64,000 nt of DNA from Pantoea rwandensis (GTDB taxonomy: Bacteria > Pseudomonadota > Gammaproteobacteria > Enterobacterales > Enterobacteriaceae), in assembly GCF_000759475.1 (NCBI RefSeq), contig NZ_CP009454.1, positions 3,100,001 to 3,164,000 on the forward strand, read 5' to 3'. Below the pieces are notes generated by a model, which saw only the letters and a program-made list of their open reading frames with translations, ran no database searches and was not told where the DNA came from. A program made the position numbers and the translations under genes. Shown here one piece after another: positions 1 through 64,000 of the stretch (position 1 is the first letter of the stretch; every line of letters starts with the position of its first letter).

Positions 1-100
1 GGGTTAATGGCGTATTTTTCTCTGGCACGACCGTTTTTTCTGGCTCACTGGCACAGCCCGCGAGCAACAGCGCAGATAGCATAAGTAGTCGAATTTTCAC
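1..100 (-). CDS. emtA: EmtA/MltE lytic murein transglycosylase, N-terminal fragment
   Basis: Only the first 33 codons lie in the window; the gene runs off the left edge. The reading frame from a GTG at 98-100 gives a basic N-terminus (KIRLL), a short hydrophobic run and a lipobox LLAGC, so the product is an outer-membrane lipoprotein. A GCGGAA sequence upstream could serve as ribosome binding site. The name rests on context: in E. coli the lipoprotein endolytic transglycosylase EmtA is divergent from ldcA exactly as here, and its signal peptide looks the same. No catalytic residues are visible in this fragment. Confidence 0.6.
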   Translation of the reverse strand, partial: MKIRLLMLSALLLAGCASEPEKTVVPEKNTPLT

Positions 101-254
101 TGATTTTTGGTTCCGCAATAGAGTTGGCGCAAGCTATCATACCTGGCGCAGCGCAATGCAAAATTACCGTTTATCCTAAATACGTAAAAAACCTTGTGCT
201 GCCGTGACATCGGTAACGGATTTCGCCATCATCGGCAGGCCACTTTAAATCAGG

Positions 255-1187
255 ATGAACGCTATGCTTTCCCCCCGATCCATTCGTCTGATCGCCCCCT
301 CCGGCTACTGCCATAATCAGGATGCGGCCCAACGTGCAGTGAGTCGTTTACAGGCTCAGGGACATCAGTTGGACAACTTATCAGCGATGACACGCCGCTT
401 CCAGCGTTTTGCGGGCGAGGACGGGGAACGGTTGAATGATGTGAACCAGCTGGCAACACTGAGCACGCTGCCCGATATTGTGCTGGCGGTGCGCGGTGGC
501 TACGGTGCCTCGCGTTTGCTGGATCAGATTGATTATGTCGGTCTGCAGCGCCGGCTGCTCAATCAACCTATCGCGCTTTGTGGACACAGTGATTTCACCG
601 CGATTCAACTGGCGTTACTGGCGCAAACCGGACTGGTGACCTTCAGCGGCCCGATGCTGGCCGGCAACTTCGGCGCAGAGGCATTATCCGAATTTACCTT
701 GTCACACTTTTGGCAGGCGCTCTCTTCTCCTACAGTCAATATAGGCTGGCAGACCCACAGCCCGGATGCGGGACGCTGGCAAGGGACCTTGTGGGGCGGC
801 AATCTGGCGATGATCTGCTCTCTGATCGGCACACCGTGGATGCCGCAAATTGAAAACGGCATTTTGGTGATCGAGGATGTGAATGAGCATCCTTTCCGCA
901 TAGAGCGCATGCTGATTCAACTGCAACAGAGCGGCATTCTGGCGCGCCAGCGGGCGATCATCACCGGCAGTTTTACCAGCACGTCACTGTCGGCTTATGA
1001 CAATGGTTTCGATTTTGCCAGCGTATGGCAACGCATCCGCGATGAATATCAGCTACCGGTGATCAGCGAACTGGCGTTTGGCCACGATGCCGACACCGTC
1101 ACGCTGCCGCTGGGCGCCAGCGCCACCTTACAGCTTGAACAGGGCGAAGCACAGCTAGCCTTCACCGGCCACCCGACATTGCGCTAA
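255..1187 (+). CDS. ldcA: Murein tetrapeptide (L,D-) carboxypeptidase LdcA
   Basis: Cytoplasmic serine peptidase of the S66 family that removes the terminal D-alanine from recycled murein tetrapeptide before the peptide is reused. The 310-residue product matches the usual family length (about 300-310). The nucleophile motif GHSDFTA is at residues 110-116 with Ser112 as the expected catalytic serine. The conserved VIEDVNEHPFR segment (205-215) supplies the acidic residue, and LAFGHDAD (274-280) carries the expected histidine His277. A second in-frame ATG follows at codon 4 (position 264); the first Met is kept. The gene is followed after 23 bases by the MBL-fold gene, so the two may be cotranscribed. 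Confidence 0.95.
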   Translation: MNAMLSPRSIRLIAPSGYCHNQDAAQRAVSRLQAQGHQLDNLSAMTRRFQRFAGEDGERLNDVNQLATLSTLPDIVLAVRGGYGASRLLDQIDYVGLQRRLLNQPIALCGHSDFTAIQLALLAQTGLVTFSGPMLAGNFGAEALSEFTLSHFWQALSSPTVNIGWQTHSPDAGRWQGTLWGGNLAMICSLIGTPWMPQIENGILVIEDVNEHPFRIERMLIQLQQSGILARQRAIITGSFTSTSLSAYDNGFDFASVWQRIRDEYQLPVISELAFGHDADTVTLPLGASATLQLEQGEAQLAFTGHPTLR

Positions 1188-1210
1188 CGTTTTGCCGCAG
1201 GAGACCGACA

Positions 1211-1873
1211 TTGAAGCCACTGTACGAAGATTTGTGGATCTCCACCCCGGAATTTCCCGCCGAAGAAACGGCGCAAGATTTAATGATGCATGGCTTTATG
1301 CTGCGCCATCCGCGCGGCAATCTGGTCATTGGCCGTGTCGAACATCCGCTCGATCATGAGTTTCTCAATGATGCGGGCGGCGTGATTCGTCACTACCTCA
1401 CCCACTGGCATGAAGCCGCGCCAGGCGCCGTGGCGATCCAGCAGCGTTTTAACAGTGCGCTCTACTGTCACAGCCGTTCACTGGGGCCCGTCAGTCTGAT
1501 TGTCGAACCCGATGAGACCTTCATTCAGCAGGAAAGCCACTTTGGTGACTTCCATCTGCTGCCCACACCCGGCCACACACCCGGCAGCTGCAGCTACCTT
1601 TATCACTCCCCGCTGGGCCAGACCTATCTGTTTGTTGGCGATACCTTGACCTGTGACTACAACCGCTGGATCAGCGTGTTGGTACCGGAGAGTAATCCGC
1701 TGGAGTTGCAGCAGTCGCTGGAACTGTATCGCGCATTGCGCCCGGACGTGGTGCTAATGAGCACCACGCGTGGACACCTGTCATGGGCGAAAGTCGATTT
1801 GCAGAGTTGGCTGGCGGCGATTGATGAGGCAGAGCAATCGCCGCTGGATTTGCGCCAGCAGCCACTGATCTAG
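1211..1873 (+). CDS. MBL-fold metallo-hydrolase-like protein
   Basis: A 220-residue single-domain protein of the metallo-beta-lactamase superfamily. Visible motifs are THWHEA (about 64-69, the position of the zinc motif THxHxDH), PGHTPGS (about 120-126), the GDT loop (about 144-146) and a late TTRGH. The zinc motif is degenerate: the last Asp and His of THxHxDH are replaced by alanine, so one metal site is probably altered. The start is a TTG at 1211, supported by AGGAG at 1199-1203 with a 7-base spacer. It lies 23 bases after ldcA and its stop touches the stop of the convergent acetyltransferase gene. The substrate is unknown. Confidence 0.75.
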   Translation: MKPLYEDLWISTPEFPAEETAQDLMMHGFMLRHPRGNLVIGRVEHPLDHEFLNDAGGVIRHYLTHWHEAAPGAVAIQQRFNSALYCHSRSLGPVSLIVEPDETFIQQESHFGDFHLLPTPGHTPGSCSYLYHSPLGQTYLFVGDTLTCDYNRWISVLVPESNPLELQQSLELYRALRPDVVLMSTTRGHLSWAKVDLQSWLAAIDEAEQSPLDLRQQPLI

Positions 1874-2287
1874 TTACAGCGATTTACTGAGGTAATGACG
1901 CTGATGCAGACGCGGATAATTATCGAGGCTGAAGCGTAAGGTGTAGCCCATCTTTTCATAGAACGGGCGCGCCTGGAAACTGGCCGTATCAACCTGCGCA
2001 TAAAGGCAACCACGGGCGCGGGCTTCTGTTTCGGCGGCCTGAATCAACTGTGTGCCAGCCCCCTGCCCGCGTAACGCATCGCCGACCCATAGCAGGTCGA
2101 TGCGCAGCCAGTTACCAAAGGTGGAACCGGTCAACCCGGCCAGCTTGCGGCCAGAAGCATCCTTAATGAAGACGCCAATCGCCTGCATCTCACTGGGATC
2201 GATAAAGCGGCTGTTATATTCGGTGAGGCCGAGACGAACATCATCCAGATCCTCTGCGGTAACGGTGTCGGTTACGCTTAATTGCAT
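1874..2287 (-). CDS. GNAT-family N-acetyltransferase
   Basis: A 137-residue protein with the GNAT fold pattern. The segment LLWVGDALRGQGAGTQLIQA holds the acetyl-CoA-binding motif A (R/QxxGxG/A as RGQGAG). Later ARARGCLYAQVDT, the FYEKMGY motif and a C-terminal LHQRHYLSKSL follow. The start was moved to the ATG at 2287 because it has AAGGAGAAG a few bases upstream; a longer frame from 2365 would overlap the next gene and lacks such a site. The substrate cannot be told from sequence. It begins the accessory small-gene stretch. Confidence 0.85.
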   Translation of the reverse strand: MQLSVTDTVTAEDLDDVRLGLTEYNSRFIDPSEMQAIGVFIKDASGRKLAGLTGSTFGNWLRIDLLWVGDALRGQGAGTQLIQAAETEARARGCLYAQVDTASFQARPFYEKMGYTLRFSLDNYPRLHQRHYLSKSL

Positions 2288-2309
2288 CGTCTTCTCCTTT
2301 GACTGGCCA

Positions 2310-2693
2310 CTATGAATTGGGGCGCTGGCTATCGTCATAACGTTCCAGCGAAAGAATTTCCGCATCGCGTTTTTCGCTGCGATTGCAGGGAATCAGTTTA
2401 TCGCTATCGGCATAGACAAAGAACGTATCGTCATTATTTTTGTTCACAATCAGCTGATCGCCATTACGAAAACGCGTGATCGCCACTTTATCCCCGCCTT
2501 CCAAACGCGTGCGCTGTTGCCCTGCTGCAATTTGAAAATGACGTGTTGGCCACATCAGCGTGCTTAAACCGTATTCCGCACGCGATACCGTCATGGTCGG
2601 GCGCCCCGGACAGGTAATTTGAAATTCGGTTTCGCTCCAGGCCGGCGCGATTTGGCACGCCATTAAGCCAACGGCAATAGCTATCGCCTTCAT
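2310..2693 (-). CDS. Small exported protein of unknown function
   Basis: A 127-residue protein with a clear signal peptide (MKAIAIAVGLMACQIAPAWS, cleavage expected after AWS) and a mature part with only two cysteines (ITCPG and IPCNR), which could form a periplasmic disulfide. A ribosome site AGCGGAG precedes the ATG. It lies 22 bases upstream of the acetyltransferase gene on the same strand, so an operon is likely. I do not recognise the family, and nothing in the sequence indicates a catalytic role. Confidence 0.7.
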   Translation of the reverse strand: MKAIAIAVGLMACQIAPAWSETEFQITCPGRPTMTVSRAEYGLSTLMWPTRHFQIAAGQQRTRLEGGDKVAITRFRNGDQLIVNKNNDDTFFVYADSDKLIPCNRSEKRDAEILSLERYDDSQRPNS

Positions 2694-2779
2694 TGGGATC
2701 TCCGCTGAGGTTAGATGATGATTTCGTTGGGTTTTATGCGGAGAAGCGTAACACAGAAAAAAGCGGGAAGACGAATAAT

Positions 2780-2798
2780 GGCCCGTTGAGTACGGGCC
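2780..2798 (-). terminator. Hairpin after the YgdI/YgdR-like lipoprotein gene
   Basis: A perfect 7-bp stem (GGCCCGT / ACGGGCC) with a 5-base loop lies 28 bases past the lipoprotein stop. The following sequence on the minus strand is ATTATTC, with no strong U run, so termination strength is uncertain. Confidence 0.4.
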
Positions 2799-2825
2799 TG
2801 CAAGGATAGAAGGGTAAAGAAAACG

Positions 2826-3047
2826 TTAGTTCACCGAGTTCATATCTTTGATTTGATTACGGTTTATCTGCTGTTCTTTACCATCAATATCTTTGTAAGT
2901 AATCATGCCGGTATCTTCATCCACTTTAGGTTTACCCTGCACCACAATGGTTTGCCCATCGGTGGTGTGCAGGACATGATCGGATGCGCAGCCCGCCAGC
3001 AGTAGGCCGAGGCTAAAAGTACCGATTAAAAGCAATGTCTTTTTCAT
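2826..3047 (-). CDS. YgdI/YgdR-family (DUF903) lipoprotein
   Basis: A 73-residue lipoprotein. The signal peptide ends in the lipobox LLAGC, so the protein should be acylated at Cys20 or thereabouts. The mature part carries the DUF903 pattern seen in YgdI and YgdR: a short SH3-like beta barrel with HTTDGQTIVVQGKPKVDEDT and a DIDGKEQQINRNQI segment. ASD after the Cys includes Asp at position +3 rather than +2, so outer-membrane sorting by Lol is expected. Ribosome site AGGAGGATGAG lies just upstream. Function of the family is unknown; enterobacteria typically carry several paralogues. Confidence 0.85.
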   Translation of the reverse strand: MKKTLLLIGTFSLGLLLAGCASDHVLHTTDGQTIVVQGKPKVDEDTGMITYKDIDGKEQQINRNQIKDMNSVN

Positions 3048-3222
3048 CTCATCCTCCTTTTGGATTCACTGTCAGGTTTAGCACAGCGCGCAGTCATGTG
3101 AACCAGGAGAAAGATTAATCTGTGCAGAACAATCGCTGCGCATCAGCCGATATCGACTGAGCAGCAGCTATATTGCATGGATTTCCATCGCAAACGGATG
3201 GGGAAGGAATGATCGGAAGGGA

Positions 3223-3402
3223 TTACTCTGCTGCAACCTGTGCGGCGACTAACATTAACGCCAGACCCGCATCTTCCGGATCGAAGCCTTGCATCACTTC
3301 TTGTATGGCCGCTACACAGTTCATTACCTGCTTTTTTTTGTCGGCTTCTAATTTATCAATCGCGTGCTGAAGAATCATTAAACTGGCTTCTTCTTCTTTC
3401 AT
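3223..3402 (-). CDS. Small conserved-looking acidic protein, unknown function
   Basis: A 59-residue protein starting at the ATG at 3402, chosen because AAGGGC lies six bases upstream; a longer 83-codon frame exists but its extra N-terminus (with CQRC) has no ribosome site. The protein is mostly helical in appearance, with acidic and lysine-rich halves and an alanine-rich C-terminus (LALMLVAAQVAAE). No signal peptide. I do not recognise a family. Confidence 0.55.
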   Translation of the reverse strand: MKEEEASLMILQHAIDKLEADKKKQVMNCVAAIQEVMQGFDPEDAGLALMLVAAQVAAE

Positions 3403-3604
3403 AGATTTGCCCTTGTTTTGCTTACCTGATGCGCAACGCTGGCAAGAATAACGTTTATCTGCTACCAAAGTCACCCCTTTACATTCTTACCGCTTAACGA
3501 TTAAGCAAATGACAAATGGGAAGCGGTGCCAGACCTGCTATGATCAGCATATCAGTGGGCATTGACGGGCCACTGCAAACAAGGAATCGAACCAGGACAG
3601 GATC

Positions 3605-3934
3605 ATGTTGCGAATCACGGTAGTACTCACCCTCTTATTATTGGCTGGTTGCAGCTCCACGCCCAAAGGTGTCGACTGCCCGGGCGAAGTCGCGACCATT
3701 TATGGACAATCAATGGGGCAGACTCAGGCGCGCATTTTCGATTTGGTGAATGCCTTTACGGTTACGCGTGATGGCGTGGCGGTGAAAAGCGGCACATTGC
3801 ACTCCAGCGATCGTTTCCAGTATGTCCCTTCTGCCGTGACGCCTGAGGGCTTCACCGCTCAGCGGCTGTCAGATAAGCAATTCCGTCTGATCAACCCTTA
3901 TCAGAACACCATGATTACCTGGACGTGCCCTTAA
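3605..3934 (+). CDS. Small lipoprotein of unknown function
   Basis: A 109-residue lipoprotein. The N-terminus MLRITVVLTLLLLAGC is a textbook lipoprotein signal with lipobox LLAGC, followed by SSTPKG, so an outer-membrane inner-leaflet location is likely. The mature domain has two further cysteines (VDCPGE and the C-terminal WTCP). It resembles the many small enterobacterial lipoproteins with no known role, and I cannot assign a family. AGGACAGGATC upstream may act as the ribosome site. Confidence 0.7.
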   Translation: MLRITVVLTLLLLAGCSSTPKGVDCPGEVATIYGQSMGQTQARIFDLVNAFTVTRDGVAVKSGTLHSSDRFQYVPSAVTPEGFTAQRLSDKQFRLINPYQNTMITWTCP

Positions 3935-3994
3935 ACGTGCTTAGCCGGGAAAGATGGTTTATTGTCAGGCTTCCTCACGCTGCGGACCTGTACT

Positions 3995-4546
3995 ATGGAA
4001 AAGAGTCTGGACAATAACGGCTACATTGACTTCCCCTTCCCCGCTTCCACCAACGCAGATGGTTCGGTGAATCCTTGTGGATTTGACCTCACGCTCGAGA
4101 CCGATCGCATCGACGAAATCTCAGCGGGTAAACATTCCGAAAATTTACGGCGTTTGCTGGAAGAGGTGAATTTGCAGGAGGGGGTATTTATGACCTTAGC
4201 CTGTGACTGGCAGCAGCGTGATGACGGCGTGTGCGGATTTATCGATGTGGCTTTACGCCCGGCGCTATCGAATGGTAGCAGTGAAGAGACGCAAAGTCTG
4301 GATCAGGCATTTGAACTCTATCTGAGCCGACAAGAGAAGCAGCACACCATGCAGAGCGGCACCCTGGTCAATTACGCCCGCGCCGTGCTGGATTGGGGCT
4401 GGTCACCTTTGCATCAGCGTCATATGCGCTACGAGAAAGTCACCATTCGCTATTATTGTCAGCAAGCCGACGATGCCGAGTGGTGTTTCGATCATCTACG
4501 CCATTTTTTAGTGACCTGGTATCCGGCTTACCGCGGCAATCCCTGA
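3995..4546 (+). CDS. Hypothetical protein, 183 residues
   Basis: The ATG at 3995 is taken as start (MEKSLDNNGY); an in-frame TTG at 3962 would add 11 residues but has no better ribosome site. The product is acidic in its N-terminal half and rich in aromatic residues in its C-terminal half (WGWSPLHQRHMRYEKV, TIRYYC, CFDHLRHFLVTWYPAY). There is no signal peptide or membrane segment. I do not recognise it. It faces the FumD-like gene with only 26 bases between the stops. Confidence 0.6.
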   Translation: MEKSLDNNGYIDFPFPASTNADGSVNPCGFDLTLETDRIDEISAGKHSENLRRLLEEVNLQEGVFMTLACDWQQRDDGVCGFIDVALRPALSNGSSEETQSLDQAFELYLSRQEKQHTMQSGTLVNYARAVLDWGWSPLHQRHMRYEKVTIRYYCQQADDAEWCFDHLRHFLVTWYPAYRGNP

Positions 4547-4572
4547 GGGCGTCTCGTGACACCCTATCGGGC

Positions 4573-4779
4573 TTAGGGTTTGACCAGACGAATCGCATGC
4601 TCCAGCATCCGCTGTTCGTCGCGTTCATCATGCGAGCGATGGTGGCGGGTTCGCTGCAGTAATTCGGTAATCTCTGCTCTTTTCGTTTCATGGCCACATT
4701 CGGAAAGGACGATCACCGCATCGCCAATTACCCGGCATACTTCATCGTAATCGTCGTCGTTCAGCACATCACGTTTCAT
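4573..4779 (-). CDS. FumD-like (DUF2767) small protein
   Basis: A 68-residue protein that aligns by eye with E. coli FumD/YdhZ: a DEVCRVIGDAVIVL block corresponds to the REMCRVVGKVVLEM region of FumD, followed by a G-x-E-x-K segment and a helical C-terminus ending in a basic LVKP. The ATG at 4779 is preceded by GGGAGGAAAT, an excellent ribosome site; the longer upstream extension is therefore discarded. FumD was reported as a small fumarase, but this one is not syntenic with fumAC, so activity should not be assumed. Confidence 0.6.
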   Translation of the reverse strand: MKRDVLNDDDYDEVCRVIGDAVIVLSECGHETKRAEITELLQRTRHHRSHDERDEQRMLEHAIRLVKP

Positions 4780-4962
4780 ATTTCCTCCCGCTGCCGTTGA
4801 GCTAGTTCGGCAAGATGCATCACGCCCCCTGCCATCTTCAAGCCTGGACAGAATTCTCTGTTCCTGCAAACAGCTGTTACAACCTGAATGCTCGTTGGGT
4901 TGCTGGTCTGAAAATCTGTGACTACGCTGAATCGTAATATTCACAACCAGCAGGGAGTCATC

Positions 4963-5211
4963 ATGACTGATAAAGCGGAAGCAAAATTGAATGAAGCAGC
5001 GGGCGCAGTTGAAGAAAAAATCGGGGAATGGACCGGCTCTCGCAAACATCAGGCTAAAGGTGCGGCGCGTCGTTATCCCGCGCAAGCCAGTTATGCTGTG
5101 CAGGATGCGGCAGACTGTGTGGTCAAATCGGTACGTGATAATCCGGCAACGGGCCTGGCGGTAGCAGCCAGCATCGGCATTATTGTCGGTTTCCTGCTTG
5201 GCAGGAAATAA
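4963..5211 (+). CDS. CsbD/YqjD-type stress protein with C-terminal membrane anchor
   Basis: An 82-residue protein. The N-terminus (DKAEAKLNEAAGAVEEKIGEW) looks like the CsbD-like stress-protein repeat. The C-terminus (DNPATGLAVAASIGIIVGFLLGRK) is the glycine-rich anchor typical of ElaB/YqjD/YgaM (DUF883), which tether ribosomes to the inner membrane in stationary phase. The start ATG at 4963 has CAGGGAG upstream. By analogy it is probably made in stationary phase or under osmotic stress, but no promoter evidence was established. The combination of the two halves is noted as a finding. Confidence 0.75.
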   Translation: MTDKAEAKLNEAAGAVEEKIGEWTGSRKHQAKGAARRYPAQASYAVQDAADCVVKSVRDNPATGLAVAASIGIIVGFLLGRK

Positions 5212-5218
5212 TCGGTGA

Positions 5219-5238
5219 TGGGGGGCCTGTGCGGCCCC
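5219..5238. terminator. GC-rich hairpin between convergent genes
   Basis: GGGGCC and GGCCCC arms around a TGTGC loop lie between the stop codons of the CsbD-like gene and the convergent small lipoprotein gene. There is no U run on either side, so it is only a possible two-way terminator. Confidence 0.35.
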
Positions 5239-5243
5239 AACAT

Positions 5244-5441
5244 TTACTGATGGTGACCAGCCTCATCCAACCTCTCCTGAATATGTTCATCCGGCGTCTC
5301 TGCCACATCAGCCGTGCTGTTATTCACATCCAGATGACGCCCCTGGTGCACAGTGATATTCACTGGCACGTCAGGTAATTGCGCACAGCTGCCAAATGAC
5401 ACCAGTAAAAAGAACCACGCGGCTAATGACGTCTTTGCCAT
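5244..5441 (-). CDS. Small lipoprotein of unknown function
   Basis: A 65-residue product from the ATG at 5441 (MAKTSLAAWF). The hydrophobic signal ends in VSFGSC, an acceptable though not ideal lipobox, and the mature part begins AQLPDVPVNITVHQGRHLDVNN. The C-terminus is acidic and histidine-ended. Short lipoproteins with a PVNITV-type core occur in enterobacteria, but I cannot assign a function. A weak GGTGGAAG precedes the start. Confidence 0.55.
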   Translation of the reverse strand: MAKTSLAAWFFLLVSFGSCAQLPDVPVNITVHQGRHLDVNNSTADVAETPDEHIQERLDEAGHHQ

Positions 5442-5541
5442 CTTCACTTCCACCCACACTGTTTTGAGTCGGGCCAGATTGCCTGACAGAGTGCAAATTA
5501 GCGTCAGCGCTGCGCAAAGCTGTGTGGGCAGATGTGAGCAA

Positions 5542-5739
5542 TCAGGCTTGCGAACGCCGTGCTTTAAAGCGCGCCACCATGGTCATCAATGCCTGATAAA
5601 TCAATCCAGCGTACAAGCTTTTTACCACCACCATACTGATGGCCTCACCCTGCGCCTGCCACGAAGTGAACCACATGAAAATGCCCCACAGCAGCGAAAA
5701 CAGCAGCCAGCCCTTAACGAATTTGATGACACCTTGCAT
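5542..5739 (-). CDS. Small inner-membrane protein
   Basis: A 65-residue protein starting at the ATG at 5739 with a strong GGAGGTGGT ribosome site. It shows two hydrophobic stretches (WLLFSLLWGIFMWFTSW and a second one around VVVKSLYAGLIYQALMTMV) followed by a basic tail FKARRSQA, so a two-helix hairpin with both ends in the cytoplasm is plausible. No family recognised. Confidence 0.6.
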   Translation of the reverse strand: MQGVIKFVKGWLLFSLLWGIFMWFTSWQAQGEAISMVVVKSLYAGLIYQALMTMVARFKARRSQA

Positions 5740-5939
5740 ACCACCTCCAGAATCTGAAGCGCAGAACATAGCGGGTTTTGTCGGAAAAGGCACGACGAGG
5801 GGTTCATGGATGCTATCTGTTTCAAAGTTTTGCGAAATGTATTGTCAGGCGCGAACCGCCGTTAAGAAATTGCGCACTTGTCGCATACAGTATGATCACA
5901 GTTTGTGATTGAATCCCCGCCAACGTTGTCAGGCATGTT

Positions 5940-7202
5940 GTGAATATGAATTATTTAAGCGATATCCAGAAATTTATTGAGAGTAACACCCTGCTATCCA
6001 CCACTTTTAGCTTGCTGCTGCTGGTAATTGCGGGAATGGTGACGCATCTGATCTGCAAATTCTTTGTGGTGAAGGTGGTGCGCAAGGTTTTCTTTAGCAC
6101 ACACAAAAAACAGGTTCCACTCGATAAAGATGTGCGGCTTTCTGAAAAGCTCTCTAATTTTATTCCGGTGATCACGGTCTATTACCTGCTGCAGTTTATG
6201 CCAGACCTGCCCGAACATCTGCTGATTGCTATTAAGACTATCTGCGGCATTTTGTTCTTTGTTTATCTGTCGCTGTTCTTCACAGAAGTGCTGGAGATTG
6301 TTAACAACTCCTACTCCCGCAAATCAAAGCGTAAGAATCACTCGATCAAGGGCTATATTCAGGTCGGCAAGATCCTTGTACACATTATTTCGGCGATCAT
6401 GATCCTGGCCATTATGTCGAATAAATCGCCAGTGATTATTATCTCGAGTTTGGGTGCGGTTGCTGCGGTATTAATGTTGGTGTTCCAGCACACCTTAATG
6501 TCGCTGGTGGCGAATATTCAGGTGTCATCCAACGACGTGCTGCAACTTGGTGACTGGATTGAGATGCCGGATAAAGGCATTAGCGGCGAAGTGATTGATA
6601 TTGCGCTGCACACCATTACGCTGCGTAACTGGGATAACACGTTGTCACGCATCCCGACGAAAAATTTCCTCACCGAAACCTATACCAACTGGCAGGCGAT
6701 GTTCTCCTCCGGCGCGCGCCGTATTATGCGTAGCTTCCACCTCGACCAAATGTCGATTCGCTTTCTCGATCACGAACTCATTCAGCAGATGAGCCAGATT
6801 CGCGGTGTTAACGAGCAGCTTTCAGCGTTAATGGATGGCCGAGACAGCAATGCTGTGGGCGATCGCTGGTTTGCTGACAACGGCATGACTAACCTGACGG
6901 TGTTCCGCAAATATCTCACCGCGTGGCTGTCGCAGCGCGATGATATTAAGCAGGATATGTATATCGTGGTGCGCGCCATGAAGCCCTCGCCGGAAGGTTT
7001 GCCGGTAGAAGTTTATTGCTTCACCTCGTCGATATTTTGGGTCGAGTATGAGAATTCGCAGTCAGCGATCTTCGAATATATCTATGCGATTGTTGGCCAG
7101 TTTGGGCTGCGCATGTATCAGCATCCGGGCGGCAATGATTTTTGGCGCTTGTCGCAGCAGCATGCGTCAGCCGCCAAATCCGTTGAACAGCAGGCCGATT
7201 AA
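5940..7202 (+). CDS. Mechanosensitive ion channel of the MscS family (YbdG/MscM type)
   Basis: A 420-residue inner-membrane protein close in length to E. coli YbdG (415). Several N-terminal membrane helices are followed by the pore-lining helix and beta domain: the segment around SSLGAVAAVLMLVFQHTLMS matches the GLGAMAAVLMLVFKDP region of YbdG, then LQLGDWIEMP, IDIALHTITLRNWDNT and IPTKNF follow. The role is release of ions under mild osmotic downshock. A GTG at 5940 with CAGG upstream, or the ATG at 5946, could be the start. It is more divergent than the neighbouring core genes and could be a paralogue rather than YbdG itself; the equivalent position in E. coli does not hold ybdG. Confidence 0.85.
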   Translation: MNMNYLSDIQKFIESNTLLSTTFSLLLLVIAGMVTHLICKFFVVKVVRKVFFSTHKKQVPLDKDVRLSEKLSNFIPVITVYYLLQFMPDLPEHLLIAIKTICGILFFVYLSLFFTEVLEIVNNSYSRKSKRKNHSIKGYIQVGKILVHIISAIMILAIMSNKSPVIIISSLGAVAAVLMLVFQHTLMSLVANIQVSSNDVLQLGDWIEMPDKGISGEVIDIALHTITLRNWDNTLSRIPTKNFLTETYTNWQAMFSSGARRIMRSFHLDQMSIRFLDHELIQQMSQIRGVNEQLSALMDGRDSNAVGDRWFADNGMTNLTVFRKYLTAWLSQRDDIKQDMYIVVRAMKPSPEGLPVEVYCFTSSIFWVEYENSQSAIFEYIYAIVGQFGLRMYQHPGGNDFWRLSQQHASAAKSVEQQAD

Positions 7203-7212
7203 TTTAGCGCAT

Positions 7213-7239
7213 AAAAAAACGGGAGCCATGGGCTCCCGT
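7213..7239 (-). terminator. Rho-independent terminator of icd
   Basis: A perfect 9-bp stem (ACGGGAGCC / GGCTCCCGT) with a 3-base loop is followed on the minus strand by seven U residues. It lies 22 bases after the icd stop and also just past the convergent channel gene. Confidence 0.9.
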
Positions 7240-7261
7240 CTCAATTTCTGGCTGGCAGAAA

Positions 7262-8512
7262 TTACATGTTCGCGATGATCGCGTCACCAAACTCTGAGCA
7301 TTTCAGCAGTTTAGCGCCATCCATCAGACGCTCGAAGTCATAGGTCACGGTCTTAGCGGCGATTGCGCCTTCCATGCCTTTAACAATCAGGTCTGCGGCT
7401 TCGAACCACTCCATGTGGCGCAACATCATTTCTGCGGACAGGATAACGGAACCTGGGTTCACTTTATCCTGACCAGCGTACTTAGGTGCCGTACCGTGGG
7501 TGGCTTCGAACAGTGCACATTCGTCACCGATGTTTGCGCCTGGTGCGATACCGATACCGCCAACCTGTGCCGCCAGGGCATCAGAGATGTAGTCACCGTT
7601 CAGGTTCATACAAGCGATAACGTCGTATTCGGCTGGACGCAACAGGATCTGCTGCAGGAAGGCATCAGCGATCACGTCTTTCACGATGATCTCTTTGCCG
7701 GTGTTCGGGTTCTTGAACTTCATCCACGGGCCGCCATCGATCAGCTCGCCGCCGAACTCTTCTTTCACCAACTGGTATCCCCAGTCTTTGAATGAGCCTT
7801 CGGTGAACTTCATGATGTTGCCTTTGTGAACCAGGGTCAGAGAATCACGATCGTTGGTGATGGTGTACTCAACCGCTGCGCGTACCAGACGTTTAGTGCC
7901 CTCTTCAGAGCACGGCTTCACGCCGATACCACACTGCTCAGGGAAGCGAATTTTCTTCACGCCCATCTCTTCACGCAGGAACTTGATCACTTTATCTGCT
8001 TCTGGCGTGCCCGCTTTCCACTCGATACCTGCATAGATATCTTCTGAGTTTTCACGGAAGATCACCATGTCGGTATCTTCTGGGCGTTTAACCGGGCTTG
8101 GGGTACCGGTGTAGTAGCGAACCGGACGCAGGCACACGTACAGATCCAGCTCCTGACGCAGCGCAACGTTCAGAGAACGAATACCGCCACCGACTGGGGT
8201 AGTCAGCGGGCCTTTGATGGCAACGCGGTATTCTTTGATTAAATCGAGGGTTTCTTGCGGCAGCCAGACGTCCTGACCGTAAAGTTCTACTGATTTCTCA
8301 CCAGTATAAATTTCCATCCAGGAAATTTTGCGCTCGCCGTTGTAGGCTTTTTTCACAGCGGCATCAACCACTTTCAGCATAACAGGGGAAACATCAACGC
8401 CGATGCCATCACCTTCGATGTAAGGAATGACTGGGTTATTCGGAACAGTGAGTTTGCCCTGAACCAGGGTGATTTTTTGACCTTCCGCCGGAACAACTAC
8501 TTTGCTTTCCAT
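7262..8512 (-). CDS. icd: Isocitrate dehydrogenase (NADP+)
   Basis: TCA-cycle enzyme that oxidatively decarboxylates isocitrate to 2-oxoglutarate with NADP+. The product from the ATG at 8512 is 416 residues, the same as E. coli; a TTG codon just upstream is ignored. Near-identical blocks are visible: [11 protein letters not shown], the substrate loop [20 protein letters not shown] with the phosphorylatable serine of the AceK switch, [27 protein letters not shown] and [17 protein letters not shown]. The 3' end, which hosts the e14 prophage in E. coli K-12, is uninterrupted here. A terminator hairpin follows. Confidence 0.98.
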
Positions 8513-8608
8513 CAACCTCTCCTTCGAGCGATTTTTTGTTAATGATTTGTAAGATGCGGGTCAATACTACTTGAATATTTCCGCTACGCCAATCACCGCA
8601 GTTTCGCG

Positions 8609-8614
8609 TTATAA
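8609..8614 (+). promoter_or_regulatory. Candidate -10 element of the rluE promoter
   Basis: A perfect TATAAT lies 29 bases before the preferred rluE start. No good -35 is seen 16-18 bases upstream, so activity may depend on an activator or an upstream element. Confidence 0.4.
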
Positions 8615-8643
8615 TGCGCCGATTGTTTCTGACTGCAAAGCCC

Positions 8644-9282
8644 ATGCGAAAAACTTCTCAACGAATTCACCAGGATAAGCGTCCAAACACCGCAGCACGC
8701 CAGCCCGTGCGCCGTGACACACGTCCAAAAGGACCGCGACGCGTCATACTCTTTAACAAACCTTTCGATGTTTTACCGCAGTTCAGCGATGAAGCGGGAC
8801 GCCGCACGCTCAAGGATTTCGTGCCGGTGAGCGACGTTTATGCCGCCGGCCGCCTCGATCGCGACAGCGAAGGTTTGATGGTTCTGACCAACGATGGCGC
8901 GCTCCAGGCGCAATTGACGCAGCCCGGAAAGCGCACCGGAAAAATCTATTATGTGCAGATTGAAGGTGCACCACAGGAATCAGATTTATCCCTGTTACGC
9001 AACGGCGTCACCCTCAATGATGGACCCACGCTGCCTGCTGGCGTGGAATTGGTCACTGAACCAGAGTGGCTCTGGCCGCGCCAGCCGCCGATCCGCGAGC
9101 GTAAAGCGATCCCGACCAGTTGGTTGAAAATCACCCTGTACGAAGGGCGTAACCGTCAGGTGCGGCGCATGACGGCACATATTGGTTTTCCCACCTTGCG
9201 CCTGATTCGCTTTGCCATGGGCAAATATCAACTCGACGATTTAGCCCTGGGAGAGTGGCGCGATATCAGTGCCAACGTTTAG
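8644..9282 (+). CDS. rluE: 23S rRNA pseudouridine(2457) synthase RluE
   Basis: RsuA-family pseudouridine synthase acting on U2457 of 23S rRNA. No S4 domain precedes the catalytic core, as expected for RluE. The catalytic motif [10 protein letters not shown] (the Asp after RL) and the conserved [18 protein letters not shown] and [20 protein letters not shown] blocks are all present. Two starts are possible, 8614 and 8644. I prefer 8644 because TATAAT at 8609-8614 looks like the promoter -10 box and would overlap the upstream ATG; the E. coli protein does, however, begin with a comparable extension. icd is divergent. Confidence 0.95.
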
Positions 9283-9327
9283 AGCACCACTTTTCAATAA
9301 CTTTTAGTTAACAATTTCGGAGGAAGG

Positions 9328-9801
9328 ATGTTTAAACCTCATGTAACGGTAGCTTGTATCGTGCAGGCGCAAGGCGAATTACTGGTGGTCGAAGAGCGTG
9401 TTCACGGCCGCATTACGTGGAATCAGCCGGCGGGTCATCTCGAAGCCGATGAAACGTTGCTCGAAGCCGCACAGCGTGAGTTATTTGAAGAGACCGGAAT
9501 AGACGCTAAACCCGAGTATTTCCTCGGTGTGCAGCAGTGGATCGCGCCTGACGATACACCTTTTGTGCGTTTCCTGTTTGGCCTCGATCTGCCAGAAAAA
9601 TGCGAGACGTCTCCGCACGATCGTGACATCGATTGTTGCTGGTGGCTGCCGCCAGAGCAGATTCTGACGGCGAATCGCCTGCGTTCACCGCTGGTCGCTG
9701 AGAGTGTACGATTGTGGCAACAAGGCGCACGTTATCCGCTGCAACTGGTGGCGCCGTTCCAATGGCCGTTTCACGAAGGTGCGCGCCCGGCTTCGGCATG
9801 A
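9328..9801 (+). CDS. nudJ: Phosphatase NudJ (Nudix hydrolase)
   Basis: Nudix hydrolase that in E. coli dephosphorylates the thiamine intermediate HMP pyrophosphate and nucleoside di- and triphosphates. The Nudix box is complete: Gly36, Glu42, then REL-x-EE-x-G at residues 50-57 (GHLEADE...RELFEETGI), which binds the metal ion. Length is 157 residues against 153 in E. coli. The ATG is preceded by the strong ribosome site GGAGGAAGG. It sits between rluE and mnmA as in E. coli. Confidence 0.95.
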
Positions 9802-9842
9802 TAGAATGCGCCGCCTGTTTTTATCGTAATTAAGAGTGCGTC

Positions 9843-10955
9843 ATGTCTGACAACAGCCAGAAAAAAGTGATCGTCGGGATGTCCGGCGGCGTCGATTCTT
9901 CCGTATCCGCCTGGTTACTGCAACAGCAGGGCTATCAGGTTGAAGGCCTGTTCATGAAGAACTGGGAGGAAGACGACGGCGAGGAGTATTGCACCGCCGC
10001 TGATGATCTGGCTGACGCTCAAGCCGTGTGTGACAAACTCGGCATCAAACTGCACAAAATCAACTTCGCCGCTGAGTACTGGGACAACGTGTTCGAACAC
10101 TTCCTGGAAGAGTACAAAGCGGGCCGTACGCCAAACCCCGATATTCTGTGCAATAAAGAGATCAAATTTAAGGCCTTCCTTGAATTCGCGGCTGAAGATC
10201 TCGGTGCAGACTTCATCGCCACCGGACACTATGTGCGCCGCGCCGATGTGAATGGCACCAGCCAGTTATTGCGCGGTCTCGACGGCAATAAAGATCAGAG
10301 TTACTTCCTCTACACCCTGAGCCATGAACAGATTGCGCAAAGCCTGTTCCCGGTGGGTGAACTGGAGAAGCCTGAAGTTCGGCGTATCGCTGAAGAACTG
10401 GATTTGATCACTGCGAAGAAAAAAGACTCGACCGGCATTTGCTTTATCGGCGAGCGCAAATTCCGCGACTTCCTTGGCCGTTACTTACCTGCACAGCCGG
10501 GCGAAATCGAAACCGTTGAGGGTGAGATTGTCGGTGAACACCAGGGGCTGATGTATCACACGCTGGGTCAGCGCAAAGGATTGGGGATTGGTGGACGCAA
10601 AGAGAGCAATGACGATCCCTGGTATGTGGTCGACAAAGACGTCGCACGCAACCGCCTGGTGGTGGCGCAGGGTGCTGAACATCCACGCCTGATGTCTGTT
10701 GGCTTGATTGCTCAGCAACTGGATTGGGTTGATCGCCAAACGATGACGGCCCCGTTGCGCTGCACGGTGAAAACCCGTTATCGCCAGACCGATATTCCCT
10801 GTGAAATCATTCCGCTGGATAGCAATCGTATTGAAGTGCGTTTTGACGAGCCGGTTGCGGCCGTCACGCCTGGCCAGTCGGCCGTATTTTATCTGGGTGA
10901 TGTTTGCCTCGGTGGCGGCATTATTGAACAGCGCCTGCCCCTGGCAGAAGCCTGA
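9843..10955 (+). CDS. mnmA: tRNA-specific 2-thiouridylase MnmA
   Basis: Catalyses the ATP-dependent 2-thiolation of the wobble uridine in tRNAs for Lys, Glu and Gln, taking sulfur from the Tus relay. The PP-loop SGGVDSS is at residues 14-20. The two catalytic cysteines are Cys103 (in [11 protein letters not shown]) and Cys200 (in [11 protein letters not shown]). The tRNA-binding region GHYVRR and the C-terminal beta barrel are present; length (370) fits the family. hflD follows after 35 bases and purB is further downstream. Confidence 0.97.
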
Positions 10956-10990
10956 GGTCGGCGCTGCCGACGCGATGACAGGAGTTAAGC

Positions 10991-11632
10991 GTGGCCAAGA
11001 ACTATTATGAGATAACGCTCGCGCTCGCGGGTATTTGTCAGTCCGCGCATCTGGTGCAGCAATTAGCGCATCAGGGCAGTTGCAACAATGCCGCATTAAC
11101 CGTGTCGCTGCGCAGCCTGCTGGATCTGAACCCCGGCTCGACGCTGGCGGTCTTTGGCAATGATGAAGCGAATCTGCACCTCGGTCTGGAATCGCTGATG
11201 GCCGTGCTGAACAGCGGCAGCCGCCAGGGTGCCGGGGCCGAACTGACACGTTACACCCTGAGCATGATGGTGCTGGAACGCAAACTGCACGGCAACAGCG
11301 CGGCGCTGAACACCCTTTCTCAGCGTATTGCGCAACTTGATCGCCAATTAGCGCATTACGAGCTGGAATCTGAAACCATCACCAGTGCCATGGCCGGGAT
11401 TTATGTCGATGTCATTAGCCCACTGGGTCCGCGCATTCAGGTCACCGGTTCGCCGCAGGTATTACAGAATTCTCAGGTACAGAGTAAAGTGCGTGCCGCC
11501 TTGCTGGCAGGTATTCGTGCTGCTGTACTGTGGCAGCAGGTGGGCGGTGGTCGCCTGCAGCTGATGTTCTCACGTCAGCGTTTGCTGCGTGAAGCCAAAA
11601 CCATTTTATCCCGGTTGGGCCCGGCGTATTAA
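10991..11632 (+). CDS. hflD: High frequency lysogenization protein HflD
   Basis: A 213-residue, all-helical membrane-associated protein that in E. coli binds phage lambda CII and affects the lysis/lysogeny choice; its own cellular role is unclear. The start is the GTG at 10991 ([11 protein letters not shown], as in E. coli), with CAGGAG upstream. Highly conserved blocks are [16 protein letters not shown] and the C-terminal [14 protein letters not shown] and [16 protein letters not shown]. It lies between mnmA and purB as in E. coli. Confidence 0.96.
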
Positions 11633-11649
11633 CCGCCGCCCTACCCTAA

Positions 11650-13047
<1,398 letters not shown>

Positions 13048-13053
13048 TCATTA

Positions 13054-13077
13054 AGGGTGTGCCTGCGGGCACACCCT
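13054..13077 (+). terminator. Hairpin after purB
   Basis: A perfect 10-bp stem (AGGGTGTGCC / GGCACACCCT) with a 4-base loop begins 6 bases past the purB stop. The following sequence ACTCTTCCTC is pyrimidine-rich but not a clean U run. Confidence 0.6.
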
Positions 13078-13198
13078 ACTCTTCCTCTCAGGCAGTCGAG
13101 CGCCTGCAAATCGGCAAGTGCATCAATCCCTTGTCGCCTGCGTCCGGAATGAATACTCGCCGCGTTTTCCTGCTGTCGTTCAAACGATGACAGTCAAG

Positions 13199-13233
13199 TG
13201 TTGTTCTCTTGTTTAGCTCGCTTAACATATACT
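13199..13233 (+). promoter_or_regulatory. PhoP box and -10 element of the phoPQ promoter
   Basis: TGTTGT-N5-TGTTTA at 13199-13215 matches the direct-repeat PhoP box (TGTTTA-N5-TGTTTA) with two mismatches in the first half and none in the second. A -10 element TATACT at 13228-13233 follows after 12 bases, the spacing typical of PhoP-activated promoters that lack a good -35. The phoP ATG is 38 bases further. This implies positive autoregulation. Confidence 0.7.
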
Positions 13234-13271
13234 CTTGCCATCATCACTGAGTTTGAAGGTAAGGAAATTCT

Positions 13272-13940
13272 ATGCGTGTTCTGGTTGTGGAAGATAATGC
13301 ACTGCTGCGTCATCATCTCGCCGTGCAGTTACGTGAAATGGGTCATCAGGTGGATGCTGCCGAAGATGCCAAAGAAGCCGATTATTTCCTGCAGGAACAC
13401 ATTCCCGACATTGCGCTGGTCGATTTAGGCTTGCCTGATGAAGATGGCATGTCGTTGATTCGTCGCTGGCGCGGTGATGCTGTGCGTCAACCGATTCTGG
13501 TGTTGACGGCGCGTGAAGGCTGGCAGGCTAAAGTGGAAGCACTCGAAGCGGGTGCCGATGACTACGTCACCAAACCTTTCCATATCGAAGAAGTTGCTGC
13601 ACGTTTGCAGGCGCTGATGCGTCGCAACAGTGGACACGCTTCACAGATCATTGCGATGCCGCCGTTCCAGGTTGATCTGTCACGTCGTGAAGTGACCGTC
13701 AATGATGCGCCGGTTAAACTCACCGCATTTGAATACACCATTGTAGAAACCTTGATCCGCAACGCCGGAAAAGTGGTCAGCAAAGATTCGCTGATGCTGC
13801 AACTCTATCCCGATGCCGAACTGCGCGAGAGCCACACCATTGATGTTTTGATGGGTCGCCTGCGTAAAAAGATTCTTGCGCTCCATCCGACCGAAGTGAT
13901 TAACACCGTGCGCGGCCAGGGCTATCGTTTTGATCTCTGA
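13272..13940 (+). CDS. phoP: Response regulator PhoP
   Basis: OmpR/PhoB-type response regulator that answers low Mg2+, acid and cationic peptides with PhoQ. The receiver domain (about 1-120) has the acidic pair Glu7/Asp8, phosphoacceptor Asp51 ([12 protein letters not shown]), Thr79 and Lys101 (YVTKPF). The winged-helix DNA-binding domain follows, ending in [12 protein letters not shown]. Length 222-223 is standard. AAGGTAAGGAAA precedes the ATG. phoQ starts 3 bases after its stop, so the pair is translationally linked. Confidence 0.98.
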
Positions 13941-13943
13941 TTT

Positions 13944-15404
13944 ATGAATTGGCTGAATCGCTTACGTCCTTTCTCATTACGCGCCCGGTTTTTACTGGCG
14001 ACCGCCGCTATTGTGCTGTTTTTGTCGCTCTCCTACGGCATGGTTGCCGTAGTCGGCTATGTGGTGAGTTTCGATAAAAACACTTATCGCGTGATGCGCG
14101 GCGAGAGCAACCTGTTCTTCACCCTGGCGCAGTGGCAAAACAATAAGCTGACCATTGCCCAGCCAGAGCGTATGACGCTCAATTTCCCGACGCTGGTGTT
14201 TATCTACGATGAACACGGCAAGCTGCTGTGGCAGCAACGTGATGTGCCGGACATCCGCAAAAACATTCGGCGTGAGTGGCTGCTCAAGCCCGATTTTTAT
14301 GAAATCGACACCACAAATCGCACCAGTCTGGCCGCCATCGGCAACAACTCCGAGGTCAAAGAGCGGTTGCATCAACTGGACAGCGACAACAACGACACCT
14401 TTACCCACTCGGTCGCCGTCAACCGTTACGATGCCACCACCAACTTACCGGCACTGACCATCGTAGTGGTGGATTCTATCCCCCAGGAACTGCAGCACTC
14501 GGATGTGGTGTGGTCATGGTTTAGCTATGTGCTGGCAGCGAACCTGCTGTTAGTGATTCCGCTGCTGTGGCTGGCCGCGCACTGGAGCCTGCGCCCTATT
14601 GGTGATTTAACCGCGCAGGTGCGGGAACTGGAAACGGGTCATCGCGAGAACCTGGACGACAATCCGCCGCAGGAGTTACGCAGCCTGGTGCGAAATCTCA
14701 ACCTGCTGCTGACCAATGAGCGCCAGCGCTACACGCGTTATCGCACCACCCTGTCTGATTTAACGCACAGCCTGAAAACTCCGCTGGCGGTGTTGCAGAG
14801 TACCTTGCGCTCCCTGCGCAGCGGTAAGGAGCTCACCGTGGAGCAGGCTGAGCCGGTGATGCTGGAGCAGATCAGCCGTATTTCACAACAAATTGGCTAC
14901 TACCTGCATCGTGCCAGTATGCAGGCCGATCATAATCCGCTGCAGCGCGATCTGCATTCGGTGTCGGCACTATTGGACAGCCTTTGCTCGGCGCTGAATA
15001 AGGTTTATCAGCGCAAAGGTGTCGAAATCACCCTGGATATTTCCCCCGAGTTGACCTTTGTCGGTGACCAAAATGACTTTATGGAAGTGCTGGGCAACGT
15101 GCTGGATAACGCCTGCAAATACTGCCTGGAATTTATTGAGGTCAGCGCACGGCAAACCGACAAGGCACTGCATCTGTTTATTGATGATGACGGCCCCGGC
15201 ATTCCTGAAAGCAAACGCGATCTGATCTTCGTGCGCGGTCAGCGTGCCGATACGTTACGTCCCGGCCAGGGCCTTGGCTTAGCCGTGGTCCGCGACATCC
15301 TCGAACAATACGCCGGTCAGGTGATCGCCAGCACCAGCCCGCTGGGCGGTGCCCGCATGGAAGTGATTTTCCAGCGTCAGGAAGTTGAACATCACCGCGA
15401 GTAG
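13944..15404 (+). CDS. phoQ: Sensor histidine kinase/phosphatase PhoQ
   Basis: Inner-membrane sensor kinase, 486 residues as in E. coli. Two membrane helices (about 18-40 and 192-214) enclose a PAS-like periplasmic domain; then come a HAMP linker, the phosphorylated histidine His275 ([10 protein letters not shown]), an N box ([10 protein letters not shown]), DDDGPGIP and GQGLGLAV. The periplasmic acidic patch that senses Mg2+ and cationic peptides in E. coli (about residues 148-154, EDDDDAE) is weaker here: the aligned stretch at about 145-151 reads LDSDNND with three acidic residues. Cotranscribed with phoP. Confidence 0.97.
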
Positions 15405-15461
15405 AAAGGCCTGCGGGCTGTTATACTTGCCTGCATTCATGGCCCTAACCGGAACACTCGT

Positions 15462-16583
15462 ATGGACTATCAGCTCGATATTAACTGGCCCGACTTTATT
15501 CAGCGCTACTGGCAAAAACGTCCGGTGGTGCTCAAGCGTGGTTTTAAAAACTTCATTGATCCCATTTCTCCTGATGAGCTGGCGGGTCTGGCGATGGAAA
15601 ACGAGGTGGACAGCCGCCTGGTGAGCCATAACAACGGCAAATGGCAGGTTAGCCATGGTCCGTTTGAAAGCTACGATCATCTCGGCGAGAGCAACTGGTC
15701 GCTGCTGGTGCAGGCGGTTAATCACTGGCATGAACCTTCTGCCGCGCTGATGCGCCCGTTCCGTTTCCTGCCTGACTGGCGCATCGACGATCTGATGATC
15801 TCTTTTGCCGTTCCGGGCGGCGGTGTAGGCCCACACTTCGACCAGTATGATGTGTTTATCATTCAGGGCACCGGCCGTCGTCGCTGGCGCGTGGGCGAAA
15901 AAGTGCCGATGAAACAGCACTGCCCGCATCCCGATCTGCTGCAGGTTGAGCCGTTTGATGCCATCATCGACGAAGAGATGGAGCCGGGCGACATTCTGTA
16001 CATTCCGCCAGGATTCCCGCATGAGGGCTATTCGCTGGAAAATGCCATCAATTATTCGGTCGGTTTCCGTGCACCCAATGGCCGCGAGCTGATTAGCGGT
16101 TTCGCCGACTTTATGCTGGCACATGAGCTGGGCAGCTATCGTTTCAGCGATCCAGATGTGCCTTCGCGCGATTGTCCGTCACAGATTTTGCCCTCTGAAG
16201 TGGAAGGGATCCGTCAGGTGATGTTGGATGTGATCAACCAACCAGAACAGTTCAATCAGTGGTTTGGCGAGTTTATCTCGCAGTCACGTCACGAACTGGA
16301 TATCGCCCCACCAGAGCCGCCGTATCAGCCTGATGAGATTTATGATGCGCTGCAGCAAGGCGATGCGTTGACGCGCCTTGGCGGCCTGCGCGTGTTGACG
16401 CTGGGCGACGCGGTATTTGTGAATGGGGAGCGTGTGGCGTGCAGCCACCCAGAAGTGCTGGCGGCACTGGCACACAATCAGGTGTTAACGCTGGAAGATT
16501 TCGGCGATGCGCTGGACGATCCGTCGCTGCTGGCACAGCTTGCGGCGCTGGTGAACAGCGGCTACTGGTTCTTCGGTGAGTAA
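15462..16583 (+). CDS. roxA: Ribosomal protein uL16 arginine 3-hydroxylase RoxA
   Basis: JmjC-type Fe(II)/2-oxoglutarate oxygenase (YcfD) that hydroxylates Arg81 of ribosomal protein L16. The iron ligands His125 and Asp127 (GPHFDQYD) and His187 (PPGFPHEGYS) fall at the same residue numbers as in the E. coli enzyme. Length is 373 residues. A C-terminal winged-helix/dimer region follows the cupin core. It lies 57 bases after phoQ, with its own sequence gap, in the E. coli order. Confidence 0.96.
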   Translation: MDYQLDINWPDFIQRYWQKRPVVLKRGFKNFIDPISPDELAGLAMENEVDSRLVSHNNGKWQVSHGPFESYDHLGESNWSLLVQAVNHWHEPSAALMRPFRFLPDWRIDDLMISFAVPGGGVGPHFDQYDVFIIQGTGRRRWRVGEKVPMKQHCPHPDLLQVEPFDAIIDEEMEPGDILYIPPGFPHEGYSLENAINYSVGFRAPNGRELISGFADFMLAHELGSYRFSDPDVPSRDCPSQILPSEVEGIRQVMLDVINQPEQFNQWFGEFISQSRHELDIAPPEPPYQPDEIYDALQQGDALTRLGGLRVLTLGDAVFVNGERVACSHPEVLAALAHNQVLTLEDFGDALDDPSLLAQLAALVNSGYWFFGE

Positions 16584-16594
16584 TCTGTTGCGCT

Positions 16595-16628
16595 AAAAAA
16601 ATCGCGCCTCTTTATCACGGCGCGATTT
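16595..16628 (-). terminator. Distal hairpin between roxA and pepT
   Basis: A 10-bp stem (AAATCGCGCC / GGCGCGATTT) with a 10-base loop. The U run lies on the minus-strand side, so it would act on transcripts reading out of pepT; for roxA it offers only a stem. Confidence 0.5.
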
Positions 16629-16688
16629 GCCACCCGTGTTTGCCGCGACAGAGACGCTGTCGACTGCGCCGCCACGTAAGATATTGAT

Positions 16689-16714
16689 AAAAGGCCTGCT
16701 TAGCAGGCCTTTTT
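16689..16714. terminator. Bidirectional terminator between roxA and pepT
   Basis: A strong stem (AAAAGGCCTGC / GCAGGCCTTTTT) with a 3-base loop has U runs in both directions. It serves the convergent genes roxA and pepT. Confidence 0.85.
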
Positions 16715-16718
16715 CATA

Positions 16719-17945
16719 CTATTTCTTCTCTGCTGCCAGCGCAGACAAGCGTACTATCACATCTACCGCCTGCGACATCACATTTAATGACGCAAACTCG
16801 TGTTTACCGTGGTAGTTATAGCCGCCGGTGAACAGGTTCGGACACGGCAAACCCTTCCACGATAGCGCAGAACCGTCGGTGCCACCGCGAATCGGCTTCA
16901 CCACCGGCTCGATACCGCAATCACGAATGGCCTGCAGCGCCAGCTCAATAATCTGCGGATGTGGCTCAACTTTCTCACGCATATTGCGGTAGCTGTCGCT
17001 GATCTCAACTTTCACTGAGCACTCAGCCTGCAGCCCTTTCCCAACGCGCGCCGCAATCTCTTCCAGCAGCTGTTTACGCTGTTCATAACTGTCGGCGTCG
17101 AAATCACGAATCAGATACATTAACTCGGCATGCTCAACCGTGCCTTTGATGGTGTGCAGATGGAAAAAGCCTTCATAACCGTCAGTGAACTGAGGTTTTT
17201 CTTTGGCGGGTAGCTCAGCGTGGAAACGCATTGCCAGATCCAGTGCATTCACCATCACGTTTTTCGCACTGCCGGGGTGCACGTTATTGCCGGTGATTTT
17301 CACCATCGCGGTCGCGGCATTGAAGTTTTCAAATTCAAATTCGCCGAGATCGCTGCCATCAATGGTGTACGCCCAGTCCGCTGCAAAACCTTCAACATCG
17401 AAATGAGAGGTGCCGCGACCAATCTCTTCATCAGGGGTAAACGCCACACGAATCGCGCCGTGCGGAATATTCTCTTTCACCAGGCGTGCCATCGCCGTCA
17501 TGATTTCAGCGATACCCGCTTTATCATCTGCGCCGAGCAAGGTTTTGCCATCGGTGGTGATCAGCGTATGGCCAATCAACTTGTGCAGGATCGGGAACAT
17601 CACCGGCGAGAGGATTTCATCGCCGTTGCCCAGCGCAATATCGCCGCCACGGTAGTTTTCGATAATCTGCGGATTGACGTTTTTAGCGGTGAAATCCGGT
17701 GACGTATCCATATGCGAGATAAAGCCAATCACCGGGGTCGGCCAGTCAACGTTGGCGGGCAAAGTGCCCATCACGCAGCAGTGATCGCTCAGGGACACAT
17801 CAACAAATCCCAGTGCAATCAGCTCTTCCTGTAACTGACGCGCCAGCGTCCACTGCCCTTCACTGCTGGGCACCTGACGCGCCTGCGGTTTTGACTGAGT
17901 TTCTACTGCCACATAACTGAGAAAACGCTCAAGTAATTGATCCAT
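16719..17945 (-). CDS. pepT: Peptidase T (tripeptide aminopeptidase)
   Basis: M20-family zinc aminopeptidase that removes N-terminal residues from tripeptides in the cytoplasm. Zinc-binding motif SHMDTSPD gives His78 and Asp80. [10 protein letters not shown] carries the bridging Asp, and [12 protein letters not shown] contains the catalytic glutamate. GGTDGSALS and the C-terminal [10 protein letters not shown] supply further ligands. Length is 408 residues, as in E. coli. The potABCD genes that sit beside pepT in E. coli are absent; cobB follows on the same strand. Confidence 0.97.
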
Positions 17946-17978
17946 TTGTCATCCCTCTAAAGAACCTGCGTTATTATC

Positions 17979-17999
17979 ATGGCGCGTGAGGCGCGCCAT
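17979..17999. repeat. Inverted repeat between pepT and cobB
   Basis: ATGGCGCG and CGCGCCAT form a perfect 8-bp stem around TGAGG. It lies 66 bases past the cobB stop on the minus strand. There is no U run, so a role as cobB terminator is only possible. Confidence 0.35.
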
Positions 18000-18064
18000 G
18001 TTGCGTCAAATCATTATCCTTCAGGTTAGCGTTCTCAGCGCAAAGTGCTTAACCAGATATCGTC

Positions 18065-18898
18065 TTACTTATACAGCCCGCGTAGAAAGGTATGCACAAA
18101 ATCCGGTACCACTTCACTGGCTAAGCCGTACTGGCTTTCCGCGAACTCATTGCCAACCTGACTTGGCTCCAGATTGAGTTCAACGGTATGCGCACCCTGC
18201 AGTTTTGCTTCATGCACAAAACCGGCGGCGGGATAGACATGCCCGGAGGTGCCAATGGCGATAAACAGATTGGCTTTCTCGATCGCCTGATAAATCTCTT
18301 CCATGCCGAGCGGCATTTCGCCAAACCACACCACATGCGGACGGAGTCGGGCCGGGAACTGGCAGCAGGTGCAGCGATCGTCCGGCTTCACATCTTCCGT
18401 CCAATCCAGCACCTGTCCACTGCTTTCACAGCGCACTTTTAGCAATTCACCGTGCATATGCAGCACGCGCTGACTGCCTGCCCGCTCATGCAGATTATCG
18501 ATGTTCTGCGTCACCAACAGGAAGTTGTCGCCCAGCACCTGCTCCAGCTCGGCCAGCGCTTTGTGCGCGGCATTTGGCTGAATCTCCGGCTGTTGCAACT
18601 GACGGCGGCGCGCATTGTAGAATCCTTGCACCAGATCGGGATTACGATGAAATCCTTCTGGTGTGGCAACATCTTCAACCCGATGCTCTTCCCATAATCC
18701 GTCGGCAGCGCGAAAGGTTTGAATGCCTGACTCGGCGGAGATGCCAGCGCCGGTCAGTACCACGACGCGCGGTTGCGGGTGCGCAGCCAGTTCAGCTTTG
18801 CGATCGCGTTCAAAGATGCGCTGGCGAAAGCGCTGATGCACTTTGCGGCGATTTTTCTTGTCGCGGGCGAGTCGTAGACGGCGGCGCGGTATGCGCAT
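18065..18898 (-). CDS. cobB: NAD-dependent protein deacylase CobB (sirtuin)
   Basis: Sirtuin that removes acetyl and succinyl groups from lysines using NAD+. Seen in order: an arginine/lysine-rich N-terminal extension of about 40 residues (the long CobB form), the NAD site [11 protein letters not shown] (49-59), Tyr94 and Arg97 of the YxxR motif linked to desuccinylation, [11 protein letters not shown] (131-141) and the catalytic His149 (HMHGE). Zinc cysteines surround [13 protein letters not shown]. Length is 277 residues. nagK, which separates cobB from lolE in E. coli, is missing. Confidence 0.96.
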
Positions 18899-19015
18899 AA
18901 AAGCTCCTTATGCTGCGGTGGATGTCACCGCATGTCGGGTGTTTGGCTCAGGATAATGGTTCCCGATAATAGCGGCTGCGCATGACGGCTGCATGCCACA
19001 GACGCTGAAAATGTG

Positions 19016-19043
19016 CGCAGCCGCGAAGGCGGCTGCGTTTTTT
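19016..19043 (+). terminator. Strong hairpin between cobB and lolE
   Basis: A 9-bp stem (CGCAGCCGC / GCGGCTGCG) with a GAAG loop is followed by TTTTTTATC on the plus strand. Both neighbouring genes are on the minus strand; for lolE transcripts the sequence after the hairpin is CACATTTTC, a weak U run. See findings. Confidence 0.55.
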
Positions 19044-19047
19044 ATCA

Positions 19048-20292
19048 TTACTGTCCGCTCAGTACGCGAGCCGGATCGATTCGACTGGCACGCCGCGCCG
19101 GATACCAGCTGGCAATCAGGCTGAGCAAGATAGCGGTCACCAGCACCGAAATCACATCAATCCAGTGCAACTCCGATGGCAGGAAATCAATGAAGTAGAT
19201 ATCCCCCGCCAGCAATTGATGACCGGTAAGATGCTCCAGTCCACGCACGATCGGCGTCAGGTTGAGCGCCACCAGCACGCCCACCACGACACCGCTGATG
19301 CTGCCGAGCAATCCGGCCAGCAAGCCATACCAGATAAAAATGGCGCGGATCAGGCCATCTTTGGCGCCTAGCGTGCGCAGCACCGCAATATCACTGCTCT
19401 TGTCTTTCACCGCCATGACCAGCGTCGAGACGATATTAAAACAGGCCACGCCAATCACCAGCACCATCGCCAGATACATAATCGCGCGGATCATTTGGAT
19501 ATCGCGGTACATGTAACCGTAGGTGCCAATCCAGCTCTTAATATAGACATAGGAGTGCGTGGCTTCACCGGCATCGCGCACCAGTTTTTGCGCCTGGAAA
19601 GGATCGCTCATCTTCAGCGCAATGCCGCTGACGCTGTCACCCATATCAAGATATTTTTGCGCATCCGCCAGCGGCACCAGCGCCAGGCTGTGATCGAGCA
19701 TCCCGCTGAGTTGCAGAATGCCTGATACCTGCAGACGAATACGCTTCGGTTGCAGCAGCTTATTTTCACCGTCATTGTTCGGGATCATGATGGTGATCCA
19801 ATCGCCTTGCTTCACGTTAAGCGATTTCGCGATGCCGCCACCGAGGATGATCTGCTGTTTATCCGCGCCGAACTGCTGCCACGCATCACCATCGACAAAG
19901 CTCGGCAAAGCGCTCAGCCGCGATTCCTGTTGCGGATCGACACCCTTCACCTGCAGCGCCTGCATCTTCGCGCCACTTTCAATCAAGCCGGTAAAGTTAA
20001 TGTAAGGCGCCGCTGCCGCGATACCCGGCACCTTTTCAATCGGTGCAATCATCGGCTGCCAGTTGCGGAAAGGTTGATTCACCGGTTCGATTTCACCGTG
20101 CGGGACCACGGCCAGAATGCGTTTGTTCAGCTCGCGTTCAAAACCGTTCATCGCGCTCAAGCCAATAATCAACACGGCAACACCCAGGGCGATGCCGATG
20201 GTCGAGATGATGGAGATCAGTGAGACCATGCCACCGCGCCGCCGACCGCGACTAAAGCGCAGGCCAAGCAGCAGGGATAATGACGAACCCAT
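19048..20292 (-). CDS. lolE: Lipoprotein-releasing ABC transporter permease LolE
   Basis: Inner-membrane subunit of LolCDE, which extracts outer-membrane lipoproteins and passes them to LolA; LolE makes the first contact with the lipoprotein. It has one N-terminal membrane helix, a large periplasmic domain, and three C-terminal helices, with the near-invariant N-terminus [18 protein letters not shown] and [10 protein letters not shown]. Length of 414 residues equals E. coli. Its start overlaps the end of lolD, so translation is coupled. Confidence 0.97.
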
Positions 20293-20993
20293 CAGATAGC
20301 TCCCAGCGTCAGATGCTCGCTTAGCTGACCGTCGCGCATCTCCATCTGGCGATTCAGACGTTTAGCCAGATTCAGATCGTGCGTCACCACCAAAAATGCG
20401 GTGCCCTGCTGCTGATTCAGCTCGCCCAGCAGTTTGAAAATCGCATCGGCATTACGCGCGTCCAGGTTACCGGTCGGTTCATCCGCCATTACCAGGCGCG
20501 GACGGTTCACCAGCGCACGCGCAATTGCGACACGCTGACGCTCACCGCCTGACAGCTCCGATGGACGATGCGCAGCACGTTTTTCCAGTCCGACCGCCGC
20601 CAGCATTTCCAGCGCGCGCGAGGTGGCTTCTGCTTTTGCAGTTTTGCCAATCAGCAATGGCATCGCCACGTTCTCCAGCGCCGTGAAGTCTGGCAACAGA
20701 TGGTGGAACTGATAGATAAAGCCCAGCTCGCGGTTGCGCAGTTCGGCTTTCGCTGCAGAGGACATGGCATTCAGTGATTTGCCGTCAAACACCACGTCAC
20801 CCGAAGTGGGCGCATCGAGGCCGCCGAGCAGATGCAGTAAGGTACTTTTACCCGAGCCGGAGCTACCAACGATGGCCGTCAGTTCGCCTGGCTGCAGGCT
20901 AAAAGCCACATTGCGCAGCACATCGGTCTGCACGCTGCCTTCCTGATAGCGTTTGCACAGGTCACGACACTGCAACAAAGGGGTATTACTCAT
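20292..20993 (-). CDS. lolD: Lipoprotein-releasing ABC transporter ATPase LolD
   Basis: MacB-type ABC ATPase powering LolCDE. Walker [10 protein letters not shown] begins at residue 43, the Q-loop segment is [18 protein letters not shown], the signature [15 protein letters not shown] and Walker [12 protein letters not shown] follow, and the H-loop is VVTHDL. Length of 233 residues equals E. coli. It overlaps lolC by 8 bases and touches lolE, giving a tight lolC-lolD-lolE operon. Confidence 0.98.
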
Positions 20994-22185
20994 AACGTAA
21001 AGCCTCAGCGGGTTGAACGGCGGCAGCGCGCCATGACGGATAAAGGGTTGAGAGCAGCGCGACGATCATGGAGACCAGCGCAATAGTGACCACCTGCCAG
21101 ACGTTAATATCGACCGGCAACGCCGCGCCATCCAGGAACAGGCCAATCACCGGCATCAAATTATTGAGCTGGCTGGCGAGCAGCACACCCAGCAGCGTAC
21201 CGAGCAAGGTGCCGATAATGCCAGCACTGGCGCCCTGCACCATAAACACCGCGACGATCTGTCGGCGGGTTAAGCCCTGAGTTTGCAGAATCGCCACTTC
21301 ACCCTGCTTTTCCATGATCAGCAGACCGAGTGAAGTAATGATGTTAAACGCCGCTACCGCGATGATCAGGCTCAGCAGCAGCCCCATCATGTTTTTTTCC
21401 ATGCGCACCGCCTGGAACAGATCGCCTTTACGCTCGCGCCAGTCTTTTAACGTCAGGCCATCCGGCAGGTGCTGTTCACTGAAGGCATCCACATTCAGCG
21501 GTTTATCCAGCCACAAACGCCAGCCGGTGATGTTACCCAGCGGATAGCGCATCACGCGGGAGGCATCCTGCTGATTAACCAGAATCTGATAGGCATCGAC
21601 TTCACTGTTAGCAGCATAGGTGCCTGCGACGGTGAAGATACGCTGGCTTGGCAAGCGACCTACCGGCGTGAACTGGCTCACCGTCGGCACCATCAGACGC
21701 AGCTGGTCGCCACGTTTCACACCCAACTGAGACGCCAGTTGTTCGCCGAGAATTACATTATATTGGCCCGGTTGTAGCACGCTTTGCTGAGTATTGACGA
21801 GATAAGGCGTCAGCGGATCCTGCTCATCAGGATTGATGCCCAGCATCACGCCCACAGAAACGTTGCGCGCGCTTTGTAACACCACATCCGCGGTCGTCAG
21901 CGGGGCGACACGCGTGACGCCCTGCAGTTTGAGGCTCTCCGCCGTCACCTGTTGTGGATTGATGCTGCCTTTGTCGCTGGTGACCAACGCTTGCGGCATC
22001 AGGCCGAGGATATTGCCCTCCAGCTCACGCTCGAAGCCGTTCATCACCGACAGCACGGTGACCAGCGCCAGCACGCCCAGCGTGATACCGATGGTGGAAA
22101 GCCAGGAGACGAAGCGACCAAAGCGGTCTGAGGCACGTCCACGCATGTAGCGCAAACCGATGAATAACGCGACTGGTTGATACAT
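20986..22185 (-). CDS. lolC: Lipoprotein-releasing ABC transporter permease LolC
   Basis: Inner-membrane subunit of LolCDE that docks the periplasmic chaperone LolA. Same layout as LolE: N-terminal helix, periplasmic domain with the LolA-binding hook region, three C-terminal helices. The conserved [14 protein letters not shown] and [16 protein letters not shown] segments are visible. Length of 399 residues equals E. coli. It is the first gene of the operon; the upstream gap contains the palindromic repeat described separately. Confidence 0.97.
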
Positions 22186-22560
22186 GAGATCCGTCTTGGC
22201 AGTTGCCTGAAAATAAGTAGTGGGATGATAAAGGAGCAGCCCTGTTTATGAAACCTCTAACCCTCTGAGTCTGTGGCAAAGTTGCATCCAAATACGTCGC
22301 AATCTGCGTCAATGCATAAAATTGCGACAAAATAATGATACTCATTGTGCGTTTATTAGGCATACCCTGCGGTAGACTCGCTCTTGCAGTTAAGAATTTA
22401 TGTCCAACCGGCACCGCAGTCAGCCCAAAATAATTCGCGCTGTGGCAAGGCGGCAAGCCTGTGAATCCCCGGGAGCTTACTGAAGTCAGTGGCGGGGGTT
22501 CGCAGACGCAGCCAATACCGCCACAGCGCGAAGTATGCAGGGCGAAAAGGAGTACATCTC
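22186..22560. other. 375-base intergenic region between divergent lolC and the small gene before mfd
   Basis: The left part (to about 22420) is AT-rich and should hold the lolC promoter on the minus strand; no operator was recognised. The right part is the YPAL-like palindromic repeat (22423-22543), followed by the ribosome site GGAG of the small gene. Confidence 0.6.
22423..22543. repeat. YPAL-like palindromic repeat, full copy (121 bp)
   Basis: The ends are inverted copies: GCCC ... CGCGCTGTGGC (22436-22446) at the left and GCCACAGCGCG (22520-22530) ... GGGC at the right, with the internal core GAATCCCCGGGAGCTTACTG. The arrangement and core resemble the palindromic repeats common in Yersinia/Serratia/Erwiniaceae genomes (YPAL type, from memory). 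Such elements are folded in RNA and occur in many intergenic copies. Confidence 0.6.
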
Positions 22561-22770
22561 ATGTTCAGATATCCCAAAGGCAGTATCGTGAAGCACAAAT
22601 CGGGAGAAATCAGAGGCGAGATCGTCAACGTCTTTGAACAGGGAGATGCGGCAACCGGCTATTACGTGAAGTGGGACGACGGCAATCACAGCTATCATCT
22701 GGAAAAAGAGCTGTCCTGGGCCAACGTTGATCGTCCGCGCATGCACTACACACAGCAATCCAGTAAGTGA
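22561..22770 (+). CDS. Small protein between two repeat copies, unknown function
   Basis: A 69-residue protein starting at the ATG at 22561, preceded by AAAAGGAGTACATCTC. The sequence (YPKGSIVKHKSGEIRGEIV, then YYVKWDDGNHSYHLEKEL) alternates charged and hydrophobic residues like a small beta barrel of the SH3/Tudor type; this is inference. Its last two sense codons and stop fall within a 60-bp half copy of the flanking repeat, and its ribosome site lies 5 bases after the full copy. An upstream in-frame extension runs through the repeat and is not likely to be translated. mfd follows after 140 bases. Confidence 0.65.
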   Translation: MFRYPKGSIVKHKSGEIRGEIVNVFEQGDAATGYYVKWDDGNHSYHLEKELSWANVDRPRMHYTQQSSK

Positions 22771-22821
22771 CTGGGGTTCGCAAACGCAGCCAACGCGGCC
22801 ACAGCGCGAAATATGAAGGGC
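22762..22821. repeat. YPAL-like repeat, right half copy (60 bp)
   Basis: Aligns without gaps to 22484-22543 of the full copy with 51 of 60 bases identical. It lacks the left arm and includes the stop codon of the small gene. Confidence 0.6.
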
Positions 22822-22910
22822 GATGAGAAATAGCACCGCGACAGATGATCCTCAGGGCGGATTATGGAATGATGACGCCCTGGAATCCAAGGAGAGAATG
22901 TCGAGTCCTT

Positions 22911-25900
22911 ATGTCGGAACAGAGTCGTTATACCCTGCCTGCGAAAGCGGGCGATCATCGTCAGCTCGGCGAACTGATTGGCGCCGCGCAGGCGGTTGAG
23001 TGCGCCAGTATCACCGAACGCCACCCGGGTCCGGTGTTGATGATTACGCCAGATATGCAATCTGCCCTGCGTCTGCAGGAGGAGATTCGCCAGTTCACCG
23101 ATCTGCCGGTCACCAATCTCGCCGACTGGGAAACGCTGCCTTACGACAGCTTCTCGCCGCATCAGGACATTATCTCCGCCCGTCTTTCCACCCTTTATCA
23201 ACTGCCCAATCTGACGCGCGGCATGCTGATTATGCCGGTCAACACGCTGATGCAGCGCGTCTGTCCGCACAGCTTCCTGCACGGCCATGCGCTGGTGATG
23301 AAACAGGGGCAAAAACTCTCGCGCGATGCGCTGCGTGATCAGCTGGAGCAGGCTGGTTATCGCCATGTCGATCAGGTGATGGAACACGGCGAGTACGCCA
23401 CGCGTGGCGCGCTGCTGGATCTGTTCCCAATGGGCAGCGATCAGCCCTATCGCATTGACTTCTTTGATGACGAAATTGACAGCCTGCGCCTGTTCGATGT
23501 GGACAGCCAACGCACGCTGGAAGCGGTTGATGCCATCAATCTGCTGCCTGCGCACGAGTTTCCTACTGATAAAGCAGCGATTGAGCTGTTCCGCAGCCGC
23601 TGGCGCGAGCTATTTGATGTGCGCCGCGAGCCGGAGCATGTCTATCAGCAAGTGAGCAAAGGCACGCTGCCGGCCGGGATCGAATACTGGCAGCCGCTGT
23701 TCTTTGAGCAGGAGTTGCCCACCCTGTTCAGCTATCTGCCTGCTAACACGCTGGTACTCAACAGTGGCGATCTGCACGGCAGCGCCGATCGCTTCTGGCA
23801 GGATGCTAACGCGCGTTTCGAAAATCGTCGCATCGATCCTATGCGCCCGCTGCTGGAGCCTGCAACGTTGTGGCTGCGCCCGGACGCGTTGCTTGGCGAA
23901 CTGAAAGCCTGGCCACGCATGCAGCTCAGCAGCGAAACGCTGCCAGAAAAAGCCGCCAATACCAATCTCGGCTATCAACCGCTGCCGGAACTGACGGTGC
24001 AGGCCCAGGCTAAAGCGCCACTCGATCTGCTGCGTCAGTTCATGGAGCAGTTTGATGGGCAGATTATTTTCTCGGTGGAAAGTGAAGGCCGCCGTGAAAG
24101 CCTGCAGGAGCTGCTGGCGCGCATCAAACTGCGCCCACAGCCGATTGAACGCTTTGAAGAAGCCGCCAAACAGCCGCACAGTTTAATGATTGGCGCCAGC
24201 GAACGCGGCTTTATTGATAGCGCGGGCCATCGTGCATTGATTTGTGAAAGCGACCTGCTGGGTGAGCGTGTCAGCCGTCGTCGCCAGGATAATCGCCGTA
24301 CCATCAATCCCGATGTGTTGATTCGCAACCTCGCCGAGTTACACCCCGGCCAGCCGGTGGTGCATCTGGAACACGGTGTGGGCCGTTATATTGGCCTGAC
24401 CACGCTGGAAGCTGGCGGCATTGTCGCGGAATATCTGATGCTCTCCTATGCGGGCGACGCCAAGCTGTACGTGCCCGTTTCATCACTGCACCTGATCAGC
24501 CGCTACGCGGGTGGTGCGGATGAGAATGCCCCGCTGCACAAGCTTGGCAGCGATGCCTGGTCACGTGCACGCCAGAAAGCGGCCGAGAAAGTGCGTGATG
24601 TAGCGGCCGAACTGCTGGATATCTACGCCCAACGCGCGGCCAAAACCGGCTTCGCCTTTAAGCACGATCGCGATCAGTATCAACTGTTCTGTGAAGGCTT
24701 CCCGTTTGAGACGACGCCGGACCAGGGTCAGGCCATTAATGCCGTGCTGAGCGACATGTGCCAGCCGCTGGCGATGGATCGTCTGGTGTGCGGTGACGTA
24801 GGCTTTGGTAAAACTGAAGTGGCGATGCGCGCCGCCTTCCTCGCGGTGGAAAATGCCAAACAAGTCGCCGTGCTGGTGCCCACCACCCTGCTGGCGCAGC
24901 AGCATTACGATAACTTCCGCGACCGTTTCGCCAACTGGCCGGTGCGCATTGAGATGCTGTCACGCTTCCGCAGCGCCAAAGAGCAGAGCCAGGTGCTGGA
25001 ACAGGCGCGTGAAGGCAAAGTGGATATTTTGATCGGCACACACAAGTTGCTGTCAAACGACCTGAAATGGCACGATCTCGGCCTGTTGATTGTCGATGAA
25101 GAACATCGTTTTGGCGTGCGTCACAAAGAGCGTATTAAAGCAATGCGCGCGGACGTTGATATCCTGACTCTGACTGCCACGCCGATCCCACGTACGCTGA
25201 ATATGGCGATGAGCGGCATGCGCGATCTGTCGATCATTGCGACACCGCCAGCCCGCCGTTTAGCGGTGAAAACCTTTGTGCGCGAGTACGACAGCCTGGT
25301 GGTGCGTGAAGCGCTGCTGCGTGAAATTTTGCGCGGCGGTCAGGTTTACTATCTCTACAACGATGTCGAGAACATCGAAAAAGCCGCACAACGCCTGGCG
25401 GAGCTGGTGCCTGAGGCCCGCATCGCCATCGGTCACGGCCAGATGCGCGAGCGCGAGCTGGAACGGGTGATGAATGATTTCCACCACCAGCGTTTTAACG
25501 TGCTGGTGTGTACCACCATCATCGAAACCGGTATTGATGTGCCGAGCGCTAACACCATCATCATTGAGCGTGCTGACCACTTTGGCCTGGCGCAGCTGCA
25601 TCAGCTGCGTGGCCGCGTCGGACGCTCACACCATCAGGCCTATGCCTGGCTGTTAACGCCGCATCCAAAAGCCATGACCACTGATGCGCAGAAGCGTCTT
25701 GAGGCGATTGCCTCGCTGGAGGACCTGGGCGCGGGCTTTGCGCTGGCGACGCACGACCTTGAAATTCGCGGTGCCGGTGAACTGCTGGGCGAAGATCAGA
25801 GCGGTCAGATGGAAACGATCGGTTTCACGCTGTATATGGAGCTGCTGGAAAACGCGGTCGATGCGCTGAAGGCCGGGCGCGAGCCGTCGCTGGAAGATCT

Positions 25901-26354
25901 CACCAGCAACCAGACCGAAATCGAACTGCGCATGCCTGCGCTGCTGCCGGATGACTTTATCCCGGATGTGAACACGCGTTTGTCACTCTATAAACGCGTT
26001 GCTTCAGCCAGTGACGAGCAGGAACTGGCTGAGCTGAAGGTTGAGATGATCGACCGTTTCGGCAAGTTGCCGGATGCGGCGCGCAACCTTCTGGATGTGG
26101 CGGCTTTACGTCTGGTGGCGCGAGAACTGGGCGTGCGTAAAATTGAAGCCAGTGAAAAAGGCGGGTTCTTCGAGTTCGCGCCGCAGAACCATGTCGATCC
26201 CGGTTGGTTAATTGGCCTGCTGCAAAAAGATCCTAAACAGTGGAAGTTGGATGGCCCAACTCGTCTGAGATTCACTCGTGATTTAGAAGAGCGCAAAGTG
26301 CGGATGGAGTGGGTGCAGGGCTTCATTGCCGAACTGGCTAAGAATCGGGTTTAG
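22911..26354 (+). CDS. mfd: Transcription-repair coupling factor Mfd
   Basis: ATP-dependent translocase that removes RNA polymerase stalled at DNA lesions and recruits UvrA. The product from the ATG at 22911 (SEQSRYTLPAKAGD) is 1147 residues, against 1148 in E. coli. Visible are the UvrB-like N-terminus (WETLPYDSFSPHQD), the RNA-polymerase interaction region (VVHLEHGVGRY), Walker A GDVGFGKTE, the DEEH box VDEEHRFG, TATPIPRTLNMAMSG, and the helicase C-terminal motifs IIETGIDVPSANT and QLRGRVGRS. The TRCF C-terminal domain follows. An upstream in-frame extension to 22845 has no homologous counterpart. Confidence 0.98.
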   Translation: MSEQSRYTLPAKAGDHRQLGELIGAAQAVECASITERHPGPVLMITPDMQSALRLQEEIRQFTDLPVTNLADWETLPYDSFSPHQDIISARLSTLYQLPNLTRGMLIMPVNTLMQRVCPHSFLHGHALVMKQGQKLSRDALRDQLEQAGYRHVDQVMEHGEYATRGALLDLFPMGSDQPYRIDFFDDEIDSLRLFDVDSQRTLEAVDAINLLPAHEFPTDKAAIELFRSRWRELFDVRREPEHVYQQVSKGTLPAGIEYWQPLFFEQELPTLFSYLPANTLVLNSGDLHGSADRFWQDANARFENRRIDPMRPLLEPATLWLRPDALLGELKAWPRMQLSSETLPEKAANTNLGYQPLPELTVQAQAKAPLDLLRQFMEQFDGQIIFSVESEGRRESLQELLARIKLRPQPIERFEEAAKQPHSLMIGASERGFIDSAGHRALICESDLLGERVSRRRQDNRRTINPDVLIRNLAELHPGQPVVHLEHGVGRYIGLTTLEAGGIVAEYLMLSYAGDAKLYVPVSSLHLISRYAGGADENAPLHKLGSDAWSRARQKAAEKVRDVAAELLDIYAQRAAKTGFAFKHDRDQYQLFCEGFPFETTPDQGQAINAVLSDMCQPLAMDRLVCGDVGFGKTEVAMRAAFLAVENAKQVAVLVPTTLLAQQHYDNFRDRFANWPVRIEMLSRFRSAKEQSQVLEQAREGKVDILIGTHKLLSNDLKWHDLGLLIVDEEHRFGVRHKERIKAMRADVDILTLTATPIPRTLNMAMSGMRDLSIIATPPARRLAVKTFVREYDSLVVREALLREILRGGQVYYLYNDVENIEKAAQRLAELVPEARIAIGHGQMRERELERVMNDFHHQRFNVLVCTTIIETGIDVPSANTIIIERADHFGLAQLHQLRGRVGRSHHQAYAWLLTPHPKAMTTDAQKRLEAIASLEDLGAGFALATHDLEIRGAGELLGEDQSGQMETIGFTLYMELLENAVDALKAGREPSLEDLTSNQTEIELRMPALLPDDFIPDVNTRLSLYKRVASASDEQELAELKVEMIDRFGKLPDAARNLLDVAALRLVARELGVRKIEASEKGGFFEFAPQNHVDPGWLIGLLQKDPKQWKLDGPTRLRFTRDLEERKVRMEWVQGFIAELAKNRV

Positions 26355-26460
26355 CGTCCTCAGCCGCATCTCGCCTGGCGAAGCAATACCTTGCGCTTCT
26401 GCAGGCAACATTGTGGCTATCGGGACGCGAGATACATCTCGCCGCTCCGGTTTACACCAT

Positions 26461-26487
26461 AAAAAAAGCGCCTTACGGCGCTTTTTT
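26461..26487. terminator. Bidirectional terminator between mfd and ycfJ
   Basis: An 11-bp stem (AAAAAAGCGCC / GGCGCTTTTTT) with a 4-base loop and U runs in both directions separates the convergent genes. Confidence 0.85.
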
Positions 26488-26519
26488 CGTTACTGCTGCT
26501 GTGACGTGTCTTTGCCCAA

Positions 26520-27062
26520 TCAGGCCTGATTCGAATTCAGGATCAGCTGACCATTACGGTCGAGCGGAATGCGGGTGCCAGGGTCATTTTCCATGCGGAT
26601 TTTGCCCTGCTGGTCGCCTATTTTATAGGTCACATCATAACCCAGCATTTTTTCCTGTTTGTCGTAAACGGTTTTGCAACGCTGCTCGTTGGTGGTGTAG
26701 GTATCACGATCCTGCAGTGCCCCCTGCACCTGGTTACCACCGTAACCGCCCGCCAGCGCGCCCGCTACCGTTGCGACATCGCGCCCACGACCGCCACCAA
26801 ACTGGTGACCGAGCACGCCGCCCGCCACTGCACCCAGTACTGAACCGGCGATGCGGTTCTCATCCTGTACCGGACGACGATGCGTTAACGTCACGTTGCG
26901 ACACTCCTGTCGCGGTTGTTTAATGTTCTCTTTGATCGGCGTAGCCGAGAGAACTTGTGCATACTGCGGGCCGCGATCAAAGACATCCATGCTGGCGACT
27001 GCGGCAACCCCTAACGCTGCTGCCACGCCGATACCGATACCCGCTAACATTGATTTATTCAC
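26520..27062 (-). CDS. ycfJ: Glycine-zipper outer-membrane protein YcfJ
   Basis: A 180-residue envelope protein close to E. coli YcfJ (179). The start is the GTG at 27062 (NKSMLAGIGIGVAAALGVAA), preceded by AGGAGG with an 8-base spacer. A signal/hydrophobic N-terminus is followed by PRQECRNVT and THRRPVQDENR, then a glycine-zipper segment (GSVLGAVAGGVLGHQFGGG...GALAGGYGGNQ), and a C-terminal domain ending RNGQLILNSNQA. Members affect biofilm formation and stress responses, with no known enzymatic activity. bhsA and ldtC, its E. coli neighbours, are missing. Confidence 0.92.
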   Translation of the reverse strand: MNKSMLAGIGIGVAAALGVAAVASMDVFDRGPQYAQVLSATPIKENIKQPRQECRNVTLTHRRPVQDENRIAGSVLGAVAGGVLGHQFGGGRGRDVATVAGALAGGYGGNQVQGALQDRDTYTTNEQRCKTVYDKQEKMLGYDVTYKIGDQQGKIRMENDPGTRIPLDRNGQLILNSNQA

Positions 27063-27358
27063 AGGAATGTCCTCCTGAATGTTGTTACCGCGCATTCCTG
27101 CCGCTACGAAATCCTGTGTAGCCGAGGCATAACCGGCGTGCGCGCCGCGCCGTGTTTGTGGATATAAGTTTTACAGATGGTCCGTAATTGCAACATCAGA
27201 TTAATGGAGGAAACGCAACGGAAAGCCGTCAGGGCCAGTTTTTCGGAGAGTTCTGAGAGAAGCTGAAATACCGCCGTAACCTTAAACTGAATTGTCGTTT
27301 TTCAGCAGATTACGGCAGGCGGAGCGGCATCGGGCGGCAGATAACCGCCCGGCAATCA

Positions 27359-28663
27359 TTAGTGCAGCTTGAGGCGAGGACGCAGCACGCGGTTCAGGCT
27401 ACCGACCAGCATCATCAGGCCGGTTTTGAAGTATCCGTGGAGCGCAATCTGGTGCATGCGATATAGAGAAATGTAGACGAAACGCGCAATGCGCCCTTCT
27501 ACCATCATCGAGCCGCGCATCAGGTTGCCCATCAGGCTACCCACCGTGGTGAAGCGTGACAGTGACACCAGCGAACCGTGATCCTTATAGACGTAAGCTT
27601 TGAGCGGTTTGCCTTTGCGTTGCGCCAGAATATTTTCCAGCGCGCGTGACGCCATCTGGTGTGCAGACTGCGCGCGCGGTGGCACAAAACCGCCGCCCGG
27701 CAGTGCGCAGGAAGCGCAGTCGCCAATCGCGTAGATGTCATCATCCAGCGTGGTTTGCAGCGTGTCTTTCACCACCAGCTGATTGATGCGGTTGGTTTCC
27801 AGCCCACCAATCTCTTTCATAAAGTCTGGCGCCTTAATACCGGCAGCCCACACCATCAGGTCAGCATTGATAAATTCGCCGCCTTTGGTATTGAGCCCCT
27901 CTTCTGTCGCGCTGGTCACCATGGTTTGCGTCAGGACGCGTACGCCGAGCTTGGTCAGTTCCTGGTGTGCCGCAGCAGAAATGCGCGGTGGCAAGGCTGG
28001 CAGAATACGCTCACCGGCTTCCACCAGCGTCACGTTCAGTGCAGAGCTATCAAGGCCTTTGTAGCCATAGCTGTGCAGCTGCTTCACGGCATTGTAGAGT
28101 TCTGCTGACAGTTCAACGCCGGTGGCGCCGCCGCCGACAATCGCAATGTTAACTTTTTCCAGGCTACCTTCACTGGCGGAGAAGCGCAGGAACAGGTTAA
28201 GCATCTCGTTGTGGAAACGACGAGCCTGATGCGGGTTATCGAGGAAAATGCAGTGATCTTTCACACCCGGTGTGCCGAAGTCATTGGAAGTACTGCCCAG
28301 CGCCATCACCAGACGGTCATAAGCCATCTCGCGCTGCGGCACCAGCAATTCACCGTTAGCATCGCGGATTTCCGCCAGCTCAATGGTTTTGTTTTCGCGG
28401 TTGATTTGCGTCAGCGAACCCAGCTGGAACTGAAAACCATGATTACGCGCGTGCGCCAGATAGCTCAGGGCATCGATCCCTTCGTCCATCGAACCGGTTG
28501 CCACTTCGTGCAGCAATGGTTTCCACAGATGGCTGTGGTTGCGATCGACGAGAATAATCTCGGCTTTCTTCTTCCGACCCAGCTTGTGACCGAGCTGCGT
28601 TGCCAGCTCTAAGCCGCCGGCACCACCGCCAATAATGACGATTTTTTCCATAGATGTAGTCAA
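27359..28663 (-). CDS. ndh: NADH:ubiquinone oxidoreductase II (Ndh)
   Basis: Peripheral inner-membrane flavoprotein that passes electrons from NADH to quinone without proton pumping. The FAD motif [14 protein letters not shown] is at the N-terminus and the NADH motif [17 protein letters not shown] is in the middle; AIGDCASC and the C-terminal amphipathic segment ([17 protein letters not shown]) that binds the membrane follow. I choose a TTG start at 28663 (LTTSMEKI), because GAGGGG lies 7 bases upstream and the resulting 434 residues equal the E. coli protein; the ATG at 28651 would be the alternative. A perfect FNR box lies upstream. Confidence 0.96.
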
Positions 28664-28797
28664 CAAAGATCCCCTCAAAGTTGTAAACCAATAGTTAATT
28701 AATGGTTACTAAAAACCTTAATAAACATAGGGTTGGCGACGTTAAATCGCGAGCTGAGGGCAGAATATCACGGCGCTAACGACATATCATAAGAAAA

Positions 28798-28811
28798 TTG
28801 ATGTACATCAA
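28798..28811 (-). promoter_or_regulatory. FNR-binding site upstream of ndh
   Basis: TTGATGTACATCAA is a perfect match to the FNR palindrome TTGAT-N4-ATCAA, 135 bases before the ndh start. In E. coli ndh is repressed by FNR without oxygen, so the same control is expected. The left arm could also form part of a -35 (TTGATG) paired with TGATAT 16 bases on, in which case FNR binding would block the promoter directly. Confidence 0.8.
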
Positions 28812-28875
28812 TCTTTCAAGCGCATTATCAGAATGTTAAACGTTTTGTGCGCCGCATCACACGGCGCGCGGAGGC

Positions 28876-29418
28876 TCAGGCGAGGGATTTAAAGGCCTTA
28901 ATGCGGTGTAAATGCGGCGAGATGTTCTTGAATTTATGGCTGGCCTGTTCGTCCCACACGATTTCATAGAAAGGATGCAGTTGCGCGGCCGTGCGCTGAT
29001 TATCCAGCGCCTCGTCATGACGGGACAAAATGGTCAGGCAGCGATCGCGATTCTTTTCGCGAAAATCACTGACGCACTTGGTGGCGATATCCAGATACTC
29101 TTCCGGACGATCAATCTTGCCTTCCATGTTCTCAAACGGAAACAGGTTGGGATTGAAGATCACCTGGCGCATACCGCAGAGAAAACCGATACGTTCGGCC
29201 CAGTAACCCCCAAGGCCTACCCCGCAAATCAAGGGATGCGCATCACCGCCCTGCTGCTGCAATTTATCGCACTCTTTCAACAGAAACTGCATGTCATGTT
29301 TGGGGTGTTGCGTGCTGTAACTGATGAGTCTGACGTCCGGGTCAATAAACTGCAGTTGCAGCACTTTTTCGTGGTTGCCCGGACTGTTGGAATCAAAACC
29401 GTGCAGATAGATGATCAT
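28876..29418 (-). CDS. ycfP: YcfP, YqiA/YcfP-family alpha/beta-fold protein
   Basis: A 180-residue cytosolic protein nearly identical in layout to E. coli YcfP. It has the alpha/beta hydrolase opening [18 protein letters not shown] and the nucleophile-elbow position GVGLGGYWA, where the usual Ser of GxSxG is Leu, so classical esterase activity is doubtful. [16 protein letters not shown] and the C-terminal [16 protein letters not shown] are conserved. It follows nagZ on the same strand with a gap of 39 bases. Confidence 0.95.
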
Positions 29419-29457
29419 GATTATCCTCAGCGTGGAATGAAATCCGGGCAGCGACGC

Positions 29458-30501
29458 TTATCTGCCCGACGCTTTATGCTCCAGCCAGCGCTCCTGTAGT
29501 GCGCTCAGCTGATGATGATTCTGCTTCCAGCGTTCACTGGATTGCAGCGCTTCTCGGGTATAACGCCCCTGATGGTATAACTGCGCCACACGCTCCGCCT
29601 GGATCGGCGTCAAGTTATCCAGCACACTCACCGCTCCGGCGCGCTGATTGCACACCAGGATCATGTCGCAGCCGGCATTGAGCGATTGCTGCGCGCGCTC
29701 AGCATAACTGCCCATTACCGCAGCACCTTCCATCGACAGATCGTCAGAGAAAATGACACCGTTGAAGCCCAACTCTTTGCGCAACACCGTTTGCAGCCAG
29801 TAAGGCGAGCCGCTGGCAGGTAACGGATCCACCTCAGTATAGATAACGTGCGCGGGCATCACCGCATCCAGCAACTGCTCATCAATTAACTGTTTGAAGA
29901 TGGCCATGTCATGCTGGCGCAGCGTGGCGGCATCGCGCGGATCACGCGGGGTCTCTTTGTGGGAATCAGCACTCACCGCACCGTGGCCGGGGAAATGCTT
30001 GCCGGTGGTTTTCATGCCCGCTTCGTGCATGCCGTTGATAAAACGGCGGGCAATTTGCAATGCAATCGCGGGATCTTCATGGAAGGAACGGTCGCCAATC
30101 GCCGCGCTGATGTGGCCAATATCCAGTACTGGGGCAAAGCTGATGTCGATATCCATCGCGATCATTTCCGCTGCCATCTGCCAGCCCGCCTGCTGGGCGA
30201 CTTCACCCGCAGTGGCGATATCGTGCAGGGCGGCAAAAGATTGCATCGCGGGGAGTTTGGTAAAGCCTTCACGGAAGCGCTGCACACGCCCGCCTTCCTG
30301 ATCCACGGCGACCACTAAACGATTACGCGAAGCGGCGCGAATCTGGCGCACCAGTTCTGCCAGCTGATCCACATCGTGGAAGTTGCGGGCAAACAGAATC
30401 AGTCCGCCCACCAGCGGATGTTGCAGAATCTCACGCTCTTCGGCGTCGAGTTCGTAGCTTTCAACATCCAGCATCAGCGGGCCGGGAGTATTCATGGTCA
30501 T
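29458..30501 (-). CDS. nagZ: Beta-N-acetylglucosaminidase NagZ
   Basis: Cytoplasmic GH3 enzyme that removes GlcNAc from anhydro-muropeptides during cell-wall recycling; its products feed AmpR signalling in species that have ampC. The motif [15 protein letters not shown] lines the substrate site, [18 protein letters not shown] contains the mobile loop with the catalytic His-Asp pair, and [10 protein letters not shown] has the nucleophile Asp. Length is 347 residues against 341 in E. coli, the difference being at the N-terminus (two Met codons, 30501 and 30495) and C-terminus. Confidence 0.97.
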
Positions 30502-30516
30502 GGTTACAATCCTGAG

Positions 30517-31338
30517 TTAAAGATCCTGCCAGCTGGCCTGCGCCAGCTGTTGTAAATGAGGGTCACCGCTCTGTTCAGCGCGCAGCTGATACCAGCTGGC
30601 CATCAGCAGGTGCAGCCACGGCTGCCAGCGCCACATATGTCGCTTAAGTCGCGCTTCGTCAAGCTGGCTGCGTTGCGCGTAACCCGCAATCCAGTCGATT
30701 GGGTGTTCTCCATCGACCGCGCAGAGCGCCGCGAGTTCCAATGCCACATCACCATCGGCAGCATATTCCCAATCGATGAGACGTAAGCCGTCTGGTGTGG
30801 CAATCACATTGCCGGCGTGAACATCCATATGAATCGGCACGAGGCGTAACGGCCGGGGTTCACCCTGCCTGATCAGGCGCTGGAGTTGATGTTGCCAGCG
30901 CCAGTGGCGTTGCTGGCACAGCTGCCAGTAGTGTTGCAACAGCGGTGTCAGTCGCAAGCGATAGCCTGTCAACGGCTGCTGATGCAGGCGATGCAGCAAG
31001 GCAAGCACCGCATCACGCTGTTGATTGAACTGCGCAGGGGTCAGCACCTCGCCGGGCAACCAGCTCTGTAATAACCAGGGATGATGCCAATCCAGTGGCG
31101 ACGGCCCGAGATGCGCAGCACGCATTTGACGCAAGATGCGATATTCGCGCTGACGATCAACAAACGGGAGCGGTTGCTGCGGCGCACGACGCGCCAGCAG
31201 CTCACCCTGCTCGGTTTTCACCCGAACACTGTTGCCACTCAATCCCGGCAGCGCGAAAAAATGACCGGCAGCTTGCGCCGTCGGCCATTGTTGCTGAATC
31301 CGTTGTTGCAGTAAGGGATCAGGGTTGAGCAATACCAT
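30517..31338 (-). CDS. thiK: Thiamine kinase ThiK
   Basis: Salvage enzyme that phosphorylates thiamine to thiamine monophosphate, of the aminoglycoside-phosphotransferase/choline-kinase fold. The Brenner motif HMDVHAGN and the metal-binding IDWEYAADGDVALELAA follow a conserved EPRPLRLVP segment. I start at the ATG at 31338, giving 273 residues (E. coli 274) and a 20-base overlap with the end of lpoB; a GTG 21 bases upstream is an alternative. N-terminal similarity to E. coli is low. Order lpoB-thiK-nagZ-ycfP is that of E. coli. Confidence 0.92.
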   Translation of the reverse strand: MVLLNPDPLLQQRIQQQWPTAQAAGHFFALPGLSGNSVRVKTEQGELLARRAPQQPLPFVDRQREYRILRQMRAAHLGPSPLDWHHPWLLQSWLPGEVLTPAQFNQQRDAVLALLHRLHQQPLTGYRLRLTPLLQHYWQLCQQRHWRWQHQLQRLIRQGEPRPLRLVPIHMDVHAGNVIATPDGLRLIDWEYAADGDVALELAALCAVDGEHPIDWIAGYAQRSQLDEARLKRHMWRWQPWLHLLMASWYQLRAEQSGDPHLQQLAQASWQDL

Positions 31339-31915
31339 TGCCTGACCAGATAATTTCACCGGTCTGCACCAGCATCAGCTGCATCTGCAGCGTTGGCGCT
31401 TTCACATCGCCCTGTGCGCTGCTGTAAAGCACATACTGCGCGTTGACATTGCGTGCCAGGCCAATCGCTTTGCTGCGCGAATTGAGGCTGTCATCGGCTG
31501 ATAAGCCCAGCGTCTGTTTTGCCTGTGCCAGCTGTTCTGGCGTCACCAGCGTGAATTTGCCGTTGTTTGCCAGCGCATTCTGGATGGCATCGGTGGCTTT
31601 ATCGCTCTGCAAAGCGCCGTTGGTGCTGTTCTTGATGCGGTCCACCAGCAGCACACTGCCTGGATTCACACCCGCAGACTGCACCATATTCCCCACTAAT
31701 GGCTGCACGCTGGCATTCCAGTTAATGGTTTTCAGCTTCGGTGGCTGCGGCACATTTTCCGGCGGCGGCACCGGCTGCACAGGTGGCTGCTCCGGTTGGG
31801 TTGGCGTCGTCGGCTGGGTCGGTTCAACCGGCGCCGGAGTTTGCTGTTTCACCACACAACCGGTGAGCATCAACGCAAATAACAGCGCGCTGGAACGTTT
31901 TACACTGCGAATCAC
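31319..31915 (-). CDS. lpoB: Penicillin-binding protein activator LpoB
   Basis: Outer-membrane lipoprotein that reaches through the periplasm to stimulate the glycosyltransferase of PBP1b. A GTG start with GAGGAG six bases upstream gives a signal ending in the lipobox LTGC. A long proline-rich flexible linker (about residues 25-60) follows, then the globular TolB-like domain (SVLLVDRIKNSTNGALQ, ALANNGKFTLV, ARNVNAQYVLYSSAQG). Length of 198 residues is slightly shorter than E. coli because the linker is shorter. Confidence 0.95.
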   Translation of the reverse strand: MIRSVKRSSALLFALMLTGCVVKQQTPAPVEPTQPTTPTQPEQPPVQPVPPPENVPQPPKLKTINWNASVQPLVGNMVQSAGVNPGSVLLVDRIKNSTNGALQSDKATDAIQNALANNGKFTLVTPEQLAQAKQTLGLSADDSLNSRSKAIGLARNVNAQYVLYSSAQGDVKAPTLQMQLMLVQTGEIIWSGNGIAQP

Positions 31916-31925
31916 AGGTTACTCC

Positions 31926-32291
31926 TCAGAGATAAAGATAGAGACGCACCTTACTGGCGGTCAGGTTACCGATTTGCGAGACAACTTCAGTGCTGCCATG
32001 CGCCGGGACAATTTGGGTCTGAGCCGGCTCTTCCGGGGTAATCTCCAGTCCCTTCTCGTCATACCAATAGAAACGGTAATGTACGGTCACTGGCGTTTCC
32101 CGCTGATTAAAGAGAACGCTCGAGGCTCGCATTTGCCCATCACGGCTGGCCAGCGTGGGTTCATCGGTGATGATGCCCGCAGAAAGCACGGAAGACTCCA
32201 TCACCAGCGATTGCGACGTGTTGATCATCGGTTTGTCACTGCTGCACCCGGCAAGGGACATCAGCAGCAGGCCACTCAGCCATTGACGCAT
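31926..32291 (-). CDS. ycfL: YcfL-family lipoprotein
   Basis: A 121-residue lipoprotein matching E. coli YcfL: signal with lipobox SLAGC, then the conserved QSLVMESS block, a VTVHYRFYWYDEKGLEI core and the identical C-terminus KVRLYLYL. The ATG at 32291 is the chosen start; a GTG lies immediately upstream. Function is unknown, though its place between hinT and lpoB is fixed in enterobacteria and suggests a shared operon with the PBP1b activator. Confidence 0.93.
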   Translation of the reverse strand: MRQWLSGLLLMSLAGCSSDKPMINTSQSLVMESSVLSAGIITDEPTLASRDGQMRASSVLFNQRETPVTVHYRFYWYDEKGLEITPEEPAQTQIVPAHGSTEVVSQIGNLTASKVRLYLYL

Positions 32292-32309
32292 CACAAGGTC
32301 CGCCTGAGG

Positions 32310-32660
32310 TTAGATAGACAGCATCGGACCCAGCGGCTGACCGCCGACCAGGTGCATATGAATATGATAAACCTCCTGACCACCATGACGATTGCAGTTC
32401 ATGATCAGGCGATAACCATCTTCGGCAATCCCTTCTTCTTTCGCAATTTTCGCCGCCACGGTAATCATACGGCCCAACGCATGCTCGTGCGCTTCCTGCA
32501 CGTCATTGGCGGTAGGGATCAATACATTAGGGATAATCAGAATGTGCGTTGGCGCTTTAGGCGCGATATCACGGAAGGCGGTGACCAGTTCGTCCTGATA
32601 AACCACGTCGGCGGGGATTTCGCGACGAATGATTTTACTGAAAATGGTTTCTTCAGCCAT
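32310..32660 (-). CDS. hinT: Purine nucleoside phosphoramidase HinT
   Basis: HIT-family hydrolase that cleaves AMP-lysine and other adenosine phosphoramidates. The histidine triad is His99-x-His101-x-His103 ([10 protein letters not shown]). [29 protein letters not shown] and [10 protein letters not shown] are conserved. Length is 116 residues, 3 fewer than E. coli at the C-terminus. It is the first gene of a likely hinT-ycfL-lpoB-thiK-nagZ-ycfP operon. Confidence 0.97.
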
Positions 32661-33018
32661 GGTGCATTTCCTTAAGCCTGAGTTCAGTCAGGCAGTATGC
32701 GCGAGGAATTCGTTTGCTTTCAACCTCAGTACCACTTTTCTTCTGTTAAATGGCTGCCTTTACGCCATTTCATCCCCCAGGCAGCATTGCTGTGCTCTCC
32801 CTCTCAAATTTATGCCGTCGCCGATCACTAAAATGAAACGCTGTTTTATAAATTAGAGATATCACGCCAGTTTCTTTGTGTTTTTGCCACTCAACCGTCA
32901 ACCCTTGCCAAATCGCGAAGGTTTGCCGCTGCACCGCGCTCTACTTTCTATCCAATCCGGGCAAGCAGTACGGAGTAATGAGGGATGTGTCATCCGTCGA
33001 TTTCAAGGAGAACCTGCC
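32661..33018. other. 358-base divergent promoter region between hinT and the GPH transporter gene
   Basis: The hinT promoter should lie in the left third. The right part contains a KdgR operator (32832-32849) and runs into the strong ribosome site CAAGGAG of the transporter gene. A longer in-frame extension of the transporter (from 32878) is open here but has no counterpart in the family. Confidence 0.6.
32832..32849. promoter_or_regulatory. KdgR operator
   Basis: AATGAAACGCTGTTTTAT closely matches the KdgR consensus AATGAAAC-N2-3-GTTTCATT: the left half is perfect and the right half has two changes. KdgR represses pectin-degradation and oligogalacturonide genes in Dickeya, Pectobacterium and Erwinia, which fits the GH105/transporter operon immediately downstream. 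Confidence 0.65.
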
Positions 33019-34623
33019 ATGCAGTCTCGTAAAATTAGTCTGGGCCATTATCTGGCTTACGGTTCCGGGGATTTTCTCGGCGCCGGCACCACGGCGCTCA
33101 CCGCTGCCTGGTTACTCTATTTCTACACCACCTTCTGCGGGCTTTCACCGATTGAAGCCACCTTTATTTTTGCTGCTGCCCGCGTGCTGGATGCGGTCGT
33201 CAGCCCGCTGATGGGCTTTCTCACCGATAACTTCGGATCCACCTGGCTTGGCAAGCGCTTTGGCCGCCGCAAGTTCTTTATCCTGCTCGGTATTCCGTGT
33301 GTTTTCAGCTATAGCCTGATGTGGATCGGCGACATGAGTTTCTGGTGGTATCTGCTGACCTATCTGCTGTTCGATATGGTCTACACCATGATTCTGGTGC
33401 CCTACGAAACGCTGGTGCCGGAGATGACCGATGACTTTAAACAAAAGAGCCGCTTCTCCGGCGCGCGTATCGCGTTGGCGCAGCTCTCCTCCATTCTGGC
33501 GGCCTTCCTGCCCGGCATTTTGATTGGCTGGTTTGGCAAAGAGAATCCCATCTCCTTCTTTTATGCCAGCCTGGTGTTCTCGGTGATCTGTGCGCTGGTG
33601 CTAACCCTGGTGTGGCGCTTCACCTGGGAACGCGCACCGGAGGATTTTTCCGCCGAGTCACGTCGAGCCGAAGAAGAAAAGACGCAACTCTCGCTGTTCC
33701 AAAGCCTGAAACGGCTGTATATCGAGCTCGCCTCCACGCTGCGCATCCGTATCTTTCGTCAGCATCTTGGCATGTATTTGGGCGGTTACATCGCTCAGGA
33801 CGTCTTTAACGCGGTATTTACCTGGTACGTGGTGTTGGTACTGATGCAGAGCGCGCAAATCGCTTCCAGCCTGATGGGCACGATGGCGGTGCTGCAATTT
33901 ATCGCGGTGATGGCAATGATCCCGCTGTGTATACGCCTCGGACCGGCCCCAGCCTATCGTCTGGTGGTGGTGCTGTTTGGCCTCAGCGCCCTCTCCTACG
34001 CCGGGCTGTGGTACAGCGGAATGAACGATAACTTCGCGCTGTTAGTGCTGATCTCGGCCTTCGCCGGTTTAGGACGTGGTGGCATTAACTATGTCCCGTG
34101 GAATACCTACACCTATATCGCCGATGTCGATGAAGTGATCACCGGACAGCGGCGCGAAGGTATTTTCGCCGGGATCATGACGTTGACACGCAAAGCCTCG
34201 CAGGCCGGTGCCGTGATGATCGTTGGCATCCTGCTGCAACTGGCCGGTTTTACCTCCGGTAAAGCTGAGCAGGTTCCTGCGGTGAGCCACAGCATTCTGC
34301 TGATCCTCAGCATCGGCACCATTGGCGTCCTGACCTGCGGTTTCATTGTGTCGCTGCGCTTCAAACTTAATCTGCATACCCACACCGTGCTGCGCGAAGA
34401 GACGCTGAAGATGCGTGAAGCCGGACGCGTTGTCCCGGAACGAATTACGCCGCAGGCACGTGCCATCGTCGAAACGCTAGCCGGGATGCCCTATGAAAAT
34501 CTGTGGGGCAATAACAATGTCGGTTACCTCAACCGTAGTAAGCCCCCGGCGCCCGCGCTATCCACACAACGCGGCAGCTTACCTCCTCTCCCTACCCTGA
34601 TTAACGATAGGAATGAACCATGA
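33019..34623 (+). CDS. GPH-family sugar:cation symporter, likely for (rhamno)galacturonides
   Basis: A 534-residue inner-membrane protein with about 12 membrane helices, starting at the ATG at 33019 behind CAAGGAGAACC. The N-terminus (KISLGHYLAYGSGDFLGAG) and DNFGSTWLGKRFGRRKFFILLG are typical of the glycoside-pentoside-hexuronide symporters (MelB/YicJ/GusB type). The C-terminal 80 residues form a hydrophilic tail. It overlaps the downstream GH105 hydrolase gene by ATGA, so both proteins should be made together. Dickeya rhiT-rhiN has the same gene pair, so rhamnogalacturonide uptake is the best guess. The KdgR operator upstream supports this. Substrate not proven. Confidence 0.8.
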   Translation: MQSRKISLGHYLAYGSGDFLGAGTTALTAAWLLYFYTTFCGLSPIEATFIFAAARVLDAVVSPLMGFLTDNFGSTWLGKRFGRRKFFILLGIPCVFSYSLMWIGDMSFWWYLLTYLLFDMVYTMILVPYETLVPEMTDDFKQKSRFSGARIALAQLSSILAAFLPGILIGWFGKENPISFFYASLVFSVICALVLTLVWRFTWERAPEDFSAESRRAEEEKTQLSLFQSLKRLYIELASTLRIRIFRQHLGMYLGGYIAQDVFNAVFTWYVVLVLMQSAQIASSLMGTMAVLQFIAVMAMIPLCIRLGPAPAYRLVVVLFGLSALSYAGLWYSGMNDNFALLVLISAFAGLGRGGINYVPWNTYTYIADVDEVITGQRREGIFAGIMTLTRKASQAGAVMIVGILLQLAGFTSGKAEQVPAVSHSILLILSIGTIGVLTCGFIVSLRFKLNLHTHTVLREETLKMREAGRVVPERITPQARAIVETLAGMPYENLWGNNNVGYLNRSKPPAPALSTQRGSLPPLPTLINDRNEP

Positions 34624-35759
34624 CTGTATTTCCGGTAAAACACAGCGCTCTGTTACGCCAGCCTGAATACCTGTTGCCACGCAGTGAGTTAGTGCAACTG
34701 ATCCACAAACTCACCGACAACCTGGTCAATATCACCGATCATAGCGGCGAGTTTTTGCTGCAGCTGGATGATGGCCGCGTCATTGATACTAAAGGTTGGG
34801 CTGGCTGGGAATGGACGCACGGCATCGGGCTGTATGGCATGCTGCATTACACCCAGCAGACCGGCGATCAGGCGACACTCAAGATCATCGATGACTGGTT
34901 TAGCGCGCGCTTAGCAGAAGGCACGCCCACCAAAAACGTTAACACCGTGTGCCCGTTCCTGACGCTGGCTTATCGCTATGAAGAGACGGGTAACGCAGCA
35001 TGGCGCCCGGTGCTGGAACGCTGGGCTGAGTGGGTGATGTATGAAATGCCGCGTACTGAGCAAGGCGGTCTGCAGCACATCGTTTACAACAACGAAAATA
35101 CCCAGCAGCTGTGGGACGACACTTTGATGATGAGCGTGATGGCGCTGGCGAAGATCGGCCAGTTACTCGATCGTCCGGAGTTTGTCGAAGAAGCCAGCTA
35201 TCAATTCCTGATCCACACCCAATACCTGATGGATCGCCAAACCGGTTTGTGGTTCCACGGCTGGACCTTCAATGGCCGACACAACTTTGCCAATGCCCGT
35301 TGGGCACGCGGCAACAGCTGGCTGACCATCGTCATCCCGGATTTCCTTGAGATGATGAACTGGCCGGAACAGCATGCCACGCGTCGCTTCCTGCAGCAGG
35401 TATTGGCCAGTCAGGTAAAGGCATTAGCCGATTGCCAGCACAGCAGCGGTCTCTGGCATACCTTGCTTGACGATCCACAAAGCTATCCGGAAGCGTCTGC
35501 CACCGCAGGATTCGCTTATGGGATTCTCAAAGCGGTGCGTAAACGATATTTATCTGATGAATATCGCCCGATGGCGGAAAAAGCCCTGCGTGGCGTGATC
35601 GCCAATATTGATGAAGACGGAGAGTTAAAACAGGTCTCATTTGGCACCGCGATGGGCAGCGATTTGGACTACTACCGCCAGGTGCCGCTGACGTCAATGC
35701 CCTATGGCCAGGCGATGGCGCTGCTGTGTCTGACGGAGTATTTGCGGGTTTATCTGTAA
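34620..35759 (+). CDS. Unsaturated glycuronyl hydrolase, GH105 (RhiN/YteR type)
   Basis: A 379-residue cytoplasmic protein of the GH105 family, which removes the unsaturated galacturonyl unit produced by pectate or rhamnogalacturonan lyases. The (alpha/alpha)6-barrel motifs are visible: WEWTHGIGLYG (63-73), WDDTLMM with the expected catalytic Asp167, WTFNGRHNFANARWARGNSWL and AGFAYGILKAV. It has no signal peptide, so it acts on imported oligomers. The ATGA overlap links it to the GPH transporter. The insertion replaces fhuE of E. coli. Its product would feed KduI/KduD/KdgK-type steps, not in this window. Confidence 0.85.
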   Translation: MTVFPVKHSALLRQPEYLLPRSELVQLIHKLTDNLVNITDHSGEFLLQLDDGRVIDTKGWAGWEWTHGIGLYGMLHYTQQTGDQATLKIIDDWFSARLAEGTPTKNVNTVCPFLTLAYRYEETGNAAWRPVLERWAEWVMYEMPRTEQGGLQHIVYNNENTQQLWDDTLMMSVMALAKIGQLLDRPEFVEEASYQFLIHTQYLMDRQTGLWFHGWTFNGRHNFANARWARGNSWLTIVIPDFLEMMNWPEQHATRRFLQQVLASQVKALADCQHSSGLWHTLLDDPQSYPEASATAGFAYGILKAVRKRYLSDEYRPMAEKALRGVIANIDEDGELKQVSFGTAMGSDLDYYRQVPLTSMPYGQAMALLCLTEYLRVYL

Positions 35760-35806
35760 TCGTACCAATGGTGAGGTGCGAGGAAGCGGCGGCAGAAGAG
35801 TAAAGT

Positions 35807-35832
35807 GTCCCGCGACAGAGATGTCGCGGGAC
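35807..35832. terminator. Hairpin between the GH105 gene and ptsG
   Basis: A perfect 11-bp stem (GTCCCGCGACA / TGTCGCGGGAC) with a 4-base loop between two convergent genes. No U run is seen on either side, so strength is uncertain. Confidence 0.5.
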
Positions 35833-35845
35833 GAGCCTCTAGCCC

Positions 35846-37279
35846 TTACATATTACGAATATAATCATCCATCTCAGTTTTCAGGTTATCGGACTTAGTG
35901 CCGAAGATCGCCTGAACACCGGAACCGGCCACCACCACGCCACGCGCGCCGAGGTTTTTCAGTTCATTTTGATTCACTTTCGCCACATCCGCGACGCTCA
36001 CACGCAAACGCGTAATACAGGCGTCGAGATTGGTGATGTTCTCTTTACCACCAAATGCAGTAACCAGTTTGCCTGCCATCTCGCTACCGGTGGCGCTGCT
36101 CTGTTCGATTGCGGTGTCCTCACGTCCAGGTGTTTTCAGATTCAATTTCACAATCAGTACACGGAAAACGGTGTAATAAATCAGGCCGTAAATGATACCG
36201 ACAATCGGGAACAACCAGATCTTGCTGCTGTTACCGCTCAGCACCACAAAGTCAATCAGACCGTGTGAGAAGCTGGTGCCATCACGCATGCCCAGCAGAA
36301 TACAGATTGGGAATGCCAGACCCGCCAGAATCGCATGGATAACATACAGAATCGGCGCCACGAACATGAACGAAAATTCAATCGGCTCGGTGATACCGGT
36401 CAGGAACGAGGTCAGCGCGGCGGAGATCATAATACCGCCCACTTTGGCACGGTTTTCCGGCTTAGCCGAGTGCCAGATAGCAATCGCAGCCGCAGGCAGA
36501 CCGTACATTTTGAACAGGAAGCCGCCAGAGAGTTTACCTGCGGTTGGATCGCCCGCCATGTAGCGTGGGATATCACCGTGGAACACCTGACCTGCGGCGT
36601 TGGTGAACTCACCAATCTGCATCTGGAAAGGCACGTTCCAGATATGGTGCAGACCAAACGGCACCAGCGAACGCTCAACCACGCCGTATATGCCGAACGC
36701 CACCACCGGGTTCTGATAAGCCGCCCATTGTGAGAAATCCTGAATAGCGGTGCCAATCGGTGGCCAGATAAAGGACAACACGATACCCGTGAAAATCGCA
36801 GTCAGACCGGAAATGATCGGTACAAAACGCTTACCGGCGAAGAAGCCAAGATATTCAGGCAGCTTGATGCGATAGAAACGGTTAAACATATACGCGGCGA
36901 TCGAACCGGCAATGATCCCGCCCAGCACCCCGGTATCGGCAAGGTGTTTGGCTTCAATTTCCGCTGGCGGCAAGTGCAACACCAGTGGTGCAACCACCGC
37001 CATGGTTTTCACCATGATGCCGTAAGCAACCACGGACGCCAGCGCCGATACGCCATCGTTATTGGTAAAACCGAGCGCCACGCCAATCGCAAAGATCAGC
37101 GGCATGTTGGCGAACACGGAACCGCCCGCCTCCGCCATCACATGTGAAACCACAGCTGGCAACCAGCTGAAGTTAGCCGAACCAACACCTAATAAAATAC
37201 CGGCAATCGGCAAAACCGATACCGGCAACATTAGCGATTTACCTACTTTTTGCAGGTTCGCAAATGCGTTCTTGAACAT
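35846..37279 (-). CDS. ptsG: PTS glucose-specific EIICB component PtsG
   Basis: Inner-membrane glucose permease of the phosphotransferase system; takes phosphate from EIIA-Glc (Crr). The EIIC domain has its membrane helices and the conserved [20 protein letters not shown] and [13 protein letters not shown] regions. The C-terminal EIIB domain carries the phosphorylated cysteine in [10 protein letters not shown] at about residue 421. From the ATG at 37279 the product is 477 residues, the same as E. coli. Upstream sites for CRP, Mlc and SgrS pairing are annotated separately. It lies at the end of the ycfH group on the minus strand. Confidence 0.98.
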
Positions 37280-37283
37280 AGAA

Positions 37284-37296
37284 GCTCCTGAGTATG
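37284..37296 (-). promoter_or_regulatory. SgrS-pairing site over the ptsG ribosome site
   Basis: On the minus strand CATACTCAGGAGC stands just before the ptsG ATG. It is the same stretch that pairs with the small RNA SgrS in E. coli (core CAUACUCAG), and it includes the Shine-Dalgarno GGAG. This predicts repression of ptsG by SgrS under glucose-phosphate stress. Confidence 0.7.
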
Positions 37297-37365
37297 AGTG
37301 CATATTTGCGCAGTGCGCTGGCAAAGGGGGAGGATCCTTCACCGGGGTGACGCTGAGCGTCTTTT

Positions 37366-37392
37366 GATTTATTACGAAGGGTAAAATAAATC
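37366..37392 (-). promoter_or_regulatory. Mlc operator of ptsG
   Basis: The palindrome GATTTATT-ttaccc... with arms GATTTATT(TT) and AATAAATC matches the Mlc (DgsA) operator pattern TTATTTTACnnnnnGTAATAAA of E. coli ptsG. It lies about 90 bases upstream of the ptsG start. Confidence 0.6.
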
Positions 37393-37403
37393 GATATTTG
37401 TTA

Positions 37404-37423
37404 CTTTGACGGCTATCACGTTT
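37404..37423 (-). promoter_or_regulatory. CRP site of the ptsG promoter
   Basis: On the minus strand AACGTGATAGCCGTCAAAGT repeats almost exactly the CRP site I recall from E. coli ptsG (ACGTGATAGCCGTCAAA). It sits just upstream of the Mlc operator, as in E. coli, so cAMP-CRP activation is expected. Confidence 0.65.
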
Positions 37424-37562
37424 CGCTCAAGACGAACGCTTGCTTTCTGTTGTTTTTGACTGAATTGCCTGGAGAAACAGCAATAAATCACTGCCCGTGC
37501 CGCGTTATATGCCGCACAGGTCAGTGATTATGGAATTATTACAGAGTTTAAAATAAAGCGGA

Positions 37563-38354
37563 TTAGCCGCCAAGTCGGCTCATTGGGACATGAAACAGAC
37601 GCGAGAAGTTTTCTGTGGTGGCCGCGGCCAGGGTTTCGATATCAATACCTTTCAGCACAGCCATATAATCCGCGACATCGCGCGTAAAGGCTGGCTGGTT
37701 TTCTTTGCCACGATGCGGAACCGGCGCCAGATACGGCGAGTCGGTCTCTACCAGCATGCGATCCAGCGGCACGTAGCGCGCGGCATCACGAATCTGTTCA
37801 GCATTGCGGAAGGTCAAAATGCCGGAGAAGGAGATATAGAAGCCCATATCCAGCAACTGCGCCGCAGTCTCTTTATCTTCAGTAAAGCAGTGCAGTACGC
37901 CACCACACTTTTCCACCTGCTCTTCACGCAGGATCGCCAGCGTGTCTTCACGTGCATCACGAGTGTGTACGATGATCGGCTTATTCAGCGCGATGCCGGT
38001 ACGGATGTGTTCACGGAACGAGGCTTGCTGCTGCGCTTTGGTCTCCTGCTGATAGAAGTAATCCAGCCCGGTTTCGCCCAGTGCAATCACCTGCTCTTCA
38101 GCGGCCAGTCGACGAAACTCTTCGACATCGTACGGCGCTTCCTGATTCAACGGGTGCACGCCGCACGCCAGAGCGATGTTTTCCCTGTCGCCGACCAGTT
38201 GCTTGATCTTATAGTAATCCGGCAGCGTGGTGGCAATCGCCAGCATAAACTTCACGTCACGCGCTGCGGCTTTGGCGATCACATCGTCCAGATCGCGGTG
38301 CTGCTTCTCATAATCCAGGCCATCAAGATGGCAGTGCGAATCAACAATAAACAT
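37563..38354 (-). CDS. ycfH: YcfH, TatD-family metal-dependent hydrolase
   Basis: A 263-residue TIM-barrel metal-dependent hydrolase of the TatD DNase family. Metal ligands are recognisable in DSHCHLDGLD (His7, His9), GETGLDYFY, VHTRDA, HCFTE and the late ETDSPYLAP. Length matches E. coli YcfH (265). It directly follows holB with a gap of 17 bases and in E. coli lies in the same place before ptsG. Activity of this paralogue on DNA ends is inferred from the family. Confidence 0.94.
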   Translation of the reverse strand: MFIVDSHCHLDGLDYEKQHRDLDDVIAKAAARDVKFMLAIATTLPDYYKIKQLVGDRENIALACGVHPLNQEAPYDVEEFRRLAAEEQVIALGETGLDYFYQQETKAQQQASFREHIRTGIALNKPIIVHTRDAREDTLAILREEQVEKCGGVLHCFTEDKETAAQLLDMGFYISFSGILTFRNAEQIRDAARYVPLDRMLVETDSPYLAPVPHRGKENQPAFTRDVADYMAVLKGIDIETLAAATTENFSRLFHVPMSRLGG

Positions 38355-38371
38355 ACTTCTCTCTTTTGCGC

Positions 38372-39361
38372 TTAGCCGACCGCCGAGGGCGACATTAAGC
38401 GTCCCCAGGCTAACAGGCGATCGGTCAAAATCAGTTCACGGTTCAGGGCGGCGACATGCAACAGTTGCTCACGACACTGCATCCACTGCTGGGCGCTGGC
38501 GTTGAGCGCGCTGCTGCTAAGCTGCTGAGCCAGTTGCGATACGACCTCAGGATGGTCGCCGTTGCTCAACCAGTTGCTGGCACCCTGCTGCACTTTCATG
38601 GCATCCACCACTAATGAAATCAGCCAGCTGAGGCGCTCTGCCACATCGTCGCTGTTCAGCGCAGGCAGCAGTTGCAGTACATCGCTGTTCAACGCGCTGA
38701 GCAAGGTTTCACACAGCTTCTCACGTGCCTGCCAGCGCTCAGGCTGTAGCAGGGTCAACGCAGCAGCAGGTGCGCCATTGCTCAAGCGCAGAGCGGCTCG
38801 CAGTACTGGCTCGGATTGCGGCAACTGCTTCTGCAGCCATTGCAAACTGGGCAGCTCTTCCGGTGGGGAAAGATGCCATGTCATGCAACGGCTACGCAAT
38901 GTTGCCAGCAAACGTGATGGCTCACGGACGCTGAGGAAAAACCAGCAGTTGGCAGGAGGCTCTTCCAGGGTTTTCAACAACGCATTGGCTGCGGCCTCAG
39001 TGAGCTGCGCCGCATCCGGCAACCAGACAATCTTTGCTCCGCCCTGCTGAGCAAAATGGTAGAGCTTCTCGGTGACGTCACGGACCGCATCAATACCCAG
39101 TGAGGATTTGCCTTTTTCTGCTTCCAGGCGATACCAGTCAGGATGCGTCTGCGCCTTCATCAGCTGGCAGCCGTGGCAATGGCCGCAGCTCTTCAAGCCT
39201 TCTGGATGTTGGCACATTAACCAGCGGCTCACACCCCACACTAACGCATCGTCACCCATGCCATTAATGGCCTGTATCAGCAAGGCATGGTGTGCCTGAC
39301 CGCTTTGATGACGGCTGATAATCTGCCGATAGGGCTGATTCAGCCACGGATACCAGTTCAT
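38372..39361 (-). CDS. holB: DNA polymerase III subunit delta prime
   Basis: The delta' subunit of the clamp loader that opens and loads the beta clamp. From the ATG at 39361 ([12 protein letters not shown]) the protein is 329 residues (E. coli 334). The four-cysteine zinc module [20 protein letters not shown] and the SRC motif (RSRCMTW) of the arginine finger region are present, while, as usual for delta', no intact Walker A is seen. It overlaps tmk by four bases (ATGA). Confidence 0.96.
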
Positions 39362-39993
39362 GCCGCCTGACCTGCCAGCCATTTCTGTAGCGCTGATTTA
39401 AGTGACGATGTCACCTCTTCAATATTTTGTGTGGCATCAATGGTTAAAATGGTGTCATCGCAGGCAGCTAACGCCAGATAACGGTCACGTGTGCGTTCAA
39501 AGAATCCCAGTGATTCCTGCTCAATACGATCGAGTTCCCCTCGAGCACGCGCGCGTTGCAGGCCAATTTCCGGTGTCACATCCAGGTATAGGGTCAAGTC
39601 CGGACGGAAGTCGCCCAATACCGCATCGCGCAGGGTGGTCATCAACTGCGTATCCAGGCCACGGCCACCGCCCTGGTAAGCCTGGGATGAGAGATCGTGA
39701 CGGTCGCCAACCACCCAGGCGCCACGCGCTAATGCAGGCTTAATCACGTTCTCGACTAGTTGAACACGGGCAGCATACAGCATCAGCAATTCGGCTTTGT
39801 CAGTCACCTGTTCGCCATCAATTCCCTGCTTCACCAGCACGCGCAATTGTTCTGCCAGCGGCGTGCCGCCGGGCTCACGGGTGAACACCACATCGTCGAT
39901 ACCCTGCTCATGCAGCACCGCCACGATAGCATCACGCGCAGTGGTTTTGCCCGCACCTTCAAGGCCTTCGATGACGATAAACTTACTTTTCAT
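39358..39993 (-). CDS. tmk: Thymidylate kinase
   Basis: Phosphorylates dTMP to dTDP. P-loop GLEGAGKTT spans residues 10-18. The DRX motif of dTMP binding is [19 protein letters not shown] and the LID region is [13 protein letters not shown]. Length is 211 residues against 213 in E. coli. It overlaps mltG at its start by 11 bases and holB at its end by 4, so the group is translated as one operon. Confidence 0.97.
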
Positions 39994-41002
39994 TTTTTTC
40001 CTTCATGGCCAGCCGATAGACCTGTACTGCTTTATTATGGCTGGCGAGATTGGTGGTAAAGGTATGTCCGCCTTTGCCATCCGCGACAAAATAGAGATAG
40101 TTGGTTTTTTCTGGATGCGCCGCCGCTTCCAGCGAGGCTCGACCTGGCATCGCGATAGGACCTGGCGGCAATCCGCTAATCGTGTAGGTATTGTAATCGG
40201 TCGGCGTTTCGAGGTCTTTACGCGTAATCGTACCGGTATAGTTATCACCCATACCGTAAATCACGGTAGGATCGGTTTGCAGCTTCATGCCGGTGCGCAA
40301 GCGATTAATAAAGACCGAGGCAACGCGCGCGCGCTCTTCCGTCACGCCGGTCTCTTTTTCGATAATCGAGGCCATGGTGACCAGATCTTGCTCTTTTTTA
40401 TAGGGCAGATTGTCCATCCGCCCCTGCCAGATCTCATCCACCAGTTTATTCATGCGCGTGTGCGCACGCTCCAGCAGCGATACATCACTGGTGTTAGCCG
40501 TATACAAATAGGTGTCGGGGTAGAAAGCGCCCTCAAGCTGATTTGCATCCATTTTCAGCGCAGCGGCGACGGTCGCAAACTGATCGTCAGTTAGCGTATG
40601 TTTGATATAGGGCGCTTGACGCAGTTCGGCCAACCACTCCTTCAGGCGTGAACCCTCGACAAACCGCACCGGAAATTGCGCTTCTTTACCGCTGGCCAGC
40701 AACTGCAGCAGCTGCCTTACTGTCATATTGCTTTCAAGTCGGTAGGTTCCGGCTTTGAATTTCGCGAGCTCAGGCTCAAGTTTCAATAGCGGCCCAAACC
40801 AGATACTTTCCGGAATGATGTGCTGGCTTTCCAGTTGCGCTTCCAGCACGACCCGACCACTACCTGCGGGCAATGTGTAGATCTTTTCCTGATTAATAGT
40901 CAAAGCGGTATCGGCTAACCGTTCAATCTGCCAATAACTCAATGCCGCCGCGAGGCCGGCAATCGCCACAGCGCTGGCGAGTATTTTTTTCATTCGGGTC
41001 AT
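39983..41002 (-). CDS. mltG: Endolytic murein transglycosylase MltG
   Basis: Inner-membrane YceG-family enzyme that cuts nascent glycan strands and sets their length. One N-terminal membrane helix is followed by a LysM-like region and the YceG core with ASIIEKETG, holding the catalytic glutamate, and [19 protein letters not shown] start at the ATG at 41002, which overlaps the pabC stop as ATGA; the next Met (40993) is an alternative. The length then is 339 residues (E. coli 340). Confidence 0.96.
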
Positions 41003-41811
41003 GATGCTTCCATCTTCTGGCAACTGTTATACAGCTGCTGGTACAGCGTGCGTGCGGTGAACGAAACATCGTCAATTTTCCGCACAGGTAAAACCGGCAT
41101 CAGGGCATTGCAGATCACCACTTCATCGGCGTTCAGCACATCGTCCCTGCTTCCTTCAATCAACTGACAAGCCTGGCCTTCCGACGCCATCTTCGCCATC
41201 AGATAACGGCGCATAATGCCATCGACACCCGCTTGCTCAAGACGCGGCGTGAAAACCTGATCGCCTTTGCGCCAGAATAAATTGGCCGCACAGCATTCCA
41301 CCACCGTCCCTGCAGTGTCAAGCACCAGCGCCTCATCAGCATCGGTGTGGTCGAGCTGCTGACGGATCAGCACCTGTTCCAGTCGGTTAAGATGTTTGAG
41401 GCCGGCGAGCAGTGGATTACGCGCCAGTCTCACGGGGCTGGTTATCAGCGCTGCACCCTGCTGCTGCAAAGTGGCGTAGTGTTGCGGCCACGGCGAAAGG
41501 GAGAGGATGCGCGTCGGGGTTGCGCAACCGGTTCGGCTATATCCCCGTCCACCGACACCTGGCGTCAGAATCACTTTTAAAACCGACTGGGTTTGACCAT
41601 TGGCGGCATGCTGCATCTCCTCGGCCAGCTGCGCCATATCCGGTAAGGGAATGAATAAACGCTCACAGCCTTCCTGCAATCGCTGCAAATGGGCGTTCAG
41701 CAGTTGTATCTTGCCTGCCACTACCGCAGCAGTGGTAAAACAGCCATCACCAAACTGCACCGCGCGATCGCGCGCAGAAAGTTCGAACTGCTCTACGCCG
41801 TTTATCCACAT
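40999..41811 (-). CDS. pabC: Aminodeoxychorismate lyase PabC
   Basis: PLP enzyme that releases pyruvate from aminodeoxychorismate to give 4-aminobenzoate for folate. Fold-type IV motifs are visible: [13 protein letters not shown], the PLP lysine in [10 protein letters not shown] (about Lys139), [22 protein letters not shown] and [11 protein letters not shown]. The start is the ATG at 41811 with AGGTGAG upstream; an earlier frame start three codons upstream is unlikely. Length is 270 residues (E. coli 269). Confidence 0.95.
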
Positions 41812-41890
41812 ACCGCTCACCTTTGGCTACCCTGCCAGTCTGAATACCACTGACAGCGGTAAGAATCCACGTCACTGCGTGACAAAATAT

Positions 41891-41914
41891 AAAAAAGGCC
41901 CGCATTGCGGGCCT
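41891..41914 (-). terminator. Rho-independent terminator after fabF
   Basis: An 8-bp stem (AGGCCCGC / GCGGGCCT) with a 3-base loop is followed on the minus strand by six U residues. It lies 20 bases after the fabF stop and upstream of pabC, so pabC probably receives only read-through or has its own promoter. Confidence 0.8.
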
Positions 41915-41933
41915 CTGTTTGGCTGGGTAAGGC

Positions 41934-43175
41934 TTATACCTTGCGGAAGATCAGCGAGCCGTTGGTGCCGCCAAATCCGAAGGAGTTACACAGCGTGTAC
42001 TCCAGTCCGCTCACCTGACGTGCTGTATGCGGCACGAAGTCGAGGTCACAACCTTCATCTGGGTTATCCAGGTTGATGGTTGGCGGTACCGCCTGGTCGC
42101 GCAGCGCCAGAATCGAATAAATCGCCTCTACTGCGCCTGCTGCGCCCAGCAAGTGCCCAGTCATGGATTTGGTAGAACTCACCATCACGCTGTGAGCCGC
42201 TGCACCAAATACAGACTTGACCGCCTGAGCTTCAGCTTTGTCACCCGCTGGCGTTGAGGTGCCATGCGCGTTGACGTAGCCAATCTGTTCAGCGTTCAGC
42301 TGCGCATCACGCAATGCATTCACCATCGCTGCTGCAGCACCTGAACCATCCTCCGGCGGAGACGTCATGTGGTAAGCATCGCTGCTCATGCCGAAACCGA
42401 TGATTTCAGCATAAATTTTCGCACCGCGCTTTTTCGCATGCTCGTACTCTTCCAGCACCACAATGCCTGCACCATCACCCAATACGAAACCATCACGGTC
42501 TTTATCCCACGGACGGCTTGCCGCCTGAGGATTATCGTTATTGGTTGAGAGCGCACGTGCAGCACCAAAGCCACCCACACCCAGCGGGGTACTGGCTTTT
42601 TCAGCACCACCGGCCAGCATGACATCGGCGTCGTTGTACGCAATGATACGCGCAGCATGACCAATGTTGTGCACACCTGAAGTACAAGCGGTTGCAATAG
42701 AAATGCTTGGACCTTTCAGACCGTACATGATGGTCAGATGACCTGCCACCATGTTAACAATGGTAGAAGGAACAAAGAACGGGCTGATTTTGCGCGGACC
42801 GCCGTTAACCAGTGAACTGTGGTTGTCTTCAATCAAACCCAGTCCGCCGATGCCGGAACCGATAGCTGCGCCGATGCGACCGGCATTCTCATCAGTTACG
42901 ACCAGACCGGAGTCCGCCATAGCCTGAATACCAGCAACAATGCCGTATTGGATGAAGTCATCCATCTTGCGCTGATCTTTGCGCGAGATGAATTCATCGC
43001 AATTAAAATCTCTTACTAAGCCCGCAAAGCGTGTTGCGTAGGCACTAGTATCAAAATGGTCGATCAGGCTGATGCCGCTCTGACCGGCAAGGAGAGCACT
43101 CCAGGTAGACTCTACGGTATTGCCGACAGGAGACAACATGCCAAGACCAGTCACAACTACACGACGCTTAGACAC
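41934..43175 (-). CDS. fabF: 3-oxoacyl-[ACP] synthase II (FabF)
   Basis: Condensing enzyme (KAS II) for chain elongation, including the temperature-controlled palmitoleate-to-vaccenate step. The nucleophile is Cys164 in ATACTSG; the histidines are in [11 protein letters not shown] and [14 protein letters not shown]. Glycine-rich C-terminus [17 protein letters not shown] is complete. Length of 413 residues equals E. coli. It follows acpP after 86 bases. Confidence 0.98.
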
Positions 43176-43261
43176 GTACGTCCTCCAGGGAGGGAAAAAA
43201 TAACGCTATGTGGGGCAAACATAAAACTCAGGCGGTCGAGGTGACCGCCTGAAGATATTCA

Positions 43262-43498
43262 TTAGCCTTGGTGGCTATTGATGTAATCGATCGCTGCCTG
43301 AACGGTAGTGATTTTCTCAGCTTCTTCGTCTGGAATTTCAGTATCAAACTCTTCTTCCAGAGCCATTACCAGCTCAACGGTGTCAAGAGAATCTGCACCC
43401 AGGTCTTCAACGAAAGAAGCAGTGTTAATCACTTCGTCTTCTTTAACACCCAGCTGCTCAGCTACGATTTTCTTAACGCGTTGTTCGATATCGCTCAT
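43262..43498 (-). CDS. acpP: Acyl carrier protein
   Basis: Small acidic carrier for fatty-acid and lipid synthesis. The 78-residue product is almost identical to E. coli AcpP; Ser37 in GADSLDTVE takes the 4'-phosphopantetheine. The high and even codon use is typical of a very abundant protein. The 153-base gap before it (from fabG) probably contains the separate, strong acpP promoter known in E. coli. Confidence 0.99.
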
Positions 43499-43651
43499 AC
43501 TATTTAATTTCCTATCAAAACTCGCTTTCGCGATGGTTTTCGTAGTGTATAAAATGTTGAAAAAGATGCAACAAAATCCCGGCTGGTCGAACCACGATTT
43601 TGCGCTATTCTGCGGTGTTTACCGCAGATAATGCAAATGTTTTCGTGATTA

Positions 43652-44386
43652 TCAGACCATGTACATGCCGCCATTGACGTGGAGCGTCTCACCCGTGATG
43701 TAAGAGGCTTCGTCAGAGGCTAAGAATGCAACAGCATTGGCAATCTCCTGCGGGTCGCCTAAACGACCTGCCGGCACTTCTGCCAAAATGCCCGAGCGCT
43801 GATCTTCGTTCAGTGCACGCGTCATGTCCGTCTCAATAAAGCCCGGAGCCACGACGTTTACGGTAATGCCACGTGACGCGACTTCTCGCGCCAGTGATTT
43901 GCTAAAGCCAATCAAACCAGCTTTTGCTGCCGCATAGTTTGTTTGACCCGCGTTACCCATGGTTCCAACTACAGAACCGATGGTAATGATACGGCCCACG
44001 CGTTTTTTCATCATGGCACGCATAACCGCCTTAGAAAGACGGAAGACAGATGTCAGGTTGGTATCAAGGATATCCGCCCACTCATCGTCCTTCATGCGCA
44101 TCAACAGATTGTCACGCGTAATGCCTGCATTATTGACTAAAATGTCCACTTCGCCAAATTCAGCGCGAACTTTCTCGAGCACGCTCTCAATAGAGGCCGC
44201 ATCGGTCACGTTCAACAGCAGACCTTTGCCGTTATCGCCGAGGTAAGCACTGATTGCTTCCGCACCGCTTTCGCTGGTGGCGGTTCCCACCACTTTCGCA
44301 CCGCGCGCAACCAGCGTTTCCGCGATTGCACGGCCAATGCCGCGGCTTGCGCCAGTCACCAGCGCTACTTTACCTTCAAAGCTCAT
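43652..44386 (-). CDS. fabG: 3-oxoacyl-[ACP] reductase FabG
   Basis: NADPH-dependent short-chain dehydrogenase performing the first reduction of the elongation cycle. The cofactor motif TGASRGIG begins at residue 12. NNAG is at about 86-89, and the catalytic Ser (GSVVGTMGNAG), Tyr and Lys (YAAAKAG) are in place. Length of 244 residues equals E. coli. It follows fabD by 10 bases. Confidence 0.98.
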   Translation of the reverse strand: MSFEGKVALVTGASRGIGRAIAETLVARGAKVVGTATSESGAEAISAYLGDNGKGLLLNVTDAASIESVLEKVRAEFGEVDILVNNAGITRDNLLMRMKDDEWADILDTNLTSVFRLSKAVMRAMMKKRVGRIITIGSVVGTMGNAGQTNYAAAKAGLIGFSKSLAREVASRGITVNVVAPGFIETDMTRALNEDQRSGILAEVPAGRLGDPQEIANAVAFLASDEASYITGETLHVNGGMYMV

Positions 44387-44396
44387 GTTTTTCCTC

Positions 44397-45329
44397 TTAT
44401 TCCTGTGTAAGCGCAGCAGACAGTGAAGCAGAATCGTTCACGGCTGCAGCGGTCAGGCTATCCACAATACGTTTGGTCAGACCGGTCAGGACTTTACCTG
44501 GACCGATCTCCAGCAACTGACCAACGCCTTGGGTGGCAATAAATTCAACAGCTTCGGTCCAGCGCACCGGGCTATACAACTGGCGAACCAGTGCACTGCG
44601 AATCGCCGCGGCATCGGTTTCACACTTGACGTCTACGTTATTAACGACAGGCACAGTCGGTGCATTGAAAGTGATGCTTTCCAGTGCCACAGCCAGTTTA
44701 TCTGCTGCAGGCTTCATCAACGCGCAATGCGAAGGAACGCTCACCGGTAATGGCAACGCACGCTTGGCACCGGCCGCTTTACAGGCAGCACCTGCACGCT
44801 CAACCGCTTCTTTGTTACCCGCGATGACCACCTGGCCTGGCGAGTTGAAGTTCACCGGTGAAACCACCTGACCTTGCGCGCTTTCTTCGCACGCTGTACG
44901 GACAGACTCATCATCGAGTCCGATGATTGCCTGCATGGCGCCGGTTCCTTCAGGAACCGCTTCCTGCATCAGTTTGCCGCGTAATTCGACTAACTTGATC
45001 GCGTCCGCAAAGTTCAGTACGCCAGCACACACCAGCGCAGAGTATTCACCCAGGCTATGGCCGGCCATCAGCGTAGGCTGCGGGCCATTTTTGCTCTGCC
45101 AGACGCGATAAATCGCGACGGAAGCCGCCAGCAACGCAGGTTGCGTCTGCCAGGTCTTATTCAGTTCTTCAGCTGGACCTTGTTGTACCAACTGCCATAA
45201 GTCATATCCCAGTGCGTCAGAAGCTTCACGGAAAGTGGCTTCAACCTGCGGGTTTTCCACAGCCAGATCGGCCAACATGCCGACGTTCTGTGAGCCCTGT
45301 CCTGGGAAAACAAAAGCAAATTGTGTCAT
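44397..45329 (-). CDS. fabD: Malonyl-CoA:ACP transacylase FabD
   Basis: Loads malonyl groups onto ACP. The nucleophile is Ser92 in GHSLGEYSA, with the FPGQGSQ oxyanion loop at residues 8-14 and the histidine in VSVPSHCALM. Length of 310 residues is one more than E. coli. It lies between fabH and fabG in the standard plsX-fabHDG order. Confidence 0.98.
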   Translation of the reverse strand: MTQFAFVFPGQGSQNVGMLADLAVENPQVEATFREASDALGYDLWQLVQQGPAEELNKTWQTQPALLAASVAIYRVWQSKNGPQPTLMAGHSLGEYSALVCAGVLNFADAIKLVELRGKLMQEAVPEGTGAMQAIIGLDDESVRTACEESAQGQVVSPVNFNSPGQVVIAGNKEAVERAGAACKAAGAKRALPLPVSVPSHCALMKPAADKLAVALESITFNAPTVPVVNNVDVKCETDAAAIRSALVRQLYSPVRWTEAVEFIATQGVGQLLEIGPGKVLTGLTKRIVDSLTAAAVNDSASLSAALTQE

Positions 45330-45345
45330 CTGTCGTTCCTGTCAA

Positions 45346-46299
45346 TCAAAAGCGAACCAGCGCAGAACCCCAGGTGAAACCACCACCAAAGGCTTCCAGC
45401 AAAATCAGTTGGCCAGGCTTGATACGGCCATCTCGCACCGCTTCATCCAGTGCACTTGGCACCGAAGCCGCTGAAGTGTTGCCATGACGATCCAGCGTCA
45501 CCACCACTTTTTCCATGCCCATGCCGAGCTTTCTGGCTGTTGCGCTGATAATGCGCAGGTTGGCCTGATGTGGCACCAGCCAATCGAGCATTTCGCGATC
45601 AAGGTTGTTGGCTTGCAGCGTCTCGTCCACGATATGGGCAAGCTCGGTCACAGCGACTTTAAAGACTTCATTACCGGCCATAGTGAGATAGGCTGGCTCA
45701 TCCTGATGTTCACGATCCTGATACGGCAGCGTCAACAGCTTGCCATAACGACCATCAGCATGCAGATGCGTTGACAGGATACCCGGCTCTTCACTTTGAC
45801 CCAGCACCACAGCGCCAGCGCCGTCACCAAACAGGATGATGGTGCCACGATCGTTTGGATCGAGGGTGCGGGCTAAGACGTCCGCACCGATCACCAGCGC
45901 GTGTTTGACCACACCGTTTTTGATGTATTGATCGGCAACACTAAGTGCATAAGTGAAACCTGCACAGGCAGCAGCCAGATCGAAAGAAGCGCAGTCATTA
46001 ATTTCCAGCATCTGATGGATCATGCACGCTGAACTTGGGAAGGCATGGCTGGAAGAGGTGGTCGCCACAATAATCAGGCCGACATCGCTGGCCGCAACGC
46101 CCGCCATCTCTAGCGCGCGCTGTGCAGCCGCAAAGCCCATAGTGGCAACAGTTTCTTCTGGCGCAGCAATGCGGCGCTCACGGATACCGGTACGCGTGAC
46201 AATCCACTCGTCCGAAGTCTCCACCATTTTTTCCAGATCCGCATTGGAGCGAACCTGCTCAGGCAAATAGCTGCCCGTACCGATAATTTTGGTAAACAT
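45346..46299 (-). CDS. fabH: 3-oxoacyl-[ACP] synthase III (FabH)
   Basis: Starts fatty-acid synthesis by condensing acetyl-CoA with malonyl-ACP. The catalytic triad is Cys112 (AAACAGF), His (VPHQANLRI) and Asn ([12 protein letters not shown]). Length of 317 residues equals E. coli. The stop is followed by fabD after 16 bases, and its ATG abuts the plsX stop. Confidence 0.98.
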
Positions 46300-47340
46300 C
46301 TACGCTTTGTCACTCCTGGCTAATACAGCGTCAAGGCGCGCCGCAATCCTCTCTGGGACTTGCCTGCGCACCGCCTGCTCTGCCTGCTCTATCGCCACGG
46401 CAAACGCACGTTGATTCGCCGCACCGTGGCTTTTGATCACTGTTACGCGCAATCCTAACAGACAAGCGCCATTGTACTGGTCGGGGTTGAGATGGCCGAA
46501 ACGTTTAGCCAGACGCTTTTGCAGCCAGCGCCCTACCCATTTCAACCACCACGCCCGTTTTTTCCCATCCTCTGACGACTTGAGCAGAGAAAGAAACATT
46601 CTTACCACGCCTTCCATGGTTTTAAGCGTGACGTTTCCCACGAAGCCATCACAGACCAGCACATCCGTCTTGCCGGTGAGGAGATCATTCCCCTCAAGAT
46701 AACCAATATAGTTGATTTGCGGCGTCTCCCGCAGAACCGCAGATGCTGTGCGAATCGTTTCCAGCCCCTTGGTCTCTTCCTGCCCAATGTTGAGCAGCGC
46801 GACACGCGGTCTGTCGATTTCCAGCACTTCCTCAGCCATGACAGCGCCCATGATGGCAAACTGCACCAGCATATCGCTGTCCGATTCCACATTTGCGCCG
46901 AGATCCAGCACCACCGTTTTGCCCTGATGCTGATGCGGCAGAACGGTCATCAACGCCGGACGCTCAATGCCATCCAGCGGCTTCAACAACATTTTTGCCA
47001 GCCCCATTAACGCGCCGGTGTTGCCTGCACTGATACAGGCTTGCGCGTTACCCTCTTTCACCAGTTCGAGTGCCACACGCATCGAGCTGCCGCGGCTGTT
47101 CCGAATGGCTTGTGAAGGCTTGGCATCACTTGCAATAACCGATTCGGCAGGGATAACCTGCACACGCCCCAGTAACGAGGAATCCGCTTTGGCAAGAAAT
47201 GACGAGATGATGTCGGGATCACCGACCAGAAGAAGAACCAGATTCGTATGAGAGGCCAGTGCCTGCAAGGATGCAGGCACTGTCACGCAGGGACCGAAAT
47301 CCCCGCCCATGGCATCAACTGCCAGGGTCAAACGTGTCAA
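46300..47340 (-). CDS. plsX: Phosphate acyltransferase PlsX
   Basis: Peripheral membrane enzyme that turns acyl-ACP into acyl-phosphate for phospholipid synthesis. The N-terminal [11 protein letters not shown], the AGNTGALMG loop and [14 protein letters not shown] are conserved. Length is 346 residues (E. coli 356), shorter at the C-terminus. It abuts fabH and follows rpmF by 27 bases. Confidence 0.97.
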
Positions 47341-47367
47341 GGTATCGCCTTGCGTAACCGCAAAGAA

Positions 47368-47538
47368 TTACTTGGTGATAACCTTGCGACCGCGGTAGTA
47401 ACCATCCGCAGTGATATGGTGACGCAGATGAGTTTCACCAGAAACTTTATCTACTGACAGAGCTGCGGTGGTCAGCGCATCGTGCGAACGACGCATACCA
47501 CGCTTAGAACGGGTTGGTTTATTCTGTTGTACGGCCAT
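47368..47538 (-). CDS. rpmF: 50S ribosomal protein bL32
   Basis: A 56-residue basic protein read directly from the sequence: [20 protein letters not shown] at the start, then a helical middle and a [15 protein letters not shown]-terminus. It is one residue shorter than E. coli L32 (57), with the difference in the middle (DALTTAALS). AGGAGTAAGGTCC lies before the ATG. It sits between yceD and plsX as in E. coli, in the ribosome/lipid-synthesis operon. Confidence 0.97.
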
Positions 47539-47552
47539 GGACCTTACTCCTA

Positions 47553-48074
47553 TTACTTACGCTTTAAACTGGCTAATACGGCAAAGGGATTTGGTTTTTC
47601 TGCCTCTTCAGGCAACTTGCCAAATACCATGTCCGCGTCGGACACTTCACAGTGTTCAGAATCATGCACCGGAACTACAGGCAGCGCGAGGATGAGTTCA
47701 TCTTCGATAACTGCCAGCAAGTCGATTTCGCCGAAATCATTGATATCAACTGGCTCGTAAGCTTCCGGCAGTGCCTCGGCCTGCTCATCAGAAGAGACAG
47801 GACTGAAGCAATAGCTTACGTGAACAGCATGCGGGAATGACTGGTTGCAGCGTTGACACGACAATGTCACCTGCACATCAGCTGTTCCTTGCAGAACCGC
47901 TAAGCGCTGGTTGTCAATCGCAAACGACATGGTGCATTCCACATCACTGTCCACACTCACGACCGTTTCGGCCAGGCGCGCCACCAATTCAGGTGCATAC
48001 ACACCTTGGTAATCAAGGCGCTTTTGCGCGGCGCGGGCCAGATCGATCGTCAGGGGTAATTTTACCTTTTGCAT
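47553..48074 (-). CDS. yceD: YceD, DUF177 rRNA-accumulation protein
   Basis: A 173-residue cytosolic protein of the DUF177 family, linked to 23S rRNA accumulation in bacteria and plastids. The CxxC motif [12 protein letters not shown] and the acidic [21 protein letters not shown] segment (here [17 protein letters not shown]) are present, followed by a C-terminal HDSEHC region and a basic SLKRK end. It is the first gene of the yceD-rpmF-plsX-fab operon, divergent from yceF. Confidence 0.95.
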
Positions 48075-48217
48075 AGGGCGCGCATATTAACTTTGTAACG
48101 TCATAGAGTCAAAGAAAAAGGCCGGTTTACAGCATCTTTCACCCGTTAGTCGCATCCAGTGCGGCGCATAGTTTAAAATGCCTGTCATCTTTACGCTATC
48201 TATTCTGAAAAAAAATC

Positions 48218-48799
48218 ATGACACCATTAATTCTGGCCTCCACTTCCCCATTCCGTCAGGCCTTGCTGAGCAAGCTTGGCCTGCCTTTTATTGCCGTTGC
48301 GCCCGATTGCGACGAGACGCCGCAACCGAACGAAACCGCACCGCAGTTAGTGCAACGCTTAGCACTGGCTAAAGCCCAGGCGCTAGCCGCTCAGCATCCA
48401 CAAAGCTGGATTATTGGTTCCGATCAGGTCTGCGTGCTTGATGGCAACATCACCGGAAAACCGCATACGGTAGAGAATGCCTGCCGACAACTGGCTGCGG
48501 CCAGCGGCAAAGTGATTACGTTTTATACCGGGCTCGCCCTGATTCAGCCTCAAACGGCACAACAACAGGTGGTTTGTGAACCGTTCAACGTACATTTTCG
48601 TCATCTAAGCCAGGAAGAAATTCGTCACTATGTGGAAAAAGAGCAGCCGTTGAATTGTGCGGGCAGCTTTAAAAGCGAAGGAATGGGAATTTGCTTGTTT
48701 GAGCGGCTGGAGGGGCGCGATCCCAATACGCTGATTGGATTACCGCTGATAGCGTTAAATAAGATGCTGATTAAAGTGGGCATCAACGCGCTGGGTTGA
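48218..48799 (+). CDS. yceF: 7-methyl-GTP pyrophosphatase YceF (Maf family)
   Basis: House-cleaning nucleotide pyrophosphatase that hydrolyses m7GTP. The Maf opening [14 protein letters not shown] carries the substrate loop, CDETPQPNE the conserved acidic residue, [11 protein letters not shown] the catalytic Asp, and [18 protein letters not shown] and [28 protein letters not shown] the remaining core. Length is 193 residues (E. coli 194). The ATG at 48218 is the homologous start. It is divergent from yceD and convergent with rluC. Confidence 0.96.
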
Positions 48800-48810
48800 T
48801 GCCCGGAAAA

Positions 48811-49767
48811 TCAGGCTTTTTTCTGACGTAGCTGCGCCAGGCAGTGTTTCAGTGCATTATCCAGCGGCGCTTCCGTTCGCAGGACTTCCCCGGTATTCGG
48901 ATGGGTAAAGGTCAGCGCTGCAGCATGCAGGAACAACCGCGCCAGGCCCGTTGATGCGAGTTGGCGATCAAAGTCCCGATCGCCATAGCGATCGTCAAAG
49001 GCGATAGGATGGCCACCATGCAGCGTGTGCACACGGATCTGGTGCGTGCGCCCGGTCACCGGACTGGCTTTCACCAGGGTGGCGAATCCAAAACGCTCTT
49101 CCACTTTGAAACGGGTTTCGGATGGCTTGCCTTCCGCACTGACGCGCACCACGCGCTCACCGCTTTGCAAAATATTTTTCAGCAACGGTGCCTGCACCAC
49201 TTTCAAATGTGAAGGCCAGTCACCGCGCACCAGCGCCAGATAATCTTTCTGCATGCCTTTTTCACGTAACTGCTCGTGCAGCGAACGCAGCGCAGAACGT
49301 TTTTTTGCCACCAGCAAAATACCGGAAGTATCACGGTCAAGACGATGAACCAGTTCGAGGAAACGGGCTTCAGGACGCAGCGCGCGCAGGCCTTCAATCA
49401 CACCAAAGCTAAGACCGCTACCACCATGTACAGCAGTACCCGATGGCTTGTTCAGCACCAGCAGATAATCGTCTTCATACAGAATGGCGTTCGCCAGCGC
49501 GGCAACTTTATCGAGTTTCGGTGATACTGCTTGCTCTTCACGCTCGGCCACGCGCACCGGCGGAATACGGACTTCATCCCCCGCCTGCAGTTTGTATTCG
49601 GGTTTCACGCGCCCTTTATTTACGCGCACCTCGCCTTTACGCAAGATGCGATAAATCATACTTTTCGGCACGCCCTTGAGCTGAGTGCGCAAAAAGTTAT
49701 CGATACGTTGTTCGGCATTTTCAGCCGTAATGGCGACATAAAGTACGCCGGGATTCTCTGTTTTCAT
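48811..49767 (-). CDS. rluC: 23S rRNA pseudouridine(955/2504/2580) synthase RluC
   Basis: RluA-family pseudouridine synthase. An N-terminal S4 RNA-binding domain ([25 protein letters not shown]) precedes the catalytic motif [12 protein letters not shown] with the active Asp at about residue 144, then [17 protein letters not shown] and the C-terminal LFLHAAAL. Length is 318 residues (E. coli 319). The long gap on its upstream side is the rne promoter and leader. Confidence 0.97.
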
Positions 49768-49941
49768 GGCGGCGATTCTAAATAGTGTCCCTGGATAGCG
49801 CCACCCCTTTTTCTGTGCTTAACTCTCTCTTTGTCGCGCCGGAAAAAGGTCATAATGATGACTTTTTAACCGATGCGGTGTTAAGCCCTGCAAATGAATA
49901 GGTTAAGGATGCACAAACTTCACAGCTCGGCAAAAGTCGCC

Positions 49942-49971
49942 TTGCTATATGTGAGTGAGCAATGGAATAAT
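49942..49971 (+). promoter_or_regulatory. Predicted main promoter (P1) of rne
   Basis: TTGCTA (49942-49947) and AATAAT (49966-49971) with an 18-base spacer predict a start at about 49979. That gives a leader of about 362 bases before the rne ATG, which agrees with the 361-base leader known from E. coli P1. Confidence 0.55.
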
Positions 49972-49978
49972 GCAGGGG

Positions 49979-50340
49979 TTTCTGCCCTGGAAAAATTCAG
50001 GCAGGAAAAAAGAGCGAAATAAGTCATTTTGCCGGATTGAACGGACACGCAGCAATGGCGTAAGACGTAATGTTAAATCAGGCACTTAGCGGGCTGCGGG
50101 TTGCAGCCTGGACGACAGACTGGGATGTGTGGATTTCTGAATTTTCTATAGCTATTCCACCTTCAGGCGCTGTTTTTCCTTATGAAAAACAGGCCACCGA
50201 CAAGATTTGCGCCCCTTTAGCCGACGACAGCCGTGAGGTTGACGTCAGTGCATTAAGACACGGGGCCATCGGTTGATTCTCGTCCAGGGTAACGATGCCC
50301 GCAGCTACATCACTCATGTGAGAATAACGAGTAAGTCACG
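49979..50340 (+). ncRNA. rne 5' untranslated leader, autoregulatory (rne5)
   Basis: RNase E controls its own mRNA decay through this leader in E. coli. Here the sequence contains a GC-rich hairpin corresponding to hp2 (GGCTGC...GCAGCC, 50092-50108) and a second stem CTGTTTTTC / GAAAAACAG at 50170-50192 corresponding to hp3. Stretches around 50185-50275 look conserved with what I remember of the E. coli leader. The 3' boundary is the rne start codon; the 5' end is inferred from the promoter. Confidence 0.7.
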
Positions 50341-53300
50341 ATGAAAAGAATGTTAATTAACGCATCTCAGCAGGAAGAGTTGCGCGTTGCCCTTGTTGAC
50401 GGCCAACGTCTGTACGATCTGGATATCGAAAGCCCCGGACACGAGCAGAAAAAAGCCAATATCTACAAAGGTAAAATCACCCGTGTTGAACCCAGCCTTG
50501 AAGCGGCATTTGTCGATTACGGTGCTGAACGCCACGGTTTCCTCCCTCTGAAAGAAATTTCCCGCGAATACTTCCCTGCTAATTACAACGCACACGGCCG
50601 TCCAAACATCAAAGAGGTGTTGCGAGAAGGTCAGGAAGTTATCGTGCAAATCGATAAAGAGGAGCGTGGAAATAAAGGTGCGGCCTTAACCACCTTCATT
50701 TCTCTGGCCGGTAGCTATTTAGTCCTGATGCCGAATAACCCGCGTGCCGGGGGGATTTCCCGCCGTATCGAAGGTGACGATCGCACCGAACTGAAAGAAG
50801 CGCTGTCCGCACTGGAACTGCCAGACGGCATGGGCTTGATCGTGCGTACCGCAGGCGTTGGCAAATCTGCCGAATCGCTGCAGTGGGACCTGAGTTTCCG
50901 ACTGAAGCACTGGGAAGCGATCAAAAAAGCCGCTGATAGCCGCCCTGCCCCGTTCCTGATCCACCAGGAAAGCAACGTCATCGTGCGTGCCTTCCGCGAC
51001 TATCTGCGTCAGGATATTGGTGAGATTCTCATTGATAACCCGAAAGTGCTGGAGCTGGCGCGTCAGCATATTGCTGCGCTCGGTCGCCCGGACTTCAGCA
51101 GCAAAATTAAACTGTACACCGGTGAAATCCCGCTGTTCAGCCACTACCAAATTGAGTCGCAGATTGAATCTGCATTCCAGCGTGAAGTGCGCTTGCCTTC
51201 CGGTGGCTCGATTGTTATCGACAGCACCGAAGCACTGACCGCCATCGATATCAACTCCGCCCGTGCAACACGCGGTGGCGACATCGAAGAGACGGCCTTC
51301 AATACTAACCTCGAAGCGGCTGATGAAATCGCTCGTCAGTTGCGCCTGCGCGACCTCGGCGGCCTGATCGTCATCGACTTCATCGATATGACACCGGTTC
51401 GACACCAGCGCGCGGTTGAAAACCGTCTGCGTGAAGCGGTTCGTCAGGATCGTGCGCGCATTCAAATCAGTCACATTTCACGTTTCGGTCTGCTGGAAAT
51501 GTCGCGTCAGCGTCTTAGCCCATCATTGGGTGAATCCAGCCATCACGTCTGCCCACGTTGTAGCGGCACCGGCACCATCCGTGATAACGAATCGCTCTCG
51601 CTGTCTATCTTGCGTCTGATTGAAGAAGAAGCGCTGAAAGACAACACCAAAGAAGTGCATGCGATTGTACCTGTGCCCGTCGCCTCGTATCTGCTGAACG
51701 AAAAACGTGATGCAGTCAGTGCGATCGAGAAACGCCAGGGTGGTGTGCGTGCCATCATCGTGCCAAACGATCAGATGGAAACGCCACATTACTCTGTGCT
51801 GCGCGTGCGCAAAGGCGAAGAGACGCAGACACTTTCTTACCACCTGCCGAAATTGCATGAAGCTGAGATGGCACTGCCTTCGGAAGAAGAGCATGCCGAA
51901 CGTCGTCGCCCTGAGCAGCCAGCCCTGGCCGCCTTTGTGATGCCTGATGCGCCGCCTGCGCCGGTTGAAGTGGAGAAAGAGAGCCACTCTGCGGTTAAAG
52001 CGGATGCAAAACCGGCAGCTGCCGCTGCGGCGCCTGCCGTTGCCAGCACTGGCTTTGTCGCTCGCCTGTTGGGCGGTTTGAAAAAACTGTTTGCTGGCGA
52101 TGCACCTGCTGCTGCACCTGTTGAAGCTAAACCGGAAGAGAAAGCCGCTGAAAGTGAGAACAATCAGCAGCGTGGTGACCGCCGTAACAACCGTCGTAGC
52201 AATAATCGTCGCGATCGCACTCCGCGCAACGGTGAAAATGCTCAGGGTCGCGAAGGCCGTGAACCGCGCGAAGCTCGTGAGCCACGCGAATCGCGTGAAC
52301 CACGTGAAGCCCGTGAGCCGCGTGACAATCAGGACAATCGCCGTAATAAGCGTCAGAACGAGCCTCGTGGCGAACGTCCAGCGTTGACCGATGAGCAGCT
52401 GCAGCAGCGTGATGAGCAGCAGCAACAGCGTCGTGAGCAGCGTGCTGAACGCCAGCGTCGTCGTCAGGATGAGAAACGTAATCAGCAGCAAGATCAGAAA
52501 GTCGCTGAAACCGTTGCTCAGACCGATATCGCTGATGAAAACGTTGCGCAGGAAGAAGAACGTGTGCAGGTCATGCCACGTCGTAAACAGCGTCAACTGA
52601 CCCAGCGCGTGCGCGTGGGTGATACCGGCGAAGTGGCGGCAGCCATCCCGGCACCCGCAGTCACTGAAGCGGTTGTAGAAAATGCACAGCGCGCTACATT
52701 CAATGAGCAACCTGAAGTCGCTCAGGATGAACAGGATGATAACGAGAACCGTGATAGCGCCAACATGCCGCGTCGCTCGCGTCGTTCACCACGTCATCTG
52801 CGCGTGAGCGGCCAACGTCGTCGTCGCTATCGTGATGAGCGTTACCCAACGCAATCTGCCATGCCGCTGGAATCGGCTGCGTCTTCTCCAGAGATGGCAT
52901 CCGGTAAAGTCTGGATTACCTACCCGGTTGCCCAGGCCCACGATCAGTTCTCCTCTCAGGAAGCGCTGAACGAAATGCCAGATTACAGCTATCAACATAC
53001 CGGTGAAGCGGACGCACTGCCGGTTGCGGCAGCAGCAGAACAGGTTGCACAGCCAGCAGCGCAAGAGGCTGTTCATCAGTCTGAGCCACAGGCACATACA
53101 GAAGTGCCTGTGGTGAACACCGATGACCTGACCCCAGTCGCTGCGCCTGTCAACGAAGAGCCTGCCGTGATTTCTGCCGCTGTTGAGCAGATTGCACAAC
53201 AAACCGCTGCTGAAGCCGTACCGGCCGATGAAGTGACAACGGCACCGGCTGAAACTGCCCTCACTAATCAAGTCGAAGATGTTCAGGCTGACGTCGCACC

Positions 53301-53838
53301 GGCTGCGGATGTTGTTGCTGCATCGTCTGAAGTGGCACCGGCTGCTGAAGTGGCGTCTGCATCGACTGAAACGGTTTCTGCTACTGAAGTGACACCGGCT
53401 GAAGCGGTTCCTGCTGCGGAGACTGCCGCACCACAGGCAAGCGAAGCAGTAGTAGCAGCAGCGCAAGCGCCTGCTGAAGTTGAGCCTGCTGTTGCAGCGG
53501 CTGAGCAAGCGCCTTCTGAAGTTGAGCCTGCTGTTGCCGCGCAAGTGGAAGAAGTACTGGCTGCACCAGTCGCTGCTGAAGCGCCTGCTGCACCGGTGAC
53601 TGAACCGCATGCGCCTGTTGCTGCACGTGATACCGCAGTGAGCAACGCTGAAACCCGCTGGAAGCATCACGCCACGGCGCCGATGACCAAAGCACCTGCT
53701 CCGGCATGGGAGCCAGAAGTCGTTCGTCACAGCGATTGGGTTCGCCCACCGTTTGACTTCGAAGGCCGTGGTTCTGCGGGCGGCCATAGCGCCACGCATC
53801 AGGCGACGGCACCGGCAACACGTCCGGAAAGCGTTTAA
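50341..53838 (+). CDS. rne: Ribonuclease E
   Basis: Essential endoribonuclease and scaffold of the RNA degradosome, 1165 residues against 1061 in E. coli. The catalytic half is colinear with E. coli: S1 domain (about 35-125), 5'-sensor and DNase I-like regions, magnesium ligands Asp303 and Asp346 (DFIDM), and the Zn-link Cys404 and Cys407 (CPRCSG). The non-catalytic half has the amphipathic membrane anchor [13 protein letters not shown] (about 574-586) and an arginine-rich RNA-binding region with an imperfect EPRE-A/S-R repeat (about 636-665). An expanded Ala/Glu/Pro/Val segment (about 880-1100) comes next. The C-terminal end [14 protein letters not shown] is the PNPase-binding region. Extra length lies in the disordered parts. 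Confidence 0.98.
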
Positions 53839-53863
53839 GTCTTAGTCGCTAATCAGCATTAAC

Positions 53864-53890
53864 AAAACCCCGACTGGTTCGGGGTTTTTT
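53864..53890 (+). terminator. Rho-independent terminator of rne
   Basis: AAAACCCCGA and TCGGGGTTTTTT form a strong stem with a 5-base loop and a U run, 26 bases past the rne stop. Confidence 0.9.
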
Positions 53891-53922
53891 ATTGCCTGTT
53901 GATCCTGCTCTTTCGCAGCATT

Positions 53923-54162
53923 AGGTGGTGATCTGGCAGAGTACACAAACAGACCGCTGCTCCGCATGAGGCAGGTGCGAAGAGGTAGTGATCTGGCAGA
54001 GTACACAAACAGACCGCTGCACCGCATGAGACAGGTGTGAAGAGGTAGTGAACTGGCAGATGACACAAACAGAGCGCTGCTTCGCATGAGGCAGGTGCGA
54101 AGAGGTGGTGATCTGGCAGAGTATGCAACCAGACCACTGTTCCGCAGGAGGCAGGTGCAATG
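53923..54162. repeat. Four tandem copies of a 60-bp repeat
   Basis: Units begin at 53923, 53983, 54043 and 54103 with no gaps. Units 1 and 2 share 56 of 60 bases; units 3 and 4 differ from unit 1 at about 6 and 8 positions. The best-kept core is GATCTGGCAGAGTACACAAA and CCGCATGAGGCAGGTGCGAA. Decay towards the right end suggests an old array with more recent copying at the left. It lies between the facing terminators of rne and flgL. Confidence 0.95.
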
Positions 54163-54185
54163 AACTGTGCGACGAAATGACAGGC

Positions 54186-54220
54186 AAAAAAAATCCCACG
54201 GCCCCAAAAGGCGGTGGGAG
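54186..54220 (-). terminator. Rho-independent terminator of the flgKL transcript
   Basis: On the minus strand a stem CTCCCAC... / ...GTGGGAT with inner pairing (CCGCC with GGCC-type bases, partly mismatched) is followed by eight U residues. It lies 49 bases past the flgL stop. Confidence 0.8.
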
Positions 54221-54268
54221 AAACTAAGCGCGCCCGGTTTAAGCACGCTCAAATTTTCAAGTCAGATC

Positions 54269-55234
54269 TTATGAATTCAGCTGGAACAGTGACATCTTCG
54301 ACATATCAGTGAAGGTCTTGTAAGACGCTTGCAGTGCTGTCTGTTGCATGGTGTAACTGGAAATGGCGGAGGTGTAATCGACATCCACCAAATCACTCAT
54401 TTGCGAGGTCATAATAGTATCGCGATCGTCACCCTGCGCATTCAGCGTGTCGAGCTCTGACAACTGTGTACCGACTGCAGAACGCACGGTCAAAACGTTG
54501 TTCAGTGAATTACTGAGGCCACGGTTGGTTTTATCCATCGCATCCTGGAACGTTTGTTTGGTCGCATCATCCGCATTGTCTTGTGGCACTTTAAGGGCCG
54601 CAATGGCACTGTCGAGCATATTAAAGACATTGGTCTCGCTCGCCGTTCCATCTGGCTCAGCTTTCGCATTGCTGGTAATCGACATGAACACAGAAGATCC
54701 CGTGCTGCTCACATCCATTGTGCGGCCATCATCGACTTTCTGCGTGATAGCCTGATCGCCGCCCACATAGCTCACGCCAGTGCCGGCAGTATCGGTGAAT
54801 GGCGCCGTATCGGTTTTGTATCCGGCAAAGATATAGCGACCATTACCATCCTGGCTGTTGGCCTGATTGAGCAATTGGGCGCGAATACCTTCCAGCTGGG
54901 TGGCGATAGAGGCACGGTCATCATCGCTAAGTGTGCCGGTAGAGCCATAAACAATCAGGGTTTGTGCATCCTGAATGCTACTGGTCGCGCCTTTAAGCGC
55001 ATTCTCTTCCATCGACAAGCTTTGATCCGCGAAACTACGCGCTGTCGCATATTGGGTACTTTTCGCCTGAGACTGCGACAGCACCACGGCACGAGAGGCC
55101 GCAATCGGATCATCCGATGGGTTGTTAACACGACGACCACTGGAAAGCTGTTCGCCCACTTTTAACCAGGAAGATTGCGAGTCAGTAATCCCGCGCACCT
55201 GCTGGTCAAAAATCATATTGGTACTAAGACGCAT
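54269..55234 (-). CDS. flgL: Flagellar hook-filament junction protein FlgL (HAP3)
   Basis: Joins the hook to the flagellin filament; exported by the flagellar type III system, so no signal peptide. The flagellin-like N-terminus MRLSTNMIFDQQVRGITDSQ with QLSSGRRVNNPSDDPIAASR and the C-terminal ISSYTMQQTALQASYKTF coiled-coil are present. Length is 321 residues (E. coli 317). It follows flgK by 18 bases in a two-gene unit. Confidence 0.96.
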   Translation of the reverse strand: MRLSTNMIFDQQVRGITDSQSSWLKVGEQLSSGRRVNNPSDDPIAASRAVVLSQSQAKSTQYATARSFADQSLSMEENALKGATSSIQDAQTLIVYGSTGTLSDDDRASIATQLEGIRAQLLNQANSQDGNGRYIFAGYKTDTAPFTDTAGTGVSYVGGDQAITQKVDDGRTMDVSSTGSSVFMSITSNAKAEPDGTASETNVFNMLDSAIAALKVPQDNADDATKQTFQDAMDKTNRGLSNSLNNVLTVRSAVGTQLSELDTLNAQGDDRDTIMTSQMSDLVDVDYTSAISSYTMQQTALQASYKTFTDMSKMSLFQLNS

Positions 55235-55252
55235 GGTTTTTATCCTCTATGC

Positions 55253-56896
55253 TTAGCCGCGGATGTCCATCAGCGCATTGAAAATCGTGCTGGCGGTTTG
55301 CAATACCTGCGCATTCGCCATATAAAACTGCTGATATTTGGTCAGGTTGGCGTACTCTTCATCAAGGTTCACCCCTGAGACCGACTGCTGACGGTCGGTA
55401 AGCTGGTCGACCACGTTTTTCTGCGTGGTACTGGCCGTTTCCAGTGTGCTGGTTTTGTTACCCACCGTGCTGACGATGCTGGCATACGCTTGCGCAATCG
55501 TTGCGTTGCCGTTAACTAACTTCGCATCCTGCAAATCCAGCATTTTTTGGGCGTTGGTGTTATCACTCTCACCACTGGTCGCACTGGATGCAGCCGCGAT
55601 TTGCGATTCATCCGTGATAGCCACAGACATACTGCTAATCACGTTCTGGACCGGTTTTACCAGGAAACTATCTTTATTATCAGGCGTGCCGCTAACGGTT
55701 AGTTTCAGACCATCAAAGCTCAGGGTGCCGTCTGTCGCATCAGGCGTAACGCTAAATTTCACGTTGTCAGACAAGCGAGTCACAGACCAGGTACTGCTGG
55801 CGCTGTCATAGCTCATGGAGTAGTTAGAGGCTTTAAGTGCACTGGTATCAGACCATTCTGCGGTCACCGTTGCAGTGGACGTATTCTTGCTATTACTCAC
55901 TACGTTCGGTGAGCCGATGTTGAAGAATTTCGTGCCCTGATCGCCGTTACTGTCATAACCTGCAGTTTGCACGGCGTTAAAGCTGGTGGTGAAGGCAGCC
56001 GCTAACTGGCCAAGCTGATTCTGTGCGGTATCTAAATCCTGCGTGCGGAACGCCAGCAAACCACCCAGTGAGCCTGTCGTCAGGGTTTTTTCAGGAATTT
56101 CGACATTACCCGCTTGCTTGTCGACATAACCGACAGTGATACGCGAATTATCGGCGCTGGAAGGCATCGCGACCAAATTAGTCGAGTTTTTGCCGTTAAC
56201 CAGAGTGACACTCCCCATCGAGACGATATAGCTACCATCTTGCTGAGAGACGTTTACCCCAACGATGTTATTGAGGTTGTTCACCAACTGATCGCGTTGA
56301 TCCAGCAGATCGTTCGGTGCAGCACCGTTGCCGGTGGTGAGTTTTGCGATCTGGGTGTTGAGGTCGGCAATCTGGCTGGTGTAAGTGTTAATCTGGTCAA
56401 CGTTGGACGCAATGTCCGTATTCACGCTGGTTTGCATATTATTCAAGTACTGCGCCGTGGTTTGGAACTGATTGACCAACCCCTGGGCATAGCTCAGCAT
56501 TGATTGACGTGCAGACGGATCGTTTGCGTTACTTACCACGTTTTGCACATTGGTAAAGAAGCTTTGAATCGAGGTTGAAAGGCTGGTGGTCGATGTCGAC
56601 AGCAGGTCATCAATGTTTGAAATCTGACTGTATTGGGTGTTCACCGCGCTGTAATTGGCACTGGATCCGCGCAACTGAGCAGTAACAAACTCATCATATT
56701 CACGCTGCACGCCATTCAGCGTCACGCCATTGCCATAGTAGCTGTTGCCCTGCAGGGTGCTATTGGCCTGCGACAGAATGGTCGTCTGACGTGAGTAACC
56801 CGCTACCGTGTAGTTGCTGATGTTGTTACTGGTGGTGCTTAATGCGGCCTGTGCGGCGCTCAGCCCACTCATCGCTGAGTTAATTATGCTGGACAT
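55253..56896 (-). CDS. flgK: Flagellar hook-filament junction protein FlgK (HAP1)
   Basis: First junction protein distal to the hook. The N-terminus (INSAMSGLSAAQAALSTTSNNISN) has the rod/hook/HAP motif, and the C-terminus (GVNLDEEYANLTKYQQFYMANAQVLQTA) the matching coiled-coil. The central, surface-exposed part is Ser/Thr/Asp-rich and variable. Length of 547 residues equals E. coli. A sigma-28 promoter lies upstream, so the pair is expressed late and also through read-through from flgJ. Confidence 0.96.
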   Translation of the reverse strand: MSSIINSAMSGLSAAQAALSTTSNNISNYTVAGYSRQTTILSQANSTLQGNSYYGNGVTLNGVQREYDEFVTAQLRGSSANYSAVNTQYSQISNIDDLLSTSTTSLSTSIQSFFTNVQNVVSNANDPSARQSMLSYAQGLVNQFQTTAQYLNNMQTSVNTDIASNVDQINTYTSQIADLNTQIAKLTTGNGAAPNDLLDQRDQLVNNLNNIVGVNVSQQDGSYIVSMGSVTLVNGKNSTNLVAMPSSADNSRITVGYVDKQAGNVEIPEKTLTTGSLGGLLAFRTQDLDTAQNQLGQLAAAFTTSFNAVQTAGYDSNGDQGTKFFNIGSPNVVSNSKNTSTATVTAEWSDTSALKASNYSMSYDSASSTWSVTRLSDNVKFSVTPDATDGTLSFDGLKLTVSGTPDNKDSFLVKPVQNVISSMSVAITDESQIAAASSATSGESDNTNAQKMLDLQDAKLVNGNATIAQAYASIVSTVGNKTSTLETASTTQKNVVDQLTDRQQSVSGVNLDEEYANLTKYQQFYMANAQVLQTASTIFNALMDIRG

Positions 56897-56978
56897 CTCG
56901 GTTCCTTTATTTCCCGTTAACCGGGCTGGCAGTCATCAGTGCGATTGGGCGGGCTAAAACGCCCGCAGCTTATGATGG

Positions 56979-57005
56979 TTATCGGCGTGCTTAAGTGAAA
57001 CTTGA
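56979..57005 (-). promoter_or_regulatory. Sigma-28 (FliA) promoter of flgKL
   Basis: On the minus strand TCAAGTTT, an 11-base spacer and GCCGATAA reproduce the sigma-28 consensus TAAAGTTT-N11-GCCGATAA with one mismatch. It lies 9 bases past the flgJ stop and 82 bases before the flgK ATG. Confidence 0.9.
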
Positions 57006-57014
57006 GGTAAAAAA

Positions 57015-57956
57015 TCAGAACAAATCGGTAATATCCTGGCTATACGCCTTCACCACTTTTTCGCCCATGTTTTTGAATTGCTGGATCATTCCTACCAATT
57101 TCTGCGCATATTTCGGATCGGTGGCATAGCCCGCAGCCTGCAGGGCTCGTGCGCCCTGCTCCGGCGTTGCGGCGTTGGCAACGGCGGCATAGCGTGGGTT
57201 ATTGGACAGCAGTTTGACGTAGTCGCTGAGTGCTTCCATATAGGAACCATACACACGGAAGGTGGCACGCACTTTCTTCGCCACGCCACCTTCATATTCG
57301 GTGGTCATGATGTCGGTGGTTGCGCCCTTCCAGTCACCACCGGCCTTGATGCCAAACACGTTGTAGCTCGGCTTGCCGTCGCGCGTCAGAATCTGGCGTT
57401 GTCCCCAACCCGATTCCAGCGCCGCCTGGGCAAGGATCAAGTGATGAGGAATACCACTCTGCTGACTCGCGGCCTGCGCGGGTTGGGATAACTGGGCAAT
57501 AAAGTCGTTGCTATCCGCTGGGAAGCTGGACGGCGAGACCGGCAGACGCGGCACCGCTTTGCGTACCATCTGCTCCAGTTGGTTGGAAGGCAGATTGCTA
57601 TAAATGAAGCTGTTATCCAGCTTCATCGGTACCGTGCCAGCGGTTTCATCAGGCTCTTGCGCGGGCTGCATCTGTTTGACGATCAAATCCGCCATACCCA
57701 GCCCGCGTTTACCGATTTCCTGCGCAATCTGCTGATCGTACATTGAGGTGTACATCTTTGTTGAGTCGCTGCTGAAGATGCCATCCTGCGGCAACGCTTC
57801 ACGCATGCTCTTCAACATCATCTGTACGAACATTCCCTCAACCTGTTTTGCCACTTGCAGCGCCTTCCCTTTCGGGTCGGCGGCGGCTTCGCGTTTCAGG
57901 TTGTTCAGTGAGCGGCTGTCATAAGCCGCACTCATCAGCGATTGCGTATCGGTCAT
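57015..57956 (-). CDS. flgJ: Flagellar rod cap and peptidoglycan hydrolase FlgJ
   Basis: Bifunctional periplasmic protein: the N-terminal rod-capping domain (about 1-150, with VEGMFVQMMLKSMREALP) builds the rod, and the C-terminal muramidase domain (LILAQAALESGWGQRQI with its catalytic glutamate; YNVFGIKAG) opens the cell wall. Both domains are complete. Length of 313 residues equals E. coli. Its start overlaps the flgI stop by one base. Confidence 0.97.
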   Translation of the reverse strand: MTDTQSLMSAAYDSRSLNNLKREAAADPKGKALQVAKQVEGMFVQMMLKSMREALPQDGIFSSDSTKMYTSMYDQQIAQEIGKRGLGMADLIVKQMQPAQEPDETAGTVPMKLDNSFIYSNLPSNQLEQMVRKAVPRLPVSPSSFPADSNDFIAQLSQPAQAASQQSGIPHHLILAQAALESGWGQRQILTRDGKPSYNVFGIKAGGDWKGATTDIMTTEYEGGVAKKVRATFRVYGSYMEALSDYVKLLSNNPRYAAVANAATPEQGARALQAAGYATDPKYAQKLVGMIQQFKNMGEKVVKAYSQDITDLF

Positions 57957-59065
57957 CAGATGATTTCCAGTTTGGCGCGCAGACAGCCTGCACTTTGCAT
58001 CGACTGCAGAATCGACATCAGCTCAATCGGCGTTGCGCCCAGGGCGTTAAGGGCACGGACCACGTTATTAAGGTTGGCGCTGGCGTTAACACGCTGCAAG
58101 GCTCCGCCGCTCTGGCGCAAGTCGATCTGCGTCTGCGTCGTCGCCACGGTTTGTCCACCGGCGAACGGCGTGTTCGGCTGGCTGACGTTCTGCTGCTGAT
58201 TCACTGTCACCGACAAGTTGCCTTGCGCCACAGCACAGGTATTGAGCGTTACCTCGCGGTTCATGACCACCGAACCGGTACGCGAGTTGATGATGACTTT
58301 GGCATCTTCAACCGGCACGGAAACGTCAATATTTTGGATATCGGCCAGCAAACGCACCTGCGAGCTGTTGTTTGGCGACACACGAATTTGCACCGTGCGC
58401 GCATCGAGCGGTTGCGCTGAACCCACGCCACGGCTATTAATCGCATCGGCAATACGCTGCGCCATGGTGAAATCTTCAGTATTCAATTGGAGATTGATGG
58501 TGTTTTGGCTGCCAAAGTTACTTTGCAACTCGCGCTCTACCGTTGCACCATTAGTAATGCGGCCACCGTTTAGCTGGTTAACCTGCACACTGCTGCCGCC
58601 CGCAGATGCACCCGCACCGCCCACCAAAATGTTACCCTGCGCCAGCGCGTAAACCTGGTTATCGACCCCTTTCATCGGCGTCATTAACAGCGTGCCACCG
58701 CGCAGGCTTTTGGCGTTACCCAGCGAAGAGACCACTACGTCAATATTCTGCCCCTGCCGCGCAAACGACGGCAGCTTCGCCGTGACCATCACCGCCGCCA
58801 CGTTTTTCAGCTGCATATTGGTGCCGGTGGGCACGGTGATACCGAGCTGCGACAGCATGTTGCTTACCGTCTGGGTGGTAAACGGGGTTTGTGTTGTCTG
58901 GTCACCTGTCCCATCAAGCCCCACCACCAGGCCGTAACCGATCAGCTGGTTTTCGCGCACGCCCTGCACGGATGTCAGATCGCGAATGCGGTCAGCCTGG
59001 GCCATCAGACTGACACCGAGCAGCAGGCTCAGGCTCAGACGCAGCAGAGTGTTCATTTTCATCAT
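57956..59065 (-). CDS. flgI: Flagellar P-ring protein FlgI
   Basis: Periplasmic P-ring protein, secreted by Sec with a cleaved signal peptide (cleavage expected after AQA). The mature chain begins [21 protein letters not shown] and ends [13 protein letters not shown], both nearly invariant. Three Met codons lie near the start (59065, 59062, 59056); GAGGTA precedes them so closely that 59062 or 59056 may be the real start. Length is 365-369 residues (E. coli 365). Confidence 0.97.
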
Positions 59066-59073
59066 TACCTCGA

Positions 59074-59784
59074 TTACATCGGCGACACGTTCAGGAAGAA
59101 ACGCTGGAACCAGCCCATGGTTTGCGCCTCATTGATATACCCGTTTCCGACATACTCAATACGTGCATCGGCCACCTGCGTTGACAACACGGCGTTGCTG
59201 GCGCTGATGGTGCGTGGGTTAACCACACCGGAGAAGCGAATAAATTCGGTTCCCTGGTTAATTTCGATCTGTTTCTCACCGACCACGCGCAGGTTGCCAT
59301 TCGACAACACCTGATTCACGGTGACGGTGATGGTGCCGGTAAAGGTGTTATTGGCCGTTGCGCCACCTTTGCCAGCGAAGTCATTTTTACCATTGGCATC
59401 CAGACCGGCTTTCTCACCGGCGGCGCCGACCAGACCGCTCAGGCCGGTTGGCACAGTGCTCACGCCAAAGCTGTTGCTGCCATCACGGCTCGCATTAGCT
59501 GAAGAACTTTTGCTGGCGCTGACATTCTCTTGCAGCGTAATCGTCAGGGTATCGCCAATGTTACGTGGACGGCGGTCTTCGAACAGCGGCTGATAGCCGT
59601 AGTTCAGTGGCGCAACGCCCTGGAAAATAGAACCGTTTACCACTGGCGGTGCGGAAGGCGTGGGTTCTGCCGTTGTGGCACCCTGCACCAGAGGCGTACG
59701 CGGGACTAACGCACAACCGTTTAATGTCAGTAGCAGCGTGGCTACTAACCAATGCCCAGGCTTGAGAATCACTTGCTTCGCCAC
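59074..59784 (-). CDS. flgH: Flagellar L-ring lipoprotein FlgH
   Basis: Outer-membrane L-ring subunit. The signal peptide ends in a lipobox-like LNGC, so the mature N-terminus is acylated. The conserved [18 protein letters not shown] and [14 protein letters not shown] segments are present. Length is 236 residues (E. coli 232). flgI follows 8 bases downstream. Confidence 0.96.
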
Positions 59785-59845
59785 GGAGTTCTGACCTTAT
59801 TCATGTTCTTAATCGGGCCAGCCAGGCTGGCCCAACGACCCCAGA

Positions 59846-60628
59846 TTAAACCTGGGTTAATTTCTGCAGCATCTGATCAGAGGTGGTGATCGCTTTGCTG
59901 TTGATTTCATAAGCACGCTGCGTCTGAATCATGGTGACCAACTCTTCCGCCACGTTGACGTTAGAGGTTTCAACATAACCCTGATACAGCAAACCCGCGC
60001 CGTTCTGGCCTGGCGTACTCTGCGTCGCCGCACCGGATGCCTGCGTTTCCTGATAGAGGTTTTCACCCAGGCTATCGAGGCCTGCATCGTTCATAAAGGT
60101 GCTCAGCGTCAACTGTCCCACCTGCGCTGGGTTGGTCTGCCCCTGCTGCGTCACGCTCACCACACCGTCACGCGAGATGGTGATGCTGGTGGCGTTCGCC
60201 GGAATAGTGATCCCAGGCTGAACCGGATAGCCGGCGTTGGTCACCAGCTGACCGTTCTGATCCACCTGGAATGAACCGTCACGCGTATATGAAGAGGTAC
60301 CGTCTGGCATCTGCACTTCGAAATAACCCTGACCGTTGATCGCCACGTCTTTTGAGTTGCTGGTCTGCGACAGGTTGCCCTGGGTATGCAGACGCTCGGT
60401 GGTCACTGGGCGCACACCGGTACCAATCTGCAAGCCTGAAGGCAATGTGGTCTGTTCCGATGACTGGGTGCCCGGCTGACGCAGCGTCTGATACATCAGA
60501 TCTTCGAACACGGCACGCGAACGTTTAAATCCGTTGGTTGAAACGTTCGCAAGGTTGTTCGAAATGACGTCCATATTGGTTTGCTGGGCGTCAAGGCCGG
60601 TTTTAGCGATCCATAAAGAACGAATCAT
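59846..60628 (-). CDS. flgG: Flagellar distal rod protein FlgG
   Basis: Builds the distal rod. The N-terminal rod motif ([24 protein letters not shown]) and the C-terminal coiled-coil ([21 protein letters not shown]) are typical. Length of 260 residues equals E. coli. Export is through the flagellar type III pathway. Confidence 0.98.
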
Positions 60629-60645
60629 GTTGTTTTCCTTACGCC

Positions 60646-61404
60646 TTAGCTGCTCATGTTGAGCAGTTGATTGGCTTTTTGTTCGTTTTCATCGACGTTA
60701 GTGATGACTTTCATCTGCATCTCGAAACGTCGGGCGTTGGCGATCATGTCGACCATGGTTTCCACTGGCTTAACGTTGCTGCCTTCCAGCACACCTGGCA
60801 TGACCGCGACCGTTGCATCAGGCGCTAGAGCCGCACCGCGTGTCGCCTGCGTCGCCTGGGTTGGACGGAACATACCGTCGTCACCGCGCTGTAACTCTTT
60901 GCCCGTGGCCTTAACCAGCTTCAGCTTGCCAATCTGTACCGTGGCGTTTGGCGCATCACCCGCATTACGCGAGGTGATGGTACCGTCAGCCGCGATAGTC
61001 AGCTCGGAGCCTTGTGGAATGGCGATTGGACCGCCATCGCCCATCACGGGATTGCCCTGAATGGTCAAAATACCGGTCGAGCTGATCTGCATGTTGCCGT
61101 TGCGGGTATAGGCTTCAGAACCGTCAGCGGTACGCACCGCCAGCCAGCCATCTTGCTGTACCGCCACATCGAGCGGGCGTCCGGTGTTGTCCATCGCGCC
61201 TGGCGTCATATCGGCACCCGGCGTTGAGGCAGCCACTAAGGTGCGCGTCGGCAGCGACCAGCCGTTGACCGGCACCGCGCGCAACGCGTTGAGCTGGGCG
61301 CGGAAGCCCGGCGTTGAGGCGTTGGCGAGGTTGCTGGCGGTCACCGATTGTTGTTCCATCGTCTGACTGGCGGCGCCCATCGCGGTATATATTGCGTGAT
61401 CCAT
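60646..61404 (-). CDS. flgF: Flagellar proximal rod protein FlgF
   Basis: Proximal rod component related to FlgG. It has the N-terminal motif ([25 protein letters not shown]) and C-terminal [17 protein letters not shown] segment. Length is 252 residues (E. coli 251). It lies between flgE and flgG in the operon. Confidence 0.97.
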
Positions 61405-61424
61405 AATGCAATCCCGTTAGCGAA

Positions 61425-62657
61425 TTAACGTAAGTTGATCAGGGTGTTGAGGATCTGATCCTGCGTTTTAATCGTCTGGCTGTTGGCCTGATAGTTACGT
61501 TGTGCAACGATCATGTTGACCAGCTCTTTACTCAAATCGACGTTGGAGGCTTCCAGTGCACCTGAAGTCAGTGAACCGTAAGTGCCGGTGTTAGCCAGGC
61601 CGATTGCCGCCTGACCCGAAGAGTTGGTCGCAGACCAGACGTTATCGCCTTCTGACTTCAGGCCTTCCGGGTTAGAGAAGCTGGCCAGAACGATTTGACC
61701 CAGCAGCTGAGTTTTCTGGTTCGAATAGGTACCGGTAATGGTGCCGTCATCGTTGATGGCGTAGCTGGTCAGGTCGCCCGGCGCATAACCATCCTGCGTT
61801 GGGTTTCCGAATGACGTGGTGCCGGTGTTTTGTTGCTGGCTTCCCAGTACGCTCAACGTGATGGCCTGATTAGCCGCAGCACCATTAGATCCCTGAATAG
61901 TCAAGCCAACAGTGGTTGCGCCTGGGGTGGTTGTCCCGCCGCTTGTGATAGATTGCAGCTTACCGTTGGAGTCAAAGGTCATCGAGAAATCACCTGCTGA
62001 CGTTCCAGTCGTGGAATCAATCGCGTGTACAGCCCAGTTGTTATCACTGGTTTTCACATAATAGAGGTCGAGAGCATGATCGTTACCCTGTGAGTCATAC
62101 ACAGTGACGGTGCTTTTGGCGTTGTAGCTATCGACGTCTGACGAGCTGAAGGTTGCCACTGTTGGCACGCTATCTGTGGAGTTCAGGTTAGACACCAAAC
62201 CGGCGGTCGTGGTCGCGCGCGCCGACATCTGCGTCGTCGGTACGCTCAATGCCACCGGGTTTGCACCCGTCTGAATGGTCGGCGGGGTACCGGTTGCCGG
62301 ATAGCCGGTCACGCTCATGCCCTGGGTGTTCACCAGGTTACGGTTGGCATCCAGCGTGAACTGACCATTACGAGAGTAGTACACGCTACCCGCAGCATCG
62401 GTCATACGGAAGAAACCGTTACCGCTCAGTGCCACGTCCAGACCACGGCTGGTTGAGGTCGTGGTACCGTCGTTGAAGTTCTGAATAACCGCAGCGACCT
62501 TGGTACCCATACCGATATTTGAACCAGCAAACATATCCGCGAACGAAATGGTGCTGGATTTGAAACCCGCAGTCGCGGAGTTGGCGATGTTGTTACCAAT
62601 GACGTCCAGGTTACTGGAGGCCGCATTCATACCACTGACAGCTTGAGAAAAAGACAT
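61425..62657 (-). CDS. flgE: Flagellar hook protein FlgE
   Basis: Subunit of the flexible hook. The N-terminus FSQAVSGMNAASSNLDVIGNN and C-terminus VDLSKELVNMIVAQRNYQANSQ are the conserved D0 helices. The central D1/D2 region is Ser/Thr/Asn/Gly-rich and variable. Length is 410 residues (E. coli 402). Confidence 0.98.
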   Translation of the reverse strand: MSFSQAVSGMNAASSNLDVIGNNIANSATAGFKSSTISFADMFAGSNIGMGTKVAAVIQNFNDGTTTSTSRGLDVALSGNGFFRMTDAAGSVYYSRNGQFTLDANRNLVNTQGMSVTGYPATGTPPTIQTGANPVALSVPTTQMSARATTTAGLVSNLNSTDSVPTVATFSSSDVDSYNAKSTVTVYDSQGNDHALDLYYVKTSDNNWAVHAIDSTTGTSAGDFSMTFDSNGKLQSITSGGTTTPGATTVGLTIQGSNGAAANQAITLSVLGSQQQNTGTTSFGNPTQDGYAPGDLTSYAINDDGTITGTYSNQKTQLLGQIVLASFSNPEGLKSEGDNVWSATNSSGQAAIGLANTGTYGSLTSGALEASNVDLSKELVNMIVAQRNYQANSQTIKTQDQILNTLINLR

Positions 62658-62681
62658 AACGTGTCTCCTGCTAAAATTGAA

Positions 62682-63356
62682 TTAGAGAATCTGACGAACT
62701 TCATCAAGAGTGGCGGAGCCCATGGTGCCGAGGTCCAGTTTTGAGGTGTTATCCACCGTACTCACGCCATTCACGTAAGCGTAATTAAGCGGTTGTGCCA
62801 CCAATTGTGTGCTGCCATTACTGGCGGCAATCGATACAGAATATTTGCCATCAGCCACTGTCGTGCCATTCGCGTCTTTGCCGTCCCAGGAGAAGGCGTG
62901 AACGCCGGACGTCAATGCGCCCAAGTCGACAGTGCGAACCACAGTGCCGTTCGAATCTTTGATGGTCGCGGTGGTGGCGGTAGAGGCGGTACTCAACTCC
63001 ACCCCGAATGGGGTCGTGGTACCACTGCCCACCAGGATCTGGCTGCCATCAATCATCACACCATGTCCAATCAGCGTCGTACTCTGCAGTGACTGGCTGG
63101 TGGTGAGCTGACCAGAGATGGAACCCAACGTGGTATTCAGCTTCTCAATGCCGCTCAGGGTGTTAATCTGCGCCAGCTGAGTAGTGAGCTGGCTGTTGTC
63201 CATTGGGTTGGTGGGATCCTGGTTCTGCAACTGCGTCACCAGCATGGTCAGGAATTGGTTCTGCAAGTCCTGAGCACTGTTTCCCGTCCCTGTTGAACTG
63301 GACGAACTCAGTACCGTTGGGTCAAGATTGGCATTAACGCCGACTGCTACGCTCAT
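62682..63356 (-). CDS. flgD: Flagellar hook-capping protein FlgD
   Basis: Scaffold that caps the growing hook. The conserved N-terminal QNQFLTMLVTQLQNQDPTNP and MDNSQLTTQLAQINTLSGIEKLN are clear, followed by a FlgD Ig-like/Tudor region (GVHAFSWDGKDANG). Length is 224 residues (E. coli 231). Confidence 0.97.
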   Translation of the reverse strand: MSVAVGVNANLDPTVLSSSSSTGTGNSAQDLQNQFLTMLVTQLQNQDPTNPMDNSQLTTQLAQINTLSGIEKLNTTLGSISGQLTTSQSLQSTTLIGHGVMIDGSQILVGSGTTTPFGVELSTASTATTATIKDSNGTVVRTVDLGALTSGVHAFSWDGKDANGTTVADGKYSVSIAASNGSTQLVAQPLNYAYVNGVSTVDNTSKLDLGTMGSATLDEVRQIL

Positions 63357-63368
63357 GTTCGTGCTCCG

Positions 63369-63773
63369 TTATTGACCCATCGTCAGGGTTTTCATCATCA
63401 TTGATTTCACCGTGTTCAACACTTCGACGTTGGCCTGATAGCTGCGGGACGCTGACATGGTGTTAACGGTTTCTGATACGACATCGACATTTGGCATCTT
63501 GACGTAACCCTTCTCATCCGCCATCGGATTACCTGGGTCATACACCAATTTGGCCGGGGTAGGATCGTTCACCACGCCCGCGACTTTGACGCCACCGGTC
63601 GCCGCGCCAGGGGCGGCATCGGTCTGGAATATCACCTGTTTTGCCACATAAGGCTGACCATCCGGCCCGGTGACACTGTCGGCGTTGGCCAGGTTACTGG
63701 CGCTGACGTTGAGGCGCTGTGATTGCGCGGTCATCGCCGAACCGGCGATATCAAAAATATTCAGCAATGCCAT
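63369..63773 (-). CDS. flgC: Flagellar proximal rod protein FlgC
   Basis: Proximal rod component. N-terminal [21 protein letters not shown] and C-terminal [20 protein letters not shown] helices are diagnostic. Length of 134 residues equals E. coli. It starts two bases after the flgB stop. Confidence 0.98.
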
Positions 63774-63775
63774 GG

Positions 63776-64000
63776 TTATTGCCCCTGCAGAACGCTCATC
63801 ATGCCTTTGATTTGGCTACTGATGAGGGTGAGATCGGCTTGGTATTTCAGGCTGTTATCAGCAAACTGCGTACGTTCACGATCCATATCCACGGTGTTGC
63901 CATCCGCGGCAGGTTGATCGGGAATGCGGTACATCAGGTCCATGGATGGCTGAGAGTTGGTTTCAGCGGCGATATGGCGTGAAGAGGTGACTTTCAGCGC
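63776..64000 (-). CDS. flgB: Flagellar proximal rod protein FlgB, C-terminal part
   Basis: The last 74 codons are in the window; the N-terminus lies beyond the right edge. The visible part reads [20 protein letters not shown], then a [20 protein letters not shown] segment and a C-terminal helix ending in SVLQGQ. These match the C-terminus of FlgB. It is the first gene of the flgBCDEFGHIJ operon, so the class 2 (FlhDC) promoter should be just outside. Confidence 0.93.

Follow-up and report, generated by a model that had tools for sequence, protein, structure and literature searches.

The gap between rne and flgL of Pantoea rwandensis contains four head-to-tail, gap-free 60-bp units (53923-54162 of the window, the whole stretch of 64,000 nucleotides that was analyzed). 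This array is very probably an ordinary intergenic minisatellite, likely neutral DNA, that arose from slipped replication or unequal recombination. Either process could have let the array gain and lose units, and the spacer would tolerate such changes in length, since seemingly no part of the DNA between the two terminators has to be of a set length. No function of the array is visible in the sequence, and the visible constraint on the spacer appears to be limited to holding two terminators and an FlgO-like sRNA. Minisatellites are a known class, and the array is an instance of it, one of several intergenic tandem arrays in the genome.

The array was analyzed with TRF, which reported a period of 60, 3.9 copies, no indels and a score of 360 for the span 53923-54158, and a repeat search gave spacings of 60, 60 and 60 between successive repeats. 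The six unit pairs are identical at 56 (units 1 and 2), 54 (1 and 3), 52 (1 and 4), 52 (2 and 3), 48 (2 and 4) and 46 (3 and 4) of 60 positions, showing that unit 4 is clearly degenerate. These data confirm the gap-free array with an exact 60-bp period that had been described in the first-pass annotation, where the 56 identical bases of 60 given for the first two units were also exact. When the window was compared with itself at lags of 20-500, the top 120-nt self-match was the array, with 108/120 positions at lag 60. The sole match outside the array and the repeats in the rne coding region, among the 12 best self-matches listed, reached 71/120. No other self-match in the 64-kb window is as strong, so the array is not a product of chance. 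The repeats within the rne coding region lie in its C-terminal part and were located by TRF at 52249-52325, 52390-52441 and 53288-53370. The features of the gap and its borders are listed in Table 1.

Table 1. Genes, border elements and repeat units of the rne-flgL region (positions in the window).
Feature	Position	Strand	Basis or remarks
rne (RNase E)	50341..53838	+	ORF list; rne is also the annotated facing gene in E. coli
rne terminator-like hairpin and T-run, rne-side border of the spacer	53864..53890	+	sequence, RNA fold, eight-species alignment
repeat unit 1	53923..53982	.	rne-proximal; best match of G039 unit 1 (55/60)
repeat unit 2	53983..54042	.	56/60 identical with unit 1
repeat unit 3	54043..54102	.	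54/60 identical with unit 1
repeat unit 4	54103..54162	.	flgL-proximal, most degenerate; 52/60 with unit 1; positional counterpart of G039 unit 2 (49/60)
flgL 3' UTR, FlgO-like sRNA with terminator, flgL-side border	54186..54268	-	E. coli flgO position, RNA fold, sister identity
flgL	54269..55234	-	homologues at E up to 1e-60 in 58/61 genus genomes, own included

The gap extends from the rne stop codon, which ends at 53838, to the flgL stop codon, which begins at 54269 (plus-strand coordinate). The terminator-like hairpin on the rne side is retained with changes in an alignment of eight species, and a second hairpin with a T-run was found on the flgL side at about 54186-54219. RNA folds of the rne flank (53835-53922) and of the flgL flank (54163-54268) gave z values of -2.48 and -2.95, respectively, against shuffled sequences. 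The facing terminators of rne and flgL noted earlier thus agree with sequence and folds, though a simple consensus terminator scanner listed none; by our reading this is because its rules ask for a stem without bulges and a T-run beyond it. Behind the two facing T-runs lie tails (53892-53899 and 54180-54187) that match each other, TTGCCTGT ... ACAGGCAA, and form an inverted repeat that bounds the spacer. The motif GCCTG is present on both sides of the spacer in 16 of 53 rne-flgL gaps.

In E. coli K-12 an sRNA gene, flgO (b4826), is annotated at the start of the flgL-rne gap. Passages of a 2023 paper describe FlgO as derived from the flgL 3' UTR and as strongly bound by Hfq (PMC10578931). The flgL 3' UTR in the window is the positional counterpart of E. 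coli flgO, with an only moderate match in the sequence alignment. This region is identical at 88/88 positions in the sister genome G039 (M004, JRUP01000050.1), and a local alignment with it was obtained in all 57 gaps examined, the weakest (25 nt only) in L127, a locus with a misplaced border. Therefore the conserved part of the gap is the UTR with the terminators and not the array; the FlgO-like sRNA is the neighbor of the array, placed as in E. coli, and is not the array itself.

Searches of the relatives with the unit, as the first-pass annotation had proposed, detected it in 2 of 61 genus genomes (E up to 0.001), its own and G039, both times between rne and flgL. G039 contains two units at the same place compared with four in P. 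rwandensis. The locus therefore stands as the candidate variable-number locus proposed earlier, with one genome per species compared. Unit 1 of G039 is identical with units 1-4 at 55, 52, 49 and 50 of 60 positions and unit 2 of G039 at 52, 49, 46 and 49; the two G039 units share 52/60. Unit 2 of G039 and unit 4 are found at the matching position and both have an ATG ending. The sequence CATGAG is common to units 1-3, CAGGAG is present in unit 4 and in unit 1 of G039, and CGGGTG in unit 2 of G039. The CATGAG pattern is suggestive of a spread of the inner units in this lineage. Together with the position and the ATG ending shared by unit 4 and unit 2 of G039, it points to a common ancestor with about two units, to which the inner units would have been added later, in this lineage, by in-register duplication. 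In a small tree of the units, units 1-3 are found together and the two G039 units are joined on a short branch, so that homogenization of the units within each lineage is possible. As unit 2 of G039 is also closer to unit 1 (52/60) than to its positional partner unit 4 (49/60), this order of duplications is a tentative one.

The interior of the G039 spacer was aligned with those of six close species (G021, G056, G017, G018, G049 and G035), and none of them gave a significant alignment in which an origin of the unit in an older spacer could be recognized. The scores of 10-18 are all below the 95% level of shuffles (16-21; 300 single-base shuffles per species), and the unit therefore cannot be traced beyond the two sisters. 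Between the sisters the units differ at 8-23% of positions over all eight pairs, and at 8% and 18% in the two positional pairs. Four-fold degenerate sites of four neighboring genes differ at 8-12% (identities between the sisters of 0.877 for rne, 0.920 for flgL, 0.909 for flgK and 0.918 for flgJ). No strong purifying selection is visible on the units from this comparison, which comprises few sites and units and makes the claim of neutrality a weak one.

The array is extremely unlikely to be what remains of a dispersed or mobile Pantoea/Erwinia repeat family, an origin considered in the first-pass annotation. Dispersed palindromic repeats with a different motif do exist in the P. rwandensis genome, but no second copy of the unit was found in its 4,327,607 bases (one contig), where the best other matches comprise 17 bases (E 5.9). 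Among the 61 genus genomes only G039 has the unit besides the P. rwandensis genome, at the same locus. Within the family 392 genomes were sampled, with at most two first-look candidates scored per genome, and one match was obtained, the P. rwandensis genome; the entries listed for this sample include four other genomes of the genus, and G039 is not among these. Matches at E up to 1 were present in 46 of 99 relatives (this genome counted among them), and besides P. rwandensis (G000) and G039 the best match was 26 bases long (E 0.02). The unit had no match in the plasmid, phage and E. coli genome collections, and one 28-base pattern from it had none in viral contigs. An origin of the unit from plasmids, phages or other mobile DNA was rejected, as there is no match in those collections.

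A functional DNA element, such as several protein-binding sites or a buffer between the converging rne and flgL transcription units, is very unlikely, even though the array is placed between two facing terminator-like hairpins and inspection of sequence and folds revealed a weak dyad in units 1, 2 and 4, GTGATCTG with CAGACCGC or CAGACCAC. This dyad is broken in unit 3, the divergence of the units is close to the neutral rate or above it, and 59 of the 61 genus genomes have no match (E up to 0.001), some of them with only 12-20 nt between the T-runs. The DNA helix has 10.5 bp per turn. The 60-bp step corresponds to about 5.7 turns, which is not a whole number, so that binding sites repeated at this step would point to different sides of the helix. 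The protein-binding array suggested earlier is thus disfavored by the lack of visible constraint on the units and by a step out of helical phase. It is highly improbable as well that the array is transcribed, by read-through that would extend the rne 3' UTR or the FlgO-like sRNA, and serves as an RNA sponge or stabilizer. The adjoining flgL 3' UTR does match the Hfq-bound sRNA FlgO of E. coli in its place, but a terminator-like hairpin is present on either side of the array, and the fold of the whole array is no better than that of shuffles (z -0.12 for the minus and -0.81 for the plus strand). The earlier statement that the array itself is not a terminator is supported. Half-array pieces had z values from -0.33 to -1.74, the two-unit pieces of the plus strand folding slightly better than shuffles (-1.32 and -1.74). 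A comparison with Rfam gave 10 sub-threshold matches, none at the gathering score and none overlapping 53923-54162, and a consensus scan detected no promoter-like site. The earlier description of the gap as untranscribed is plausible. It is hardly credible that the array belongs to a small gene for a repetitive protein on the minus strand (ORFs of 82, 92 and 136 aa). No stop interrupts any of the three minus frames in the array, nor in the shorter array of G039, but open frames are expected here because a stop-free unit of 20 codons stays open when the period is divisible by three. The 136- and 92-aa ORFs had no homologue in a protein search of limited sensitivity, and the variable columns of six units are distributed over the codon phases as 7/9/6, without a phase; on these two grounds the gene reading is not supported.

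The reading as a minisatellite is in line with what is described for bacteria. Passages of a paper on variable segments in E. coli count minisatellites among these segments, give replication slippage as the probable origin of variable segments that have short repeats at their flanks, and define a minisatellite by a motif of at least 20 bp present in tandem at least twice, with repeats at least 90% identical (PMC2884548). With 60 bp and 3.9 copies the array falls under the motif definition as worded there; the identity cut-off is reached by unit pairs 1-2 (56/60) and 1-3 (54/60), and four pairs are below it (52, 52, 48 and 46). Like bacterial minisatellites and VNTR loci, the array consists of imperfect head-to-tail units of tens of bases in a non-coding spacer, and its copy number differs in relatives; unlike in VNTR loci, this change in copy number is one between two species (4 compared with 2), with one genome for each. 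REP/BIME elements, described in passages of the same paper as short palindromes at many places of a genome (PMC2884548), share the intergenic location, whereas the array is confined to a single locus and has no strong palindrome. Membership in REP/BIME or another dispersed family was rejected on account of the single locus. Regular direct repeats are also a feature of CRISPR arrays; here, however, the units abut without spacers and the unit fills the whole period, which bears out the earlier statement that this is not a CRISPR array. In a literature search made up mostly of papers outside subscription we found no report of the rne-flgL array locus, and no paper was returned when tandem repeats were searched for together with convergent genes.

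Tandem arrays are present in other intergenic gaps of the P. rwandensis genome. In 872 kb of it, 11 of 358 gaps contain an array with a TRF score of 80 or more, the rne-flgL gap included; a gap here is a stretch of 60-1500 bp that separates ORFs no shorter than 450 nt, which were picked by a greedy ORF rule and not by a gene finder. One of these 11 arrays is a run of 89-bp copies that are candidate tRNA genes by appearance. At G000:C1:84205-84438 a 7-mer is repeated 33 times, and at 2890910-2891902 a 462-bp unit is repeated 2.1 times. The genome also contains a dispersed palindrome, GTCGCCATAAATGGCG, with 30 matches at 27 places (three counted on both strands) when at most one mismatch was allowed, compared with 2 matches for the reversed control. 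A variant of GTCGCCATAAATGGCG forms a 44-bp tandem array at G000:C1 3078484-3078708, and related palindromes are found in the rne-flgL gaps of three relatives (L073, L078 and L105).

We regard it as unlikely that tandem repeats are born again and again in the rne-flgL spacer throughout Pantoea. According to such a mechanism the facing tails (TTGCCTGT ... ACAGGCAA) would fold as an inverted repeat during replication and the DNA between them would slip, so that unrelated arrays of 60-, 33-, 8- and 7-base units would recur. Tandem arrays with a score of 50 or more are indeed present in 7 of 57 rne-flgL gaps. Their units measure 60 bases in two species, 33/68 in one gap, 8 in three gaps with a different motif each, and 7 in another, the short repeats of the other species being unrelated to the 60-bp array. 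We compared these gaps with four control convergent gaps. At a score of 80 or more the counts were 5/57 compared with 1/85 (p 0.04) and at 50 or more 7/57 compared with 6/85 (p 0.38); in the nearest 30 genomes they were 4/30 compared with 1/85 (p 0.02) and 5/30 compared with 6/85 (p 0.15), respectively. For gaps of at least 130 bp we obtained 5/55 compared with 1/41 (p 0.23) at the higher and 7/55 compared with 6/41 (p 1.0) at the lower score, and in the nearest 30 genomes 4/29 compared with 1/41 (p 0.15) and 5/29 compared with 6/41 (p 1.0), all p values in this comparison being too small if anything, given the relatedness of the genomes and the fact that a single 60-bp family accounts for two of the arrays. 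A hotspot is thus hinted at, not supported: the unmatched counts at score 80 favor it, and significance is lost once the gaps are matched for length. In the P. rwandensis genome itself convergent gaps are not richer in arrays (3/68 compared with 8/290 of the other gaps, p 0.44; 3/75 compared with 8/316 with ORFs of at least 300 nt). In L090 (G029) the rne-flgL gap contains an imperfect 33/68-bp tandem array, the units of which resemble the flgL terminator tail by eye.

The gap sample was obtained as follows. FlgL was found in 58 of the 61 genomes, and G041 (L118), which ends inside flgL and has a 1452-nt gap, was left out, giving 57 gaps. Loci L079 and L119 (contig ends) and L089 and L127 (misplaced borders) were kept in the 57 and dropped for the spacer lengths of 53 gaps; with these 53 gaps, arrays were present in 5/53 (score 80) and 7/53 (score 50). 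The control gaps were recovered from 30, 21, 20 and 14 of 30 loci each (85/120), and the 30 loci were the top scorers among 59, 61, 50 and 61 matching genomes. They are shorter on average than the rne-flgL gaps, and some of the wide ones may contain unannotated genes.

Taken together, the array is of little importance in itself and would serve at most as a typing marker for this species pair. Across the genus, the spacer between the back-to-back terminator-like hairpins varies from 12 to 345 nt (T-run to T-run, 53 gaps), and the hairpins and the FlgO-like sRNA are kept. Comparison of these spacers thus helps to tell the functional part of the rne-flgL gap from filler.
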